Positions 1-64,000 of a DNA stretch of 64,000 bases are shown in pieces. Within the stretch, counting starts at the first letter, position 1. The number at the start of each line of letters is the position of its first letter. Origin of the DNA: Erysipelothrix anatis (GTDB lineage: Bacteria > Bacillota_I > Bacilli_A > Erysipelotrichales > Erysipelotrichaceae); contig NZ_WTSX01000003.1 of assembly GCF_009828745.1 (NCBI RefSeq), positions 1 through 64,000 on the forward strand, given 5' to 3'. Both the position numbers and the translations under genes were made by a program. The notes below the pieces were generated by a model. It made no database searches, was not told where the DNA came from, and was given only the letters and a program-made list of their open reading frames with translations.

Positions 1-125
1 TGGTCTTTTATTTTTCTATTTAATTGCTTATACTTCATATGGGAGCTCCTTTTAGTCGGGTGGGCTCCTTTTATTATACAAAAACAACCGCACCTTGGTG
101 GTGCGGTTGAGATTTGAATTTAGGA

Positions 126-150
126 AAAGCCAGTTCATCGAACTGGCTTT
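126..150 (-). terminator. Terminator after the first membrane-protein gene
   Basis: A perfect 10-bp stem (AAAGCCAGTT / AACTGGCTTT) with a 5-nt loop lies directly after the stop codon at 152. T-runs follow on both strands, so it may act in both directions. A second hairpin with a 10-bp stem (CAACCGCACC / GGTGCGGTTG) lies at 85-109. The remaining bases 1-84 hold no gene that I can see. Confidence 0.7.
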
Positions 151-151
151 T

Positions 152-655
152 TTAACTATAACTGTATGCATTGATGGCATTTTGCATGTCTTGATAATCC
201 ATGATGCACAAATTCATGACCACATGGCCAATGACCCCGGCAGCAACCGCCGAAGCACCTGCTTTTAGAAAGAGCCCAATTGCATGGTTAATCTCAAACG
301 CTCCGAGAAGCTGAGGTATCGGCATAAATAATGGATAAATGCATGTTATCACTACAACTGTCAAGAATGCGACGCGTCCAAGGAATGTCTTTGGTAGTTT
401 TCGATATACTGGTCGTACATGATACCCTTCAATGTCATATTTACAATTTTGTAAGTCCCGCTTCGTATTATAAAAACCAAAGCCCGAACATAATACACCC
501 AGCCAAATAAGACCCACCAACAAATCCGATTGGACATTGACCATCGTCAGTGCACCCTTGTGTGTGCTAAATGCTACAAAGTAAAAGAACCCATTTATGA
601 GTATATTCATAAACACAAAATCGAACATTATTTTTCGAAACATATAGAAACGCAT
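152..655 (-). CDS. Small polytopic membrane protein of unknown function
   Basis: A 167-residue protein. The ATG at 655 is chosen over one six codons upstream because GTGGGGGAAAAC precedes it at good spacing. Hydrophobic stretches at about residues 10-30, 45-62, 95-115 and 125-150 suggest four membrane segments, with a short polar loop (about 63-90) between the second and third. I recognise no family motif and infer no function. It is transcribed alone and followed by a terminator. The upstream region (656-788) is AT-rich and probably holds its promoter. Confidence 0.6.
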   Translation of the reverse strand: MRFYMFRKIMFDFVFMNILINGFFYFVAFSTHKGALTMVNVQSDLLVGLIWLGVLCSGFGFYNTKRDLQNCKYDIEGYHVRPVYRKLPKTFLGRVAFLTVVVITCIYPLFMPIPQLLGAFEINHAIGLFLKAGASAVAAGVIGHVVMNLCIMDYQDMQNAINAYSYS

Positions 656-788
656 GTTTTCCCCCACAACCATTTCTGGAACTTGATTTTAATATAGTGT
701 TAACTCAACATTTCCATTTTAGCATATTTAAATTTATTTTAAAGATACTCTCTTATGATTTCACAAAATATATCATAAGTGGTTATAG

Positions 789-1136
789 TTACATCGATAC
801 TTTATGATGAACTTTAAGAATGCGGTCATGTTTGACCAATGCATCACACCATGTGTCATCGTGCATCAAAATTCTCAACGTGACCCACTCATCATCAATA
901 TCCATAAATTGTACTACCTGTAAACCACCCTCTACCGTCTTCTTTTTTAGCGCATACAACGCTTCCAATTCAACCGCGAGTGTCTCACCTAAATACTTTC
1001 GCAGATGGTTCTCGATATAATCTTTTTCATTTGTGAGTCGCGCAAGCATGGTGCGAACTGCACGATTTTCTTTTAGCAACTCACTTAAGGCATAAGCGAT
1101 ATAAATTAAGATAACTAAATAAATATACTCCATCAT
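789..1136 (-). CDS. Membrane-anchored coiled-coil protein, partner of the XRE regulator
   Basis: A 115-residue protein with one N-terminal membrane segment (about residues 4-18). A charged, probably coiled-coil region (about 20-70) follows, then a short beta-rich tail. It starts 2 bases after the stop of the XRE-family gene, so the two are almost certainly co-transcribed. The arrangement of a cytoplasmic DNA-binding protein plus a small membrane protein resembles regulator/anchor pairs, but no specific family was recognised. Confidence 0.6.
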   Translation of the reverse strand: MMEYIYLVILIYIAYALSELLKENRAVRTMLARLTNEKDYIENHLRKYLGETLAVELEALYALKKKTVEGGLQVVQFMDIDDEWVTLRILMHDDTWCDALVKHDRILKVHHKVSM

Positions 1137-1138
1137 CT

Positions 1139-1537
1139 CTAACGTCCCCCTTTAGAAACAATTGCACCAATACCTTCAAGGTTGATAACTTTTGATTCAT
1201 TGCCTTTATCTAGTTGAAGCACGATCCATTGTTGATCCATATCTGTGACAGTTCCACTTAAGACAACACCACTCAGATATTCAACATCAACTTGTTTTCC
1301 AATCCATTGTGATACAGCACTTTGACTCCTGACAGTCTGTGTATCACCCTCAATCAGGTCGTATAAACTTGTTTGATACAACAACGCCAACGCATGTAAT
1401 TTATCCAGAGACGGCGCTACATGGCCTGTCTCCCAATTTGAAACAGTCTGCCGTGTTACTTCTATTTCTTGTGCGACATATTCCTGCGTCAGTCCTTTTT
1501 CTTTTCGACAATTTGCCAGTCGATCACCGAGTTTCAT
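1139..1537 (-). CDS. XRE/Cro-type HTH transcriptional regulator
   Basis: A 132-residue protein with an N-terminal helix-turn-helix of the Cro/C1 class at about residues 5-60. TQEYVAQEIEVTRQTVSNWE carries the typical TQ..vA...gvtrqtvs.WE signature. The C-terminal half (about 70-132) is predicted beta-rich and has no recognised domain; it may be a ligand or partner-binding module. The start is supported by GGGAGG eight bases upstream. It is the first gene of a two-gene unit with the membrane coiled-coil protein. Targets are unknown; autoregulation is likely for this class. Confidence 0.85.
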   Translation of the reverse strand: MKLGDRLANCRKEKGLTQEYVAQEIEVTRQTVSNWETGHVAPSLDKLHALALLYQTSLYDLIEGDTQTVRSQSAVSQWIGKQVDVEYLSGVVLSGTVTDMDQQWIVLQLDKGNESKVINLEGIGAIVSKGGR

Positions 1538-1616
1538 ATTAACTACCTCCCCCTTAACTTTAACGAATTCATCATTATTTATCTATCAAATATCGTTTGC
1601 ACCCTTCGCAAATGAA

Positions 1617-1647
1617 AACCCCATGCTCTCAATTGGTGCATGGGGTT
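1617..1647 (-). terminator. Terminator after pepF
   Basis: An inverted repeat AACCCCATGC / GCATGGGGTT (10-bp stem, 11-nt loop) lies just beyond the pepF stop. T-rich flanks occur on both sides. Confidence 0.7.
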
Positions 1648-1654
1648 ACTTTTT

Positions 1655-3454
1655 TTACTTAATAATGAGAGTACGGAGCTCTTCCATACGTTTTCCAAAA
1701 ATTGCGAGTGTTGTATCAATTGCTGTTGTTTCATGCATATCAACACCTGCTTTTTTCAAGACATTAATAGGGTAGTCGCTGCTTCCTGATTTCAAGAAGT
1801 TTAGATACGGCTCAACGTCCCCTCCATTATAAATGGTTTCTGCAAAGAGCGTTGCTGCACTGAACCCTGTTGCATATTGGTAGACATAATAATTGTAGTA
1901 GAAGTGTGGAATTCTCGCCCACTCATACCCAATTTCTTGAGTAGATACTGATTCGCCATAGTAAAATTTATTAAGCGCGTAGTAAGTATCAATTAGGTAA
2001 TCCGCTGTTAATGCAGTACCTTCTTGATCCGCTACGTGAATCATATGCTCAAACTCTGCGAACTGAGTTTGACGGAAAACCGTACCCTTGACGGTATCAA
2101 GGTAATGGTTTAATAAATAAGCACGTACTTTTGGATCTTCGTATTGATCAAGAAGATAGTTAAGTAATAAATTCTCATTCGTTGTCGAAGCAACTTCTGC
2201 CACGAATATTGAATAGTCTCCGTAAATATACGGTTGGTATTTACGCGTCATATAAGAGTGGACCGAGTGCCCTAATTCATGAGCCAAGGTAAACATGTTA
2301 TCAATGTTTTCTTGCCAGTTTAGAAGGATATACGGATCAGTTCCGTATGATCCGGATGAATAGGCACCAGAGCGCTTCCCTTTGTTTTCGACGACATCAA
2401 TCCATCGGTCATCAAAAGCACGTTTCAAGACCGAACGGTACTCATCACCAAGCACTGATAACGCTTCAAGAATAATTTCCTTCGCCTCTTCATATGTAAA
2501 CTTCAAATCAACATCGTCAACCATCGGTACATACATATCGTACATTTGGATATCTTCAAGTTGTAATGCATCATTACGTAGCGTTACATAATCATGAAGC
2601 ATATTAATGTTTTTATGAATTCCATTGATTAGGTTTTCATGAACATTTTCATCAATATCATTCCCGAAAAGGGCTGCTTCACGTGCTGATTTGTATCCTC
2701 GAATATTTGCATTAAAGTTATGAATTTTGACATTTCCAGATAAGGTACTTGCAAGAGTATTCTTAAGATTTCCGTATGTTTCTTGCATTGCTTTAAACGC
2801 ACGTTCACGAACTTCACGATTCGGATTTTCCATAAACAAGGAATAGCGACCATGTGACAGCTGAACCTCATTACCATTCTCATCTTTGATTGATGGGAAC
2901 TGAATATCCGCGTTATTAATCATTCCAAACGTTGTGGATGGAACATTGAAAATCTCGCCTGCAGAAGCAAGAACACGTTCCTCTTTATCACTTAAAATAT
3001 GAGCACGTGATTTAAACAATCTCTCAAAGTCGTGCGTATATAGTTTTAATGCGTCGTTTGATTCAATATAACCACGAATGGTGGATTCATCCACCGCAAG
3101 AATCTCAGTATTGTAAAAAGAGAAACTCGAGCTGAATTTTGCAGCCAGCGTTTGGACGCGACCATTCATTGCTTGATATGTTGGATTGGTTGTATCAACA
3201 TCAAAACTTAGATGTGCATAAATATAGAGAACTTCTAAACGAAAACTCAACTCATCTCTAAATTTTAGACCTGCTAAGAGTGCTTCAGCACTTTTACCTA
3301 AGGTTCCTTGGTATGACGCAACTTCTTCTAATTGTTTTTCGATAGCACTGTATTCTTCATTCCACGCTGCATCGCTTTCAAACATTGGTTTTAAATTCCA
3401 TGTATCTTTTTCTGCGACTTCTGAACGAAGTGGTAATTCATAATGATCTGACAT
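1655..3454 (-). CDS. pepF: Oligoendopeptidase F (M3 metallopeptidase)
   Basis: A 599-residue protein, the usual length for bacterial PepF. The M3 zinc motif HELGH sits at residues 392-396 inside MFTLAHELGHSVHS. The two histidines bind zinc, E393 is the catalytic base, and a downstream glutamate in the FVAEVAST segment should be the third ligand. The enzyme is cytoplasmic and hydrolyses peptides of roughly 7-17 residues, acting after oligopeptide uptake or in peptide turnover. The N-terminus (LRSEVAEKDTWNLKPMF) is typical. It is monocistronic, with a terminator downstream and tRNA genes upstream. Confidence 0.95.
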   Translation of the reverse strand: MSDHYELPLRSEVAEKDTWNLKPMFESDAAWNEEYSAIEKQLEEVASYQGTLGKSAEALLAGLKFRDELSFRLEVLYIYAHLSFDVDTTNPTYQAMNGRVQTLAAKFSSSFSFYNTEILAVDESTIRGYIESNDALKLYTHDFERLFKSRAHILSDKEERVLASAGEIFNVPSTTFGMINNADIQFPSIKDENGNEVQLSHGRYSLFMENPNREVRERAFKAMQETYGNLKNTLASTLSGNVKIHNFNANIRGYKSAREAALFGNDIDENVHENLINGIHKNINMLHDYVTLRNDALQLEDIQMYDMYVPMVDDVDLKFTYEEAKEIILEALSVLGDEYRSVLKRAFDDRWIDVVENKGKRSGAYSSGSYGTDPYILLNWQENIDNMFTLAHELGHSVHSYMTRKYQPYIYGDYSIFVAEVASTTNENLLLNYLLDQYEDPKVRAYLLNHYLDTVKGTVFRQTQFAEFEHMIHVADQEGTALTADYLIDTYYALNKFYYGESVSTQEIGYEWARIPHFYYNYYVYQYATGFSAATLFAETIYNGGDVEPYLNFLKSGSSDYPINVLKKAGVDMHETTAIDTTLAIFGKRMEELRTLIIK

Positions 3455-3550
3455 ATTGCACCTCTATTCTATTGTGGGTAATGACCCATTGCTTATATTT
3501 TATCATAAATTTACGAAGATGCTTTATGTAATCATTTTCATTACTCGCAT

Positions 3551-3578
3551 AAAAAAAACTCACTTCATTGAAGTGAGT
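3551..3578 (-). terminator. Terminator of tRNA-Glu copy 1
   Basis: The stem ACTCACTTC / GAAGTGAGT with an ATT loop is followed on the minus strand by eight Ts. It lies 12 bases beyond the tRNA 3' end. Confidence 0.85.
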
Positions 3579-3590
3579 GTTAATTACAAT

Positions 3591-3666
3591 TGGTGACCCG
3601 TACGGGATTCGAACCCGTGAATGCATGCGTGAAAGGCATGTGAGTTAACCGTTTCTCCAACGGGCC
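3591..3666 (-). tRNA. tRNA-Glu (UUC), copy 1
   Basis: A full cloverleaf on the minus strand: acceptor GGCCCGT pairs with ACGGGTC, the D-stem is GAG/CTC, and the anticodon stem CATGC/GCATG carries loop CTTTCAC (anticodon UUC). The T-arm is ACGGG-TTCGAAT-CCCGT, and CCA is encoded. It is identical to the copy at 4127-4202. It has its own promoter upstream (3707-3735) and its own terminator. Confidence 0.97.
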
Positions 3667-3706
3667 AACTGTGCGTTATTGATGTTTATCTTTTTAGCGC
3701 TTTTGT

Positions 3707-3735
3707 ATTATAGCAAGATTGGTTATTGATGTAAA
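3707..3735 (-). promoter_or_regulatory. Promoter for tRNA-Glu copy 1
   Basis: On the minus strand TTTACA is followed after exactly 17 bases by TATAAT, with an extended TGC before the -10 box. It lies inside a 116-base spacer between tRNA-Asn and tRNA-Glu of copy 1; copy 2 has only 6 bases there. Confidence 0.75.
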
Positions 3736-3782
3736 GTGTTTTTTACACTTATTTTCAACACCACTTTTTCTAAAAAATAAAA

Positions 3783-3858
3783 TGGCGCTTGTTGCAGGAC
3801 TCGAACCTGCGACCCACTGGTTAACAGCCAGTTGCTCTACCGACTGAGCTAAACAAGC
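3783..3858 (-). tRNA. tRNA-Asn (GUU), copy 1
   Basis: A cloverleaf on the minus strand: acceptor GCTTGTT pairs with AACAAGC, and the anticodon stem ACTGG/CCAGT has loop CTGTTAA (anticodon GUU). The T-arm is GCAGG-TTCGAGT-CCTGC, and CCA is encoded. It is identical to the copy at 4209-4284. The nearby GatCAB amidotransferase may act on misacylated Asp-tRNA(Asn) if this organism uses the indirect route. Confidence 0.97.
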
Positions 3859-3876
3859 ATCGCTTAACGCTCATAA

Positions 3877-3905
3877 AATATAACATACATCCCTACTGTA
3901 AGCAA
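3877..3905 (-). promoter_or_regulatory. Promoter for tRNA-Asn copy 1
   Basis: The minus strand reads TTGCTT, a 17-base spacer, then TATATT, about 20 bases before the tRNA 5' end. The sequence around the -10 box resembles that upstream of copy 2, which indicates that the promoter was duplicated with the gene. Confidence 0.65.
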
Positions 3906-4084
3906 GCAAATTTCCACTTTTTAAGGATAATTTTTTTAACGCATTATCATCAGTGGGTATTCTGCACTTTTTTAACAATATAGTCGCTGTTAACTACTGT
4001 ATTTGTGTGGTTTATATCAAATTTTTTATGACTGATTTTTCCTATGCTGATGTCTTGACCCTCAATTCGAAAGTGTCAAAGTAT

Positions 4085-4113
4085 AAAAAAAAAAGCAACA
4101 TTCGGAATGTTGC
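4085..4113 (-). terminator. Terminator of tRNA-Glu copy 2
   Basis: The stem GCAACATT / AATGTTGC with a CGG loop is followed on the minus strand by ten Ts. Confidence 0.85.
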
Positions 4114-4126
4114 GTTAATCACACTT

Positions 4127-4202
4127 TGGTGACCCGTACGGGATTCGAACCCGTGAATGCATGCGTGAAAGGCATGTGAGTTAACCGTTTCTCCAACGGG
4201 CC
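4127..4202 (-). tRNA. tRNA-Glu (UUC), copy 2
   Basis: The sequence is identical to the copy at 3591-3666. It lies 6 bases downstream of tRNA-Asn copy 2, so the two form one transcript ending at the terminator at 4085-4113. Anticodon UUC and an encoded CCA are visible. Confidence 0.97.
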
Positions 4203-4208
4203 AATAAA

Positions 4209-4284
4209 TGGCGCTTGTTGCAGGACTCGAACCTGCGACCCACTGGTTAACAGCCAGTTGCTCTACCGACTGAGCTAAACAAGC
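4209..4284 (-). tRNA. tRNA-Asn (GUU), copy 2
   Basis: The sequence is identical to the copy at 3783-3858. It is the first gene of a compact Asn-Glu transcript with its own promoter at 4303-4331. Confidence 0.97.
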
Positions 4285-4302
4285 ACTGCTTAGTGCTTAT
4301 AA

Positions 4303-4331
4303 AATATACCATACAAGATATCGGAACGCAA
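4303..4331 (-). promoter_or_regulatory. Promoter for the tRNA-Asn/Glu pair, copy 2
   Basis: The minus strand reads TTGCGT, a 17-base spacer, then TATATT, ending about 19 bases before the tRNA-Asn 5' end. Confidence 0.65.
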
Positions 4332-4373
4332 GCCTTTTCTTTAAATAAATATTTATTATCTTTTGGAATAGAA

Positions 4374-4397
4374 AATACGGCTATTTAAAGCCGTATT
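4374..4397 (-). terminator. Terminator after the O-antigen-ligase-like gene
   Basis: The stem AATACGGCT / AGCCGTATT (9 bp, 6-nt loop) lies directly before the stop codon at 4399, with a short T-run after it on the minus strand. Confidence 0.7.
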
Positions 4398-4398
4398 A

Positions 4399-5577
4399 TT
4401 AGAATTTATTACGATTTGGAATGCAGAAAACAACCGCAAATAGTAAGATTGTTTGAATGTAATATATCGGAATATCGAAGACACCATAAACTAAAAATGC
4501 CACGAGTAAAGAGATTGCGAGTGGATAGTCTAAATAGTATGCATTGTTATAGACATCAACTGCTCTTTCTATAATAAACAACGTTAAGATACCCGTTCCG
4601 ACAATACCAAGACTTAATAAACTTTCGATAAAGATATTATGTGCATGAGTATTGTCAAACAACAAAGCATATGAAAATAGACCGTGACCCCACCATGGTT
4701 CTTTAATTATCGCATCCATTGCATTATCCCAAATATGGAAGCGAATGGACGAATGATCAGCAACTTCCATGAACCGTGGAAAAATTGAAGGGTTGTTCAT
4801 AATAAAGATCCCAACGATGCAGCCAATAAACACCAGAATTTTAAGCTGTGTCCATTTCCTTTGCACCAAGATAACCCCTACAAGCCCCACAGCGAGACCT
4901 AAGAGGATGGATCGAGTTCCTGTTAGGAATAATGCGTATGTATTGATTAGGAATGCTCCAGCGTAAAAGAGGAGCAACTTATAGTTTTTAAATGTAAGTT
5001 GAAATTGAATTTGGTTAAAGCAAACTAATAGAACAATTAGCAAAATGAATGCGTAGAAGTTGGGATTATCAAATGTTGAATAAGCACGATAGTAACCATC
5101 TCCATAAGGAGGAAGTTGCCACGCCGGCATATGTCCAACATTAAACCACGCCATTACCTTCGTCGCAAGGTCCGAAAACCATTGTGGACGGTACTGAATA
5201 AATATAAAGAAAAAGTTAAACAGCGAACTCCACACAATATAGTATTGCATCTTCATGTAGTTACGTGGCGTAATGCGCCGTTTAACCGCACCGACATACG
5301 CAATTATATAAAGCATAAATATTGCTGCCAGAAGCCCCAAAACGTTGTTGTTAACATATGCTACGGCGATTAGGTAAGCAATCAGCGGCCAAATGAAACT
5401 TTTAAAACTGATGTCTTTAAACTTCACCCATTCATATGCAACATATACTCCTAACGCAATGAGACTTGGATACATAACATAGTTCGGCAAAAACAAGACA
5501 AAAATCAAGAGGAATAATAAATTCTCTTGAAATTGTTGATTTAATCTTTTACCAATTGTCATTATGTCTGTCATCAT
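4399..5577 (-). CDS. O-antigen ligase/polymerase (Wzy/WaaL)-like membrane protein
   Basis: A 392-residue protein with about ten hydrophobic segments. The segment near residues 300-345, with HAHNIFIESLLSLGIVGTG, matches the Wzy_C/O-antigen ligase family, whose conserved H..xHN.fl..l.e.GiiG loop faces outside and joins or polymerises lipid-linked glycans. It may act in capsule or wall-polysaccharide assembly. No glycosyltransferases are adjacent, so the substrate is unknown. The start (two adjacent ATGs at 5577 and 5574) lacks a good ribosome-binding site and is uncertain. The upstream operon is closed off by a terminator, so the gene is probably monocistronic. Confidence 0.85.
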   Translation of the reverse strand: MMTDIMTIGKRLNQQFQENLLFLLIFVLFLPNYVMYPSLIALGVYVAYEWVKFKDISFKSFIWPLIAYLIAVAYVNNNVLGLLAAIFMLYIIAYVGAVKRRITPRNYMKMQYYIVWSSLFNFFFIFIQYRPQWFSDLATKVMAWFNVGHMPAWQLPPYGDGYYRAYSTFDNPNFYAFILLIVLLVCFNQIQFQLTFKNYKLLLFYAGAFLINTYALFLTGTRSILLGLAVGLVGVILVQRKWTQLKILVFIGCIVGIFIMNNPSIFPRFMEVADHSSIRFHIWDNAMDAIIKEPWWGHGLFSYALLFDNTHAHNIFIESLLSLGIVGTGILTLFIIERAVDVYNNAYYLDYPLAISLLVAFLVYGVFDIPIYYIQTILLFAVVFCIPNRNKF

Positions 5578-5593
5578 AGTTATTTTACCACAA

Positions 5594-5625
5594 GAAAAAG
5601 TGACAACTATAACAATAGTGTCACT
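5594..5625 (-). terminator. Terminator of the pcrA-gatB operon
   Basis: The stem AGTGACAACTAT / ATAGTGTCACT (one mismatch or bulge, 4-nt loop) is followed on the minus strand by five Ts, just beyond the stop at 5639. Confidence 0.8.
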
Positions 5626-5638
5626 TCATGCTATTCAA

Positions 5639-6316
5639 TTATTCTGTTCCTTCTTCTGAAGGTACATCATTGCCAGATTCTGTATCAGTAGCTGCTTCTT
5701 TTTGTTCGCCTTCTTTTGATTCAGACTCTCTTAGTTTTTCCACAAATTCTGGTGCTGTTGCTTCACTTACAAGTTTTCCAACAGGTGCTTCTTGTTGGGA
5801 TGATTTTGAGTAAATATAGTAGATAAAGTTTGGTCTTTGTTCTTCAGTTGGTTTAACCATATTGTAGACATTAATTTCAATATCGTACATTTTTTTCGAA
5901 TCAGAAGCTGTGAAATACTCTCCCACAGGTAGTGTTGCTACGGTAGTTTCATAAACTTGGTTCGCAATTGATGCAATGGCATTTTTATCAGTACCTTCCG
6001 CAACTTTAACGTTGATACGCACTGTTGCAGTCTCGAGTTCATATTTTACACTTTCAGCGACACCTAATGCTTCGACATTTTTTTGTATCGTTTCAAGCGC
6101 CGTAGTTTCAATAGCTGGTGTTAAATCACCATCAAAGCGATTTCCAATAATTGGTTCACCACGTACTCCTGTTGCTGATAGGATTGTATATCCGAGGAAT
6201 ACTGTTGGAATTGCAATAAGAACAAGGCACACTATGATTGCATAGAATGACCAGTCATGTTTCTTTTTAGTTTTATTTTTGGGTTGTTTAATTTTTGGAT
6301 CTTGTTTTTGAGTCAT
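5639..6316 (-). CDS. Single-pass membrane protein of unknown function, last gene of the gat operon
   Basis: About 225 residues. A basic N-terminus (QDPKIKQPKNKTKKKHDW) precedes one membrane helix (about residues 26-50). An extracellular region with alternating beta/alpha character follows, and then an acidic tail rich in Glu and Ser (about 190-225). The second of two ATGs is preferred because AAGGAGG lies six bases upstream. It sits 36 bases after gatB and before a strong terminator, so it belongs to the pcrA-ligA-camS-gatCAB transcript. No family was recognised. The topology (N-in, most of the chain outside) suggests an envelope role. Confidence 0.65.
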   Translation of the reverse strand: MTQKQDPKIKQPKNKTKKKHDWSFYAIIVCLVLIAIPTVFLGYTILSATGVRGEPIIGNRFDGDLTPAIETTALETIQKNVEALGVAESVKYELETATVRINVKVAEGTDKNAIASIANQVYETTVATLPVGEYFTASDSKKMYDIEINVYNMVKPTEEQRPNFIYYIYSKSSQQEAPVGKLVSEATAPEFVEKLRESESKEGEQKEAATDTESGNDVPSEEGTE

Positions 6317-6355
6317 CATGATCCTCCTTATTATTTAATATAAATTGTATACGAT

Positions 6356-7774
6356 TTATATTTTCTGCGCAAGCACACGTAATACAAGTTCATTGGTTAA
6401 GCGTGGATTTGCTTGTCCTTTAGAAAGTTTCATGACTTGACCAACGACAAATTTAATTGATTTGTCCAGCCCATTTTTATAGTCTTCAATAACTTGTGGA
6501 TTTGCTTCCAGTACAGATTCAATCCAAGCTTCAATAGCGCCTTCATCGTTAATTTGAACCATCCCAGATTTCTTGATGACTTCTTTTGGAGATTCCCCTT
6601 CAACCATTTTTGCGAAAACGTCTTTTGCTTGTTTTGATGAAATAGTATTGGAATGAATTGCTTCTATAAAGTCATTAAAATATGCAGGCTTAATCCATGA
6701 TTCTAAGCATTGTTCGCCTTTTTTATCAAAAACGGCAAGGATATCTTGTGTTAACCAGTTAACAATTAATTTTGCTTGTGAATTTAAAGCACTGACTGTA
6801 TCAAAATAATCTGCAATCTCTTGATTACGGACAAGAACCGTTGCATCATACATGCTTAATCCTAAATCATTGTGGTATCGCATTACACGTGCAACCGGTA
6901 GTTCAATGCTTTCTTGATTTAGCATTGCTTCTGGAATACGGATTGGCGCGATATTCGGTTCTGTAAAGTAACGATAATCGACAGCACTTTCTTTGGTACG
7001 CATTCCGACTGTTGCTTGTTGTTTTTCATCAAAACGACGTGTCTCAGTCACAACTTTGTCACCACTTTCGATCACATTTCTTTGACGTTCAATTTCAAAC
7101 TCTATGGATTTTTGAACGTTGCTTATAGAGTTTAAGTTCTTAATTTCAACTTTAGTTCCAAAAGCTTCTTGACCTTCTGGGCGGATTGAAATATTCACAT
7201 CACAACGAAGTGATCCTTCATCCATACGCCCATCCGAAATTCCTAAATAGATTACCAAAAGACGTAGTGCATCAACATAGGCTGCTGCTTGTTCGCCAGT
7301 ACGGAAATCGGCTTCAGTAACGATTTCGAGTAGTGGTGTCCCGGCACGGTTAAAGTCAATTAAAGTATTTTCCCCTTCATGGAATTGCTTGGCTGTATCT
7401 TCTTCCATATGGAGTCGATTAATTCGTACCGTCATCATCTCTTCGTTTACCAGAATATTAAACAATCCGTTTTGTCCGAGTGGGTAGAATTGTTGTGTAA
7501 TTTGGAAACCTTTCGGCAAATCTGAGTAAAAATAGTTTTTGCGGTCAAAACGAACTAAATCATCGATTTCGCAATTAAGCGCCTGAGCTAACTTAACGCC
7601 ATATTCAACTGCCCGTTTATTAACTTGTGGTAACGTTCCAGGCATGCTCAGATCAATTTCATTGATTGCTGTATTTGGTTTTAAACCATAGCCTAAAGGA
7701 GCTCCGGAGAACATTTTAGATTGTGTCTTGAGTTCACAGTGAATCTCAATACCGATAACTGCTTCGTAATTCAT
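6356..7774 (-). CDS. gatB: Asp/Glu-tRNA amidotransferase subunit B
   Basis: A 472-residue protein, normal for the family. The N-terminal GatB domain begins MNYEAVIGIEIHCELKT and contains PGTLPQVN and YFYSDLPKGFQITQ. The C-terminal YqeY-like tRNA-binding tail ends near residue 472. Together with GatA and GatC it converts Glu-tRNA(Gln), and Asp-tRNA(Asn) where needed, to the amidated form in the cytoplasm, using ammonia from GatA. Its ATG overlaps the gatA stop by one base (TAATG), indicating translational coupling. Confidence 0.97.
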   Translation of the reverse strand: MNYEAVIGIEIHCELKTQSKMFSGAPLGYGLKPNTAINEIDLSMPGTLPQVNKRAVEYGVKLAQALNCEIDDLVRFDRKNYFYSDLPKGFQITQQFYPLGQNGLFNILVNEEMMTVRINRLHMEEDTAKQFHEGENTLIDFNRAGTPLLEIVTEADFRTGEQAAAYVDALRLLVIYLGISDGRMDEGSLRCDVNISIRPEGQEAFGTKVEIKNLNSISNVQKSIEFEIERQRNVIESGDKVVTETRRFDEKQQATVGMRTKESAVDYRYFTEPNIAPIRIPEAMLNQESIELPVARVMRYHNDLGLSMYDATVLVRNQEIADYFDTVSALNSQAKLIVNWLTQDILAVFDKKGEQCLESWIKPAYFNDFIEAIHSNTISSKQAKDVFAKMVEGESPKEVIKKSGMVQINDEGAIEAWIESVLEANPQVIEDYKNGLDKSIKFVVGQVMKLSKGQANPRLTNELVLRVLAQKI

Positions 7775-9108
7775 TAGAATGCCCCTTTCCAGTTAATGAG
7801 TGATTCAAATGCATTTGCATAAGCAAACATCGTTGCTTCTTCAAATGGCTTGGTGCTGATGTTAATACCAATTGGCATCGCATCGACGAATGCTAATGGC
7901 ATTGTCATACTTGGGTAACCACTGAAGTTATTAATAACCATGTGGTTTTCTGAGATAAGTGATTGATCTGATTTTTCATCAAGGAATGGTCCTTCAATTT
8001 TCGGCGCAATTTGTGTTGATGCAAGGGCAACAACTACATCCACATCATCAAAGAATTTTGCATAAGCATCCACGATAACACGTCGGACACGTTTAGCTTG
8101 ATTGAACACTTCTTCTTGATTTTTATCATCGAGTGCATATGCACCAAAAACAAAGCGACGTTTAATGGTCTCACTGAACCCCAATGTACGCGTACGTTTC
8201 ATAATTTCTTCGAGGGAATCACCTTCTTGTGCGACGCCATAACGAACACCGTCAAGATCAGCATGATTCGCAACTGCTTCAGAGTTTGAAATAATGGAGT
8301 AGACTGGAAGTACTGCACGTAGAAGTGTTTCATCCATTTTTTTGTCAACTAAGATAGCACCTTTAGCTTCAAGTTGGTTGGTAAATTCTTGGAAAGACTT
8401 TTTAATTTCGCCTTCAGGCATGTAATCCTGGATTGATGAGAAAATACCAATTCGTTTGCCTTCAAGATCCATGTCTAATAATTCTGTATATGCTGGTACT
8501 GGTTCAAATGAACTCGTCATATCTTTATTATCACGACCAGCAAGAACTTCAAGCATTAATGCTGCATCTTTTACTGATTGTGTAAAATAACCAACATGAT
8601 CCAATGAAGATGCATACGGAATGACACCATATCGAGAAATTCGTCCATAAGTCGGTTTGACTCCAACCGCTCCAACGAAAGCCGCTGGTTTACGAATGCT
8701 ATCTCCTGTATCAGATCCTAATGCAACACGGACTGCTTTCGCGCCAACAAGAGCTGCACTCCCTCCAGATGATCCACCAGAAATGCGTGATGTATCGTAT
8801 GGGTTACTTACGGGTCCTGTAATGGCACTTAAGTTTGTACCACCCATTCCCAATTCATCCATTGATGTCTTAGCGACAATGTTAGCCCCTGAAGCTAACA
8901 AAAGGTCCGTAACATGTGCATTATAAATAGATTTATGATTGCTCAACAGCTGGCAACTTGCAGTTGTCAGAGTTCCTATCATATTGAAGTTGTCTTTGAG
9001 AGCAATATCCCATCCTATGAGTTTTCCTTCGGATGCAGGTTGGTGTTCGACATAACTTACAATTGCATTTAGAGATTCATTTGCTTTTTTTAGAGTATCA
9101 ATTGACAT
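7774..9108 (-). CDS. gatA: Asp/Glu-tRNA amidotransferase subunit A (amidase)
   Basis: A 444-residue amidase-signature enzyme that frees ammonia from glutamine for GatB. The catalytic lysine is K38 (ALKDN). The amidase Ser motif GGSSGGSAA is at about residues 111-119, and the second serine is S137 in GSDTGDSIRKPA. The residue before S137 is Asp, where many GatA proteins have Gly. The chain is somewhat shorter than the usual ~485 residues, mainly at the N-terminus. It is translationally coupled to gatC upstream and gatB downstream through one-base TAATG overlaps. Confidence 0.96.
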   Translation of the reverse strand: MSIDTLKKANESLNAIVSYVEHQPASEGKLIGWDIALKDNFNMIGTLTTASCQLLSNHKSIYNAHVTDLLLASGANIVAKTSMDELGMGGTNLSAITGPVSNPYDTSRISGGSSGGSAALVGAKAVRVALGSDTGDSIRKPAAFVGAVGVKPTYGRISRYGVIPYASSLDHVGYFTQSVKDAALMLEVLAGRDNKDMTSSFEPVPAYTELLDMDLEGKRIGIFSSIQDYMPEGEIKKSFQEFTNQLEAKGAILVDKKMDETLLRAVLPVYSIISNSEAVANHADLDGVRYGVAQEGDSLEEIMKRTRTLGFSETIKRRFVFGAYALDDKNQEEVFNQAKRVRRVIVDAYAKFFDDVDVVVALASTQIAPKIEGPFLDEKSDQSLISENHMVINNFSGYPSMTMPLAFVDAMPIGINISTKPFEEATMFAYANAFESLINWKGAF

Positions 9109-9404
9109 TATTTATTAACCACCTTAACTATTTCAAAATAATCGCCTTCTATTCGTGGCGCATTTTCGAATGCTAATTCTTGCGAAATAACATGTGTTGG
9201 CTCGTCTTCACGAAACCAACTTGTTTCTATTTCAAATGGATAAGACATTGCTTCCACACCTGATGTATCGATATTTTGCAATATTGAAATTTGATTCAAG
9301 AATGTTTTTGATATTTCTTCGATATGTGTAATTTCTTGGGGTTGGAGCTCAAGCATCAAATCGGATGCTAATTTTTCGATAAGCTCTTTGTTTAGTTTTT
9401 CCAT
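9108..9404 (-). CDS. gatC: Asp/Glu-tRNA amidotransferase subunit C
   Basis: A 98-residue GatC that wraps around GatA and stabilises the GatCAB complex. The N-terminal helical part (LIEKLASDLMLELQPQE) and the C-terminal proline-containing segment (AFENAPRIEGDYFEIVKVV) match the family. It lies 8 bases after camS, and its stop shares a base with the gatA start. Confidence 0.93.
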   Translation of the reverse strand: MEKLNKELIEKLASDLMLELQPQEITHIEEISKTFLNQISILQNIDTSGVEAMSYPFEIETSWFREDEPTHVISQELAFENAPRIEGDYFEIVKVVNK

Positions 9405-9412
9405 GTTACCTC

Positions 9413-10552
9413 CTATATAACAGTTATGACTGGATTGCTTCCCGGTTGATAGTTAATGACTGCACGTGTATTTTGGAAAAGTTTTATATTAACTACAACG
9501 GGAACTTGATTTGAATCAATACTACTAATTAACGTGCTAACATATTGGGTCAGTCCATGAAATTCGAGTTGTGTTTTTGCACCCATCGTTATTTCAATGA
9601 CATATTTTTTTACTTCATTATCAACTACAAATGCTTGACCAACCACGCCTACAGATTCATCAGCAATAAAATCTTGAACACGGCGTTTGAAGATTTGGAA
9701 GTTGCTACTTGATTGAGGAAGTTGCTGGGTTGCAAGTGTTGAACCCATGTACATCCAACGTTCGTTATTCGCGGTCAATGTTGAAATCGTCTTCGCATTA
9801 TCGTAGTAAGCATGACCAATAAAGTGACCTGGTAAGTACCGTCCATTCAATGTATCATCGACGCTGTCCTGAACGTAAAAACCAATCATCATTGGCATTG
9901 TTTCCATACCTGGAATCTTACGCATGTACGATTCCAATCGAGGACTGATAATGTCATTTGCTATTTGAAAGAGCGACTCATCGGTAATTGCTTGAGTAAG
10001 TCCTGTTTCACGATTAACTATCTGGTTACGATCTAATACAACACCGAGACTAATACCGTTAAGCTCGGCTTTGTCTTTGTTTTTATAAAAATTCATTTCA
10101 TAAATACTGTGAACAAACATTGGATTTGGAATAGTTACAGTTTTAGTCACGATTCCTTTTTCATCCTTCACTTTTTCAACATATGGTTCGGAACCATCAC
10201 TTGGAGAGTTTAGAGAGTATGGATAGTCATCACTACGACGATTAATGAGGTGCTGATAGTGCTCTTGTGTGATGATACTTCCCTCAGCAATATAATAAGT
10301 GCTTGGAGAAAAATACTCTTTCGACAATTCTTGCAAACGCGAACCAATCTCAATCGTATCAATTTCACGCATCGCTGTCGCATAGCCTTGACGCAACGGC
10401 GAAGATGAGTACGGAGTAATGATTGAGTACTCTCCTTTCCCCGCACTTACGATTTGCGTTGTCTCGGTGGTTTCATTCGTTGGTGTTTTGGAACCTTGAA
10501 TACAGCCAGTAAGAACTAATAGTGCTAATATTATTGTAAGTATTTTTTTCAT
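9413..10552 (-). CDS. camS: CamS-family lipoprotein
   Basis: A 379-residue lipoprotein: a signal sequence of hydrophobic residues ends in the lipobox LVLTGC, with C17 as the lipidated residue. The rest matches the CamS (sex-pheromone precursor) family in length and position. In staphylococci the same gene lies between ligA and the gat genes. Peptides from the signal sequence of such proteins act as pheromones in enterococci and staphylococci; the role of the mature protein is not settled. Its start overlaps the ligA stop (ATGA). Confidence 0.9.
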   Translation of the reverse strand: MKKILTIILALLVLTGCIQGSKTPTNETTETTQIVSAGKGEYSIITPYSSSPLRQGYATAMREIDTIEIGSRLQELSKEYFSPSTYYIAEGSIITQEHYQHLINRRSDDYPYSLNSPSDGSEPYVEKVKDEKGIVTKTVTIPNPMFVHSIYEMNFYKNKDKAELNGISLGVVLDRNQIVNRETGLTQAITDESLFQIANDIISPRLESYMRKIPGMETMPMMIGFYVQDSVDDTLNGRYLPGHFIGHAYYDNAKTISTLTANNERWMYMGSTLATQQLPQSSSNFQIFKRRVQDFIADESVGVVGQAFVVDNEVKKYVIEITMGAKTQLEFHGLTQYVSTLISSIDSNQVPVVVNIKLFQNTRAVINYQPGSNPVITVI

Positions 10553-12531
10553 GATGTTTCCACCTCCCTTATAAAGCGCGCTTCATCCCATGTCTCCACA
10601 TTAAGTTGTTGGGCTTTCTCTAGTTTTGACCCTGCACTTTCACCATAGACTACCACGTCGGTTTTCGCACTGACACTGCCACTTACGCTACCACCTTGTG
10701 ATTCAATGATTTTTTTAGCATCTGTTCGTCCCATTGTTTGGAGCGTTCCGGTTAAGACAAATTTCTTCCCACTAAATTTCGATGATACGACTGTATTTGC
10801 AAAGTCTGGTCTTAAGCCGTAAGACAATAGATTGGCTACAAGTTGCTGATTTTCTTCTAATGAAAAGTATGTTGCAACAGATTGTGCAATAACCACACCA
10901 ATCTCAGGAATACTTTGTAATGTTTCAACGTCTGCTTGGATTATATTTTCAATCGTGTTAAAATGCGCAGCTAGTACTGCTGATGTTTTTGCTCCAACAT
11001 GACGAATCCCTAATCCAAAGAGCCATTTTTCTAACGAATTTTGTTTGCTTTCTTCAATTGCATTTAGGAGTTTTTCAACACTTTTCTCACCCATTTTATC
11101 AAGAGTACCTAATGCTTCTTTATGATTTTTTAATGTATAGATGTCAGGAATTGTTTGGAGTAGTCCTGCATCATGAAGTTGATAGACCCTTTTTTCACCA
11201 AGGGTATCAATATTCATTGCTTCACGTGAGGCGAAATGCACCAATGCTTCTGCAATTTTAGCAGGGCACTCCGAATTCACACAGTAATGGTCAGCTTCTC
11301 CATCAAATCGAACCAAAACTTCGCCACATACTGGACAATGCTTAGGGAACTCATAAGGGATTGCTGATACACTCCGCTTCGAAACGTCCACACTGACGAT
11401 CTCAGGAATAATCTCTCCTGCTTTTCGAACACTTACGGTATCGTTTATTCGAATATCTTTATTTTTGATGTAGTCTTCATTGTGTAATGTTGCATAGCTA
11501 ACGAGTGACCCAGATATTTGTACTGGCGTGAGTTGCGCATTTGGGGTTATTTTCCCTGTCCGACCAACCGTTACAAAAATATCTTCAACGGTGCTTTTTA
11601 CTTCTTCCGCTTTAAATTTGTAAGCTGTCGCAAAGCGTGGTGTTCTAACTGTAAATCCAAGAGATTCTTGAATTGCGAACTGATTGACTTTAACAACTAC
11701 GCCATCGATATCATATCCAAAGGTGTCACGATTCTGCTCAATTTCTTGAATTCGGGCATATACTGCTTCGATTGAATCGAATTTCTTCACTTCTGGATTG
11801 ACCTTGAAACCAATTTTTTTCAAATAGTCTAATGCATCCGATTGGCTCAAAATCCCAAGTTCTTCTGCATTGACTAAGGTATACCAGAATCCATCGAGTC
11901 CCCGTTCACGAACTGTTTTCGGATTTAATTGCCGAATGGTTCCTGCAGCCGCGTTACGACAATTGGCAAAGACATCTTCACCATGTTCGAGACGACTTTG
12001 ATTAACACGGGTAAATGACGATGCAGGCATAAACACCTCGCCACGAACCGTCACATCAACGTCTTCATTAAGTCGAAGTGGAATTGAGTCAATGACACGA
12101 ATATTAGCAGTCACATCTTCACCAACACGGCCATCACCACGGGTAACTCCTTGAACAAATTGTCCATCTTCATAATCAATAGACATCGCAAGTCCATCAA
12201 TTTTCAGTTCTACAATGTATTCTACATTTGGGAATTGTGTTCGGATACGTTGATCAAAAACTTCCAAATCTTCAAAAGAAAACGCATTCCCTAATGAATA
12301 CATAGGAAAGCGATGTGTAATCTTATTAAATCCTTGAGCAATTACACCTCCCACTTTTTGTGTGGGAGAGTTGGGATCAGAGAACTCCGGATGTTCTTGT
12401 TCAAGAGTCTGAAGTCTTTGAAACAATTGATCATATTCGACGTCCGAAATTGTTGGGGCATCGAGTGCATGATATTCATAGTTATACTGATGTAATTGTT
12501 TACGGAGTGTTTCGATTTCTTCTCTTGTCAT
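10549..12531 (-). CDS. ligA: NAD-dependent DNA ligase
   Basis: A 660-residue LigA. In order it has domain Ia, the adenylation domain with the KIDG motif (K110 is the AMP-accepting lysine), and an OB-fold. A four-cysteine zinc finger (CPVCG...CVNSEC) and helix-hairpin-helix repeats (GLGIRHVGAKT) follow. A C-terminal BRCT domain covers about residues 585-660. It seals nicks during replication and repair, using NAD. It overlaps pcrA upstream and camS downstream by four bases (ATGA), so the three are translationally coupled. Confidence 0.98.
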   Translation of the reverse strand: MTREEIETLRKQLHQYNYEYHALDAPTISDVEYDQLFQRLQTLEQEHPEFSDPNSPTQKVGGVIAQGFNKITHRFPMYSLGNAFSFEDLEVFDQRIRTQFPNVEYIVELKIDGLAMSIDYEDGQFVQGVTRGDGRVGEDVTANIRVIDSIPLRLNEDVDVTVRGEVFMPASSFTRVNQSRLEHGEDVFANCRNAAAGTIRQLNPKTVRERGLDGFWYTLVNAEELGILSQSDALDYLKKIGFKVNPEVKKFDSIEAVYARIQEIEQNRDTFGYDIDGVVVKVNQFAIQESLGFTVRTPRFATAYKFKAEEVKSTVEDIFVTVGRTGKITPNAQLTPVQISGSLVSYATLHNEDYIKNKDIRINDTVSVRKAGEIIPEIVSVDVSKRSVSAIPYEFPKHCPVCGEVLVRFDGEADHYCVNSECPAKIAEALVHFASREAMNIDTLGEKRVYQLHDAGLLQTIPDIYTLKNHKEALGTLDKMGEKSVEKLLNAIEESKQNSLEKWLFGLGIRHVGAKTSAVLAAHFNTIENIIQADVETLQSIPEIGVVIAQSVATYFSLEENQQLVANLLSYGLRPDFANTVVSSKFSGKKFVLTGTLQTMGRTDAKKIIESQGGSVSGSVSAKTDVVVYGESAGSKLEKAQQLNVETWDEARFIREVETS

Positions 12532-14663
12532 GACATACTCTCTTTCCGGCGTATTCCTTTAAATTTACGTGATAAAGTTTTAGTTCCATGTGGGAAATTA
12601 AACGCAACACGAATTGTATCGTCTTCCACACGAATCACAATACCTTCGCCAAAATCATCATGAATGACGACATCAGCTTTCTTAAAATTATTCGTGCGCG
12701 TTGCACGGACTTCTTCTTCAAATGTTGCAAGAGATGTTTGTGCCTCTTCCCGTATAACACTTGAATTGAACGGATTTGAAGGTGTGTCTAGCAATCCCAT
12801 TTCTTGAATAAATCGGGAAGGTTTGCCATAACCACCTGATACGAAGCTATAACCAATATTATTGGTTACATAGAGTCGTTCTTTAGCACGCGTAATCGCA
12901 ACATACATTAAACGTCGCTCTTCTTGAATTCCGCCACTACCTTCTTGAATGCTATTTTTATTGGGGAAAATGTTATCAGCAACGCCCATAATGATGACAT
13001 TATCAAATTCCAATCCTTTTGCGGCATGAACCGTCATCAAACGAACATAGTCACCTTCGACTACAGTTTCACGATCTCCATAAAGGCTTACCATTTGAAT
13101 GTAGGCTTCCAATGATCCTTCATCATGGTTTTTTTCGAATGCCATCGCATCCGACACAAGTTCTTTTAGGTTTTCGATACGTTCCATTTCTTGTAATTTT
13201 TCAAAATGCGACACAAGTCCACTTTCTTTTAAGACATATTGCAGCACGTATTCAATTGAATTTTCAGATGCAACAAGTTTGAAATCTTGAATCATTGCAA
13301 CATACTTTCTAATTTTGGGATTTGCAAGACCGTTTTGGACATCATATTCCATACTTTCGTACATCGTCATCCCACGCTCTTGTGCTTGATCAAAAATGCC
13401 GTCTAACGTCTTATCTCCAATGCCACGACGCGGAATTGCGATACTACGACGTAATGCGAGATCATCACCATGCGTAATCATTCGTAAATAGCTCATCATA
13501 TCCTTAACTTCTGCATGGTCATAGAATCGAAGTCCGCCATAAATCACATAGGGGATATGGCGTGCCATTAACGCTTTCTCAAGTGATCTAGATAGGTAAT
13601 TCGAACGATATAAAACTGCAGTATCTAGGTAATTGCCACTCTCATCGTGAAGTGTTTCTATTTGACGTGCAACCCAGTATGCTTCTGATTCCGGATCATC
13701 CATGCTATGATACTCGACATCAAATTCACTTTCTTTGTTCGCAAACAAATCTTTCTTTGGACGATCTTTGTTGTTTTCAATCAACTGATTGGCTTTATTT
13801 AAAATATGTTGTGTCGAACGGTAGTTCTGATTTAGAACAATCGTCTCGCTCTCGGTATATTTCTTTTCAAAGTTTACGATAAAATCAACATTTGCACCCC
13901 GCCACGTATAAATGGTCTGATCAGGGTCTCCTACAACGTATAATTCATTATCATTACCAACAAGACTGTCAATAATCCCATATTGAATATGATCCACATC
14001 TTGAAACTCATCCACAAGAATAACACGGAAACGGCGTTGCCATTTATCACGCACGACTTCATTCTCTTTAAGTAGTTTATTCACAACTAAAAGGAGATCA
14101 TCAAAATCTAATGCATAGAGTGCTTTAAGACGCTTAACATAGAAATCATAGACATTCGCTTTTTTAGTCTCATGATAATTCGATCCCGCAAGCATCATCG
14201 CTTGATGGACGCTAACATTCGCAATTTTATTAGCTGAAATATATGATAATACTTCGCGAGGATTCAGTTCCTTGCGATCATAGTCAAAAAGACGATATGC
14301 TTCACGCAAAATCGATTGTTGGTCAGATGTGTCAATAATTGTAAAACTACGAACAAGTTCGACAGCTTCGTAATCTTCTCTTAAAATCCGAACACACAAA
14401 GAGTGAATGGTTGATGTATGCACTCGGATTGCATCCGAGTCCATTCGCTCCATTCTTTCTTTCATTTCATTCGCAGCTTTATTCGTAAAAGTAATTGCAC
14501 AAATCTTCGATGGATAGTATCCAAGGTCTTTGATAAGATGCACGATTCGAGTTGTCAGGACGCGAGTCTTCCCACTTCCTGCTCCAGCTATAACGCGGAC
14601 GTATTTATTGCGGGTTAAAACCGCTTGTTTTTGTTCATTGTTTAATCCTTGTATGTAATCCAT
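12528..14663 (-). CDS. pcrA: ATP-dependent DNA helicase PcrA (UvrD family)
   Basis: A 711-residue superfamily-1 3'-5' helicase. Walker A (AGAGSGKT, residues 26-33), motif II (VDEFQDVD), the QNYRST region and motif VI (EERRLMYVAITRAKE) are all present. A C-terminal Tudor-like tail (DVVIHDDFGEGIVIRVEDD), which binds RNA polymerase in Bacillus PcrA, closes the chain. It acts in repair, rolling-circle replication and removal of stalled complexes. It is the first gene of the operon and has a short leader with an extended -10 promoter (14679-14687). Confidence 0.98.
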   Translation of the reverse strand: MDYIQGLNNEQKQAVLTRNKYVRVIAGAGSGKTRVLTTRIVHLIKDLGYYPSKICAITFTNKAANEMKERMERMDSDAIRVHTSTIHSLCVRILREDYEAVELVRSFTIIDTSDQQSILREAYRLFDYDRKELNPREVLSYISANKIANVSVHQAMMLAGSNYHETKKANVYDFYVKRLKALYALDFDDLLLVVNKLLKENEVVRDKWQRRFRVILVDEFQDVDHIQYGIIDSLVGNDNELYVVGDPDQTIYTWRGANVDFIVNFEKKYTESETIVLNQNYRSTQHILNKANQLIENNKDRPKKDLFANKESEFDVEYHSMDDPESEAYWVARQIETLHDESGNYLDTAVLYRSNYLSRSLEKALMARHIPYVIYGGLRFYDHAEVKDMMSYLRMITHGDDLALRRSIAIPRRGIGDKTLDGIFDQAQERGMTMYESMEYDVQNGLANPKIRKYVAMIQDFKLVASENSIEYVLQYVLKESGLVSHFEKLQEMERIENLKELVSDAMAFEKNHDEGSLEAYIQMVSLYGDRETVVEGDYVRLMTVHAAKGLEFDNVIIMGVADNIFPNKNSIQEGSGGIQEERRLMYVAITRAKERLYVTNNIGYSFVSGGYGKPSRFIQEMGLLDTPSNPFNSSVIREEAQTSLATFEEEVRATRTNNFKKADVVIHDDFGEGIVIRVEDDTIRVAFNFPHGTKTLSRKFKGIRRKESMS

Positions 14664-14678
14664 TTTATCACCGTTATT

Positions 14679-14687
14679 ATTATAGCA
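14679..14687 (-). promoter_or_regulatory. Extended -10 promoter of the pcrA operon
   Basis: The minus strand reads TGCTATAAT, a full extended -10 element, ending 16 bases before the pcrA ATG. No clear -35 box is visible. The predicted leader is very short and the ribosome-binding site (GGTG) is weak. Confidence 0.6.
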
Positions 14688-14737
14688 TAGTCACTCCCTT
14701 TACTCTGTGAGATTTATTCGAGTTTTCGCGCAATAAA

Positions 14738-14766
14738 TTGCGTCGTTACCACGCATGCCTTATAAT
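14738..14766 (+). promoter_or_regulatory. Promoter of the RNA-modification operon
   Basis: TTGCGT, a 17-base spacer, then TATAAT, placed 23 bases before the ATG at 14790. It is divergent from the pcrA promoter. Confidence 0.75.
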
Positions 14767-14789
14767 GTCATGTATATAAGCGAGGACCT

Positions 14790-15170
14790 ATGACTAATTA
14801 TACAACCATTACAAATATAGTAACTTTATTGAACGAAACTGAAATGATGATTCCAGGTTTGCTAGTTGATCCCACTACAGCCATTGACTCGGACTTTTTA
14901 AATACATTGGACAGCGTAACATTGCTTGTCCCACGCCGTTTTCAAAGCATGATGTTAACGGGATGGATGGAACGTCAGGGTTACATGTTAAACGATATAT
15001 CGTCGTATACTTTTAATGTTGATGGCACAAAAATATCTTTTGAGACATTTGAACACTTTGACCCCAACTTTGATACAAACGAATTAAATCACGAAATTTT
15101 CTTAATGGAAAATGCTGTTTTTTACCCATTTTCAAACAGCACTACGGAGGTTCCAAATGCGCATCAGTAA
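14790..15170 (+). CDS. Unknown 126-residue protein preceding a methyltransferase
   Basis: A 126-residue cytoplasmic protein with no signal or membrane segment and no family that I recognise. The start has GCGAGGA upstream and a good promoter at 14738-14766. Its 3' end overlaps the start of the methyltransferase gene by 14 bases, so it is translationally coupled to an RNA-modification pair. That context suggests a role connected to the methyltransferase, but nothing in the sequence proves it. Confidence 0.7.
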   Translation: MTNYTTITNIVTLLNETEMMIPGLLVDPTTAIDSDFLNTLDSVTLLVPRRFQSMMLTGWMERQGYMLNDISSYTFNVDGTKISFETFEHFDPNFDTNELNHEIFLMENAVFYPFSNSTTEVPNAHQ

Positions 15171-16017
15171 CCGATGGCAAGATTTCGAAGTAATCGATGC
15201 CGGAAACGGTATGAAAACAGAACGTTATAAAGACATCGTTGTCCGTCGGCCTGACCCGGTTGCAACATGGAAACCAATTGCTCCATCTATGGGTGTAGAT
15301 GCCTTTTTCGACACTGAGTGGCGTTTCAACAAAACACTCCCTGAGTCATGGATCCTTTCATACGGTGACATGCTGCTAAAAGTAAGACCCACTTCATTTA
15401 AACACACCGGTGTTTTTCCAGAACAGGCTGTTAATTGGGATTGGATGCGCAACGTTATTCAATCCAGTTCTCAAGAAGTTCGTATCTTAAATTTATTTGG
15501 CTACACTGGTGCAGCAACCATTGCATGTGCAATGGAACCAAACGTCACTGAAGTCGTCCATATTGACGCCCTCAAATCGTTGAATGAATGGACACGTGAA
15601 AACATTAGTTTGAATCAGCTAGATGATAAAATGATTCGTACAATTACTGAAGATGTCATGAAATTTTTAAACCGAGAAAAACGCCGCGGTCGTACCTATC
15701 ATGGAATTATCATGGATCCGCCAAGCTTTGGACGTGGACCCAAAGGCGAACGTTGGAAAATCAAAGATCAATTAGCGCCCTTACTTCAGGCTGCTGTTGA
15801 ACTTTTAGACAAAGACGCGTTGTTTCTAAGTGTTAATACCTATACAACTGATTTAAAACCAGAAACAGTGCGACATCTTCTCGATGCTGTCTTACAAAGT
15901 GCTGGATTCCCAACGACAACACATAGCGATGACATTGGATTACCTATCACAACAATGGATCAAACGCTATTTGCAGGTGTAACGACAAGGTGGTGTTATG
16001 ATGAAAATCTTTTATGA
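15157..16017 (+). CDS. Class I SAM-dependent methyltransferase (RlmK/RlmI-like)
   Basis: A 286-residue protein starting at the ATG after ACGGAGG, not 15 codons upstream. The SAM-binding core is ILNLFGYTGAATIACA (motif I). The catalytic NPPY-type motif appears as IIMDPPSFGRGPKGE. This DPPsFgr...g pattern is typical of the RlmI/RlmK family of large-subunit rRNA cytosine or guanine methyltransferases. It probably methylates rRNA; the exact base cannot be told from sequence. It overlaps the next gene, a pseudouridine synthase, by 20 bases. Confidence 0.88.
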   Translation: MRISNRWQDFEVIDAGNGMKTERYKDIVVRRPDPVATWKPIAPSMGVDAFFDTEWRFNKTLPESWILSYGDMLLKVRPTSFKHTGVFPEQAVNWDWMRNVIQSSSQEVRILNLFGYTGAATIACAMEPNVTEVVHIDALKSLNEWTRENISLNQLDDKMIRTITEDVMKFLNREKRRGRTYHGIIMDPPSFGRGPKGERWKIKDQLAPLLQAAVELLDKDALFLSVNTYTTDLKPETVRHLLDAVLQSAGFPTTTHSDDIGLPITTMDQTLFAGVTTRWCYDENLL

Positions 16018-16657
16018 GGATAATCACATTATTGTTGTTGAGAAAAAACCAAATCAACCAACTCAGGAAGATGCATCCAACGACTATGACCTTCTTTCTG
16101 AAGTACGCGACTATATCAAAGTTACCTACAATAAACCTGGAAACGTTTTTGTAGGCCTTGTTCACCGATTGGATCGCCCTGTTGGTGGCGTCATGGTTTT
16201 TGCCAAAACCTCCAAGGCCGCAAGCCGATTAAGTGACCAAGTTCGCACACATAAACTTGATAAAATCTATACCGCCGTCATTCAAGGGGCTCTTGAGCCA
16301 CAAACATTACGCGATTATATGCTTAAAAACCGTAAAACAAATATGTCTCGTGTCGTATCCAAAAATACACCCGAAGCAAAATACGCAGAGTTAATTATCC
16401 TAAATAGTTTTTACAATGCTGAACACAATTTATCAACCGTCACTGTTTCATTAATTACGGGGCGATCACATCAAATTCGCGTGCAATTTTCATCACGCAA
16501 CCACCCATTGTGGGGTGATGCTCGCTACAATCCGCGAGCAAAGGCTGGACAACAAATTGCCTTATGGGCAACAACGTTAACGTTTGAACATCCGACAACA
16601 AAAGAACGTATGACTTTTGAAAGTCATACGCCCGACCGTTATCCTTTTACACTTTGA
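15998..16657 (+). CDS. RluA-family pseudouridine synthase, short form
   Basis: A 219-residue enzyme. The catalytic motif HRLDRPVGG is near residue 56, with the aspartate as nucleophile; GRSHQIRVQFSS and a C-terminal TTLTFEHPTT segment match the RluA family. No N-terminal S4 domain is present. It isomerises uridine in rRNA or tRNA. It follows the methyltransferase in the same transcript (overlap 20 bases), and its 3' end overlaps the convergent patatin gene by 19 bases. Confidence 0.9.
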   Translation: MMKIFYEDNHIIVVEKKPNQPTQEDASNDYDLLSEVRDYIKVTYNKPGNVFVGLVHRLDRPVGGVMVFAKTSKAASRLSDQVRTHKLDKIYTAVIQGALEPQTLRDYMLKNRKTNMSRVVSKNTPEAKYAELIILNSFYNAEHNLSTVTVSLITGRSHQIRVQFSSRNHPLWGDARYNPRAKAGQQIALWATTLTFEHPTTKERMTFESHTPDRYPFTL

Positions 16658-17505
16658 TAAAAACTGATTATTTCATCACGTCGTGCGTCACAGTCACGAT
16701 GTGCAATTTCAAATAGATTCTCAAATTGATCTTTTGATCCCTTAAAGCGCCCTATTCCTAACTCTTCTGTTGGGTACATATAGAGTGCTTTTTCTTCGTC
16801 TACAAGTGAATCAATAAGCTTACGTTCTCGATAATATACATCAACACGATCTGAGAAGTCATTCACTAATTTCGGATATTTACGGTAGATGATTTTTAAC
16901 ATACTACTTGATACAAAACCCTGCGGCTTACGGACATAGTCTTTCGACTTCGTCGTTACAATCATATGCTTCACACAACCTGCATCGATACTTCGTTGAA
17001 CAGGAATCATCGTTGTGATACCTCCGTCCATATAGTCTCGACCCTCAATAGATACACGACGACCAACAATTGGTAATGTACACGCAGCTTGGATATAACG
17101 AGGATGTTTCGCAATCTCATATTTGTCTTTCCAAACAGTTTGCTCACCTTCAATATCATAGACACCAATTTCAATATCACCAGGAATTGTGTCAATACTT
17201 TCCAGTGGATAATCAAGCTTTCGCGTAACTGCATCATACAAGAACTCATAACCAACGATTGTGCGTTCTTTCATCAAGGGTTTTACCCCCACATTTCGTG
17301 TATCTGCAGCAACATCAATAGCAGCTTGCTTAAGGGTTTCCGGTTTATCCAAAACATACATCCCAGCATACAACGCTCCAGATGATATCCCCACCACATA
17401 ATCAAAATGCAAATCATTTTTTAACAGCCAGTTTAAAACCCCAGCGGTATACGCACCACGCATGCCGCCTCCTTCAAGAACTAAGCCAATTTTATCCTTT
17501 GTCAT
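16639..17505 (-). CDS. Patatin-like phospholipase
   Basis: A 288-residue protein with the full patatin signature. The oxyanion-hole stretch is EGGGMRGAYTAG (residues 11-22), the nucleophile elbow GISSG has S41, and the second catalytic residue is D160 in the DGG motif. The family hydrolyses acyl chains from lipids. This bacterial subgroup (YjjU/RssA-like) has no signal sequence, so it probably acts on the inner leaflet or in the cytoplasm. It lies 17 bases after the cardiolipin synthase gene in the same direction, which suggests a phospholipid-remodelling pair. Confidence 0.92.
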   Translation of the reverse strand: MTKDKIGLVLEGGGMRGAYTAGVLNWLLKNDLHFDYVVGISSGALYAGMYVLDKPETLKQAAIDVAADTRNVGVKPLMKERTIVGYEFLYDAVTRKLDYPLESIDTIPGDIEIGVYDIEGEQTVWKDKYEIAKHPRYIQAACTLPIVGRRVSIEGRDYMDGGITTMIPVQRSIDAGCVKHMIVTTKSKDYVRKPQGFVSSSMLKIIYRKYPKLVNDFSDRVDVYYRERKLIDSLVDEEKALYMYPTEELGIGRFKGSKDQFENLFEIAHRDCDARRDEIISFYQSVKG

Positions 17506-17522
17506 ACTTCCAACCTTTTCTT

Positions 17523-19049
17523 TTACATGAGTCCGCTGAAGACGCGAACAACCGATCTAAAAACACGTACAATGAATGGTGTTTCTAGTGCTTCTTCTAG
17601 TGTAATTTCAATACAGTGATTATTGATTGTATCAATTGAGTCTTCATAACATTTTGTCACTGTTTCACTATCCATAAATAGAATACTACATTCGTAGTGC
17701 AAATAGTAACTGCGATAATCCATATTCGTTGTTCCAATCATTGCAATCTCATCATCAACAACCACTGTTTTTGAGTGAACAAACCCTGGTTCATATTCAA
17801 AAATACGAACCCCATGCTCAAGTAAATCTTGATAATTTGATTTCGTCACTTGGTTAACGACAACTTTATCAGGAATATGTGGTACAACGATCCGTACATC
17901 AACACCCGATCGAGCAGCCATTTTCAATGCCATAACCATTTCGTATCCAATAATAAGATATGGTGTCTGAATATATATGTAACGACGGGCATTATTGATC
18001 ATATACATATGAGCATCCAACCCCATATCCACATCATCTGTCGGTGCATCACCAAACGGTAGCACATACCCTACATTCTCCTCGAGTTGAGGGAAGGTAT
18101 ATTGAAAATCCAACGGGTCTTCAATGCGCTCTGAATAGTATCGCCAAAATTGGAGGAACATCATCGTCAAAGAGTGAACCGCATCACCTTCAATCATAAC
18201 TGCAGTATCTTTCCAATGTCCAAATTTACTGCCAATATTTATGTATTCATCCGCAAGGTTCATACCTCCAACAATTCCCACACGTCCGTCAACCACGCAT
18301 ATTTTACGGTGATTTCGGTTGTTCATTTGAATTGCCTGTTGGGCAATTAGCGGGTTAAATGCAATTGCTTGAATCCCTGCGTCATCACATTGTTGTTGTA
18401 AATCTTTAAAAAGTGCACAACCCCAATCATCATACATCAACCGTACATCAACGCCTTCCGCGACCTTTTCTCGCAGAATTTCATAGATTGATTGCCACAT
18501 CAAACCATCTTTAATAATAAAATACTCTAAAAAGATGTACGATTTAGCACTTCTTAACGCTTCTTTCATTGCTTCAAATTTCACTTCACCTGATTCCAAA
18601 TACACGGACTTTGTATTCGTATAAAGTGGGTAGTTTGTCGTATTCACAATGTATCGAAGCATTCGATTCCAGTGCGGATTTTTTGTTTCTGCATTATCCA
18701 TGATGACGTTATAATCCAAATCTAAAAAAGAATTTTCAGAATAGGCATCTGTGATCTTTTCTCGTAGTTTGCGCGGTACTTTCTTTCCGCCAAACGACAA
18801 GTAAAGAACCGCCCCAATAGGTGGAAAGACGAGAATCACAATCGTCCATGCCAAACGATATACTGGATTATCATTCCGATTAATAACATAAATAACCAAT
18901 AGGACCGCCAAGAACATTAAGATTGAGTAAATCGTTGCATAGTTTAGCGATAAATTCCATACTAAATACAGGAGTAACCATAGTTCCGCAACAACGATGA
19001 TCCCCACGACAAATATTTTATTTGTAATTATACGTAATAGTGTCTTCAT
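17523..19049 (-). CDS. cls: Cardiolipin synthase
   Basis: A 508-residue phospholipase-D-superfamily enzyme. Two N-terminal membrane helices (about residues 5-55) are followed by two HKD motifs: H247 in NHRKICVVDG and H425 in HSKTVVVDD. It joins two phosphatidylglycerol molecules into cardiolipin at the membrane. The ATG at 19049 is chosen because GTGAGGTGG lies just upstream; the longer frame adds 19 residues without a ribosome-binding site. It is followed closely by the patatin-like phospholipase. Confidence 0.95.
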   Translation of the reverse strand: MKTLLRIITNKIFVVGIIVVAELWLLLYLVWNLSLNYATIYSILMFLAVLLVIYVINRNDNPVYRLAWTIVILVFPPIGAVLYLSFGGKKVPRKLREKITDAYSENSFLDLDYNVIMDNAETKNPHWNRMLRYIVNTTNYPLYTNTKSVYLESGEVKFEAMKEALRSAKSYIFLEYFIIKDGLMWQSIYEILREKVAEGVDVRLMYDDWGCALFKDLQQQCDDAGIQAIAFNPLIAQQAIQMNNRNHRKICVVDGRVGIVGGMNLADEYINIGSKFGHWKDTAVMIEGDAVHSLTMMFLQFWRYYSERIEDPLDFQYTFPQLEENVGYVLPFGDAPTDDVDMGLDAHMYMINNARRYIYIQTPYLIIGYEMVMALKMAARSGVDVRIVVPHIPDKVVVNQVTKSNYQDLLEHGVRIFEYEPGFVHSKTVVVDDEIAMIGTTNMDYRSYYLHYECSILFMDSETVTKCYEDSIDTINNHCIEITLEEALETPFIVRVFRSVVRVFSGLM

Positions 19050-19162
19050 ATCCACCTCACTTGAGGAAATTATACTTGATTGCACTTGATTATTGCAAGT
19101 TATCACTTGCTTATGACCCTTTGAGTCGCTATGATTATAAAGTACAGAAGGGAAGCATTTGT

Positions 19163-19867
19163 ATGACTATAAAAGCGAATGAAAATAAAGCATTAACCGT
19201 ATGCGTTAATGGACAAGAATATGAGCGTTTACCAATTAAAACTAAGTTGGTAATGCCAAATGATAAGATTGATGCTGTTGTGGGTGAGTTCGCAACACCA
19301 TTCCTTCAAGATGGCGATATTTTATTTGTAACTGAGAAAATTGTTGCTATTACGCAAGGCCGCGCCTATCCTATTAAGGATGTGAAGCCGCGTAAACTTG
19401 CATACACTCTTTCAAACTATGTAACAAAAACACCGCACGGAATTGGTTTGGGTATGCCTGAAACCATGGAGATGGCATTGCGTGAATGTGGAACACCTCG
19501 CATCATTTTTGCCGCTGGTGTTGCTGCAATTACAAAAGTTTTTGGACGTAAAGGTGACTTCTACCGCGTTGCTGGTTACAAAGCGCGATCAATTGATGGT
19601 CCCACATCACATACAATTCCACCATACAATGAATATGTTGTCCTAGGACCTGAACGTCCAAACGAAGTTGCCAAAGAACTAAAAGCACTTTTCGATAAGG
19701 ACATTGATGTCATTGTTGTTGATATTAATGATTTAGGCGGAAATATTCTTGGATCAAGCAATTCCGCAATTGACTTGGACCAAATGGTAAAAATATTAAA
19801 AGATAATCCCCTTGGGCAACAGTCACAATCGACACCCTTAGGAATTATCCGTAAAGTTAAAGCTTAA
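19163..19867 (+). CDS. CofE-like gamma-glutamyl ligase family protein
   Basis: A 234-residue protein resembling coenzyme F420-0:L-glutamate ligase (CofE). ILFVTEKIVAITQGRAYPI, the ITKVFGRKGDFYRVAG region and IVVDINDLGGNILG match the family's GTP and metal-binding segments. CofE adds glutamate to F420 precursors, but no other F420 gene lies here and Erysipelotrichia are not known F420 producers. The substrate is therefore probably different. The start at 19163 follows AAGGGA; the longer frame would overlap the cls promoter region. It converges on a GNAT gene with an 11-base overlap. Confidence 0.8.
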   Translation: MTIKANENKALTVCVNGQEYERLPIKTKLVMPNDKIDAVVGEFATPFLQDGDILFVTEKIVAITQGRAYPIKDVKPRKLAYTLSNYVTKTPHGIGLGMPETMEMALRECGTPRIIFAAGVAAITKVFGRKGDFYRVAGYKARSIDGPTSHTIPPYNEYVVLGPERPNEVAKELKALFDKDIDVIVVDINDLGGNILGSSNSAIDLDQMVKILKDNPLGQQSQSTPLGIIRKVKA

Positions 19868-20270
19868 CAGTATATATTTCTTTTTGAGTTTCACCCATGT
19901 GGTATAACTCGTGGTCTGTATCCACATCCACCGTTTCCACATAAGCACCACTCAAACGTTTAATAATTTTCTGTGACGCTATATTATCCGGATTGCATGT
20001 AAGAATAACTTCATGTACATCCGGTTTTTTTATTGCCAAAATATCAAAGAGAGCAAGCGTAGCTTGATAGGCAAGATTCTTTCCACGGTAAGGAGGATAA
20101 ATCACATATCCAATATTACCGTAGAAACGAAGATCACGCCCTGTTTCATTTCGAAATTCGCATCGTCCAACGAAGCGTGACATTTCGGGAACGAAAATAT
20201 CATACAAGAACGTTTCGACGCCTTGATGATCATATTCATCCGTGATATCAATTAACTCGATTTTCATCAT
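19857..20270 (-). CDS. GNAT-family N-acetyltransferase
   Basis: A 137-residue GNAT. IGYVIYPPYRGKNLAYQA holds the acetyl-CoA-binding R/Q-x-x-G-x-A-like loop, and NIASQKIIKRLSG is the typical Asn-x-x-S.k...k.GF helix. It resembles acetyltransferases that modify amino groups of small molecules or protein N-termini; the substrate is unknown. Either of two adjacent ATGs (20270, 20267) could be the start. It overlaps the upstream membrane-protein stop by a few bases, so it is the second gene of a two-gene unit. Confidence 0.85.
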   Translation of the reverse strand: MMKIELIDITDEYDHQGVETFLYDIFVPEMSRFVGRCEFRNETGRDLRFYGNIGYVIYPPYRGKNLAYQATLALFDILAIKKPDVHEVILTCNPDNIASQKIIKRLSGAYVETVDVDTDHELYHMGETQKEIYTVKL

Positions 20271-21022
20271 GCCTTCTTGGTGAACAACTCTTGGTATAGT
20301 TTGAATCCAACGAAAGCCGCAAACGCAAATCTTAAAATTTCGGTTAAGATTGGCATGTTTAAATTAAACAACAATCCTGTAATAGCAACATTAATAAAGA
20401 CGAGTACAAGGGCAATTGCTGCATTAGGCAAGAGTTTATCTTCGCGGACTCCACGAATAATTAATGCAAATCCTGCTGTATAAATGATGTACTCATAAAT
20501 TCGAGACAGTAATATATTTGCGTAATAGAAGTTAGGATTATTAACAACTTCGTTCACCAGATTTGCAACTTGTTCTGGTGTAAATGATGGGTTTAGAACA
20601 GTCGCTGCGGTTCCTTTATTAATCGCAAAACCAAACATAAAGATATTTGTAAGTGTACTTAAAGTAGATGCAACAAAGAAAATCATTAACCCAAAAGAGA
20701 GATGTGTTGTTGTCCACTTGGTAAATTTAAATTTCTTATATGCAATTGGGACAACAATAATGGAAGCAAGCGTGAATGCAACTGCACTCATTATTCCCCA
20801 GATCATGCCGTATTGCGGACCAAATGTCATTTTTGTGATGTCCCCAAATGGTATTTGAGCAACCGCAAAAATAATGTTCATAAGGAAGTAACTCAACACT
20901 CCCCACATAACGCCTTTAACTATTGTTTCTTCTTTTCTCATTTTAATGTAGTATCCCAGTAACCAGCCTAATAATGCAAGAATACTGAAACCTAGAATTA
21001 CAAATTTTAGTGGTGATACCAT
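20267..21022 (-). CDS. Polytopic membrane protein of unknown function
   Basis: A 251-residue protein with seven or eight hydrophobic segments and an Arg/Lys-rich pattern of inside loops. The ATG at 21022 follows GGAGG by five bases and is preferred to the ATG four codons earlier. The overall layout loosely recalls YhfC-type intramembrane peptidase proteins, but the key motifs are not clear enough to assign it. It overlaps the GNAT gene downstream and lies after the cold-shock gene's terminator. Confidence 0.65.
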   Translation of the reverse strand: MVSPLKFVILGFSILALLGWLLGYYIKMRKEETIVKGVMWGVLSYFLMNIIFAVAQIPFGDITKMTFGPQYGMIWGIMSAVAFTLASIIVVPIAYKKFKFTKWTTTHLSFGLMIFFVASTLSTLTNIFMFGFAINKGTAATVLNPSFTPEQVANLVNEVVNNPNFYYANILLSRIYEYIIYTAGFALIIRGVREDKLLPNAAIALVLVFINVAITGLLFNLNMPILTEILRFAFAAFVGFKLYQELFTKKA

Positions 21023-21092
21023 AATTTCCTCCAATATTTACTAATAGATATTATAATCTAAATTCTGATAGAATGCGACTTTCTGTCCATTA

Positions 21093-21120
21093 AAAAACAG
21101 TAACCGAAGTTACTGTTTTT
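21093..21120 (-). terminator. Terminator of the cold-shock gene
   Basis: A perfect 12-bp stem AAAAACAGTAAC / GTTACTGTTTTT with a CGAA tetraloop lies 12 bases after the stop codon. Confidence 0.9.
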
Positions 21121-21131
21121 GGCTAAACTAA

Positions 21132-21332
21132 TTAGATAGCTCTAACGTTTGCTGCTTGCTCTCCGCGTGGACCTTCAACGACATCAAAGCTAACTTCTTG
21201 ACCTTCTTCTAAAGATTTGTATCCGTCTGCTTCGATTGCTGAATAATGAACGAAAACGTCTTGCCCACCTTCGATAGTAATGAATCCGTAACCCTTCTCA
21301 GCGTTAAAGAATTTCACTTTCCCTGTACTCAT
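21132..21332 (-). CDS. csp: Cold-shock protein (CspA family)
   Basis: A 66-residue CSD protein: [15 protein letters not shown] (RNP1-like) and DVFVHYSAI (RNP2-like) are intact. It binds single-stranded RNA and DNA as a chaperone. The start follows GGAGG by seven bases; the longer open frame upstream is untranslated leader. A consensus promoter at 21464-21492 predicts a leader of about 125 bases, as usual for cold-inducible csp genes. Confidence 0.97.
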
Positions 21333-21463
21333 GCTAGTACCTCCTATCAGAAATAAGTTGTACTCAAACGTAAATTTCAAACTATGGTAAACAGTTTTTA
21401 ACACACATTGAGTTCCTACGATATAATTCTTACAAATTACAATCATATTCTTATTACAATTTG

Positions 21464-21492
21464 ATATTATCATCATTATAGAAGTGTGTCAA
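21464..21492 (-). promoter_or_regulatory. csp promoter
   Basis: The minus strand reads TTGACA, a 17-base spacer, then TAATAT. The -35 box is a perfect consensus, fitting a highly expressed gene. Confidence 0.8.
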
Positions 21493-21783
21493 TCCATTTT
21501 CAGATTTGTGAAGCGTTTTCAAGGCTATTCCATTAAACATCAAAATACATACTATTTATTTGGGTGTATTTTTCATGGATATGCACTGTTAAAGCCCTTG
21601 ATACCACTTACCGCTATTCTGAAAACCTGTTTCATCATTGGGGATTTTTACCATGTTTTTCACAAGCAAACGGCTAAATTATGACCACCCCAGTCCGTGT
21701 ATCTTGAAAAGTCAAGAAAAATAATTTTAAAAAAATTATACCGTTCAAACCCTATCGAATTTATAGAGGTAGTTAATCATCCT

Positions 21784-21812
21784 TTGCAAAAGAATATTTC
21801 GTACTTTATATA
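21784..21812 (+). promoter_or_regulatory. Promoter of the second RluA-family gene
   Basis: TTGCAA, a 17-base spacer, then TATATA, about 60 bases before the ATG at 21876. Confidence 0.5.
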
Positions 21813-21875
21813 TAATAAGGATACTATCTATTTAAGGTGTTTTCTGTCATAATGAAATACGAAATGAGGTAATTT

Positions 21876-22751
21876 ATGAAACATACAATTAAAGTAGTCC
21901 GCGATGGTGAAGTTTTAGATACAGTTTTGAGCGCTGATCTAGCATACAGCCGGTCAAAAATTAAATCATTACTGAAACATGAATGTATATCTATCGATAA
22001 TGAGGTCACAACACAGTTTGATGACCCTGTTTATGTAGGGCAAACAATCACAATTGTCTCACATAATCAACAACGCGATACGCCACTACAGATCTTGTAT
22101 GAAGATAATGAAATTCTTGTCATCGACAAACCTTATAAACTCTTAACAGTTGCAACAAATAAGAATGAAGAGCTAACTGCTTATCGGCTTGCAAGTGATT
22201 ATGTCAAAACGCAAAACTCTAAGAACAGAATCTTTGTTGTCCACCGCCTCGATCAGGATACATCTGGTGTTCTAATGTTTGCAAAAAACGAGCGTGTCAA
22301 GAAAATGTATCAAGATGATTGGAACGCAGCGGTTCTTGACCGCACTTATATCGCGATTGTCGAAGGTCGTGTACAAAAAGAAAATGATACGATCAAATCT
22401 TTCCTACGTGAAAACAAAACAACGCATATGTATTCAACGACTACTGGTCAAGAGGCTATCACACACTACAGCGTTATCCGTAGAAGCGAAAAATTTTCAC
22501 TCCTTAAAGTCCAACTCGATACAGGCCGTAAAAATCAAATTCGCGTGCATATGTTAGATATTGGTCACCCAATTATTGGCGACCGTAAGTACGATGCGAA
22601 AACCAATCCTATCAAGCGAATGGGATTGCATGCTTATCGAATGATTGTGAAGCATCCAAAATCTGGTAAAGTCATGGAATTTATTTCACCTTTACCACCG
22701 AAATTTAAACGTCTTACTCGTGTCACGGAACAACAAATCGAATCCATTTAA
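21876..22751 (+). CDS. RluA-family pseudouridine synthase (RluD-like)
   Basis: A 291-residue enzyme with an N-terminal S4-like RNA-binding domain (about residues 1-75), then the catalytic core. The motif HRLDQDTSG carries the nucleophilic aspartate, and TGRKNQIRVHM is the family's RNA-binding loop. It modifies uridines in large-subunit rRNA; the exact sites cannot be assigned by eye. It is monocistronic, with a shared terminator downstream. Confidence 0.93.
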   Translation: MKHTIKVVRDGEVLDTVLSADLAYSRSKIKSLLKHECISIDNEVTTQFDDPVYVGQTITIVSHNQQRDTPLQILYEDNEILVIDKPYKLLTVATNKNEELTAYRLASDYVKTQNSKNRIFVVHRLDQDTSGVLMFAKNERVKKMYQDDWNAAVLDRTYIAIVEGRVQKENDTIKSFLRENKTTHMYSTTTGQEAITHYSVIRRSEKFSLLKVQLDTGRKNQIRVHMLDIGHPIIGDRKYDAKTNPIKRMGLHAYRMIVKHPKSGKVMEFISPLPPKFKRLTRVTEQQIESI

Positions 22752-22752
22752 T

Positions 22753-22791
22753 AAAAAAGTGTTGACCGCTAAATATGGTCAACACTTTTTT
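22753..22791. terminator. Bidirectional terminator
   Basis: A 15-bp stem AAAAAAGTGTTGACC / GGTCAACACTTTTTT with a 9-nt loop separates the convergent pseudouridine synthase gene and the SipW locus. It overlaps the stop codon of the last SipW-locus gene. Confidence 0.9.
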
Positions 22792-23548
22792 ACGCCATTT
22801 TTTTCCAGACACGATCATCATCACCTGGTGCTACAACACCCTTGTTTTTAGAGTTATCTGCCGTAAGTAGTGAATATGTAGCATCACCATAACGCACGGA
22901 AACTACTTCACCCTGCAAGGATTTCGTATACAAGGCATTTTCCACATACTCAACATGATTCATCGGTGTCCAACCAACATCCGTTCCAGGGACATGACCC
23001 TGTTTATATTTCTGATTCGCAATGTACACAACGTTCTCGAAATACACTACAGATTGTCCATCAAATGGGTTCTTAGGAATCCCTTGCGTCTTAGTATACT
23101 TTCGATTCGAAAATGTAAGGTACGATGCAACCTGTTGCGCATTAAACGATCCATTTTTGTAGAAATACGCTATATCACCAGATACTGTATATCCTTCGTT
23201 TGGATGATTTTGTGGATTAAACGCGCCCAAATTATTGTTATAAATGGACATGATTTTGTGATTATACCAGGCTAGGTCATACGATTTCGTTTCATCTATG
23301 TCTTGCTTAATGAGATAGTAAAAACCCTGGTCGTCTTGTACGATGGTACCTGCGGCATATCTATTTCCCGGGACATATTTGGGAACGGAATTTCCAAAAG
23401 GTGATGAAAAATCACCAATGCGCATTGAAATTTTCGATTCTTTTTGGGTTCGGGCAACATCAAATGTGTCCCACATAGCTTTGATACTCACCGTCATTGT
23501 GATCAAAATGATGATCATGAGCAATGGCGTATATTTTTTTACATTCAT
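22790..23548 (-). CDS. Secreted PG..GWT-motif protein B of the SipW locus (CBM5/12-like)
   Basis: A 252-residue protein with an N-terminal membrane or signal segment (about residues 8-26). It then has two short modules of chitin-binding (CBM5/12) style: YVPGNRYAAGTIVQDDQGFY near residue 57, and an aromatic module with VVYFENVVYIANQ and VPGTDVGWTPM near 170-210. The tail GDDDRVWKKM resembles the end of its paralogue at 24797-25663. The CBM likeness is by pattern only. It is the last of five genes, starting 12 bases after the TasA-like gene. A good AGGAG precedes the ATG. Confidence 0.75.
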   Translation of the reverse strand: MNVKKYTPLLMIIILITMTVSIKAMWDTFDVARTQKESKISMRIGDFSSPFGNSVPKYVPGNRYAAGTIVQDDQGFYYLIKQDIDETKSYDLAWYNHKIMSIYNNNLGAFNPQNHPNEGYTVSGDIAYFYKNGSFNAQQVASYLTFSNRKYTKTQGIPKNPFDGQSVVYFENVVYIANQKYKQGHVPGTDVGWTPMNHVEYVENALYTKSLQGEVVSVRYGDATYSLLTADNSKNKGVVAPGDDDRVWKKMA

Positions 23549-23560
23549 AGTTAGGACTCC

Positions 23561-24199
23561 TTATTGTGGCGTTACCGTGATGTTAATATCAAACGCTATC
23601 GTAGATTCCTTTACAAAGTCATAATGCTCTTTCGTTGGTGGCATCCCCAGCTGAAAAGCATGCTTAAATGCTTGGAGATTGCCATCACCCAAGAAAATGT
23701 CACGAGTTGCACCAAATGAAATTTCGTTTACCCAATTTGGGTTTGATGTATCGCGATTTGCTGTGATAGGTGTTCCTGAAAAGAGAATGAGATTGAGATA
23801 AGACTCATCATCTCGCCTTTCTGTGATTCCATCGATATTTTTTTGAAATCGAAAATTACTATAAACAACCTGTAGCGTTCCTGGATGTCCTGTCGCAAAA
23901 TCAGTTCCATCTTCTTCCCAGGATACTGAGTATCCTGTTTCCAATGTATCAACCGACTTTCCCTCAACGGCTTTTCCTTTTGGAACGAGAGGTAGTTCTG
24001 TATTTTTAAATATATTTAAATCACCAATTTGTGTCGATACGGTTACCGTATCTCCGCTTCCAATTTTCATTGTATTTGTCTTTGTTACTTCTGATGGTGG
24101 AGATACGGTTCCATCAAACCAGTAACTCCACGTAAAACCTGTTAATAATAACGCTAAAACAGATAGTGAAATTAAAGCAATTAACTTATCGCGTTTCAT
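23561..24199 (-). CDS. TasA-like secreted protein 2, SipW-type signal
   Basis: A 212-residue protein. Its signal (LISLSVLALLLTGFTWSYW) is the SipW-dependent type of TasA/CalY/TapA proteins: hydrophobic stretch, then G.TWSYW with a Gly-Thr after it. The mature part is beta-rich, as expected for a fibre subunit. It ends with AFDINITVTPQ, closely matching the end of the first TasA-like protein (VKVRLSVTPL). In Bacillus such proteins polymerise as matrix fibres after cleavage by SipW. It lies downstream of the SipW-type peptidase. Confidence 0.8.
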   Translation of the reverse strand: MKRDKLIALISLSVLALLLTGFTWSYWFDGTVSPPSEVTKTNTMKIGSGDTVTVSTQIGDLNIFKNTELPLVPKGKAVEGKSVDTLETGYSVSWEEDGTDFATGHPGTLQVVYSNFRFQKNIDGITERRDDESYLNLILFSGTPITANRDTSNPNWVNEISFGATRDIFLGDGNLQAFKHAFQLGMPPTKEHYDFVKESTIAFDINITVTPQ

Positions 24200-24261
24200 T
24201 ACTTCCCCTCAATGATTCTTCTATTTGTTAATTAGTCTTGACTCAGATACCAAAAAACGAC

Positions 24262-24819
24262 TCAAACACGCAATGTGTCTAAATCATCTTTTGGGGAATC
24301 TTCATCTTTTTCATAGTAGACATGCACTATGGTCAATACAATTGCAGTTAATGCGACCAAGAGAATTGGCACCGCATTGTTGTAAAGTGGGATAAGCAGA
24401 TGACCTACTTTAGGTATGGTCATAACAACTTTTCCACGAATTTGATTACCGTGAATTGTCCAGGTATCCATCGTTTCACTTACATTTGGTTTTGTTCTGT
24501 AGTTATTTCCATCAATTTCCGCAATATAATGTGTAACCAGCTCGAGTGTTCCGTCTCCATCAATATCGACATCAAAAGTAATAATATCATCTACCTTTAA
24601 GGTCTCAGGAGTTACTCTTTTGACAACAATTAAATCATTTACATTGATCACAGGTGTCATACTGTCGCTGATAACCACATAAGAACTATGCTTAACGACG
24701 TGCGACATTACGTTTGGAAAAAAGCGTATTGCACCAATTACCAACGCTAAAATAGCGATGATAAGGTAGAATGCGATAGATCCAACCTCACGTCGTTTAG
24801 TGGTTTCTTTTTTGTTCAT
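24262..24819 (-). CDS. sipW: SipW-type signal peptidase I
   Basis: A 185-residue signal peptidase of the ER/archaeal class, with two membrane helices (about residues 15-35 and 150-172). The nucleophile lies in VVISDSMTP. Where Bacillus-type enzymes use lysine, this one has histidine in LVTHYIAE, the Ser-His pattern of SipW. The ATG at 24819 follows TGGAGAAACG. It overlaps the preceding gene by 23 bases and lies between the two TasA-like/partner pairs, which are its likely substrates. Confidence 0.92.
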   Translation of the reverse strand: MNKKETTKRREVGSIAFYLIIAILALVIGAIRFFPNVMSHVVKHSSYVVISDSMTPVINVNDLIVVKRVTPETLKVDDIITFDVDIDGDGTLELVTHYIAEIDGNNYRTKPNVSETMDTWTIHGNQIRGKVVMTIPKVGHLLIPLYNNAVPILLVALTAIVLTIVHVYYEKDEDSPKDDLDTLRV

Positions 24820-25663
24820 ACGTTTCTCCACTTCGTAACGCCCAAACTGTTTCATTTTCACCTGGTTTGATGTATTCGCCAGTTTGAGGGTCTTTGTTGC
24901 TTTTCGTTCGCAGTTGATAAACAATATTTTTTCCGTTTTCATTCATTACAACAGATACGGGATATCCTTTGTATTTTACATACAGATAGTTTTCATTAAA
25001 AACTGGATCATTTAATGAAGTCCATCCTTTTGATTCACCAGGAACTGGTCGACTCGAGCCATCATAGTCTTGATTCGTGATGTAAAGCTTATCTTTGTGC
25101 CACACAACTTGATTCTTCCCTTTAAATTTGGGATTTATATATGCTTGGGGATTGTTGCGATTCAATGCAACAGCTGCATATCCAGTTTTATAGCGTTTGG
25201 TAGCATCAAAGAGATAGGTTGTAATATCTTCATGCATGATACGTTTTCCATCTTCAAACCGACTGATATGGTAGTCATCGAAGGTGTAAAAACCATGTAA
25301 ATATCTGTTCGACACGTTATCAGGCACCGAGTCAGATAATATTCTGAAGGGGGATACGTCGTCAGGGTATCGTGATGGTTCACGGTGAATTCCTGATTCG
25401 ACTGGATTAACAACCACATAAATATCGCCTCGTGATTCGAATAATTCACCGATACGGTATTTACGATTTAAATCGTAATCTTTTAAGAGATCATAATCCT
25501 TCGTTAGTGTCATGATACCGAGGTAATCATGAATTGTAACAGAGCATTCGACAGTATTACTTGCTGAGTTAACGCCATATGATTGCCAATAACTGTACGT
25601 TTTAGTAGATACAATCAAGCAGCCTAAGATGCTTAGAATCCCTATCAACACTCGTGCAATCAT
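24797..25663 (-). CDS. Secreted PG..GWT-motif protein A of the SipW locus (CBM5/12-like)
   Basis: A 288-residue protein with an N-terminal signal (about residues 3-28, followed by TYSYWQSYG). It is paralogous to the protein at 22790-23548. Shared features are YRIGELFESRGDIYVVV, VVWHKDKLYITNQ, VPGESKGWTSL and a tail GENETVWAL. The repeated aromatic-PG-GW pattern recalls carbohydrate-binding modules 5/12. It starts 10 bases after the first TasA-like gene and overlaps sipW, so it is translationally linked to both. It may anchor or cap the fibre; this is inference. Confidence 0.75.
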   Translation of the reverse strand: MIARVLIGILSILGCLIVSTKTYSYWQSYGVNSASNTVECSVTIHDYLGIMTLTKDYDLLKDYDLNRKYRIGELFESRGDIYVVVNPVESGIHREPSRYPDDVSPFRILSDSVPDNVSNRYLHGFYTFDDYHISRFEDGKRIMHEDITTYLFDATKRYKTGYAAVALNRNNPQAYINPKFKGKNQVVWHKDKLYITNQDYDGSSRPVPGESKGWTSLNDPVFNENYLYVKYKGYPVSVVMNENGKNIVYQLRTKSNKDPQTGEYIKPGENETVWALRSGETYEQKRNH

Positions 25664-25673
25664 TCAATAGCAC

Positions 25674-26264
25674 CTATAACGGAGTTACTGATAAGCGCAC
25701 TTTAACTTTAATAGTTTTGTTTGCAATTGCTTCGTATTCTGATTTATTTTTAGGTTCATTCATGGTTACTGATAAACCAATTGGAGTAGCTGTTGAATCA
25801 TTCAAAGTAATTGTCGGCATCGTTTCGTCAAATGTTGGTTTGATGAGTGATGTTGCAATCTTGTTGTCAGTATGGTTAACGTCAATTCCATCAATAGAAA
25901 CACCGAGAATTTCAGCTTTGATTGTTCCCTGTGCACCTGATGCAATTTCTTTACCGATTTGGTTTTCAGTCCATGTTGCATTAATTGTTAGTGCAGCATT
26001 AGAACTAAAAGTTGAGCGTTCGCCTTCGGATAGTTTGTTATAAATATCTGCAGGAATCAATGGTTTCGTTGTTGATCCGGGAGCAATCGTTAACGTTGTT
26101 TCGACTTCTTGGTTCTTGGCCGCTCCTAATACAACTGTATTTTCGCCATTTTCAGTTAGGTGGGGTTTGATAGTACCAGCATTCCAGTATGACCATGTGT
26201 ATCCTGTTAATAACAGTGCCAGTAAGATTAAGACGCTAATACTTACTTTCTTTGAATTCTTCAT
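25674..26264 (-). CDS. TasA-like secreted protein 1, SipW-type signal
   Basis: A 196-residue protein with the SipW-type signal SVLILLALLLTGYTWSYWNA near residues 9-28. The mature region is rich in Thr, Asn and beta-forming residues with no cysteine, typical of TasA/CalY (camelysin) proteins. It is the first gene of the five-gene locus and has its own promoter (26298-26326). Expected role: major subunit of an extracellular fibre or matrix, cleaved by the SipW-type peptidase two genes downstream. Confidence 0.82.
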   Translation of the reverse strand: MKNSKKVSISVLILLALLLTGYTWSYWNAGTIKPHLTENGENTVVLGAAKNQEVETTLTIAPGSTTKPLIPADIYNKLSEGERSTFSSNAALTINATWTENQIGKEIASGAQGTIKAEILGVSIDGIDVNHTDNKIATSLIKPTFDETMPTITLNDSTATPIGLSVTMNEPKNKSEYEAIANKTIKVKVRLSVTPL

Positions 26265-26297
26265 TAAAATAATGTCTCCTTTTTTTCATACCTACCA

Positions 26298-26326
26298 ATA
26301 CTACCACCGTAAGTTGTTTATTTCAA
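26298..26326 (-). promoter_or_regulatory. Promoter of the SipW locus
   Basis: The minus strand reads TTGAAA, a 17-base spacer, then TAGTAT. Transcription would start about 26 bases before the ATG of the first gene. Confidence 0.7.
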
Positions 26327-26596
26327 CTTATTTTCACAATTTCACTAACATTAGCTATAAATTTAATATTTTCTTCATGTTTATGCATAAAATGAAAGGT
26401 TATATTGTTTAAAGTGAAATCAAGATGAATAAACCTTACCCCTTTTCAGTTATGATACTTTGTATTATATCTTTCGATTTCCTCCATTGCAATCAATTTG
26501 TCTTATTTGGAGTATATTGGAGCGTGAAATTATCTCGCTATTTCGTTAATTTCACTACCTTTTTTCACAAAAATAGTCTTTTCTTTGTGATATGGT

Positions 26597-26602
26597 TATA
26601 AT
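26597..26602 (+). promoter_or_regulatory. -10 box of punA
   Basis: A perfect TATAAT lies 19 bases before the ATG, with the AAGGAG ribosome-binding site directly after the expected start of transcription. No clear -35 box is seen. Confidence 0.5.
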
Positions 26603-26621
26603 AGATAAAAAGGAGACACTT

Positions 26622-27443
26622 ATGTTCTATAATCAAATCAATGAATCTACTGCATTTATTCAACAGATTACTGCGACTAAACCCCGAATTGGAATTATTC
26701 TTGGAAGTGGTTTAGGAAGTCTAGTCGATGAAATGGAAGTTCACCATACCATTTCATACGCTGATATCCCCCATTTCCCACAGTCTCACCTAGTTGGTCA
26801 TGCCGGCAACCTCGTTTTCGGAACCATTGGTTCTCAAGAACTTGTTGTCATGCAAGGACGTTTCCATGCGTATGAAGGTTTCCCAATGAAAGAAGTAACC
26901 TATCCAATTTATGTTATGAAAGCACTTGGAATCGAGAGTCTCATTGTCACCAATGCATGTGGTGGTATTAATCCAACATTTAAGCCTGGTGATTTGATGA
27001 TTATTGATGATTTCATCAATGGTGTATCAACAAACCCTCTCGTCGGCCCCAATGATGATCGTCTGGGACCACGCTTCCCTGACATGTCTGAACCTTACAG
27101 TTCAAAACTCCGTGATCACGCACGTCATACCGCACACGGTCTGAATATAGAGTACAAAGAAGGTATCTACACATTCTTCCAAGGCCCTTACTATGAGACT
27201 CGAGCTGAAATCCGCATGTACGGTAAACTTGGTAGTGATGCAATTGGTATGTCTACCGTTCCTGAGACCATTGTTGCAAACTATCTTGGTTTAGATGTAT
27301 TAGGCATCTCTGTTATTACGAATATGGCCACTGGCCTTCGAACTGGAAAACACTCTCACGATGAGGTTGTTGCCATTGCCAACAAAGCAAGTCTTGATTT
27401 ATGCAAATGGGTCACACAGATGCTTAACACTTGGGACTTTTAA
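26622..27443 (+). CDS. punA: Purine-nucleoside phosphorylase
   Basis: A 273-residue trimeric-type PNP. GIILGSGLGSLVDEM (phosphate loop), VTNACGGINPTFKPGDLMII and the GMSTVPETIVAN segment are characteristic of the family. It splits inosine and guanosine with phosphate to give the base and ribose-1-phosphate. The ATG at 26622 follows AAGGAG; a start ten codons earlier lies on the -10 box and is rejected. It is monocistronic with a strong terminator. Confidence 0.96.
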   Translation: MFYNQINESTAFIQQITATKPRIGIILGSGLGSLVDEMEVHHTISYADIPHFPQSHLVGHAGNLVFGTIGSQELVVMQGRFHAYEGFPMKEVTYPIYVMKALGIESLIVTNACGGINPTFKPGDLMIIDDFINGVSTNPLVGPNDDRLGPRFPDMSEPYSSKLRDHARHTAHGLNIEYKEGIYTFFQGPYYETRAEIRMYGKLGSDAIGMSTVPETIVANYLGLDVLGISVITNMATGLRTGKHSHDEVVAIANKASLDLCKWVTQMLNTWDF

Positions 27444-27455
27444 TTTCATTCACTA

Positions 27456-27489
27456 AAAAGGGCAATACCATCATCGGTATTGCCCTTTT
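27456..27489. terminator. Bidirectional terminator between punA and dps
   Basis: A 14-bp stem AAAAGGGCAATACC / GGTATTGCCCTTTT with a 6-nt loop lies between convergent genes. Confidence 0.9.
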
Positions 27490-27515
27490 ATCACCATTTA
27501 TAATTATTTGTGATC

Positions 27516-27953
27516 TTACTTAATGTAAGATTTCATCATCCACAATGATTTTCCTAAATCTTGGGAAATCGCTGTAAAATGATCTGCAGTCCCTGGATCT
27601 TCATTTTCTTCTGCAAGTTTAATGACACGAAGCGCTTGATTATTTAATGTTTCAAAATCAACAATCAAATGTTTTATTCCTTCAATTGCAGTAATATCAT
27701 GATCTCCAAGTTCTTTGATGCTTGTGCGATCAAGGATTGCTTTATAGCTACCTAGTGGACGTGATCCAATAACAAGTAAACGCTCAGCTACAGTATCAAT
27801 TCTTTCTTCTGCTTCATCATAGAATTCGTCCATTTGTTTATGCATTGGGAAAAATCCTTCACCAACCATAAACCAGTGGATATTGTGAATCTTCATGCCG
27901 ACCACAATTTGGTCTGCCAAAAATGTGCTAACTGCTTCATATAAATTATTCAT
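27516..27953 (-). CDS. dps: Dps-family ferritin-like protein
   Basis: A 145-residue four-helix protein. The Dps ferroxidase residues are visible: H in IHWFMVG, and H, D and E in MHKQMDEFYDEAEERIDT. Such proteins form dodecamers that oxidise and store iron with hydrogen peroxide and may shield DNA. The window also encodes a pyruvate oxidase, a peroxide producer, so a protective role is likely. The basic N-terminal tail used for DNA binding in some Dps proteins is absent. AGGAGG precedes the ATG. Confidence 0.93.
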   Translation of the reverse strand: MNNLYEAVSTFLADQIVVGMKIHNIHWFMVGEGFFPMHKQMDEFYDEAEERIDTVAERLLVIGSRPLGSYKAILDRTSIKELGDHDITAIEGIKHLIVDFETLNNQALRVIKLAEENEDPGTADHFTAISQDLGKSLWMMKSYIK

Positions 27954-28037
27954 ATCAAATCCTCCTATACCTAAAGTATACGCCTTTCTTTGTGATAAGA
28001 AAATGAAAGTAACTTTAAACGTTTCAGTTTCGACTTA

Positions 28038-28046
28038 TGCTATAAT
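28038..28046 (+). promoter_or_regulatory. Extended -10 promoter of ogt-msrB
   Basis: TGCTATAAT is an extended -10 element, 19 bases before the ogt ATG. Confidence 0.6.
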
Positions 28047-28064
28047 TTCTTTAGAGGTGAGACC

Positions 28065-28556
28065 ATGAAATATACATCATTTGAATGTCTAGGTACTACA
28101 TTTTATATTGTTAAAGATGATCTAGGTGTGCGCTATTTCGGAAATAGTTATGCAGATTTCCAAAAATATGCACCAACAGCTGTCGAGGACTCTCAAGCAT
28201 TCGAACTTGAAGTGGATGAATTATCCCGTTATCAAGCAGGTACTTTAGATACTTTCTCGTGGAAACTTGCGCCACAAGGTACGGATTTTCAAAAATCGGT
28301 GTGGCAGGTTTTAAATACCATCCCCTATGGCGTGACATGGTCCTATTCCGATGTTGCCATTGCATTGGGGGATGTTAAAAAAGTTCGTGCTGTCGGAAGT
28401 GCTATTGGTAAGAACCCAATCATGATTGTTACCCCATGCCATCGCGTCATTGGAAAAGATGGAGGATTACATGGATTTACAGGAGGGCTCGATCTAAAAG
28501 TCAAATTATTGGATATTGAATCCAAGGAGGAACATGACTATGGATCTCAAAGATAA
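28065..28556 (+). CDS. ogt: Methylated-DNA-protein-cysteine methyltransferase
   Basis: A 163-residue enzyme. The active-site motif PCHRV contains the acceptor cysteine C125, and [18 protein letters not shown] is the DNA-binding helix-turn-helix region. It removes methyl groups from O6-alkylguanine by irreversible self-alkylation. It overlaps msrB by 17 bases, forming a two-gene repair unit for DNA and protein damage. Confidence 0.95.
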
Positions 28557-28950
28557 ACTAACTCCCATTCAGTTTGAAGTAACACAAAACAGCGCTACAG
28601 AACGTCCATTTACTGGAGAGTACGATGATTTTTATGAACGTGGAATTTACGTTGATATCGTGAGTGGTGAAGCACTCTTTTCATCAAAAGATAAATACGA
28701 TGCTGGATGTGGATGGCCATCATTCACAAAACCAATTGAGAAGGTTCATGAAATAGAGGACTTTACGCACAACATGCATCGTATTGAAGTGCGTTCTCTC
28801 AATGCTGATTCGCATTTAGGTCACGTTTTCAACGATGGACCACGTGAACAGGGTGGTTTGCGATATTGTATTAACTCTGCAGCATTACGATTCATCCCTA
28901 AAGATGATATGGAAGCCGAAGGATATGGCGACTACTTAAAATTTATTTAG
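28540..28950 (+). CDS. msrB: Peptide methionine (R)-S-oxide reductase
   Basis: A 136-residue Msr[12 protein letters not shown] and the catalytic [13 protein letters not shown] (resolving thiol chemistry at this Cys) are intact. The Cys-x-x-Cys pairs of zinc-binding MsrB are not evident. It reduces the R form of oxidised methionine in proteins. AAGGAGG precedes two close ATGs (28534, 28540). The second is chosen for spacing and because [16 protein letters not shown] fits the family start. It overlaps ogt. Confidence 0.95.
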
Positions 28951-29025
28951 GAGGGAAACCTCCTTTTTTTGTGGCTTGCTACTGCATCAATTCAAGCCTA
29001 TAATAAGTTGTAAAGGAGATTATAT

Positions 29026-30048
29026 ATGAACACAATTATCGAAGATTTAGTAACTTTATTAAACATTAAAAGTCCTACTGGGCATACAGAAGCTGCAATT
29101 CAATTTGTTGCATCAAAATTTGAATCAATGGGTTTAAAAACACGACGCACAAATAAAGGCGCTTTAATCGCTACATTACCTGGAATAGATGATAATGCGC
29201 ATATCACGCTATCCGCTCACGTTGACACGTTGGGTGCTCAAGTAAAAGAAATTACTGCGGATGGAAGTCTAAAATTAACACAAATTGGTGGTTATGCCTG
29301 GACGACAATTGAAGGAGAACATGTTACAGTTGAGACTTTAGATGCAGCTTTTTATACCGGTAGTATTATCACAACTGTTGCTTCATCACATGTTCATGGT
29401 GCCAAAACAAATGCAACAGAACGAAACGAAAATACACTTATCGTACGCGTTGACGAAAAAGTCTTTAACAAACAAGATGTCTTAGATTTAGGTATTCGTG
29501 TCGGTGATTTTGTTCACCTTGACCCACGAACAGTCGTAAGCCCTTCAGGGTTTATTAAATCACGTCACTTGGATGACAAGGCATGTGTCGTTTCCCTATT
29601 TGGAATGGCTGCTTATTTCGTTGAAAATAATATCAAACCTGCTCACACAACCCATTTCTTTATCTCGAACTATGAGGAAGTCGGCCATGGTGCATCTGCA
29701 GCAATTCCTGAAAAAACTGTAGAGTTTATAGCTGTTGATATGGCAGCTCCTGGCTCTGGACAAACATCTGATGAGTATTCAGTCACCATTTGCGCCAAAG
29801 ATAGCTCTGGCCCATACGATTACGAATTGAAGAAACGTCTTGTTACGTTAGCTCAAGAAAATAAAATTCCGTTCAATATTGATATTTATCCATTTTACGG
29901 GTCGGACGGTTCAGCAGCATTACGGGCTGGTCATGATATCCGCGTTGGGTTAATTGGTCCTGGCGTCGATGCTTCGCATAGCTTTGAACGCACCCATGAA
30001 GATGCAATTCAAGCAACTATTGATTTAGGAATTGCCTACCTAAAATAA
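29026..30048 (+). CDS. M42-family metallo-aminopeptidase
   Basis: A 340-residue M42 (glutamyl aminopeptidase/endoglucanase-annotated) enzyme. Metal ligands and catalytic residues are visible: H in SAHVDTLG, D in HLDDKAC, EE in SNYEEVGHG, D in VDMAAP and H in DASHSFERTHE. It forms large tetrahedral peptidase complexes in the cytoplasm that trim peptides. AAGGAG precedes the ATG. It is monocistronic with a terminator. Confidence 0.93.
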   Translation: MNTIIEDLVTLLNIKSPTGHTEAAIQFVASKFESMGLKTRRTNKGALIATLPGIDDNAHITLSAHVDTLGAQVKEITADGSLKLTQIGGYAWTTIEGEHVTVETLDAAFYTGSIITTVASSHVHGAKTNATERNENTLIVRVDEKVFNKQDVLDLGIRVGDFVHLDPRTVVSPSGFIKSRHLDDKACVVSLFGMAAYFVENNIKPAHTTHFFISNYEEVGHGASAAIPEKTVEFIAVDMAAPGSGQTSDEYSVTICAKDSSGPYDYELKKRLVTLAQENKIPFNIDIYPFYGSDGSAALRAGHDIRVGLIGPGVDASHSFERTHEDAIQATIDLGIAYLK

Positions 30049-30052
30049 TAAA

Positions 30053-30093
30053 AAAAAACCACATTTCGCGTCATTGCTGCGATGTGGTTTTTT
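30053..30093. terminator. Bidirectional terminator
   Basis: A 12-bp stem AAAAAACCACAT / ATGTGGTTTTTT with a 17-nt loop lies between the M42 peptidase gene and the convergent small membrane-protein genes. Confidence 0.85.
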
Positions 30094-30322
30094 TCTGTTC
30101 ATGCACAACCATTGCAAGGATTGCTAGACCCTCGACGACCAATATTATGCCGATATGTTGTACATTCCATACTTTATAGGTATTTCCATCCCGTACAACA
30201 CCAAGGGGTGGTGTCGCACCAGCCGCAACATCTGTTGGACTTTGAGTCGTAACATAAGGTGGAAAATAGGTGATTAACCCCACAAGTAATGCCACAGCAA
30301 TTACTGGGTAAATTTTTTTCAT
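30071..30322 (-). CDS. Small two-helix membrane protein
   Basis: An 83-residue protein with hydrophobic segments at about residues 4-22 and 55-72, linked by a polar loop that should lie outside the cell. The start at 30322 follows GGAGG by four bases. No family was recognised. It is the third of three small membrane-protein genes reading in the same direction. Confidence 0.65.
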   Translation of the reverse strand: MKKIYPVIAVALLVGLITYFPPYVTTQSPTDVAAGATPPLGVVRDGNTYKVWNVQHIGIILVVEGLAILAMVVHEQKKTTSQQ

Positions 30323-30374
30323 AGGACCTCCGGACGTAACTAGAACACAAAAGGAGCTTGTATACACATGCTCC

Positions 30375-30728
30375 TTAAGGTATGACAAATAATGTTAGTC
30401 GTATGAGATAGATGATCAAAAAGGCTGAGACACCTACCACACTTAAAAATAGATACCGTTCTTTATGTGTCGACATGTATAGAATGATGACCAGCAACAG
30501 TAATGGTGCCCAAAGAAAGAGCGGATGATACCAAAATGCATCACCAAAATTTCCTTGAAGTGCGGCTAACCATGCCCGTGTCGTCCCACAAAAGGGATCA
30601 GGGACACCCGTTATCGCACGGATTGGACAGGTAAAGGGCGTTAGCATAAAGAATAAAGCATACGCAATCGCCGTTACCCCTAAACCTACATATAATCGTT
30701 GCGGAATTTTTTTTAAATCGTTAAACAT
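30375..30728 (-). CDS. DUF2752-family membrane protein
   Basis: A 117-residue protein with three membrane segments. It carries the DUF2752 pattern CPIRAITGVPDPFCGTTRAW, then GNFGDAFWYHPLF; the usual CxGC-type cysteines are kept as one Cys in CP and one in FCG. The function of this family is unknown. It starts right after the TM2-domain gene stop (1 base between), so the two are co-translated. Confidence 0.88.
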   Translation of the reverse strand: MFNDLKKIPQRLYVGLGVTAIAYALFFMLTPFTCPIRAITGVPDPFCGTTRAWLAALQGNFGDAFWYHPLFLWAPLLLLVIILYMSTHKERYLFLSVVGVSAFLIIYLIRLTLFVIP

Positions 30729-30729
30729 G

Positions 30730-31086
30730 CTAGTAACGAAGGAATTCGTTCATTTTTTGATAGTTGATTTCACGTGTACGTTCTTGTATCAAGAATAGAT
30801 CAATCAACCATAACACGCCACAGCCACCTGCAGTGAATAGTTTTAATAACCCCATGCCAATATCACCAATAAAGAATCGGTCGATACCAAGAGTTCCCCC
30901 AACTGCTGAAATAATTAAGGATACAGTTGGATCCTTAAAATCTAGTGTACTGACGTAACGCACGCGATCTTCTGGCATGAGTCGTAGTCGTTGTGCAATC
31001 TCATGACGTTGTGAACTAGGAAAGTATTTTCCATTGTTCAACATAAAGATGTCAATATATTCATTTGTTTGTGTATGTGTTTCCAT
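30730..31086 (-). CDS. TM2-domain membrane protein
   Basis: A 118-residue protein. A cytoplasmic N-terminal region of about 50 residues precedes a TM2 domain: GGTLGIDRFFIGDIGMGLLKLFTAGG...LWLIDLF, two helices joined by the conserved DRF and G.D turn. TM2 proteins are widespread and mostly uncharacterised. It leads a three-gene set of small membrane proteins behind a good promoter with repeated operator-like motifs. Confidence 0.88.
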   Translation of the reverse strand: METHTQTNEYIDIFMLNNGKYFPSSQRHEIAQRLRLMPEDRVRYVSTLDFKDPTVSLIISAVGGTLGIDRFFIGDIGMGLLKLFTAGGCGVLWLIDLFLIQERTREINYQKMNEFLRY

Positions 31087-31102
31087 AGTTTACACCTCGT
31101 TT

Positions 31103-31139
31103 CTAATACCATTATATCTGTATTAGTCGATTAATACAA
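31103..31139 (-). promoter_or_regulatory. Promoter with operator-like repeats for the TM2-DUF2752 operon
   Basis: The minus strand reads TTGTAT, a 17-base spacer, then TATAAT (31111-31139). Three copies of a CTAATAC/TTAATAC element lie within and beside it (31103-31109, 31120-31126 on the other strand, 31132-31138). The second and third form an inverted repeat between the -35 and -10 boxes, as expected for a repressor site. Confidence 0.6.
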
Positions 31140-31159
31140 CGTACATTTTTGTAAGTTAG

Positions 31160-32521
31160 TTAGATTACTTTTGTTGGATTCAGTCTGTTCTCTGGGTCAA
31201 ATGCTGTTTTAATTTTTCGCATCATATCCAAATACAGCGGTTGCGTCATCTTATGGAAATAAGGTTTCTTAATTAATCCAATGCCATGTTCTGCTGAAGG
31301 AAGTCCACCTAATTCCGCAATTCGATCATAAAGCTTTTCAAGTACGATAGCTTTCTTTTCTTCCCACGCTGCTTGATCTAAATCACCTCGCATTACACAG
31401 GTATGAAGGTTTCCATCCCCTGCATGGCCAAAACTCATGAGTTGAACTCCGTATTCAGCTTCTAAATCTTTCGTATATTCATATAATGTTGCGACATGGT
31501 TAATAGGAACTGTTTCATCCATCGTCACTTGCTCGGTATAGTTTACGACTGCTGCGAGTAAATTGTCACGGAGTTTCCAGACATTGTGCTCAAGTTCATC
31601 AGAATTGAGGGGCAAAAAGGCCATTGCTTGATGTTCAGTTACGACGCGTTGCAATTCAGTTTCGCGGCTCGCAATCGATGTCTCGGTATCACCATCAAGT
31701 GTTAAAAGTAAGTAAGATTTCCCAACTGCGACAGGGAATGTGATGCCTGTTTGCGCAACACTTAAATCCATCATATCGCGTTCAAAAAATTCTAATGCTG
31801 TTGGGTCAATACCTTCTTGAAGAATTGCAGCAACTGCACGTGTCGCCAACGTCAAATCTTCAAAGGCAACGACATATGATTTCTTATATTTTGGTAATGG
31901 AATTACTTTTAAATCAATGCGTGTAGTAATTCCCAATGTTCCTTCGGAACCGATGAATAAATCTTTTAAATCATATCCCGAACTGGATTTTACATTGATA
32001 CTTCCAAGTTCAAGTGTCTCACCAGTTGCTAGAACGGTCCGTAGTGCTTTAACGTAATCACGTGTGACGCCATATTTAACTGCACGCATCCCACCAGCGT
32101 TGGTTGCGACATTCCCTCCAATTGATGAGTTCTTTGATCCTGGATCGGGGGGATAAAAGTATCCTTTGGATTCTACATATTCTTGGATTTCATGAAGCTG
32201 AACACCCGGTTCGACTGTGAGTGTCATGGTGCTTTCATCTAAGCCATGAATGCGATTCATGCGCGATAAATCAAGGACAAGTTCCTGAGCTACAGGAGCG
32301 GTTGCACCTGAAAGTCCGGTTCCAGAACCGCGGGCAATTATTTTTAAATCATGGTGAATTGCATACTTTACTGCGGCGACTACTTCCTCATGGGTAATCG
32401 GATAAAGTACTGCGTGAACACCGTCACTTTTGCCAACGTAATCATCATTAAGGATTTCAAATGGAACTGCTTCATTTACCTTAATGCGTGATGGGTCGTT
32501 GATGATTGTTTCTAATTTCAT
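31160..32521 (-). CDS. FAD-linked oxidase (GlcD/D-lactate dehydrogenase-like)
   Basis: A 453-residue FAD_binding_4 flavoenzyme. The FAD-binding part shows GSGTGLSGATAPV, SSIGGNVATNAGGMRAVKYGVTRDYV and GSEGTLGI. The C-terminal half has the FAD-oxidase C domain with MSFGHAGDGNLHTCVMRGD and SAEHGIGL. The family oxidises 2-hydroxyacids such as glycolate or D-lactate. D-lactate is plausible, because a D-2-hydroxyacid dehydrogenase is encoded elsewhere in the window. No electron-transfer partner lies next to it. Confidence 0.88.
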   Translation of the reverse strand: MKLETIINDPSRIKVNEAVPFEILNDDYVGKSDGVHAVLYPITHEEVVAAVKYAIHHDLKIIARGSGTGLSGATAPVAQELVLDLSRMNRIHGLDESTMTLTVEPGVQLHEIQEYVESKGYFYPPDPGSKNSSIGGNVATNAGGMRAVKYGVTRDYVKALRTVLATGETLELGSINVKSSSGYDLKDLFIGSEGTLGITTRIDLKVIPLPKYKKSYVVAFEDLTLATRAVAAILQEGIDPTALEFFERDMMDLSVAQTGITFPVAVGKSYLLLTLDGDTETSIASRETELQRVVTEHQAMAFLPLNSDELEHNVWKLRDNLLAAVVNYTEQVTMDETVPINHVATLYEYTKDLEAEYGVQLMSFGHAGDGNLHTCVMRGDLDQAAWEEKKAIVLEKLYDRIAELGGLPSAEHGIGLIKKPYFHKMTQPLYLDMMRKIKTAFDPENRLNPTKVI

Positions 32522-32691
32522 AGTTTACCTCCACTATACCCTTATTGTACTGATAATTTCTTTGCATTCCCACGGTTTTGACTGAAAATTTTAACATTCG
32601 TCGTGCAATAATGAAATTTGATTTCAAATGGTTTTTCACAAATTTGTAGATTGCCAAGGAAGCCCCTATAATTAATGAAAAGGAGGCTCTT

Positions 32692-32934
32692 ATGATGACA
32701 GAAAAAGAATTGATTGATCAGGGATATCGCAAATATTCCGGTGAGGCTATTGATATTTTCTTTAACGGCAGTGTTTGTATTCATTCTGGAGTCTGTGTTC
32801 GCGGATTACATGACGTTTTCGACACCAACCGTCGACCATGGATTCTTGCAGATAATGCGCCAGCCGATGAGGTTGCTGCACTTATTGATTCATGCCCAAG
32901 TGGTGCCTTAAAATACATTAGAAAGGATAAATAA
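32692..32934 (+). CDS. yjdI: YjdI-type (4Fe-4S) mono-cluster protein
   Basis: An 80-residue protein of the divergent 4Fe-4S mono-cluster family: CIHSGVC, then RPWI, then SCPSGALKY provide the cysteines. In enterobacteria it is always beside yjdJ, and the same pair is present here. The biochemical role is unknown. AAGGAGG five bases upstream supports the start. The next gene begins one base after its stop. Confidence 0.9.
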   Translation: MMTEKELIDQGYRKYSGEAIDIFFNGSVCIHSGVCVRGLHDVFDTNRRPWILADNAPADEVAALIDSCPSGALKYIRKDK

Positions 32935-32935
32935 G

Positions 32936-33211
32936 ATGGAAATTATAAAAGGAAACGATCGATTTTACATTATGGATCAAGAGCACGAAGTTGGTGCTGT
33001 AGAATTGTCCAGTGCTGGTGATTCACTCATCATCATTGCTTCAACCCACGTTGATGACGCATATAAAGGACAAGGTCTTGCTACCCAACTTATTGAACGT
33101 GTTGTTGAAGAAGCCCGTGCTACTGGCAAAAAAATTATTCCCCTTTGCTCGTTCGCTGTCAGTGAGTTTGAACGGAAACCCGATTACCGTGACACATTAA
33201 ATAATGCTTAA
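32936..33211 (+). CDS. yjdJ: YjdJ-type GCN5-related acetyltransferase
   Basis: A 91-residue short GNAT (yjdJ type). The acetyl-CoA loop YKGQGLATQLIERVVEEARATG is complete, and LCSFAVSEFERKPDY is the family's C-terminal signature. It probably acetylates a small molecule or protein; the substrate is unknown. It is co-translated with the iron-sulfur protein YjdI. Confidence 0.92.
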   Translation: MEIIKGNDRFYIMDQEHEVGAVELSSAGDSLIIIASTHVDDAYKGQGLATQLIERVVEEARATGKKIIPLCSFAVSEFERKPDYRDTLNNA

Positions 33212-33290
33212 CATTCTCAATGAGAATGTTTTTTTGATTCACCGCGTTATCATGACACTTATGCTATAATTTTATAAAGGACGGTGTCTT

Positions 33291-35180
33291 ATGGAAACAT
33301 TCACAATGCAATCAACAATCCACGATATTTTAGACCATCCAATTGGAAAAGATATTGTATACAAGGTCTTACTCCAATTGGGTATTTCTCGTAAACTCAT
33401 TGAAAATCCAGTGATTGGTAAACTCACACTCGGATCTATCCAACGCTTAGCGAAAGACCGCTTGGATCAAGCATTTTTTGACAACGCACTGCAGCTCTTG
33501 AACACTGAGACAGAATTGCCACGTAATGATGCCGTGGATGCTGAAGCGAAATGGTGGAAAGAGGCCGTTTTCTACCAAATTTACCCGCGCTCGTTTAAAG
33601 ATAGTAATGGTGATGGCATCGGTGACTTACAGGGAATTATTGAAAAACTGGATTATCTAAAAGCACTTGGTGTTGATGCCCTTTGGCTCTCACCAATTTA
33701 TGATTCGCCAAATGATGATAATGGCTATGATATTCGCGATTATCATAAAATCATGCAAGATTTTGGTACAATGGCAGACTTCGATGCCTTGTTAGAGGGG
33801 GTTCATGAACGTGGTATGCGTATCATTATGGATCTGGTTGTGAATCATACATCGGACGAACATGCTTGGTTCCAAGAAGCACTTCGTGATCCCAACTCCC
33901 CAAAACGTGATTATTATTTTATCAGACCAAATCGTGATGGCACCCCACCGAATAATTGGACTTCCTTCTTTAGTGGACCTGCGTGGAATTACTATCCCGA
34001 ACAGGATGTCTGGGCGCTCCACCTTTTTTCTAAGAAGCAAATGGATTTGAATTGGACTAATGGCGCAATGCGTCAAGAAATCACCGAAATGGTCAAATGG
34101 TGGTTGGATAAAGGTATCGATGGCTTCCGCTTGGACGTAATAAATTATATTTCTAAACGAGACGGCCTCCCAGACGGAAGTGAAATTATTGGTGACATGA
34201 TGGGCTTCACTGGCATTGAGCACTATTTCTTTGGTCCCGATCTTTATCGCTACTTGAACCAACTCAACCGAGATGCCTTCGCACCTTATCAATCATTTTC
34301 GGTTGGAGAAACGCCTGGTATTGGAATGGAAATGGCTAAGCTTTTGAGCGGCGACTACCGCCAAGCATTGGATATGGTATTCAACTTTGACCATCTCGAA
34401 ACACCGGGACATGTTCGTTTTGATAAATATAAGTACGACCTCAATTACTACAAAGCCTACATTATGGACTATATGAAACACTATGGAAATCATTACTGGA
34501 TGGCACTCTTCTTCGAAAACCATGATAATCCGCGGATGATTTCTAAGGTGAATAAAAACCCTATTTTCCGCGAAGCTTTAGGAAAATTGATTGCGACTTT
34601 ATTGTTAACTCTTAAAGGTACTCCGTTCATCTTCCAAGGGCAAGAAATCGGAATGGTTAACCAACAATTCCGCTCTCTTGAAGATTTCAGAGACGTGGAG
34701 TCGATTCAGAAATACCATGAACTCGTTCAAGAGGGCATGGCGACCTATGAGGCTTTCAGTCATATCGTTGCAGGTTCACGAGATCACGCGCGAGTTCCTG
34801 TAGCGTGGACCATAGATGGTAGCTTCAGTACGGGTGAGCCGTGGATTCATAATGACAATCGCAATGCTCACATCAACGTTGATGATGCGATGCGTGACCC
34901 GCATTCGATTTATCATTTCTACAAAACTTTAATTGCGTTACGAAAAAACCACCCAGCATTTATTTATGGTGATGTTGAATTTGTGTACGAAGCAACAAAA
35001 AATTATTTCGCATATTTCAGAGTCTACGAAGGACGTCGATATTTTGTTCAAATGAATTTATCGGAAACTACGATTCCACGACATCAAAGAACCGGAAACT
35101 ACAGTCCGCTTCTATCAAATTATGTTCATCACCTCGATGTAATGCAACCTTATGAAATCAACATATTTCAAGTAAAATAA
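33291..35180 (+). CDS. GH13 alpha-glucosidase with an N-terminal helical extension
   Basis: A 629-residue enzyme. Residues about 88-629 form an oligo-1,6-glucosidase/alpha-glucosidase of the GH13_31 type. WWKEAVFYQIYPRSFKDSN starts the barrel, DLVVNHTS is region I, GFRLDVINYIS carries the nucleophile Asp, and FFENHDNPR is region IV. Residues 1-85 are an extra helical domain (IHDILDHPIGKDIVYKVLL and more) that ordinary enzymes of this group lack. No signal peptide is present, so it acts on imported oligosaccharides. It is monocistronic with a terminator. Confidence 0.93.
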   Translation: METFTMQSTIHDILDHPIGKDIVYKVLLQLGISRKLIENPVIGKLTLGSIQRLAKDRLDQAFFDNALQLLNTETELPRNDAVDAEAKWWKEAVFYQIYPRSFKDSNGDGIGDLQGIIEKLDYLKALGVDALWLSPIYDSPNDDNGYDIRDYHKIMQDFGTMADFDALLEGVHERGMRIIMDLVVNHTSDEHAWFQEALRDPNSPKRDYYFIRPNRDGTPPNNWTSFFSGPAWNYYPEQDVWALHLFSKKQMDLNWTNGAMRQEITEMVKWWLDKGIDGFRLDVINYISKRDGLPDGSEIIGDMMGFTGIEHYFFGPDLYRYLNQLNRDAFAPYQSFSVGETPGIGMEMAKLLSGDYRQALDMVFNFDHLETPGHVRFDKYKYDLNYYKAYIMDYMKHYGNHYWMALFFENHDNPRMISKVNKNPIFREALGKLIATLLLTLKGTPFIFQGQEIGMVNQQFRSLEDFRDVESIQKYHELVQEGMATYEAFSHIVAGSRDHARVPVAWTIDGSFSTGEPWIHNDNRNAHINVDDAMRDPHSIYHFYKTLIALRKNHPAFIYGDVEFVYEATKNYFAYFRVYEGRRYFVQMNLSETTIPRHQRTGNYSPLLSNYVHHLDVMQPYEINIFQVK

Positions 35181-35205
35181 AAATTGAGCTTAGCGCTCAA
35201 TTTTT
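35179..35205. terminator. Bidirectional terminator
   Basis: An 11-bp stem AAAAATTGAGC / GCTCAATTTTT with a 5-nt loop overlaps the stop codon of the convergent GNAT gene. Confidence 0.9.
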
Positions 35206-35633
35206 TTTGTTAGTACGTATTTAAGAGGCTCATAGCCCTCTTTCTCATAAAAGTTAATTGCTGCTGTATTTTTCGTCCATACATTTAAGCGAACTTCAGT
35301 AAACGGTGCCGTTTCTGTTTGAGTTTCGAGATGGGTCATAAGTTGATGTCCAATCTTTAAACCACGTGCTGCTTCATTGACACAAATATCATCGACAAAG
35401 AAAACGTCACCATCCATCCAACCAATCAAATATCCTTCTACGTGTTCATTATGTTCGTAGACCCATACGGTCATCTGTGGATTTTGGATCAAATCTTGTA
35501 CTTCCGTGACTGAATATTTCGGTATGTCTTTGGGAAAGCGTTCAGGGTATAGATCATGATGATGATTCACAATTTGAATCAACAGTTCATGTATATGGGG
35601 TGCATCTTTATTTTCTGCAATACGAATTGTCAT
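35190..35633 (-). CDS. GNAT-family N-acetyltransferase
   Basis: A 147-residue GNAT. The core is VDDICVNEAARGLKIGHQLM (acetyl-CoA-binding R-G-x-x-I-G-like loop) and NTAAINFYEKEGYEPLKY (the typical N...A..FYek.GF helix). The substrate is unknown. It starts 9 bases after the stop of the MgtC-like gene in the same direction, so both may share a transcript. Confidence 0.9.
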   Translation of the reverse strand: MTIRIAENKDAPHIHELLIQIVNHHHDLYPERFPKDIPKYSVTEVQDLIQNPQMTVWVYEHNEHVEGYLIGWMDGDVFFVDDICVNEAARGLKIGHQLMTHLETQTETAPFTEVRLNVWTKNTAAINFYEKEGYEPLKYVLTKKIER

Positions 35634-35642
35634 TTTATCCCT

Positions 35643-36338
35643 CTATTCTAAATTTGTTGCATGAACACTAATAACCGTACTCTTGAGGGCCATCGTACTT
35701 ACGAATTCACTGAATGAAAAACGGCGGCTACCTTGCACTTCAAAAATACTTGTATAAACACGTTCATTACCAAACATATCAACACGATAATTGACTTGTT
35801 GGAATTGAACATCCATCGATTCAAAAACACGCTCTATATCGTCTAATGTTTCTTGTCCACCAATATATTTGACATGCACGCGTTCTGAAAACGAAAGGTT
35901 TTGAAAGCGACGTGTTACAAATAAAATTAAGAACAGGAAACCAAAGCCCAATACAGCAATTTCATAATACCCCATCCCCACAGCAAGCCCTAAACAGGCG
36001 ACCGACCAAATTGATGCTGCGGTCGTTAATCCCGAAATATTGCGTTTGGTGACGATGATGGTTCCTGCTCCTAGAAAACCAATACCACTTACGACCTGCG
36101 CAATAAGACGAGCAGGGTCCGATCGTAAAACTCCAGTTAATTCTGGATAGGCAAGTGCTTCAGCAAGTGCTGTTGCTGCAATTTCTTGTTGAATTAAAGC
36201 TACGATTGTTGCTCCAACACCAACAATCATATGTGTTTTCAAGCCGGCATGTGCATTATTTACCTCACGCTCATAACCGATAATACCTGAAAATAATGTA
36301 ACCATTGCAAGTCGTAATAAGACTTGTTCTACTGCCAT
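35643..36338 (-). CDS. MgtC/SapB-family membrane protein
   Basis: A 231-residue protein with four to five membrane helices and the MgtC core GIIGYEREVNNAHAGLKTHMIVGVGATIVAL, then GFLGAGTIIV. A C-terminal cytoplasmic domain of about 80 residues (SFSERVHVKYIGG onward) follows. In pathogens MgtC supports growth at low magnesium and inside macrophages; other members have no known role. The start at 36338 follows TGGAGGGAG. The longer frame would run into the divergent gene. Confidence 0.92.
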   Translation of the reverse strand: MAVEQVLLRLAMVTLFSGIIGYEREVNNAHAGLKTHMIVGVGATIVALIQQEIAATALAEALAYPELTGVLRSDPARLIAQVVSGIGFLGAGTIIVTKRNISGLTTAASIWSVACLGLAVGMGYYEIAVLGFGFLFLILFVTRRFQNLSFSERVHVKYIGGQETLDDIERVFESMDVQFQQVNYRVDMFGNERVYTSIFEVQGSRRFSFSEFVSTMALKSTVISVHATNLE

Positions 36339-36394
36339 AGTAATCTCCCTCCAAGATATTTCGAGTGTACTCTTATTATACCAAATATTGACGC

Positions 36395-36423
36395 TTTGTA
36401 GTTTACAATATACGTGATAAAAT
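36395..36423 (+). promoter_or_regulatory. Promoter of yhcC, predicting a leaderless mRNA
   Basis: TTTGTA, a 17-base spacer, then an extended -10 TGATAAAAT ending six bases before the ATG at 36430. The predicted start of transcription falls on or next to the start codon, and no Shine-Dalgarno sequence is present. Confidence 0.5.
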
Positions 36424-36429
36424 ACATAC

Positions 36430-37377
36430 ATGAAAACTCTTAATCCATTCAAATATTCAAACGACAACAAGCGTTACTATACTTATAATTATTTCACTCA
36501 GAAAACTTACGGCTCCAAAGCATTTAAAGTTAGTATCGACGCGGGCTTTACATGTCCTAATCGAGACGGAACATGTGGCAGTGGCGGATGTAATTTTTGT
36601 TCTGCTCGGGGTTCTGGCGATATGATTCTCAAAGATCCAGATCTTGAAGCACAAATCGATCACTCCGAAGCAATCATGCTTCGTAAATGGCCCAACGCGA
36701 AGCGAATCGCTTATTTCCAAGCATACTCCAATACCCACGACAGCCTTGATGCTTTAAAAACATTGTATGATCCTTTTTTTGAGGATGATCGTTTTGTTGG
36801 TATTGATATCGCCACACGATCAGACTGTCTCGACGATGACAAAATTGCTTATTTTGCCTCCAAAGCGAAACGTAAAGATCTCACAATTGAGATTGGTTTG
36901 CAAAGTATGCATCCAACAACGGGTGTATGGATGAATCGTGGCCATGACTTAGACTCCGTGGCATCATGCATTACCAAATTGAAAGCTGCAGGGATTCGGA
37001 CCTGTATCCACATAATCAATGGTTTTCCAGTTGAAACAACAGATATGATGCTCGAAACCTGCGACTATGTTGCCCAGTTAAATCCAGATATGCTAAAAAT
37101 TCATATGCTTCATATTATCAAAGACACCAAGCTTGGTTATCAGTATACAAAGAATCCTTTTGAAATTATGTCGATGGAAACCTATGTTGATTTAGTCGTT
37201 CAACAACTCGAGCGTCTTCCTGAGACGATGGTCATTGCCCGCCTAACTGGTGACGGCATTGGATCTGACTTATTAGCACCAGAATGGACGCGACGAAAAA
37301 CAATCGTATTAAATGAAATCGATAAACTCATGCTTGCTAGCAATACGTGGCAAGGTAAATATTATAAGGAGCATTAA
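36430..37377 (+). CDS. yhcC: Radical SAM protein YhcC (TIGR01212 family)
   Basis: A 315-residue radical SAM enzyme. The YhcC-type cluster motif is CPNRDGTCGSGGCNFC, with three cysteines binding the 4Fe-4S cluster. GRGSGD, YFQAYSNTHDS, IDIATRSDC and IGLQSMHPTTG match the family. The reaction is unknown. It is followed at one base distance by an RluF-like pseudouridine synthase, so it may modify RNA or serve translation. No ribosome-binding site precedes the ATG. Confidence 0.9.
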   Translation: MKTLNPFKYSNDNKRYYTYNYFTQKTYGSKAFKVSIDAGFTCPNRDGTCGSGGCNFCSARGSGDMILKDPDLEAQIDHSEAIMLRKWPNAKRIAYFQAYSNTHDSLDALKTLYDPFFEDDRFVGIDIATRSDCLDDDKIAYFASKAKRKDLTIEIGLQSMHPTTGVWMNRGHDLDSVASCITKLKAAGIRTCIHIINGFPVETTDMMLETCDYVAQLNPDMLKIHMLHIIKDTKLGYQYTKNPFEIMSMETYVDLVVQQLERLPETMVIARLTGDGIGSDLLAPEWTRRKTIVLNEIDKLMLASNTWQGKYYKEH

Positions 37378-37378
37378 C

Positions 37379-38164
37379 ATGAAACACGCAGTACAAAAGG
37401 ATACCACCCTCAAACAAAAACAAGGTATTATTCGTCACGAAACCAGTGCCTCGCTTCGTCTCAATAAATTTATTAGCGAATCTGGGTATGCATCACGAAG
37501 AGGTGCCGACCGCTTAATTCAAGACGGTCTTGTCATGATAAATGGACAGGTTGCTGAAGTAGGATCACAAGTTTTTCCTCAGGATACAGTGAGTGTTCGT
37601 GGTGAAACAATAAAAAAAGCGGATGATCTTGTCTACATTGCACTCAACAAACCCGTTGGAATAACCAGTACAACAGACTCCAAAGACCCAAGCAACATAG
37701 TTGATTTCATGAACTATGAATCAACCATCTTCCCAATTGGTCGTCTTGACAAAGATTCGTATGGTTTAATTTTGATGACAAACGATGGTGACATTGTGAA
37801 TAAAATTTTACGAGAAGAGTACGGACACGATAAAGAATATATAGTGTCTGTTCATAAGACTTTCGATCAAGAATTTATCAATCAAATGCAATCGGGCGTC
37901 GAAATTTATAATCAGGCAGCACATATCCATGAAATAACTCAAGCTTGTGACGTTGAACGCATTGGTCCCAAAACTTTTAAAATTATTCTGAAACAAGGTT
38001 TAAACCGCCAGATCCGTCGTATGACAAAAGCCCTCGGATATCGTGTTACATCTCTAAAACGCGTTCGGATTATGCACGTTTCTTTGGATAACTTAAAACC
38101 AGGAGAATGGCGTTATCTTACTGAGTCTGAACTCATCGAAATGAACCACCGTATTTCCCAATAA
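37379..38164 (+). CDS. RluF/RsuA-family pseudouridine synthase
   Basis: A 261-residue enzyme with an S4 domain (LRLNKFISESGYASRRGADRLI, about residues 23-80) and a catalytic core. GRLDKDSYGLILMTNDG has the nucleophilic Asp, and LKQGLNRQIRRMTKALGY is the RluF/RluB signature. RluF modifies 23S rRNA near helix 93. The start at 37379 follows AAGGAG; it is one base after the yhcC stop. Confidence 0.92.
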   Translation: MKHAVQKDTTLKQKQGIIRHETSASLRLNKFISESGYASRRGADRLIQDGLVMINGQVAEVGSQVFPQDTVSVRGETIKKADDLVYIALNKPVGITSTTDSKDPSNIVDFMNYESTIFPIGRLDKDSYGLILMTNDGDIVNKILREEYGHDKEYIVSVHKTFDQEFINQMQSGVEIYNQAAHIHEITQACDVERIGPKTFKIILKQGLNRQIRRMTKALGYRVTSLKRVRIMHVSLDNLKPGEWRYLTESELIEMNHRISQ

Positions 38165-38170
38165 AGTCAA

Positions 38171-38196
38171 AACACCGCTTACGCGGTGTTCTTTTT
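38171..38196. terminator. Bidirectional terminator
   Basis: An 8-bp stem AACACCGC / GCGGTGTT with a TTAC loop is followed by CTTTTT, between the RluF-like gene and convergent hflX. Confidence 0.85.
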
Positions 38197-39463
38197 ATTT
38201 AACGATGTATTCTGCGAAGCGTTCATAGTCCTCTTGGGTCAGTACCACTTTGAAATGAGCACCCTTCTCATCATACTCAATGTCTCCAATATCATATGTG
38301 GATGCAAAGTAATCTAAGATACCCAGGTCTTCAAATTTCAAAAATACTGATGCTTTCTTAAACTTGTCTGCAAGTGCATCTTCAATCAAGTCAATCAACA
38401 AATCGATATCTTCAGGATTATGAGCACTCATATATACACGATTTGACATCGTGTACCCTACAGGATAATCTACCTCGGTAGCAAGATCCACCTTATTATA
38501 AACAGTGATTATGGGCTTGTTGAGAACTTCCAAGTCGCGCATGATTGCTTCGGTGGTATCCATCTGAATATCTAAATCTGGATTGGATGCGTCTACGACG
38601 TGGAGAATGACATCCGCAAAACGAATTTCTTCAAGTGTACTCTTAAAGGCTGCGACTAACGCATGGGGTAAGTTGGAGACAAATCCAACCGTATCTGTTA
38701 GAAGAATGGATTGGTTGTTGTTTAAGCGTGCACGTCGTAGCGTCGTATCCAAAGTAGCGAAGAGCATGTCTTTGGCTTCAACTGTTTTAGTTTCTCCACT
38801 GTGAGTGAGTATGCCATTCATGATTGTTGATTTACCCGCGTTGGTATACCCAACTAAAGCAATAATTGGAAGACTTGATTTTAGTCGTTGTTTTCGAGTT
38901 GTTTCGCGATGTCCTACAACCTTCTCTAGTTCGTTTTGGATGTGGGTAATATTGCGTTGAATATGGCGTTTGTCAGTTTCTAATTTTTGTTCTCCAGGTC
39001 CTCGTGTTCCAATTCCTCCACCTTGTCGTGATAGATAATCACTGTAGCCAACAAGACGTGGTAAACGATACTTTAATTGTGCCAATTGGACTTGTAGCAT
39101 GCCTTCCTTCGTATTGGCACGGCCAGCAAAAATATCGAGAATGAGATTAGTACGGTCGACAATTTTAACGCCAATCAATGCTTCGAGATTACGTGTCTGC
39201 GATCCCGAGAGTTCACCATTAAAAACAACCATGTCGGCTTCATACGCTTCCACTAACGCCGCTACTTCCGCAACTTTACCACTTCCAATATATGTGGCGC
39301 TGTCACGACGTTCACGTGCTTGTGTTGTCATGGCCATGACCTCTGCACCCGCAGCATCAACAAGATTAGCAAGTTCTTGCATCGATGCTTCAATGCGATA
39401 ATCCGATTTCGCAAAGTCAATCCCTACAAGGATTGCCCGTTCTTTTCTTTCTTTAGTTTCCAT
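38195..39463 (-). CDS. hflX: GTPase HflX
   Basis: A 422-residue HflX. The N-terminal GTP-binding-associated domain ends with RQGGGIGTRGPGEQKLETD. The G domain follows: LVGYTNAGKST is G1, DTVGFVSNLPHALVAAFKSTL is G3, and VYNKVDL is G4. It binds the large ribosomal subunit and splits stalled ribosomes after heat stress. An ATG at 39463 with AGGAC upstream is preferred to a TTG two codons before it. It overlaps the end of the sensor-kinase gene by 11 bases. Confidence 0.96.
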   Translation of the reverse strand: METKERKERAILVGIDFAKSDYRIEASMQELANLVDAAGAEVMAMTTQARERRDSATYIGSGKVAEVAALVEAYEADMVVFNGELSGSQTRNLEALIGVKIVDRTNLILDIFAGRANTKEGMLQVQLAQLKYRLPRLVGYSDYLSRQGGGIGTRGPGEQKLETDKRHIQRNITHIQNELEKVVGHRETTRKQRLKSSLPIIALVGYTNAGKSTIMNGILTHSGETKTVEAKDMLFATLDTTLRRARLNNNQSILLTDTVGFVSNLPHALVAAFKSTLEEIRFADVILHVVDASNPDLDIQMDTTEAIMRDLEVLNKPIITVYNKVDLATEVDYPVGYTMSNRVYMSAHNPEDIDLLIDLIEDALADKFKKASVFLKFEDLGILDYFASTYDIGDIEYDEKGAHFKVVLTQEDYERFAEYIVK

Positions 39464-40931
39464 AATCAATGTCCTGTCTATTGTGTGTCAACACAAATGC
39501 AAATGTGGTTTCCTGGTGTGGAACACTTTCCACTATTATATCAATCATATGACGTTTCGCAATCTGTTGTGCGATTGCAAGGCCAATTCCATTACCTAAC
39601 TCATTCTGTGTTCCTTGGTCTTTATAGAAACGATTAAAAATATGCGGAATTTCTTCCGAAGCAATGCCTTTACCAGTATCCGTGATACTTAACGAATCCC
39701 CTTTCTGTTGAAGGATAACGGTCGCATGCGGATCTGAAAACTTTATGGCATTATCAAGAATTATGGTGATCATCTGCCGTAATCGTGCATAATCACCATA
39801 AATGGCAAATGGTACTGTTTCTTTTTCATAGCGTATTTCTATCGCTTTTTGTATTGCAACAGGACGCAGTGATCGTATTGCATCACCCACAATATCATGC
39901 AGATTTACAACGTCTTTCTCTAACACAAAGTCGGTCGTATTCAGCTTTGAAAAATCGAGCAAATCATTAATCAATTTTTGTAAGTGTATCACTTCTTGAA
40001 GCATGTTTTCTTCATACTCTTCACGCTTTTCAGGGGTTTCCACTTGACCATCACGCATCGCTTCGAGGGACCCTCGTAAAATCGTGACGGGCGTTTTTAA
40101 TTCATGGGAGATGTCTGCAAAAAATTCGTGGCGCATGTGGTCGAGACGATCTCGGGCTTGTGATGCTTCGTTTAAACGTACGGCTAATGTATCAATGGAT
40201 GCCGCAAGTTCGCCAATCTCATCATGTTGATGCACATCGGTTTGCACAGTGTAGTCTTCCATGGCTAATGCTTTTGATGTTTCACTCATCCGTTTCAATG
40301 GTTTCACAAACCGAATGGATAGAAAGTAAGCAACGACAACCGACAGTACCAATGCAACCGCAATGTTAATGCTTAAAACATGATACCCATGTTGAATAAC
40401 CGCATCAATACCAGCTATTGGAGAGTGGACAAGCACTGCACCTACAATTTGACCATCACCATTTTGTACTGGAACACCGACAGTCACTGACTCCGAATTT
40501 AGCATTTCACTAAAGCCATCACTATAAACGGTAAATCCAGATAAAGCTTGCTTAATCATACGTTCACTATCTTCAGGCAAATCCGAAAGTTGGGTTGTTG
40601 CATTATTGTGCCCTTGACCCCTACTGATTGATTTCATTTCCTTATCAACGACCCAGACTTCACCAACCGTCGATGCTTCAAGCGATTCCAAATAAGTGCT
40701 TAGGTCACGGTTTCGCATCATTGAGCCATGTTTGTTATTTGAACTGGAATTTTCAAGGTAGGGCGATACCGAATTCGCAATTGTCTTTGCGCGAAACTCC
40801 AAGTCTGTACGGGATTGATCAAGGGTTGATTGTCGAAACATCATGGAGAAGGTCACCCCAATAATAATTGCAAAGACAAGTAACGTAATTGCAAAATATC
40901 CCACTAATTTTTGTGTCATTTTATAGCGCAT
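39453..40931 (-). CDS. Sensor histidine kinase with HAMP domain
   Basis: A 492-residue membrane kinase. TM1 (about residues 8-30), an outside sensor region of about 140 residues, TM2 (about 170-195) and a HAMP linker come in order. HisKA follows (ADISHELKTPVT, phosphorylated H276), then HATPase with DNAIKFSD and TDTGKGIASEEI. The sensor region shows no known domain. The start at 40931 overlaps the response-regulator gene. It probably controls the neighbouring His-rich secreted protein; the signal is unknown. Confidence 0.93.
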   Translation of the reverse strand: MRYKMTQKLVGYFAITLLVFAIIIGVTFSMMFRQSTLDQSRTDLEFRAKTIANSVSPYLENSSSNNKHGSMMRNRDLSTYLESLEASTVGEVWVVDKEMKSISRGQGHNNATTQLSDLPEDSERMIKQALSGFTVYSDGFSEMLNSESVTVGVPVQNGDGQIVGAVLVHSPIAGIDAVIQHGYHVLSINIAVALVLSVVVAYFLSIRFVKPLKRMSETSKALAMEDYTVQTDVHQHDEIGELAASIDTLAVRLNEASQARDRLDHMRHEFFADISHELKTPVTILRGSLEAMRDGQVETPEKREEYEENMLQEVIHLQKLINDLLDFSKLNTTDFVLEKDVVNLHDIVGDAIRSLRPVAIQKAIEIRYEKETVPFAIYGDYARLRQMITIILDNAIKFSDPHATVILQQKGDSLSITDTGKGIASEEIPHIFNRFYKDQGTQNELGNGIGLAIAQQIAKRHMIDIIVESVPHQETTFAFVLTHNRQDIDYGN

Positions 40932-41610
40932 GGTGGTTAACCTCAAATTTGTAGCCAACACCCCAAACCGTCGCAATTGACCATGTTTCTGATTCATACG
41001 GGGAAAGTTTGGCACGAAGTCGTTTAATATGGGCATCCACTGTGCGGAAATCGCCATAATAATCAATTCCCCACACACTATCTAACAATTGATCACGCGA
41101 AAAAACTTGATTCGGATGCTGCATCATGGTCCACAAAATCTCAATTTCTTTTTTGGTTAGTGACACCGGCTGGTTCGAAACAGTCACCTCAAAATCATCC
41201 AAGTTTACGCGCAAGGTATCGTAGGTAATTCGGTTGTGCGTATCGCTTGGTCCAATACGGCGTAAAATTGCTCGGATGCGAGCCATAACTTCAGCTGGTA
41301 CAAAAGGCTTCACAACATAGTCATCTGCCCCCATATCCAAGCCCATGATACGATCATAGTCATCCCCGCGAGCGGTAATCATGATGATGGGAACATTGGA
41401 TGTTTCACGAATCGTTTTGCATACTTCAAATCCATCTTTAAAAGGCATCATCACATCAAGTAAAATCATCACAAAACTGTTCTGGGCAAAGGCATCAAGA
41501 GCCTCACTCCCATCACGAGCTTGAATCACTTCATAACCTTCTTTGACGAGATATTCATTGAGTATGTGTCTAATTTTATCGGAATCATCCGCAATCAATA
41601 TTTTTTTCAT
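40921..41610 (-). CDS. OmpR-family response regulator
   Basis: A 229-residue regulator. The receiver domain has the acidic pair DD (residues 8-9), phosphorylated D52 in LLDVMMP, and K in VKPF. The winged-helix DNA-binding domain (about 125-229) ends with TVWGVGYKFE. The ATG at 41610 after AAGGTG is preferred to the GTG three codons earlier. It is first in the regulator-kinase-hflX operon. Direct repeats in the divergent region may be its binding site. Confidence 0.94.
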   Translation of the reverse strand: MKKILIADDSDKIRHILNEYLVKEGYEVIQARDGSEALDAFAQNSFVMILLDVMMPFKDGFEVCKTIRETSNVPIIMITARGDDYDRIMGLDMGADDYVVKPFVPAEVMARIRAILRRIGPSDTHNRITYDTLRVNLDDFEVTVSNQPVSLTKKEIEILWTMMQHPNQVFSRDQLLDSVWGIDYYGDFRTVDAHIKRLRAKLSPYESETWSIATVWGVGYKFEVNHHAL

Positions 41611-41671
41611 GTTTATCACCTTATGACTATCGTATCATATTGTATTTCGAACTCTGTGACTTTTAGCCTTA

Positions 41672-41702
41672 TTTTCGTCATATTTGTCATGGTTTCGTCA
41701 TA
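41672..41702. promoter_or_regulatory. Direct repeats, candidate response-regulator binding site
   Basis: TTTCGTCATA occurs at 41673-41682 and 41693-41702, exactly 20 bases apart, with a third GTCAT between them at 41686-41690. Repeats on the same face of the helix are usual for OmpR-type regulators. They lie between the response-regulator gene and the His-rich secreted protein gene. Confidence 0.5.
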
Positions 41703-41742
41703 ATTACTTGTTAGGATGGTGGTGTAAGGAGGAATGAAGCAC

Positions 41743-42069
41743 ATGAAACATTCAAAACTGAAAGTTATTGCTGGAGTGGGGGCACTCTTTATTGGTAGTG
41801 CATTGTCCATGAACGCTATTTTTGCTGCCGATTCGACAACAACCCCAGATTCAACGACACCAACCCAAGACGTTCGTGATGGATCATGGGGACACCATAA
41901 TGAGGATCATCCTATGAATCATGATGGACATCGCGGTATGCACCGCAATGGAAACGATGATTCCATGAGAACATCCGAAGAAGCACAACAGTGGCGCGAA
42001 TCCCGTGGTGAACGATGCCATGATAACGGACGTAACTCGAATGGGACACATCGCGGTTGGAATCAATAA
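41743..42069 (+). CDS. Small secreted His-rich protein beside the two-component system
   Basis: A 108-residue protein with a signal peptide (KLKVIAGVGALFIGSALS, cleavage near NAIFA-ADS). The mature part, about 80 residues, is rich in His, Asp, Asn, Gly and Arg (GHHNEDHPMNHDGHRGMHR) and looks unstructured. The His content suggests metal binding, possibly copper or zinc, but this is inference. AAGGAGG precedes two ATGs (41734, 41743); the second has better spacing. It is divergent from the response regulator and likely its target. Confidence 0.75.
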   Translation: MKHSKLKVIAGVGALFIGSALSMNAIFAADSTTTPDSTTPTQDVRDGSWGHHNEDHPMNHDGHRGMHRNGNDDSMRTSEEAQQWRESRGERCHDNGRNSNGTHRGWNQ

Positions 42070-42073
42070 AAAA

Positions 42074-42100
42074 AATCTTGGTTAATCCAAGATTACTTTT
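42074..42100. terminator. Bidirectional terminator
   Basis: An 8-bp stem AATCTTGG / CCAAGATT with a TTAAT loop is followed by ACTTTTTT. It overlaps the end of the convergent permease gene. Confidence 0.8.
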
Positions 42101-43395
42101 TTCGATTCAAGTGTGCTGAGCACAAGGTTTAACACGATACCACAAATGGCTGCTAAGCTCATACCACTTAAAGTTGTCTGCGGTGTTATTTTTAAAGTTG
42201 CACCACCCAAGCCAATTACCAGCATGGTTGAGACAATCACTAAGTTTTTCATATTTCCGAGATCAGTTCGATCTTTGATGAGTACTTTGACGCCATTGGA
42301 TGCAATCAATCCATAAAGAATGATTGTCATACCACCAATTACTGCCCAAGGAATACTTGAGATAAATGCTTGTACATAACCAAGGAAGCCCAGACAAATC
42401 GCAATGATAGCCGCTAGACCGATAACCCAAACCGAACCGACACGTGTCATCGCAATAACACCTGTGTTTTCACCGTAAGTTGTATTTGCCGGTCCACCTA
42501 TTGCAGCGGATACAAATGTTGCGATACCATCACCCAGAATTGTTTTACTGAGACCTGGTGTTTCAAGGAAATCTTCATCAACGATTTCCCCTAACACGAT
42601 GTGATCACCAATGTGTTCCGCAATCGTTACGAGTGCAAGTGGCGCAAAGGCAACGACTGATGAGAAATCGAGTTGATACGAACCCACAAATTTAAAGTTT
42701 GGAATTTGGAAGAACGAATATCCAGTAAAGACCTGTGATAGATCGACCAAACCTAAGACCACGGCTGAAATGTATCCAACAACAATAGCGATTAAGAATG
42801 GGACAATTTGCAAGAAGCCTTTTCCACGCATCGAGATTACCACAACTGTTGCGAAGGTGATGAAAGCCACTAACGGCACTTTCCACGCCGCACCTGCAAC
42901 ACCAACATATTTCCCTTGTTCAAGCAAGATATCGATACCCATAAGTCCTGTTTCTTGAACTGCGGTTGGTGCAAGTGACAATCCAATGATCATGATCATT
43001 GGACCAATAACTACTGGTGGCAATAATTTACGAATCCATGCTGAACCTGTAAATGAAATGATAAATGCAATTAATACATAAATAAGACCGACGGTCATTA
43101 AGCCTACATACGCGCTTTCTGGACCACCGGTTACGGCGATTGCAGTTGCGATACTTGAAATGTATGCAAAGCTACTTCCTAAATAAACTGGAACTTTAGC
43201 TCCTGTACAAACAATGTAGATTAAGGTTCCTATACCACTTGCAACAAGCGACACCCCGACATCTAATCCCGTTAGAATTGGGACTAAAATTGTCGCTCCA
43301 AACATTGCAAAGACGTGTTGAACACTTAATACAAACCACTCGAGTTTTGTTTTTGGTTTCTCCGAGATTCCAATTAACAATGACTGCTTCTCCAT
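42082..43395 (-). CDS. uraA: Uracil permease (UraA/NCS2 family)
   Basis: A 437-residue NCS2 permease with about 14 membrane segments. Family signatures include VPVYLGSSFAYISSIATA, PPVVIGPMIMIIGLSLA, HIGDHIVLGEIV and NTTYGENTGVIAMT. It imports uracil with protons. An upstream leader with a PyrR-type binding loop and attenuator (43436-43545) supports pyrimidine rather than xanthine transport. Confidence 0.93.
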   Translation of the reverse strand: MEKQSLLIGISEKPKTKLEWFVLSVQHVFAMFGATILVPILTGLDVGVSLVASGIGTLIYIVCTGAKVPVYLGSSFAYISSIATAIAVTGGPESAYVGLMTVGLIYVLIAFIISFTGSAWIRKLLPPVVIGPMIMIIGLSLAPTAVQETGLMGIDILLEQGKYVGVAGAAWKVPLVAFITFATVVVISMRGKGFLQIVPFLIAIVVGYISAVVLGLVDLSQVFTGYSFFQIPNFKFVGSYQLDFSSVVAFAPLALVTIAEHIGDHIVLGEIVDEDFLETPGLSKTILGDGIATFVSAAIGGPANTTYGENTGVIAMTRVGSVWVIGLAAIIAICLGFLGYVQAFISSIPWAVIGGMTIILYGLIASNGVKVLIKDRTDLGNMKNLVIVSTMLVIGLGGATLKITPQTTLSGMSLAAICGIVLNLVLSTLESKKVILD

Positions 43396-43435
43396 AAAAA
43401 TCTTCCTCTTTCCTTTGTAGTGTACGGTTCCATAT

Positions 43436-43541
43436 AAAAAGACACCCTAGAGTGCCTTTAAGTTATCGGTAGCCAGCCTCACAAAAAGATTGTAAGCGAA
43501 GATTTGCGTACCTTATCAAGCTCTCTGTCTTGACTTAAAGG
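43436..43541 (-). promoter_or_regulatory. PyrR-type transcription attenuator of uraA
   Basis: On the minus strand the leader has a hairpin with loop ACAGAGAG closed by CAAG/CTTG (43517-43532), followed by ATAAGG. This strongly resembles the PyrR-binding loop of Bacillus pyr leaders. CCTTTAAGT (43533-43541) is exactly complementary to ACTTAAAGG (43455-43463), which forms an antiterminator competing with the terminator at 43436-43457 (stem AGGCACTC/GGGTGTCT, then TTTTT). PyrR with UMP would favour termination. Confidence 0.75.
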
Positions 43542-43549
43542 ACCTATAC

Positions 43550-43567
43550 TATGGTCAGTATACCATA
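43550..43567. promoter_or_regulatory. Inverted repeat in the uraA-cueP divergent region
   Basis: A perfect 6-6-6 inverted repeat TATGGT-CAGTAT-ACCATA overlaps a TATACT box (43557-43562) that is the likely -10 of the uraA leader transcript. It could be an operator for either divergent gene. Confidence 0.4.
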
Positions 43568-43598
43568 CACTTAACTAAATTGAAACGAGGAATTAGAT

Positions 43599-44159
43599 AT
43601 GAAATATAAAAAAACACTTATTGCAATCACAACATTTACTTTTGTATTTGTCGGTGCGTGGTTCTTATGGGGATCAAACAAACCAACTCAAGCTGAATTC
43701 TTAGCGAACTATCAACTGGAGTCTATGGATACTCAATCATTAGTGAATTACCTAGAATCCAACCCCAATAAACCAGCTGATTTACAAGCACAAATCTCCC
43801 CTTCAACTTTAAGCCTCCAGAATGATAAAGATAGTATCAATATTGATCTTGATAACGAAGACTTTTACCTCTCATTTGCACCCTATATGGAGCAAACACA
43901 TCCCTGCTTTAATCATGTTCCAACAGGTTGCCAAGGTGAACTACCCAAACGTGAATTCGAAGTTCTAGTAACCCAAGATAATGGCACGGTACTTTTCGAG
44001 GATACGGTGGAAACAGCGGCAAACGGTTTTGCAGGTATTTGGTTACCTCGTGATATTGAGGCAACCATCACAGTTACTTACTTTGACCAAAGTGCTACAA
44101 CCACATTCACAACACAAGATACAGACGGCACATGCCTCACCACACTTAAGTTAGTATAA
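43599..44159 (+). CDS. cueP: CueP-family copper-binding protein
   Basis: A 186-residue envelope protein with an N-terminal membrane or signal segment (about residues 7-23). CueP signatures are intact: HPCFNHVPTGCQGEL (two cysteines and two histidines), NGFAGIWLPRDI, and TDGTCLTTLKL (third cysteine). In Salmonella CueP binds periplasmic copper and can reduce Cu(II). Here it would act outside the membrane. Other copper genes are absent from the window, apart from the His-rich protein nearby. Confidence 0.92.
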   Translation: MKYKKTLIAITTFTFVFVGAWFLWGSNKPTQAEFLANYQLESMDTQSLVNYLESNPNKPADLQAQISPSTLSLQNDKDSINIDLDNEDFYLSFAPYMEQTHPCFNHVPTGCQGELPKREFEVLVTQDNGTVLFEDTVETAANGFAGIWLPRDIEATITVTYFDQSATTTFTTQDTDGTCLTTLKLV

Positions 44160-44160
44160 A

Positions 44161-44186
44161 AAAAAGACTCCGTCAGGAGCTTTTTT
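44161..44186. terminator. Terminator between cueP and uppP
   Basis: A stem AAAAGACTCC / GGAGCTTTT (one bulge) with a GTCA loop is followed by a T-run. Confidence 0.75.
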
Positions 44187-45018
44187 ATTTGATTAATAGG
44201 AAATACGCGAGTACGATGAGTCCCAAGACAATGCGGTAGTATCCAAAGACTTTGAAATCGTTCTTTTTGATATATCCAAGTAAAAGTTTAATGACAATCA
44301 CTGAGACGATAAATGCTGTTGCCATACCTGTAAAGAGGATAATATACTCCATTAATGTAAAGTTGAATCCTATTTTTACAATCTTGAGTAAACTTGCACC
44401 AAACATGACAGGAATTGACATGAAGAAAGTAAACTCCGCTGCGACAACACGTGACACGCCAATGAGCAATGCCCCAACGATCGTTGCCCCTGAACGTGAT
44501 GTTCCTGGGAAGACGGCTGCGATTAATTGGAAAAGTCCAATAATCATTGCTGTTTGGTACGTAATCTGTGAGATCTTCGTAACTTTAGGTTTACGACCTA
44601 CATTGCGATTTTCCACCACAATGAAGAAAATTCCGAATAGAATGAGCATGATAGCAACCGTTACGGGATTGTAGAAGAGTGCTTCAAACACATCATCAAA
44701 TAAAATTCCAATAATTGCTGCAGGTAAACATGCAAAGACAATTTTCATCCACATTGACATAATTTCTGGTTCAACGTGTAGTTTTCCATTTTTAGATTTA
44801 AACGGATTCAGCTTATGCCAGTAGATTAATACAACGGCCAATACTGCCCCCAACTGAATTACCACCAAGAATAAACTCATAAACTCAGGTGATACGTTTA
44901 ATTTTAAAAATTCATCAACGAGAATCATATGACCTGTACTACTGATTGGCAACCATTCAGTAACACCTTCCACAATTCCCAAGAAGATGGCTTTTAAAAT
45001 TTCGATAATATATTCCAT
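44185..45018 (-). CDS. uppP: Undecaprenyl-diphosphatase (BacA type)
   Basis: A 277-residue membrane enzyme. The two family motifs are intact: EGVTEWLPISSTGHM near residue 17 and PGTSRSGATIVGALL near residue 168. It dephosphorylates undecaprenyl pyrophosphate to recycle the carrier lipid used for wall, teichoic-acid and capsule synthesis; raised dosage gives bacitracin resistance. It is monocistronic. Confidence 0.97.
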   Translation of the reverse strand: MEYIIEILKAIFLGIVEGVTEWLPISSTGHMILVDEFLKLNVSPEFMSLFLVVIQLGAVLAVVLIYWHKLNPFKSKNGKLHVEPEIMSMWMKIVFACLPAAIIGILFDDVFEALFYNPVTVAIMLILFGIFFIVVENRNVGRKPKVTKISQITYQTAMIIGLFQLIAAVFPGTSRSGATIVGALLIGVSRVVAAEFTFFMSIPVMFGASLLKIVKIGFNFTLMEYIILFTGMATAFIVSVIVIKLLLGYIKKNDFKVFGYYRIVLGLIVLAYFLLIK

Positions 45019-45105
45019 ATTGCCTCCTGGTAATTTCCATACTTCGTTATTTTACCATATATTTAGAATCAGTTCCTTGCTTCACTTGAAATTTCGTGGA
45101 AACTT

Positions 45106-45137
45106 AAAACATGACGCCCTATCAGCGTCATGTTTTT
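45106..45137 (-). terminator. Terminator after the FUSC-like gene
   Basis: A 12-bp stem AAAACATGACGC / GCGTCATGTTTT with a 7-nt loop lies 25 bases beyond the FUSC-like gene. Confidence 0.85.
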
Positions 45138-45161
45138 ATTGTAATGTGAATATTCTGAGTT

Positions 45162-45662
45162 TTATTTGTGTGTCACTTGCTTAGGCTGAATCTGGCTATT
45201 AACAATTAAGGAAACAATAATTCCAATCACCGTTTCCACAACACGCGATACCATGTAAATCAACATACCATCAAGACTTTGGTTGTGTGACATGAGGACT
45301 GAAAGCACCAAAATCGCTGACATTGAGGTTGCATATTCGCTAAAATTCAACACTTTCGCCATTGTCATGTCTCCAAAAAGCACCAATGTTACAAGTAAAA
45401 TATACGGCATTGTATTGGGACGTATGCCAAAGTAAAATGTTGTTACCAGAAAAACACCACCCAAAGTCCCTCCAAAAACAGTTCCTTTCACACGGTTTAT
45501 TCCATGCGTAACGGAATGCTCTGGTGTTGTTTTCATTATCAATACAGCCGCAATCGCTGCATAAAAGGGCGTATCATAACCAACCATATAAGCAATGATT
45601 AAACAAATAAAAACTGCAATGGTTGTTTTCACAATCCGGAGTCCGGGAATATACTTTTTCAT
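45162..45662 (-). CDS. FUSC/aromatic-acid-exporter-like membrane protein
   Basis: A 166-residue protein with four to five membrane helices. GLRIVKTTIAVFICLIIAYM, then PFYAAIAAVLIMKTTPEHSV and GTVFGGTLGGVFLV match the N-terminal membrane half of the FUSC/ArAE (YgaE/YqjA-like) family. The long cytoplasmic domain of full exporters is missing; short forms of this kind are common in Firmicutes. The substrate is unknown. Confidence 0.8.
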   Translation of the reverse strand: MKKYIPGLRIVKTTIAVFICLIIAYMVGYDTPFYAAIAAVLIMKTTPEHSVTHGINRVKGTVFGGTLGGVFLVTTFYFGIRPNTMPYILLVTLVLFGDMTMAKVLNFSEYATSMSAILVLSVLMSHNQSLDGMLIYMVSRVVETVIGIIVSLIVNSQIQPKQVTHK

Positions 45663-45722
45663 AGATGCACCTCGTTAATACTAGTATACCACAACCTTTT
45701 TTTGACTTAGTGCCATTTGGAC

Positions 45723-45752
45723 AAAAAAGGCAGGTTTCCCTGCTTTCCTTTT
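45723..45752 (-). terminator. Terminator after the pyruvate oxidase gene
   Basis: A stem AAAAGGCAGG / CCTGCTTT with a TTTC loop and a following run of Ts on the minus strand. Confidence 0.7.
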
Positions 45753-47483
45753 TTAATTCAAATCTTTTAGTATTTCACGTAACACTGGCATCCCAAAGAC
45801 TTCATATTTTTCTTTAAATGTCGCCACTTCTTCTTTCGAATACAAAGACTCATCCAGAACAATAGCATGAGCCGGAAGGTGACGTACATTTGCAACCTTT
45901 ACGTCAATTATCACCGGAACTTGAGTACCTTTCGACTTCGTGAGTGCATCCATAAGTTCATCGTATGTTTCGACATGATAACCCACACCACCGCATGCTT
46001 CCGCAAATTTGGCATAATCCATTGGTGTTAAATCAACACCAAGGGTATCGTTGTTTTCCATTTCTTGGGCAACTTGTATGAAGCCATACGATTCATTACA
46101 AATAACAATATTTACCATTGGCAAGTTATATTTTAACTGAGTCATGTATTCTTGCATCATCATTGCAAATGCACCATCACCACTTAGGGTGTAAACTTCA
46201 CGTTCGGGATAACTAAGACGCGCTGCAATCCCGCCTGGTGTTCCTATCCCCATCGTTGCAAAGATACCTGAAGTCGTAAGTTTTTGTTTTCCTGTAAACA
46301 TGAGTTCACGGGATGACAAGATAACATTATTCCCAACATCAACAATAAATATCGCATCATCATCCGCAGTTTCATTCAACGCTTTCATTATCGGTTCTGG
46401 ACGCATCGGAACCGATAGATCATTTTCAAAATGATGAATCCAGTCTAACCAATTCTTTCGGTTAATTTGATTTGCTTTCAACCATTGAGTTGGTGCTATT
46501 GCCTGTCCTTTTTCAATAATCTCGCGCATCACTGCCTTAGAGTCTCCAAGTATCCCCACCGTAGCAGGTAAACGTTTCCCAATTGTTTTGGGATCAATAT
46601 TGATTTGAATGGATTTGATATCTTGGGGGAACATTTCACGCCCAAAAGGATACTCTGCCCCTACCATCACAATTAAATCGGTATCTTGAATCGCTTCATT
46701 GGATGACTTTGAACCCAATCGCCCTAATTGTCCCATCATGTTAGGATGCGCATCAGGCATTGCACCTTTACCTAAAAATGTGAGGACAACGGGCATCGCA
46801 AATTTTTCAGAGAGTTCACGTAACTCATCTTGAGCGTGATGCGTTCCCCGTCCTGCAAATATAACAGGACGCTTCGCTTCTTGAATTAAGTGCACTGCTT
46901 TATCAATATCAACCGCACGATGTTGGGGATATGCTTTTTCAAATGCATTGGCACTAGAAATATAGTTATCGTCAATTTCTGTGTAACCTACATCGACGGG
47001 AACATGGACGATGGCTACACCGTTTTCGCGATATGCAGTCCGAATCGCATTATCAATTACAAAGGGCAATTGTTCTGCCTCCGTAACAAATCGATTAAAT
47101 ACAGACACATCGGAATAGAGCGGTACGGGATCCATCTCTTGGAAATAATCCGTTCCTAAATTACGAGTATGCGTCGAACCCGTGATGACCAACATCGCAA
47201 CACGATCAAATTTGGCATCGTACATACCATTAATTAAGTGTGTATGACCTGGACCACCTGATCCAAAACATACACCAATTTTCCCTGTTAGTTTCGCATC
47301 AACACTTGCGGCAAGGGCACCCGCTTCTTCATGTCGAACTTGAATATATTGTAATTTGTCTTCGTAAATTTTTAAGGCACGCATTAATGAATTCGTTGAA
47401 CTTCCGGGAATACCGTAAATGTGATCAACGCCCCATTCTGTTAATATCCGTACCATTGCTTCTGCTGCTTGAATTTTTTTCAT
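45753..47483 (-). CDS. spxB: Pyruvate oxidase
   Basis: A 576-residue thiamine-diphosphate flavoenzyme. The N-terminal TPP domain has the catalytic Glu in VRHEEAGALAA. The central FAD domain and the C-terminal TPP-binding motif GDGAFAMMMQEYMTQLKYNL...CN follow. The whole matches SpxB/Pox of lactic acid bacteria: pyruvate + phosphate + O2 gives acetyl phosphate, CO2 and hydrogen peroxide. Acetolactate synthase is the main alternative; the length and motif spacing favour pyruvate oxidase. It is monocistronic. Confidence 0.9.
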   Translation of the reverse strand: MKKIQAAEAMVRILTEWGVDHIYGIPGSSTNSLMRALKIYEDKLQYIQVRHEEAGALAASVDAKLTGKIGVCFGSGGPGHTHLINGMYDAKFDRVAMLVITGSTHTRNLGTDYFQEMDPVPLYSDVSVFNRFVTEAEQLPFVIDNAIRTAYRENGVAIVHVPVDVGYTEIDDNYISSANAFEKAYPQHRAVDIDKAVHLIQEAKRPVIFAGRGTHHAQDELRELSEKFAMPVVLTFLGKGAMPDAHPNMMGQLGRLGSKSSNEAIQDTDLIVMVGAEYPFGREMFPQDIKSIQINIDPKTIGKRLPATVGILGDSKAVMREIIEKGQAIAPTQWLKANQINRKNWLDWIHHFENDLSVPMRPEPIMKALNETADDDAIFIVDVGNNVILSSRELMFTGKQKLTTSGIFATMGIGTPGGIAARLSYPEREVYTLSGDGAFAMMMQEYMTQLKYNLPMVNIVICNESYGFIQVAQEMENNDTLGVDLTPMDYAKFAEACGGVGYHVETYDELMDALTKSKGTQVPVIIDVKVANVRHLPAHAIVLDESLYSKEEVATFKEKYEVFGMPVLREILKDLN

Positions 47484-47610
47484 AAATTTGTTCCTCCTGA
47501 TAAAAGTATGGTATCAAAATATAGTGTTTTTAAATGACACATGTCCTTAACACCTTCATATAAGGCACAAACGTCATGTTTTCGTATAAGAACTCCCCCT
47601 TTCGGTAACA

Positions 47611-47632
47611 AAAAAAGACGCAATCGCGTCTT
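47611..47632 (-). terminator. Terminator after lemA
   Basis: A 7-bp stem AAGACGC / GCGTCTT with an AATC loop is followed on the minus strand by a T-run. It overlaps the lemA stop codon. Confidence 0.85.
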
Positions 47633-48158
47633 ACCAGTTTATGTGTGGATTATTTCGGCTTTGTGATTCTGCTTCAAAGAATGCGGCACGTTCACGCTTC
47701 GCAAGAAGATTAACAAGATTACCTGGAAACGTATCTATTGTTGAATTGAGCGCTTCAACTTTATGATTATATAAACGGCGAGCCGCTTGAATATGCTCCT
47801 CCGCATCCGTCAATCCACGTTGAAGATTAAGGAATTGTTGGTCCGCTTTAAGCTCAGGATAACTTTCAGCAAGGGCTAGCAATTGCGACTGGACCGCAAC
47901 AACATCTTGATCATATGCGGCACGATTGGTTACAGGAATCGTTCTTAAGGCAGCAACATCCTCAAAAATAGCACGCTCGTGGGAAGCATAGCCTTTTACC
48001 GTTTCCACAAGATTGGGAATTAAATTATAGCGTTTGGATAACGCAACATCCACACCCGAAGATGCTTCTAATACTTGGTTTGAGGATGAAACGATTGCAT
48101 TAAAAATATAGATCATCCAAGCACCAATCATTAATAAGATTACGCCTATAATTTCCAT
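47631..48158 (-). CDS. lemA: LemA-family membrane protein
   Basis: A 175-residue protein with one N-terminal membrane helix (about residues 3-20) and a long helical domain. LemA signatures are seen: VDVALSKRYNLIPNLVETVKGYA and NHKVEALNSTIDTFPGNLVNLL. Its function is not established; LemA genes often sit next to DUF3137 or TPM-domain genes, as here. AGGGGG precedes the ATG at 48158. It shares its start region with the stop of the DUF3137 gene. Confidence 0.93.
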   Translation of the reverse strand: MEIIGVILLMIGAWMIYIFNAIVSSSNQVLEASSGVDVALSKRYNLIPNLVETVKGYASHERAIFEDVAALRTIPVTNRAAYDQDVVAVQSQLLALAESYPELKADQQFLNLQRGLTDAEEHIQAARRLYNHKVEALNSTIDTFPGNLVNLLAKRERAAFFEAESQSRNNPHINW

Positions 48159-48160
48159 CA

Positions 48161-49084
48161 CTACCCCCTAAAGTATTCTTTGTTTTCCGTCAGTGTGTCG
48201 ATAATGTACTGAATGGTCGCAATTTCTTGAGCAATTTCTTTAACGTACCCTTCATCAACATCAGTATACACACTCGGTTCCATCACATCGTGTGATGAAT
48301 AAATTCCTAAATAAACAACGCCATCTTTTACAACCATACTTAATTCATAGCCCAAACGGGCACGAAACTCATTGATTTTTTCCATAAAATGGGGCGTAAA
48401 CACACGATACGCTTCTTGTTCATTATTGGTAAACGTTGCCCATTGTTTGTTGAAACGATCATCTTCAAATTTTATTTTGCGAGAATCGTCCGTACGTGGT
48501 CCATCTGTAAATTTATTGAACCAACCAGCATCGCGTATCCGAATATAACCTGTCGTATCTTTATGAAAATCAAACATAATAACTTGTCCATGGAAATATG
48601 TTTCCGTCGTTGACGTTTTTCCATTATTTGTAACATTTTCCGACAACACATCGGCACGCTCAAACGTAATGCCGTTATACTCACCCCGCACAAAGTCATT
48701 GGTTCTGTAGCGATTGCCCGTTTCCATAATTCCTAACTGTTGCATCGCATCCTGATCAAATCCTTGTGTTGGAACATAATCAACATTCGTAAAGGCTGTC
48801 TCAAATAAGGTTTTATTGACCAGAATTTTTGCTTTTTCTTTATAGACCCGAATCTTGGGTTGTACAAGAAAATTGGTGATTGCTAGAAGTATTAGCATCC
48901 AGATGATAAATGCAAACATTGCAAACGATGATGAACTCGGACTAAACGGATCTTTGGACCGTGTGTTTGATGCCAAAAGCATAAAAATCGTAACACCAAG
49001 CATCAAACCACCCGTCACAAAAAGTGTTCGAGTAACTTCATCTCGAAGCGGTTTTAGCTTTTTGTTGATCTCATCGATATTCAT
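48161..49084 (-). CDS. DUF3137-family membrane protein
   Basis: A 307-residue protein with two N-terminal membrane helices (about residues 18-38 and 48-68). A DUF3137 cytoplasmic domain (about 75-260) includes GEYNGITFERADV, FHGQVIMFDF and FNKQWATFTNNEQEAYRVFTP. Function unknown. It is translationally coupled to lemA and begins 18 bases after a HAD phosphatase gene. Confidence 0.88.
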   Translation of the reverse strand: MNIDEINKKLKPLRDEVTRTLFVTGGLMLGVTIFMLLASNTRSKDPFSPSSSSFAMFAFIIWMLILLAITNFLVQPKIRVYKEKAKILVNKTLFETAFTNVDYVPTQGFDQDAMQQLGIMETGNRYRTNDFVRGEYNGITFERADVLSENVTNNGKTSTTETYFHGQVIMFDFHKDTTGYIRIRDAGWFNKFTDGPRTDDSRKIKFEDDRFNKQWATFTNNEQEAYRVFTPHFMEKINEFRARLGYELSMVVKDGVVYLGIYSSHDVMEPSVYTDVDEGYVKEIAQEIATIQYIIDTLTENKEYFRG

Positions 49085-49102
49085 AGTTGGACCTCGTCTT
49101 CG

Positions 49103-49966
49103 TTATTTTGCTTCTTCTTGGTCTTCATAATGCAACACATTGAGGACCGCATCCATACTTATTTTATTGATAATGCTTTTGACCAAAAGGTCTAACTCTT
49201 GACCCCCACGGTAATCCGCTGCTGTAAAGTAACGAATACGGTGCTCGTTAATCATTCGGAAGACCTTTTCTTTATCTTTCGTCATTGGATTATAGACACC
49301 GACGGAGTGACCACCATTCATATTAACAAGACGCATGCATGGAATATCCGTATCGCTATCTCCAATATAAATCATATTCGTAAATGGAATACGATGCTCT
49401 CCTGGTTTGTAATAACTGTTTACTTCAGCATCGTTAACATCCAGAACGCCTTTTTCAATTCGAAATAAAAACTGTGTTTTATTCGTATAATTTATTGCTT
49501 GAGCTGGCCATACTGCGAGTCCATTCTCATCGTAAAAAAACGAACTTGCATAGATACGTTTGAACACACCTCTTTCGCCCAATACTGTACCTTCAATCAT
49601 TTCTTTTAATCCAGAAGAAATAATGTAATGCTCAATGTCGATACCCATAAGATCACCATATTGATCAATGCGATCAAACCATTGTTCTACGCCCGGAAAC
49701 AATTCAATTTTCGACCCATAATCGAGCAAACTCTCACGATTAAAGATATGTTTTCCTCGTGAAGCCTCCATCATTTTGTACATGTAGGACAAGTTGGTAT
49801 CCATTTCAAAAGTTTTGGCCATCTCATTGACTTCGGTCCAGAAGTCCTTAACATCATACCCAATCGACTGGATGAAGCCTTGGGCTTGCATATCATCAGG
49901 GGTTAACGTCTTATCAAAGTCATAGCAAATGGCTACAACTGGTCTATCTTCAGGTTTTCGTTTCAT
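49103..49966 (-). CDS. HAD-superfamily phosphatase (SerB-like)
   Basis: A 287-residue HAD hydrolase. Motif I is CYDFDKTLT (nucleophile D16, acid D18), motif II is IISSGL, and motif III/IV is IYIGDSDTDIPCM. The long cap insert (about residues 25-115) points to the SerB/phosphoethanolamine-phosphatase-like subfamily. The substrate is unknown. It leads a three-gene unit with DUF3137 and lemA. Confidence 0.88.
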   Translation of the reverse strand: MKRKPEDRPVVAICYDFDKTLTPDDMQAQGFIQSIGYDVKDFWTEVNEMAKTFEMDTNLSYMYKMMEASRGKHIFNRESLLDYGSKIELFPGVEQWFDRIDQYGDLMGIDIEHYIISSGLKEMIEGTVLGERGVFKRIYASSFFYDENGLAVWPAQAINYTNKTQFLFRIEKGVLDVNDAEVNSYYKPGEHRIPFTNMIYIGDSDTDIPCMRLVNMNGGHSVGVYNPMTKDKEKVFRMINEHRIRYFTAADYRGGQELDLLVKSIINKISMDAVLNVLHYEDQEEAK

Positions 49967-50020
49967 AGTTCACCTCTCTAGGTTTATTTTATCACTTTTT
50001 CACATTTTTCGATACTCTCG

Positions 50021-50044
50021 AAAAAGACTCGCTTTCGCGAGTCT
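50021..50044 (-). terminator. Terminator after the lipoprotein gene
   Basis: An 8-bp stem AGACTCGC / GCGAGTCT with a TTTC loop is followed on the minus strand by TTTTT. Confidence 0.85.
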
Positions 50045-50047
50045 ACT

Positions 50048-50806
50048 TTATGCTACTGGTTTAAATTTTCCGAAGTCCGGGAAATCTAATTTGACAGCGT
50101 CATCATAACCGTTATAAACAACCTTGACGTTTGTGGTCACTGTTTCGCCTTCAGACTCGACGGTCACCGCAACATCCAATGTTTTAAATTCAAATGTGTC
50201 AGAAATTGTCATATCAAATTTAACATCTTTGATCTTAACCGCTTCTGCTTCCGGAACATTCATAGCTTCTTCCATCGCTTTCACAACTTCGGTTTCCATA
50301 CCTGTTACTGTAAAGGTATAGCCATCCGCTGTCTTAGTTGCAATCATTCCATTGAGCGACTCTTCAGTGAACTTAAACTCATTTAAATCTGTTAGGTTCA
50401 TTAAGTTAGATAATTGGCTAAACTCATTATTTGATGCAACCTCATTAATTTTAAACTTCACCGGTTCTGACATTGGGTTTTCAATATATCCAACACCATC
50501 TTTGGCGTACATTTTTGATTCCATATTAATGTCGTTTTTACCGATTTTAAAGGTTGCAATGAATTGTAAATCTTGGGCACCTTCAAAATTTTTATTTCCT
50601 GCATACGTTGCGGATCCTGTTAAGGTTTCTTTAACATCACCAAGATTTATTTGAAAATCTGTAGATGCTGTTACGTCAATTAATTCGTGGGAGCGATGAT
50701 TTTCGAGAGCTTTGTTGAAGACTTCGACTTTATTGAAGTCTGCGGGTTTTGCGCTGCATCCTGCAAGTGCAAGTCCGACTAATAATAATGCCATTATTTT
50801 TTTCAT
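50048..50806 (-). CDS. Lipoprotein of unknown function
   Basis: A 252-residue lipoprotein: hydrophobic signal and lipobox LALAGC near residue 19. The mature part is a long beta-rich domain with alternating Thr, Lys and Glu, of the type seen in LppX/LprG-like or DUF6612-like Firmicutes lipoproteins. The family is uncertain. GGAGG lies upstream of two candidate ATGs (50815, 50806); MKK... at 50806 fits a signal peptide best. It is monocistronic with its own terminator. Confidence 0.75.
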   Translation of the reverse strand: MKKIMALLLVGLALAGCSAKPADFNKVEVFNKALENHRSHELIDVTASTDFQINLGDVKETLTGSATYAGNKNFEGAQDLQFIATFKIGKNDINMESKMYAKDGVGYIENPMSEPVKFKINEVASNNEFSQLSNLMNLTDLNEFKFTEESLNGMIATKTADGYTFTVTGMETEVVKAMEEAMNVPEAEAVKIKDVKFDMTISDTFEFKTLDVAVTVESEGETVTTNVKVVYNGYDDAVKLDFPDFGKFKPVA

Positions 50807-50884
50807 ATTGAGCATTACCTCCTGTATGACTAGTATACGCTTCTTGGCGTTGGCGTACGCGAACAAAAATGTCACTTAACGACA

Positions 50885-50912
50885 TAAAAAAACCCTTGAT
50901 AACTCAAGGGTT
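50885..50912 (-). terminator. Terminator after the 189-residue protein gene
   Basis: A 9-bp stem AACCCTTGA / TCAAGGGTT is followed on the minus strand by seven Ts, overlapping the stop codon. Confidence 0.85.
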
Positions 50913-51480
50913 AATGTATCGATTGATTGCGTTCTGTGAAGCCATCGAGATACCATGCTGCATAAGCAACATCTCGATCTCCCATTTTTATGATTGCATA
51001 TGGATTGTATCCAACTTCGATTAGGCGTTCTTTTTTGTACAAAAAGTCAGCCTCGTTGTCACAGAAAATATAACTGTGATGAACATTGCGATCAATTGTA
51101 CGGATAAACTCTGTAAAGATTTGCGTTACGCGTTCTAAGTCTTCAAATGTTCGATCATGAAACACATCACGATCGCTTATTTCAAATTTCAAGACTGTCA
51201 CGGTACCTTCGTTAGACATTGATAACCGTGCCTCATAGACCTCATTTCCCAAAATTAGTTCCATATCTGCATAAGCGGTACGGTACGATAAGCCTTCAAT
51301 CATCTCATTCAGTTTTCCTTCAAAAGAATCTGTACGCCAATCATCTGTATTGCCCTCGTGCGGGTAGGTTAGCATAATATTATCTGCATACTCATTTAAT
51401 AGGTCCAACGTATTTTCCACTTCAATCATGAGGTTATCATCATTCTCAATTACAATTCCTAATCCAATAAATGTATCCAT
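50911..51480 (-). CDS. Unknown acidic protein
   Basis: A 189-residue acidic protein with no signal or membrane segment. It has a mixed alpha/beta pattern, a DRDV repeat-like pair (SDRDVFHD and GDRDVAYA), and an aromatic C-terminus. I recognise no family. The size and acidity recall polymorphic-toxin immunity proteins, but no toxin is adjacent. The ATG at 51480 follows GAGG. It is monocistronic. Confidence 0.65.
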   Translation of the reverse strand: MDTFIGLGIVIENDDNLMIEVENTLDLLNEYADNIMLTYPHEGNTDDWRTDSFEGKLNEMIEGLSYRTAYADMELILGNEVYEARLSMSNEGTVTVLKFEISDRDVFHDRTFEDLERVTQIFTEFIRTIDRNVHHSYIFCDNEADFLYKKERLIEVGYNPYAIIKMGDRDVAYAAWYLDGFTERNQSIH

Positions 51481-51551
51481 CATCAATCCTCATTTCTACT
51501 CAAAGCATTATATCACGCTTTAAGTTTATCCCCAATTAAAATACTTGGAGT

Positions 51552-52535
51552 TTAACGAATTTCGTTTGGACTTTCATTTGTTGTGTTGAATGATTTTAAA
51601 GATGCAAGTGCCACTTCGACCATATCAGACACCGCTTGATCTGTATAGAATGCTGAATGTGGAGTTACGATGACATTCTTGTGACTGTTAAGAATCGCAA
51701 GGTGGTGGTTTGCATATGTTTTATTTCGTAAGTCTGTATGGACTATTCCAATTTCATTGGGGAAGACATCCAATCCACAAGCACCAACATGACCCGATTC
51801 AATACTTTCAATTAAAGCATCCGTATCAATGAGTTCAGCACGTGCACAGTTAATAATTGCGACACCTGGTTTTGTCATTGCTAATGTTTCTTTGTTGATA
51901 AGGTGGTATGTACTATCAAGTAATGGTGTATGAAGTGTAATAACATCTGCTTCTTGAAGTAATGTTTCTAATGGTACATAGCTTACTTTATCTTTAATTG
52001 ATGCATTTTCATAAACATCATATGCTAAAATTCGACCATTGAATCCGCTTAAGTTTTCAACAACTGCTGCACCAATGCGTCCTGTTCCAACAACACCAAA
52101 TGTTAAGTTGTGCATCTCTTTTCCTTGAAGTCCTGCTAATGAATGGTCATGTGCAGCACCACGTAGCATCATTGTTTTCATGTTGCGAATCGACATCAAG
52201 ATAAGCATTACGGTAAAGTCCGCAACACAGTATGGTGAATAGGTTGCATTTGAAAAGCGAAGTCCAAGTTCTTTGAGTGCTTCCATATCGACATTGTTGA
52301 AGCCTGCACTTCGTGATGCTAAGAATTTAACGCCGTTTGCTTTTAAGGCTTCAAGCACAGGGCGGCTTGCATCACAGTTTCCTAAAAATGTGACTGCTTC
52401 AAAGCCTTCACTTTGTGCGACATTACTCATGCCTAATTGTTCATTAATATATGTTATTTCGAGTCCCATCGATGCCTCAAATTGGTGAAATGCAGCGATC
52501 TCATCGGGACGGACTGCGTATGCTAAAATTTTCAT
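51552..52535 (-). CDS. D-2-hydroxyacid dehydrogenase (D-lactate dehydrogenase-like)
   Basis: A 327-residue NAD-dependent enzyme. The Rossmann motif is GVVGTGRIGAAVVENL; the catalytic residues lie in INCARAELID (Arg), GCGLDVF-type GACGLDVFPNE (Glu) and VTPHSAFYT (His). These fit D-lactate/D-hydroxyisocaproate dehydrogenases (LdhA/VanH group). It starts 12 bases after the PfoR-like transporter gene, so both are controlled by the MerR-type promoter at 53616-53646. Confidence 0.92.
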   Translation of the reverse strand: MKILAYAVRPDEIAAFHQFEASMGLEITYINEQLGMSNVAQSEGFEAVTFLGNCDASRPVLEALKANGVKFLASRSAGFNNVDMEALKELGLRFSNATYSPYCVADFTVMLILMSIRNMKTMMLRGAAHDHSLAGLQGKEMHNLTFGVVGTGRIGAAVVENLSGFNGRILAYDVYENASIKDKVSYVPLETLLQEADVITLHTPLLDSTYHLINKETLAMTKPGVAIINCARAELIDTDALIESIESGHVGACGLDVFPNEIGIVHTDLRNKTYANHHLAILNSHKNVIVTPHSAFYTDQAVSDMVEVALASLKSFNTTNESPNEIR

Positions 52536-52547
52536 GTTTTTATCTCC

Positions 52548-53576
52548 TTATTTGAAATCTACAAAGTAATCTTGTGGTTCAACCATTTTTAGTTTCTTTT
52601 CAAAAATATAGGTTGATACATAGCTCATGGCAACTGGTACAACAACGAATGCAACAACTGCAATCAATAATTGATCTATACCATAGCCAACTATATTTAA
52701 GTGATTAATTGGTCCAATTAATCCACTAATACCAAATCCAGCACTTGCAGGTGTACCTTGAATCATCAGTAAGCCTGCGACGGCACCGGTAACGGCTGCA
52801 TTTAGAATAATAGGTAACATCATTTTTGGTTTTTTAATCATGTTTGCCATTTGCATTTTAGGTGATCCTAAGAAGTGTGCAATGCTGGTTCCAAATCCAT
52901 TAACACTAAATCCTGCAACAGCAAGGCCAAATCCAGCAGCACAAATTCCTAAGTTTGCAGCGCCTGAGGCAACACCTGTTAGTGAAATTGCCATTGCAAC
53001 ACCTGCTGTTGAGAGTGGTGACACGATCATAACAGCGAATGTAATTGAAATAAGAATTCCTGCAACGATTGGTGTAAAGCTTGTAAAGCTATTAACCATT
53101 GCTCCTACAAATCCTGTAACAGATGCTACATAAGGCAACATAACTAAACCAAGTCCACCAACACCAACAGTGACGATTGTTGGAATTAAGAGAATTGAGT
53201 ATGCCTTGAAACGACTTCCAATTAATTGCATAACGTAAACTGCAATTCCTGCAACAATTCCAGCGTTAATGACATCCCCGATTCCTACTAATGCGAGCAT
53301 GCCGTCTTTGAATACAAAGGCACCTGATCCGATGGCCGTTGTAATCGCAAGTGTTGCTGATTGAATTGGTGTTAATTTGAATTGCATTGCAATTGTGAGT
53401 CCCATAATGACTGCAAGTAAGCGTGTTGCGATAGTTGTTATATTAACAACTTCAGTCCAGTTTAGTGCTTTTGCTACTTCCCCTAATAGCGCACCAGGAA
53501 TTAATGCAACGACGATACCGACGCTCATTCCTGTCAATACTTTATTGATAAACGATTTAAAACTTTCCTTTTCCAT
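52548..53576 (-). CDS. PfoR-like PTS EIIC_2-family membrane protein
   Basis: A 342-residue membrane protein with about ten helices rich in Gly and Ala. The sequence matches the PTS_EIIC_2 family that includes Clostridium PfoR, once called a toxin regulator and more likely a transporter. No IIA or IIB partners are adjacent. The ATG at 53576 follows AGGAGGG. It is first in an operon with the D-hydroxyacid dehydrogenase, so it may carry a related 2-hydroxyacid or sugar acid; this is inference. Confidence 0.82.
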   Translation of the reverse strand: MEKESFKSFINKVLTGMSVGIVVALIPGALLGEVAKALNWTEVVNITTIATRLLAVIMGLTIAMQFKLTPIQSATLAITTAIGSGAFVFKDGMLALVGIGDVINAGIVAGIAVYVMQLIGSRFKAYSILLIPTIVTVGVGGLGLVMLPYVASVTGFVGAMVNSFTSFTPIVAGILISITFAVMIVSPLSTAGVAMAISLTGVASGAANLGICAAGFGLAVAGFSVNGFGTSIAHFLGSPKMQMANMIKKPKMMLPIILNAAVTGAVAGLLMIQGTPASAGFGISGLIGPINHLNIVGYGIDQLLIAVVAFVVVPVAMSYVSTYIFEKKLKMVEPQDYFVDFK

Positions 53577-53615
53577 ATGCCCTCCTGGCGACAATTGTTA
53601 TTGTCTTCACAAACA

Positions 53616-53648
53616 ATGTTAAGGCATTCCCTTAGGGCATGGACAATC
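53616..53648 (-). promoter_or_regulatory. MerR-type promoter with long spacer
   Basis: The minus strand reads TTGTCC, a 19-base spacer, then TAACAT. A 19-base spacer is characteristic of promoters activated by MerR-family regulators. The spacer element (plus strand CATTCCCTTAGGGCATGG) resembles one upstream of the adjacent merR gene (CATGCCGTTAGGCAGTGG at 54513-54530). Confidence 0.65.
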
Positions 53649-53652
53649 GTTC

Positions 53653-54471
53653 TTAAACAATTCGAACTTGAATTTCTTGAATCATTTCTGCATCAGCATT
53701 CACAAATGTGTAATCGATGAGGCTAAAATCATAGAAATTGCCGATCGGTTGATACCCGTTTTCGAGACACCAATCGGATAGCATTTGAACTGATTTTTCG
53801 TCAAAGTAACCGCCTTTTTTGTACATACACGCATATTTACCGCCCTTTGCGTATATTTTATCAATATTCTCGATGCTTTCGGGTAGTTCAATAAACGCTC
53901 CTATTTTAGCGTACGTTTCGGATTTATTATCATCATCCTGTACTGAAACGGTACCATATGGCATTTGTGAAAATTTGTTCAAAGTATTCAAAGTTTTCAA
54001 AATTCGTCGGTATGCAAGCATGACTCCCAGTGATTTTTCTTCGGGGTTGGCATACTCCACCGCAAACTCACGGTCTTTGAAAAACTTAATATTGGGACGG
54101 TACAAGTCTCTTTCATCTACTAAATCGGCTTGTTTGTAGAAATCAAGGAGGTACCTTAGGTCATCCTTTTTACGACGCAACGCATCCATTTCTAGCGTAA
54201 CCTCTTGTAATCGCCGTTCTAGTTCTGTGATCAGCATTGTCATGTTTCGATTTTCAAGGAGCTCACCAATCTCTACCAGCGTAAATCCTAAATCTTTTAA
54301 GTATATAATTTGTTTAAGATACGGAAACTGTTCGCGGACATAGTAGCGATATCCTGTATCCTCATCAATTTGTTTGGGGACAAACAAACCGATACGATCA
54401 TAATAAAGCAATGTTTTTTTACTGATGCTGTGAAGTTGAGCAACTTCGGTAATCATAAAGAGTCGTTCCAT
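53653..54471 (-). CDS. MerR-family transcriptional regulator with effector domain
   Basis: A 272-residue regulator. The N-terminal winged helix (MITEVAQLHSISKKTLLYYDRIGLF, about residues 6-75) is BmrR-like. A coiled-coil dimer helix (about 80-115) and a C-terminal GyrI-like effector-binding domain (about 125-272) follow. Such proteins sense small hydrophobic ligands. It lies head-to-tail upstream of the PfoR-like/dehydrogenase operon, and both promoters carry the same operator-like sequence. Confidence 0.9.
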   Translation of the reverse strand: MERLFMITEVAQLHSISKKTLLYYDRIGLFVPKQIDEDTGYRYYVREQFPYLKQIIYLKDLGFTLVEIGELLENRNMTMLITELERRLQEVTLEMDALRRKKDDLRYLLDFYKQADLVDERDLYRPNIKFFKDREFAVEYANPEEKSLGVMLAYRRILKTLNTLNKFSQMPYGTVSVQDDDNKSETYAKIGAFIELPESIENIDKIYAKGGKYACMYKKGGYFDEKSVQMLSDWCLENGYQPIGNFYDFSLIDYTFVNADAEMIQEIQVRIV

Positions 54472-54512
54472 AGTTGATACCTCATCGAACTCACACCTTA
54501 ATTTTAACAGGT

Positions 54513-54536
54513 CATGCCGTTAGGCAGTGGAAATCA
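54513..54536 (-). promoter_or_regulatory. Operator-like element upstream of merR
   Basis: The plus strand reads CATGCCGTTAGGCAGTGG followed by AAATC. It matches the spacer element of the downstream operon promoter at most positions, which suggests autoregulation. Confidence 0.5.
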
Positions 54537-54574
54537 CTGATTGAATTTTTTTATAGGTATGGCTTCGTTTCTTT

Positions 54575-55927
54575 CTATTTGGGGGTGGGCATGCTTTCGC
54601 ATAAAGTCTTATAGATTGCATTGAGTGCATGATCGAGTTGGGCATTCGTAATACGTGTGATCGTTATGCGAATGCCTTTTTTATTTTCATGGGGATGGTA
54701 ATACGATTTTTCAATTGAAGAGACACTAATAGTTTGTTGTTTTAGTTTCGCAATTACCACATCAACATCAATCAATTCGTTAACAAAAATAGTGGAATAA
54801 TATCCCGATTGGGCTGGGAGGTGCCTTGCTATCGTCGAATCCCATTTTCGGGTAATCATATTTAAGGTCTTGATTTTTTCATGCAAGCGATCGGATAATG
54901 TCCCAGCGTTGTTTTGGAGAATATCACTTCGAATAGCGGCTTCAAGTGTTGCTTGTGAGACTAAAGATGGCATTTGGTAGGATGTAAAATAAGAGTGCTC
55001 GATAGCTTCTTTAAATGTCTCAAGCAAAGCATCGCAAACAACCGCATAACCAATTCTTATAAAAGGAAAGAGTTTTGAGTAACTTTTGAGATAAACACAT
55101 TTATCAAAATTAGCATAATAATAAAGAGGTTCGTATTTGGGAATATGAAAGGAGTCATTAAAATAGTCATCTTCAATAATATAAACATCATAACGGTGGG
55201 CTAATTCCATAATACGGCGGCGTTGGCTTGCAGGGAGTATTGTCCCCAATGGGTTATGATTGCGGGGTACGACATAAAAAAATTTTATAGGCTCCGTTTT
55301 GAAAAGTAGTTCCAAGTAGTCCATATCCAGACCATTTTCGTCGCGGGCGATTGTCAAGACGGTTGCACCATGACTATGTAAAAGCTTATTCGCAAATGAA
55401 AAAGTTGGTGATTCAACCAAAATTTTAGTTTTGTGATTGGGAAAGGTCATTTGCGTAAACAACGTCAACATTTGAATTACACCTTGCGTGAGAAAAATAT
55501 TGCGGGGTTTGGTATAAATATGAAAATCATTGAGATAATCTGCCAACAAACGGGTTAGTGAGAGGACGCCTCGAATCTCTTGTTCAAGCGAACTCTTCCG
55601 ATACGATTCTAACGCAACATTTAAAACATGTTTTGCTTCGGTGATTGAAAATGCATCAACTACTGGATTCCCCGAACTTAGATCGTACGCAATGTTCTCA
55701 TCATGCTGGTACTGTTGCAGATCATTTGCGACATAATAACCACTTTGTGCTTTTGCATAAATGATGTGTTCATTCCGAAGGGTATCATAAGCTTTGAGAA
55801 CTGTTCCCTTGCTACAGGCATACCGTTTCATCATTTCATGAAGCGAGGGCAATTTATCTCCATACAATAAATAACCATCCCCAATTTCCTGTTTTATATC
55901 AAATACTATTTGTTCATATCGTTTCAT
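54575..55927 (-). CDS. MocR-type GntR regulator with aminotransferase domain
   Basis: A 450-residue protein. The N-terminal GntR winged helix (LPSLHEMMKRYACSKGTVLKAY, about residues 25-70) is fused to a PLP aminotransferase-like domain (about 100-450). The PLP lysine lies in LKSYSKLFPFIRIGY, with NPLGT and IIEDDYFND as other PLP-site motifs. MocR proteins sense PLP or amino compounds. It is divergent from the PTS IIC-ROK-GH4 operon and probably controls it. The ATG at 55927 follows GGAG. Confidence 0.92.
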   Translation of the reverse strand: MKRYEQIVFDIKQEIGDGYLLYGDKLPSLHEMMKRYACSKGTVLKAYDTLRNEHIIYAKAQSGYYVANDLQQYQHDENIAYDLSSGNPVVDAFSITEAKHVLNVALESYRKSSLEQEIRGVLSLTRLLADYLNDFHIYTKPRNIFLTQGVIQMLTLFTQMTFPNHKTKILVESPTFSFANKLLHSHGATVLTIARDENGLDMDYLELLFKTEPIKFFYVVPRNHNPLGTILPASQRRRIMELAHRYDVYIIEDDYFNDSFHIPKYEPLYYYANFDKCVYLKSYSKLFPFIRIGYAVVCDALLETFKEAIEHSYFTSYQMPSLVSQATLEAAIRSDILQNNAGTLSDRLHEKIKTLNMITRKWDSTIARHLPAQSGYYSTIFVNELIDVDVVIAKLKQQTISVSSIEKSYYHPHENKKGIRITITRITNAQLDHALNAIYKTLCESMPTPK

Positions 55928-55950
55928 AGTTATCTCCATTTGCCTTATCA

Positions 55951-56019
55951 TACCACATTTTTGTACCAGTACAGTTGCATATTCCTATTCTTGATGTGGT
56001 AATTTCACTCGGCTATAGT
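55951..56019 (+). promoter_or_regulatory. Promoter and operator of the PTS-ROK-GH4 operon
   Basis: TTGATG, a 17-base spacer, then TATAGT (55991-56019). An inverted repeat TACCACAT (55951-55958) / ATGTGGTA (55994-56001) spans the region, with the second arm on the -35 box; GTAC-CA-GTAC lies at 55963-55972. The divergent MocR regulator is the obvious candidate to bind here. Confidence 0.6.
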
Positions 56020-56082
56020 ATGTGGTGTAAGGGCTAACAACGGCCGAGTTAGTCAGTGCTACATCGATAAGGAGAAAATTAG

Positions 56083-57390
56083 ATGGGATTAATCATGAAA
56101 TGGTTGGAAGATAAATTTCTTCCAATAGCAGTGAAATTAAGTAACCTTCGTTATTTAGTTGCACTTCGTGATGGTTTTATTGCTATTATGCCTATTAGCA
56201 TGTTTGGAGCGCTTAACATTATGGTTAAGGAAATCCTCCTCACACCAACATCACTATTCGGTGCATCATTGAATAAATGGTCTTTCTATGCAGAAAATAT
56301 ACAGCCGTTTTTCGACAGTGTATTATTACCGATTTCAAACCAAATTTGGTGGGGATCGCTCGCATTAGGAATTGTATTTACAGTATTTACGATTTCGTAT
56401 AAACTTGCGGAATTTGACAAACAAGACTCACTCACTGCAGGTGTTCTCGCAGTTGTTTCATACTTTATGCTACTACCACAACAAGCAGGACCTGATGCTG
56501 CATGGGGAACAGTATCATGGACATCGTTCAACTCAGAAGCGATTTTCACAGGTATTATTGTTGCGATTGTATCAACTGAAGTCTTTATGTTTATGAATCG
56601 TAAGGGTTGGGTTATTAAAATGCCAGAACAAGTTCCACCCGCAGTATCACGTGCATTTAGTGCCGTTATCCCAGCTGGTGTTGTCATGTTTATGTTTGGA
56701 ATCTTCTCATATCTTACGTTAACAGTTCTTGGAACAACGTTAAAAGATATTATTAACACTTCCATTCAAATTCCACTTACAAGTCTTGGACAATCACCAT
56801 TTACCTTGATTTTAATTACACTTATTTCACAGGTTTTATGGTTCTTTGGATTACATGGTTCCTTAATAGTTGGACCGGTTCTTGATACGATGTACTCTGC
56901 ATCACTATCACAGAATGCTGAAGCAGTCTTAGTACACGGTGTGCAAGCACCCAATGCAATCACACGAAATATTATTGATCTCTATGGAATGGCAGGAGGA
57001 TCTGGAGCAACGTTAGCGTTAATTATCGCAATCTTCATCGTTTCAAAACGTGCAGATTACCGAGAGTTGGCGAAATTGTCATTAATGCCAGGTGTCTTCC
57101 AAATTAACGAACCTGTTATTTATGGATTACCGATTGTCTTGAATCCTGTACTTGCAATACCATTTATTATTATTCCACCGATTATGGTTACGATAGGTTG
57201 GTTCTTTACCGCAGTGATTCCATTTGCGGGACGCGTCTACATTGCCCCACCGTGGGTCGTACCACCAATTCTGAATACATTCTTAGCTACAGGAGGAAGT
57301 CTCAGTGCCACCTTCCTATCCATCTGTACATTAGCTTTATCAGTAGTTATTTATATTCCATTTGTAAACTTAGCAAATAAAATGGATTAA
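56083..57390 (+). CDS. PTS sugar transporter EIIC (lactose/cellobiose type)
   Basis: A 435-residue membrane protein with about ten helices of the EIIC lactose/cellobiose (CelB) family. It begins with LEDKFLPIAVKLSNLRYLVALRDGF; GLHGSLIVGPVLD, PGVFQINEPVIYGLPIVLNP and the conserved NEP.iyG motif mark the substrate site. No IIA or IIB genes are adjacent, so phosphorylation must use parts encoded elsewhere or not occur here. It leads an operon with a ROK kinase and a GH4 glycosidase. AAGGAG precedes the ATG. Confidence 0.93.
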   Translation: MGLIMKWLEDKFLPIAVKLSNLRYLVALRDGFIAIMPISMFGALNIMVKEILLTPTSLFGASLNKWSFYAENIQPFFDSVLLPISNQIWWGSLALGIVFTVFTISYKLAEFDKQDSLTAGVLAVVSYFMLLPQQAGPDAAWGTVSWTSFNSEAIFTGIIVAIVSTEVFMFMNRKGWVIKMPEQVPPAVSRAFSAVIPAGVVMFMFGIFSYLTLTVLGTTLKDIINTSIQIPLTSLGQSPFTLILITLISQVLWFFGLHGSLIVGPVLDTMYSASLSQNAEAVLVHGVQAPNAITRNIIDLYGMAGGSGATLALIIAIFIVSKRADYRELAKLSLMPGVFQINEPVIYGLPIVLNPVLAIPFIIIPPIMVTIGWFFTAVIPFAGRVYIAPPWVVPPILNTFLATGGSLSATFLSICTLALSVVIYIPFVNLANKMD

Positions 57391-57422
57391 CGTTTCCACA
57401 AACGTAGAAATAGGAGATTTTT

Positions 57423-58325
57423 ATGAAACGATTTTTAGGAATAGATGTTGGCGGCAGCTCTATTAAATATGGCGTCTACAATGAGAAGGGTATTGCTTAT
57501 GTTGACGAACAAGGTCAGTGTATTACACCCAAAACGTCTCTAGACGATTTTGTTAATCAAGTTGTTGATATTATTAAAGGGTACCCAGATCTTGACGGTG
57601 TCGGACTGAGTATTCCCGGTGGTGTCAATACGGATACCCAATCGATTATTGAGGGTGGCGCGGTCCCTGTAATTGGGGGATCAAACTTGAGTGACATTCT
57701 TAAGGCACGCACAGGATTTGAGATTGTAATCGAAAATGATGCAAACTGTGTGGCCTTAGCTGAAAAATGGATTGGTAATGGTGTTGATGCACGGAACCTT
57801 GTCTGCATTACCATCGGCAGTGGTATCGGTGGTGGAATCATCTTGAACCATGAACTCTACACTGGCAGTAATTTCTTTGCTGGAGAGTTTGGATATATGA
57901 TTCATCGTGAATTCGAAGATTATGCAGATATCGAAATCATGAGTGCAACCAGTGCTTCGATCCCCATGATTAAAATGGTCGCAAATGCCAAAAATGTTTC
58001 TTACGAATCGTTAGACGGTAAGAAAGTCTTCGCAATGCTTGATGCACGCGATCCAGATGTTGAAGCTATCTATAAGCGCTGGATCCGGGCTCTGGCAACC
58101 GGTGTTCTTAACATCGGCTTTGCCCTTGATCCCGATACAATACTGATTGGTGGCGGTGTAAGCGCAGTCCCACGAATCGTTAATGATATTCGCGATCAAG
58201 TGGCCCATATGAACAAATACTCCAAACATTGGCACATCGATGTTTGCAAGCAATTCAATGATGCTGGAAAAGTCGGTGCTGCTTACAATATTATGATGAA
58301 GGTGACAAAACATGAAAAAGCTTAA
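57423..58325 (+). CDS. ROK-family sugar kinase
   Basis: A 300-residue ROK protein. The ATP phosphate-1 motif GIDVGGSSIKYG is at residues 6-17. ENDANCVALAEKW holds the catalytic Asp, and SGIGGGIILN follows. The ROK zinc motif (C-x-C-G-x-x-G-C) is missing; the family position reads FAGEFGYMIH. Zinc-less members include BglK-type beta-glucoside kinases, which would fit the neighbouring 6-phospho-beta-glucosidase. It overlaps the next gene by 14 bases. Confidence 0.9.
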   Translation: MKRFLGIDVGGSSIKYGVYNEKGIAYVDEQGQCITPKTSLDDFVNQVVDIIKGYPDLDGVGLSIPGGVNTDTQSIIEGGAVPVIGGSNLSDILKARTGFEIVIENDANCVALAEKWIGNGVDARNLVCITIGSGIGGGIILNHELYTGSNFFAGEFGYMIHREFEDYADIEIMSATSASIPMIKMVANAKNVSYESLDGKKVFAMLDARDPDVEAIYKRWIRALATGVLNIGFALDPDTILIGGGVSAVPRIVNDIRDQVAHMNKYSKHWHIDVCKQFNDAGKVGAAYNIMMKVTKHEKA

Positions 58326-59628
58326 AGTCGTTACAATCGGAGGGGGTAGCAGTTATACTCCTGAACTCGTTGAAGGTTTCATCTTACGTTATGATTCACT
58401 TCCAATCACAGAATTATGGCTTGTTGATATTGAAGAAGGTAAAGAAAAACTTGAAATTGTTGGAAAACTTGCGCAACGCATGGTTGAAAAAGCAGGTCTA
58501 CCTATTAAAGTCATTTTAAGCCTTGATCGTCGCGAGGCATTGCGAGATGCGGACTTTGTAACCACCCAAATGCGGGTCGGTCAAATTGATGCCCGTATCT
58601 TGGATGAGCGAATTCCAATCTCACATGGCATGATTGGACAAGAAACCAATGGTGCAGGAGGCATGTTCAAAGCCTTTCGAACGATTCCTGTCATCTTGGA
58701 CATCGTTAAAGATATTCAAGAGCTTTGTCCAGATGCATGGATGATTAACTTTACGAACCCAGCGGGAATGGTTACCGAAGCAATCACTCGTTATACCGAT
58801 TTTAAACGTACTATCGGTTTGTGTAATGTGCCTGTCGATATGAAGTTCCACTTTGCGAAGATTCTTGACGTCGACTATGATGCTTTGACGCTACAATTGA
58901 GTGGTTTGAACCATCATGTCTTTATCACTGACATCCTCCATAACAACACTAGCGTCTTCGATGCAGTCATCGAAAAATATATTCAAAAAGGTTCTGAAAC
59001 CCTTGAAATGAAAAACTTCAGTACCTTAGCGTATACGCCTGAATTTATCAAAGGACTGAACGCAATTCCATGTCCTTACCACAACTACTACTATTTCACG
59101 CAAGAGCAATTAGCAAAGAACATCGAAGAGTTTAAGAACGGAACCGTTCGTGGTGAAGTTGTTCAAAAACTAGAAACAGAATTATTCGAACAATACAAAG
59201 ATGTGAATCTTGCAGTGAAACCAAAACAATTAGAATTACGCGGTGGTGCGCACTATTCTGATGCAGCATGTAGTTTAATAGATTCAATTTACAATGATCG
59301 TAAAGACATTCAGTACGTTAATACGTTAAATAACGGTGCCATCTCGAATCTTCCTTCAGACACTGTTATCGAAGTAGCTGCAACCATCACAAAAGACGGA
59401 CCTGTTCCAATTCCTGTGGGAACCCTACGCCCTGCGATAAATGGAACAGTTCAAAACATCAAGGCTTTTGAACTAATGACTATTGAAGCAGCCATCACCG
59501 GAAATACAGACCTTGCCATCACGGCACTTAGCAGCAATCCCTTGTGCCCAAGTTCATACAAGGCACGTGAAGTTGTTCTTGAGATGTTAGAAGCTCATAA
59601 AGCTTACCTACCTCAATTCTTCAAATAA
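58312..59628 (+). CDS. 6-phospho-beta-glucosidase (GH4)
   Basis: A 438-residue GH4 enzyme that uses NAD and a divalent metal. The N-terminal nucleotide motif is TIGGGSSYTPELVEGF. Metal ligands are C171 (in GLCNVP) and H201 (in SGLNHHVF). The family splits 6-phospho-disaccharides through an oxidation-elimination mechanism. It is the last gene of the PTS IIC-ROK-GH4 operon. Confidence 0.95.
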   Translation: MKKLKVVTIGGGSSYTPELVEGFILRYDSLPITELWLVDIEEGKEKLEIVGKLAQRMVEKAGLPIKVILSLDRREALRDADFVTTQMRVGQIDARILDERIPISHGMIGQETNGAGGMFKAFRTIPVILDIVKDIQELCPDAWMINFTNPAGMVTEAITRYTDFKRTIGLCNVPVDMKFHFAKILDVDYDALTLQLSGLNHHVFITDILHNNTSVFDAVIEKYIQKGSETLEMKNFSTLAYTPEFIKGLNAIPCPYHNYYYFTQEQLAKNIEEFKNGTVRGEVVQKLETELFEQYKDVNLAVKPKQLELRGGAHYSDAACSLIDSIYNDRKDIQYVNTLNNGAISNLPSDTVIEVAATITKDGPVPIPVGTLRPAINGTVQNIKAFELMTIEAAITGNTDLAITALSSNPLCPSSYKAREVVLEMLEAHKAYLPQFFK

Positions 59629-59667
59629 AAAAAACTCTGTTTCGTCATTACGACAAACAGAGTTTTT
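59629..59667. terminator. Terminator after the GH4 gene
   Basis: A long stem AAAACTCTGTTT / AAACAGAGTTTT with an 11-nt loop is followed by a T-run. Confidence 0.85.
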
Positions 59668-59689
59668 TATTACATAAGATAGCCAATTA

Positions 59690-59935
59690 TTATAAGGTTG
59701 TCATCACATTAGTTTTCCACGTATCGTGAACTACTATTCCCGCATGTGATAAACGTTTAGCATTATCATTATGTTTTATTGTGCCATCAGATATCATTAT
59801 GCCCACCAACATATTGCTATCTGTGAATTCTTGAACCGCGTTAAAGTCCCAAGTACCTTAACAATGATTCTTTCATAGTATAGCCAGTAACAACCGCTTT
59901 GCGGGCTTGACGTCATCACTACCCCAAAATATGTC
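59690..59935 (-). pseudogene. Decayed gene fragment downstream of the DUF1015 gene
   Basis: A 55-codon run without a start ATG (59690-59857) reads DFNAVQEFTDSNMLVGIM and SDGTIKHNDNAKRLSHAG onward, then a stop; it looks protein-like. Upstream, related coding sequence continues in other frames up to about 59935, with stops and frame changes between, as expected for a gene remnant. The VGIM..SDG.I...GIVV pattern faintly recalls a beta-barrel domain of translation factors such as IF2; this is by eye and weak. The rest of the gap (59629-59966) is the GH4 terminator. Confidence 0.35.
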
Positions 59936-59966
59936 ACCAAATGACTAAAGTGATATCTTCAAAGAG

Positions 59967-61010
59967 TTACTGATATTCATTAAAAATCAAGAATGATGGA
60001 AACTTTGGATCAAATGCAGTTGATTTGGGAGGCATGATTGCTCGCTTACTCGAGACAAACAAGACTTCCTCTTTGGAGATAGGTGCAAGCTCTAACTGGA
60101 CCGCTTGAATATTATGTTTGCATTTATCTTTGCATGATTTAGAACTAATATAGTACTCTAATTGACTTGTATCATAGATTCCAAATGCTTGTGACAGAAT
60201 CTGTGTGTTAAGTCTATAAACATCATTGTTCCAAAAATCATCGGACTCTAGGTCGATCAATTTAACATTGACGCTTTCAGTACCACGGCTCACACGGACC
60301 ATTCCTTTGGTTAATGGGCCACTAGCGTCAGATACTTCAAACTGATTCTGAATGAATGTCATCGCTTTTGAGAATAAGGCATCATCAACGTAAGGAATCA
60401 TACGATCAATACTATTAATCTCAATATCATCGATACTCATCAAGCAACTGAAAATTGTACCTTTACGACGCCATAAAGAACTTGTATAGAGGCGATGATG
60501 ACCATCCCCAACAATCAGTGTCTCTATGCTGCTAAGTCGTTGCATGATTCGTTTAGCATTGGGTTCCTTGAAAATGTGAACGGCCATTGCTTCAATTTGA
60601 ACAGTTTCATGGTCGAATGTTTCCACAATATCTTTCAGTTGCAGGTCCGTTGGACTCATCAAAAACACCGGCGCAGTTTCTGCATTATATGCTTTAAGAT
60701 TGCTGAGCATCCCCTGAATGATGTCAGGTAACACAAGTTCGTGAGTAATCAAATTACCATCTGTATAATCACTCATATCTACATTACATATGACACAGTA
60801 TTTTCCATCTCTTTCAACGATGTAAACAACATTCTCATAAGCAACAATTGCTTGTTCATTTAGAATATCTTTCTCATCCTGATTTAGAAAACGGGTTTTT
60901 TCATCAAAATTAATGCAATCATCGGTTATTTTCGCAAGATTGATGAAGTCAGGTCCATAAACATGGCCACTTACGTTCAGATGACTCTTTTTTAAAGGTG
61001 AGAGTTTCAT
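59967..61010 (-). CDS. DUF1015-family protein with DGHHR motif
   Basis: A 347-residue cytoplasmic protein of DUF1015, shorter than the usual 400 or more. The signature DGHHR is at residues 169-173, and the tail (FVSSKRAIMPPKSTAFDPKF) matches the family's closing mPpKST.F.PK motif. DGHHR is also the active-site motif of ParB/Srx-fold serine kinases (SerK, SbnI), and DUF1015 genes often sit near serine-biosynthesis genes. A free-serine kinase is a plausible but unproven role. Its start overlaps the fused nucleotidyltransferase gene (ATGA). Confidence 0.85.
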   Translation of the reverse strand: MKLSPLKKSHLNVSGHVYGPDFINLAKITDDCINFDEKTRFLNQDEKDILNEQAIVAYENVVYIVERDGKYCVICNVDMSDYTDGNLITHELVLPDIIQGMLSNLKAYNAETAPVFLMSPTDLQLKDIVETFDHETVQIEAMAVHIFKEPNAKRIMQRLSSIETLIVGDGHHRLYTSSLWRRKGTIFSCLMSIDDIEINSIDRMIPYVDDALFSKAMTFIQNQFEVSDASGPLTKGMVRVSRGTESVNVKLIDLESDDFWNNDVYRLNTQILSQAFGIYDTSQLEYYISSKSCKDKCKHNIQAVQLELAPISKEEVLFVSSKRAIMPPKSTAFDPKFPSFLIFNEYQ

Positions 61011-62830
61011 GAAGCACGCTCCATGATTGTACGCAATCCTTCCACAAGAATCTTGTTTTCTTCAGGACGTTTCACCGCGATTCGAATAAATTCTTTTTTG
61101 AAGCCAGCTTTTGTTGATAAGTCTTTAATAAAAACATTGTGCATATCAAGAAGTTCTTCAGTTACACTTTGTGCTGTATGATTACCTAAAATTTCAATCA
61201 TGATGTAGTTCGCTTGAGATGGATAGACGTTGAGGTTTGGAATTGTATTCAACTGATCCACATAGTCGCGACGAACCGCTCTAAATTGAACCATCGCCTG
61301 TTTGAAGTCTTTCTTATATTTATCAACAATTTGCATATAGTACTCACCAAAGGAGTTGATGTTCCAAATGGACACATCTTTTTTAATATGGGCGATCATC
61401 GATGTGTCTGCTGTCGCAAGAATTCCAAGTCGGAATCCTGGAACGCCATATGATTTGGAAATACTCTTAACCAAGTACAGATTTGGGTAAGTATCCAATA
61501 TATCTGATTTCAAGAGCGTACCCGCATCATCACTTTCTGCAAAATCGATAAATGATTCATCGAGAATAAGTCGGATATTTTTTTGCTGACACCATGCAAG
61601 TAGTTTGATTACATTATCATGGGTTATATAGTTTCCTGACGGATTATCAGGGTTAATGAGTATTAGCGAATCAAGATTCTTATCTTCATAGAAATCAATC
61701 AGTGTTTCTGTATCGTATTGGTAATCTACAATCGAGCTATCAAATGGTATTACATGCATATGTCCACAGCGATTGGGATACTCTTCAAAAGTAGGTGTAA
61801 TAACCCCAATATTACCTTTTAGTGTTTCCATAAGGGATTTAATGAGTTCAGCAGCGCCATTTCCGATGACGACGTGTTCTGGACGCAAGCCAAAATGTTT
61901 TGCTGCTAGCAATGTATTAACACCCATACCGGATGGATAATCACGAACCAGACGATCAAAATTGGCTTTGACTTCATCCAACAGACGCGCATTTGGATAG
62001 AATGGATTCACCAGATAACAGAAGTCGATTAATTGTGGATAACGCCAGTATCCACCATAACGTTTCTGCATTAAATCAAGTTTCTGACGGGCAGTTTGTG
62101 CAAACATTACCTGAGCGATATCAAGATCTTGAACATCATCAATTTCATACCATGTAATGCCATCGTTAACTACAGCCTTGAACGCAACAGTCGGTAATTC
62201 TACAACAAACTTAAGCACATTTTCATAGTATTCATTGACGCCAGAAGCTTTCATGTAAGCTTCCATAAACGGAACATATACATCTTTTGAAAATTCTTTA
62301 CTAAACTTATAAATGTTGATTGTTTTGTAGTAAGTATCGGTATGTTGATAATTGAATGCTTGTTTACCAATGAAATCCGTAATTGTTTTTGTACTATCAA
62401 GTGTTACAACGGTTCCATCCATCCATGCTTCATACTTCGATACGAGTGCACTATTCGGATTCGGATCATCAAGAATGACGTCAAGAAGTGCTTCATCAAA
62501 GATTAAGTCGGATTCTAGAAGAATCGTGTCCGACTCCATCAACAACTCATGGGCTAAGTACAGAGAATAGATATTATTCGTCTGATCATAGATTTCGTTT
62601 GTGATAAATTGAATTGGTGTTTTAATCTCAAATTTGTTAATGAATGATTCTAGTACATCGTTTTGGTATCCGTCCACAATAATGATACGTTCTAAGTTCT
62701 TAGTATCCAATTGACGAAGTACACGTTCAATCATTGATGTGCCATTGACTTCTACCATACATTTTGGATGAACTTCAGTAAGGTTCCCCAAACGAGACCC
62801 CATTCCAGCTGCGAGTATTAATGCTTGCAT
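61007..62830 (-). CDS. Fused nucleotidyltransferase and CobD-like PLP enzyme
   Basis: A 607-residue two-domain protein. Residues 1 to about 240 are a nucleotidyltransferase of the LicC/PntC (CTP:phosphocholine or phosphonate) type: LILAAGMGSRL near residue 3, then HPKCMVEV. Residues about 255-607 are a fold-I PLP enzyme with NPDNPSGN, DESFIDF and SISKSYGVPGFRLG (PLP lysine K459), closest in pattern to L-threonine-phosphate decarboxylase CobD and histidinol-phosphate aminotransferase. It may decarboxylate or transaminate a phospho-amino acid and activate the product with CTP. The ATG at 62830 follows GGAGG. It is followed by the overlapping DUF1015 gene. Confidence 0.88.
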   Translation of the reverse strand: MQALILAAGMGSRLGNLTEVHPKCMVEVNGTSMIERVLRQLDTKNLERIIIVDGYQNDVLESFINKFEIKTPIQFITNEIYDQTNNIYSLYLAHELLMESDTILLESDLIFDEALLDVILDDPNPNSALVSKYEAWMDGTVVTLDSTKTITDFIGKQAFNYQHTDTYYKTINIYKFSKEFSKDVYVPFMEAYMKASGVNEYYENVLKFVVELPTVAFKAVVNDGITWYEIDDVQDLDIAQVMFAQTARQKLDLMQKRYGGYWRYPQLIDFCYLVNPFYPNARLLDEVKANFDRLVRDYPSGMGVNTLLAAKHFGLRPEHVVIGNGAAELIKSLMETLKGNIGVITPTFEEYPNRCGHMHVIPFDSSIVDYQYDTETLIDFYEDKNLDSLILINPDNPSGNYITHDNVIKLLAWCQQKNIRLILDESFIDFAESDDAGTLLKSDILDTYPNLYLVKSISKSYGVPGFRLGILATADTSMIAHIKKDVSIWNINSFGEYYMQIVDKYKKDFKQAMVQFRAVRRDYVDQLNTIPNLNVYPSQANYIMIEILGNHTAQSVTEELLDMHNVFIKDLSTKAGFKKEFIRIAVKRPEENKILVEGLRTIMERAS

Positions 62831-63137
62831 AATTGCCTCCATGCAAAGATTTGTATCTTTGTTCAAATATACTGTAATTCTATCACAAATGAACATTACA
62901 TTGAAACCCTTGTTTCTTGACCGTCCATTTTCTTGTGGTCAGCGTGCACATTTTCCGGCTGAATGTGTAACTTTCATGACATCTGTTTTATTGATACTTT
63001 TCTTCACAAAATATGAGCTCCAATGGAATTGGCTACATTCTCACGTCTGGTGTTGCTGTGTTGCTCATCGACGTTCGCATCCCAAAAATTTCCAAGAATC
63101 TATAAAAAAACTGAAACCTTTCGGCTTCAGTTTATGA
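62831..63137. other. Intergenic region upstream of the fused nucleotidyltransferase gene
   Basis: This 307-base gap holds the promoter region of the fused gene: TATATT at 62866-62871 on the minus strand with a weak GTTCAT 17 bases upstream. It also holds a 7-4-7 inverted repeat CAAAGAT-TTGT-ATCTTTG at 62844-62861, 14 bases before the ATG. At its far end it holds the terminator of the surface-protein gene. Between about 62900 and 63100 I see no supported gene. Confidence 0.55.
63105..63133. terminator. Terminator after the surface-protein gene
   Basis: A stem AAACTGAA-ACC / GG-CTTCAGTTT (one offset) with a TTTC loop lies 5 bases beyond the stop codon, with a T-run on the minus strand. Confidence 0.7.
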
Positions 63138-64000
63138 TTATTGTTTTATTTTCTTATGACGGAATGAAAGCATTGTAAGTCCTAGAACTGCTACAACACC
63201 CCCGACAAAGATTGCCAAGTTGTCTGCATATCCTGTCGCCGGTAAAACAGCTTCTTCTTGGTTCCATTTTGCATACAGAGTCATTGTATTTTGGACGGTA
63301 TCAGTATCAAAGTTCCAAACTGTTTCAAATGTTGGACTTGTGTACCATCCTGCGAATGTGAATCCAGTACGGGTTGGATCACTCGGTTTTACGACTTTTG
63401 CACCGGCTTCTAAATTTTGTTGCGGTGCTACTGCTGTTCCACCATTACTTTCAAACGTTACATCATAGGTGTTTACACCTGGATTTTGATTCCATTTCGC
63501 ATACAGTGTCATTGTATTTTGGACGGTATCAGTATCAAAGTTCCAAACTGTTTCAAATGTTGGGCTTGTATACCATCCTGCGAATGTGAATCCAGTACGG
63601 GTTGGATCACTTGGTTTCACGACTTTTGCACCGGCTTCTAAGTTTTGTTGCGGTGCTACTGCTGTTCCACCATTACTTTCAAAGTTCACATCATAGGTGT
63701 TTACACCTGGATTTTGATTCCATTTCGCATACAGTGTCATTGTATTTTGGACGGTATCAGTATCAAAGTTCCAAACTGTTTCAAATGTTGGGCTTGTATA
63801 CCATTCTGCGAATGTGAATCCAGTACGGGTTGGATCACTTGGTTTCACGACTTTTGCACCTGCTTCTAAATCTTGCTGTGCTGCTACCGCCGTTCCGCCA
63901 TTACTTTCAAAATTCACATCATAAGTATCCACTGCTAGTTCTTCCCATTTTGCGTGCAAGGTTATTGTCTTATCGACATAGTCTTGGTCAAAATCCCATG
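63138..64000 (-). CDS. Cell-wall-anchored surface protein with InlB-like repeats (partial)
   Basis: The 5' part lies beyond the window; the frame is open to position 64000 (WDFDQDYVDKTITLHAKW is readable at the edge). The chain has tandem 76-residue units of the Listeria-Bacteroides (InlB B-repeat, Flg_new) family, each starting TYDVNFESNGG and ending TLYAKWN. A sortase signal follows: LPATG, a hydrophobic helix and KKIKQ. It is therefore exported and covalently linked to the wall. Such repeats act as spacers or bind host ligands. The last units are nearly identical in DNA. Confidence 0.92.
   Translation of the reverse strand, partial: WDFDQDYVDKTITLHAKWEELAVDTYDVNFESNGGTAVAAQQDLEAGAKVVKPSDPTRTGFTFAEWYTSPTFETVWNFDTDTVQNTMTLYAKWNQNPGVNTYDVNFESNGGTAVAPQQNLEAGAKVVKPSDPTRTGFTFAGWYTSPTFETVWNFDTDTVQNTMTLYAKWNQNPGVNTYDVTFESNGGTAVAPQQNLEAGAKVVKPSDPTRTGFTFAGWYTSPTFETVWNFDTDTVQNTMTLYAKWNQEEAVLPATGYADNLAIFVGGVVAVLGLTMLSFRHKKIKQ
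63247..63930 (-). repeat. Three 228-bp tandem repeats in the surface-protein gene
   Basis: Three units of exactly 228 bases (76 codons), with boundaries near 63247, 63475, 63703 and 63930. Matching 10-base marks recur at 63471 and 63699. Two units are nearly identical; the unit nearest the window end has diverged slightly. A fourth, more divergent unit runs off the window. Confidence 0.9.

Follow-up and report, generated by a model that had tools for sequence, protein, structure and literature searches.

Matrices of the SipW/TasA kind have been described chiefly in Bacillus, and the locus described here raises the question of what a SipW-type signal peptidase exports when its gene lies between two pairs of genes for secreted proteins in Erysipelothrix. 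The window, meaning the whole stretch of 64,000 nucleotides that was analysed, comes from an Erysipelothrix genome of 2.19 Mb that is near E. aquatica. Reading of its open reading frames gives a tight run of five genes on the minus strand (22790-26264), in the order TasA-like 1, PG..GWT protein A, SipW-type peptidase, TasA-like 2, and PG..GWT protein B; all gene, signal, and module coordinates below are on this strand. Order and spacing are as a sequence-only reading of the window had described them. TasA-like 1 and A are separated by 10 bp, A and the peptidase overlap by 20 bp (counted from the conserved ATG at 24816), and the two remaining gaps are 62 bp (peptidase/TasA-like 2) and 12 bp (TasA-like 2/B). 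The name "TasA-like" is a label for a possible mode of working, not for family membership. From the evidence that follows we infer a fibre and a ligand. The locus is probably an operon that produces a protein fibre, secreted and associated with the cell surface, in which some subunits bind carbohydrate and which is served by one dedicated SipW-type peptidase.

The five-gene run is not a chance arrangement, because E. aquatica keeps all five orthologues in the same order at 90–97% amino-acid identity, with dN/dS values of 0.10–0.19 in comparison with the window genome, which show purifying selection on every one of them. A strong hairpin terminator of 17 pairs (22752-22792) lies between the operon and a convergent pseudouridine-synthase-like gene and overlaps the stop codon of B; it was called on the plus strand, carries T runs on both strands, and is read from its palindrome as working in both directions. 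A promoter scan found fewer sites than in shuffled sequences, and no promoter is claimed.

The peptidase gene (24262-24816) encodes 184 residues from its conserved start. Its longest open reading frame spans 24262-24942, the alignment with relatives begins at the ATG of 24816, and a GGAG motif stands upstream of that codon. The protein just meets the cut-off of TIGR02228, the archaeal/ER-type signal peptidase I family (52.0 bits against 51.85), and scores 34.1 bits (E=2e-8) with the Bacillus SipW equivalog NF046067, below its threshold of 190 bits. The SxSM(E/T)P, TH, and D/W residues are conserved, with His replacing Lys and Asp downstream, and the catalytic Ser, His, and Asp positions (SDSMTP, VTHY, and MDTW) are invariant in an alignment of seven relatives. 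The earlier assignment to the SipW type is upheld by the family score and the catalytic motifs, and the peptidase is best described as a distant relative of Bacillus SipW, not the Bacillus equivalog. A profile search of the window genome found no second SipW relative, and the four secreted proteins would therefore share one peptidase with a third GWT protein, which is encoded elsewhere in the genome (L012:10769-11569).

Protein A (24797-25663, 288 aa) combines a SipW-type signal, TYSYW (25586-25663), with at least one CBM5/12-like module, the core of which, QVVWHKDKLYITNQDYDGSSRPVPGESKGWTSLND, lies at 25007-25111 and was placed by hhalign of the A/B orthologues against CBM5/12 repeats. Protein B (22790-23548, 252 aa) has a degenerate signal, KAMW (23474-23548), and a core at residues 172–197 (22958-23035) located by a weak CBM_5_12 match together with hhalign. 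Most relatives carry Y(S/A)YW. The sequence-only reading had missed these signals, and A and B are probably co-substrates of the SipW-type peptidase. It had correctly taken the two proteins for paralogues, which align over their C-terminal 99 residues with 35% identity (E=1e-8).

The carbohydrate-binding character that was proposed for A and B is supported through their relatives. PF02839 (CBM_5_12) matches seven of ten GWT proteins weakly and below the cut-off, with a best value of 7.6e-4; it finds nothing in A at the Pfam level, and B reaches E=0.17 (12.4 bits against a cut-off of 26.2). Partners in other genera have either several repeats, with PF02839 values down to 3e-26, or a single module of ~100 aa. 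One of them, a 546-aa protein with a SipW signal that adjoins two TasA-like genes in genome G309, contains eight CBM5/12 stretches (4e-28), and the GWT family profile reaches this repeat protein at 2.2e-15. Aligned with CBM5/12 repeats by hhalign, the C-terminal half of the GWT family scores 28.8, against a maximum of 13.0 for the shuffled family, and the A/B orthologues score 20.1. The V.Y.G..Y......PG....W core and the many repeats in relatives are those of CBM families 5 and 12. In contrast to those families, the modules here stand directly behind a SipW-type N terminus in proteins with no catalytic domain, and the sequences of A and B have diverged and contain an insertion ahead of the core. 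A structure model of A (pLDDT 36) was unusable.

How the two kinds of secreted protein might work together is suggested by B. subtilis, in which SipW processes both TasA and TapA, each TasA subunit forms the fibre by donating its N-terminal strand to its neighbour, and TapA, which has a segment similar to this strand at its own N terminus, starts the fibre (PMC9674648, PMC10151520). The TasA-like and partner family profiles each match the other's N terminus, in matches that also span the signal. A TxxIG motif follows YW in 24 of 35 TasA-like proteins (3.2 in shuffles) and in 11 of 21 partners (1.4 in shuffles). Because an HMM built from the N termini of mature TasA-like proteins scored most partners no higher than shuffled sequences, the argument for a shared strand is built on the motif count and the profile cross-matches. 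These support, though they do not prove, a scheme in which the CBM partner uses this strand to become part of the fibre and ties it to polysaccharide.

In this scheme SipW would cleave all four secreted proteins at the YW motif, either immediately ahead of it or inside it. The N-terminal strand released in this way would be led by an aromatic residue and would insert into the neighbouring subunit like the donor strand of TasA. The CBM-type partners, which have the shared YW...TxxIG segment, might enter the fibre in the manner of TapA, to nucleate it, to anchor it, or to form its tip, and their CBM5/12 modules might hold it to the cell's own capsule or wall, to chitin, or to host glycans. The second, diverged pair downstream of the peptidase in the E. 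aquatica lineage (TasA-like 2 and B) would then give either two separate sets of fibre and partner or one fibre of mixed composition. A more tentative extension, to which we give slightly less than even chances, makes this a class-wide design: SipW-dependent, sugar-binding donor-strand fibres, each composed of a TasA-like fibre protein and a CBM5/12 lectin with the same N-terminal strand, of which the E. aquatica lineage runs two sets through one peptidase.

The shared N terminus would also be expected if the partner were a TapA-like assembly factor whose CBM5/12-like fold contacts the fibre protein instead of sugar. TapA and TasA have such a segment in common (PMC9674648), and A and B contain modules that are degenerate forms of CBM5/12. 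However, up to ten clear CBM5/12 repeats occur in relatives, which exceeds what an assembly factor would need, and TapA itself is an Ig-fold protein (PMC10151520). An assembly factor of this kind is unlikely, and a sugar-binding partner is the reading kept here.

The TasA-like proteins themselves are less easily placed. TasA-like 1 (25674-26264, 196 aa) has a SipW-type signal, GYTWSYW, that ends in TWSYW (26184-26264) and is followed by a predicted beta-rich domain; it is matched by the family profile at class level. TasA-like 2 (23561-24199, 212 aa) has the signal GFTWSYW (24119-24199), so that both carry the G.TWSYW pattern first noted in the window. The two are paralogues (BLASTP, 27% identity, E=3e-15). 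A profile search found the family in 49 of 395 genomes of the class, in 30 genera, with a few of the weakest matches spanning the signal region only. W27, L69 and P71 (an LxP motif), and P171 are invariant among 35 family members, nearly all of which retain the N-terminal aromatic, LxP, and EP motifs. The SipW-dependent signal model TIGR04088 matches seven of the 35 (best 4.5e-4), and TasA-like 1 of the window is without a match.

The homology to TasA that had been proposed for the 196- and 212-residue proteins was not borne out. PF12389 (TasA/camelysin) matched none of the window proteins or the 35 family members, and the mature domains aligned with TasA and camelysins at noise level (hhalign 10.8–11.5, shuffled maxima 12.2–13.5). 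Against TasA alone the score was 18.7 (shuffled 15.8), over just 34 columns. TasA-like 1 and the profiles gave no match, or chance matches only, with PDB sequences; NCBIfam matches of TasA-like 1 to the radical-SAM protein NirJ were rejected as chance, since they are partial, score far under their cut-off, and do not fit a secreted protein. The predicted structure of TasA-like 1, built from four sequences, is beta-rich with a pLDDT of 63. For this model of modest confidence, Foldseek placed TasA (5OF2) at rank 2 (E=0.043), and the VIA alignment of the two runs from end to end, covers 118 residues, and has a Z of 4.6, a value with which unrelated beta-sandwiches tie. At most, the likeness to the TasA fold is suggestive. 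Viral contigs held no relative, and a search of plasmids with B. subtilis TasA found none.

Mature domains with no demonstrable TasA or camelysin homology are what would be expected if the four proteins, exported by SipW, acted independently as adhesins or lectins without polymerising. SipW loci do export various proteins, as is indicated by a TasA-like neighbour in genome G475, which is an RCC1-repeat protein with a SipW signal. Against this, the conserved N-terminal aromatic, LxP, and EP motifs resemble residues at the TasA protomer interface (PMC10151520), by analogy and not by alignment. Non-polymerising adhesins are thus judged improbable, a little more so than the assembly factor, and a fibre remains the preferred product of the locus.

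The breadth of the arrangement, which the sequence-only reading had also overlooked, is seen in its linkage across the class. In 51 genomes, chosen for holding a match to the TasA-like family, 21 of 33 CBM5/12 open reading frames have a TasA-like gene no more than 3 kb away, against 0.19 expected, and a SipW relative is present in 48 of the 51. The linkage of TasA-like genes with those for CBM5/12 partners and SipW extends over many genera of low-GC Gram-positive bacteria. A frequent order in other families is two TasA-like genes, a CBM partner, and then SipW-type genes. Within Erysipelothrix, a single-protein search found a TasA-like gene in six of 13 genomes. The three-gene unit TasA-like/GWT/SipW occurs in the same order in four other species of the genus, G003, G005, G010, and G012 (L014, L015, L016, and L035), and it recurs in G244 (L056), which belongs to the same family but to a different genus.

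The pair doubled around one peptidase had been regarded as unusual, and this holds for the doubled form, which was seen only in the window genome and E. aquatica; a scan of genome contigs returned E. aquatica alone. It does not hold for the basic three-gene unit, which is common in the genus and the class. The second pair is confined to the E. aquatica lineage among the 13 Erysipelothrix genomes. TasA-like 1 is 41% identical to the G003 protein and 35% identical to TasA-like 2, so that the pair is unlikely to have been duplicated in tandem at a recent date. The two pairs are probably old, judging from these identities, and trees leave the origin of the second undecided. It is very improbable that the second pair is no more than a duplication remnant in decay, with no function of its own: its restriction to one lineage and the degenerate signal of B would fit, but dN/dS is 0.12 for TasA-like 2 and 0.19 for B, and the frames are intact in both species.

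Export of matrix fibres by the SipW/TasA route is already known, also with two paralogous fibre proteins (PMC13082335). In the sipW-tasA/calY locus of B. cereus, two paralogous camelysins are exported by one SipW and form mixed filaments (PMC13082335), which resembles the two paralogous, probably SipW-exported proteins around one SipW here. The B. cereus locus has no CBM5/12 partner, and its assembly factor is CapP (DUF4047). No description of a CBM5/12 partner or of the class-wide linkage was found among the open-access papers searched. If the proposed reading is true, related fibre systems would be widespread in other Bacilli, including the Erysipelotrichaceae, with a built-in sugar-binding partner that would explain how such fibres hold to polysaccharide. 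It would also make it possible to test whether, as a general rule, the partner shares the N-terminal strand of its fibre, as TapA would in B. subtilis and the CBM proteins here.

The closest likeness in layout is to tapA-sipW-tasA of B. subtilis. In both, the gene for a dedicated SipW-type peptidase lies next to those for a candidate fibre protein and a partner, both of them secreted, the partner gene overlaps sipW, and an N-terminal segment appears to be common to partner and fibre protein. The Erysipelothrix locus differs in that its partner is of the CBM5/12 type whereas that of B. subtilis is the Ig-fold TapA, its candidate fibre proteins have no detectable TasA homology beyond the signal region, and its pair is doubled. 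In clostridia, SipW-dependent pilus-like loci of the BsaA type also join a gene for a SipW peptidase to genes for large structural proteins that are secreted, a probable parallel to the present locus, although the BsaA-type proteins belong to another family than those of Erysipelothrix. A separate second system that appears to resemble the BsaA type is present in G003 and G010 (L037 and L038).

A third GWT protein, one of the secreted proteins that pair a SipW-type signal with CBM5/12-like modules, is encoded as an orphan outside the operon, both in the window genome (locus L012, 10769-11569) and in E. aquatica (locus L013, 7134-7934). The orphan clusters with the GWT protein of the TasA-like/GWT/SipW three-gene unit of G003, another Erysipelothrix species (support 87/95). 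Close to the orphan gene in E. aquatica are three genes for secreted proteins (L013, 9527-13447), one of them WxL-like in appearance; the corresponding site in L012 lacks these three genes.

In G008, a related species, a GWT/CBM5/12-like stretch (L036, 1-329) is interrupted by an in-frame TAG, and an intact SipW gene lies immediately downstream. The stretch is possibly a pseudogene.

A second, unrelated-looking SipW locus is present in G003 (L037, 797-11720) and in G010, a further Erysipelothrix species (L038, 5392-12260). Both encode a SipW relative and large proteins in tandem, with signals TLAWQDVSQHKTNKF or similar, and the G003 locus also encodes a large repeat protein with a sortase-like end at its C-terminus. 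These loci resemble the BsaA type, the SipW-dependent pilus-like loci of clostridia.

In class-wide loci L103, L104, L108, L109, L110, L118, and L122, the gene of the CBM partner is followed by three peptidase-like genes: two are SipW-type, and between them is a paralogue without the SxSMxP motif, which holds the catalytic serine. This middle paralogue may be a catalytically dead partner. The first of the three genes in G342 has the catalytic serine replaced by threonine. In G475, a SipW-signal protein composed of RCC1 propeller repeats (L120, 5030-6535) is encoded between two TasA-like genes, the position held by the CBM partner in other loci.
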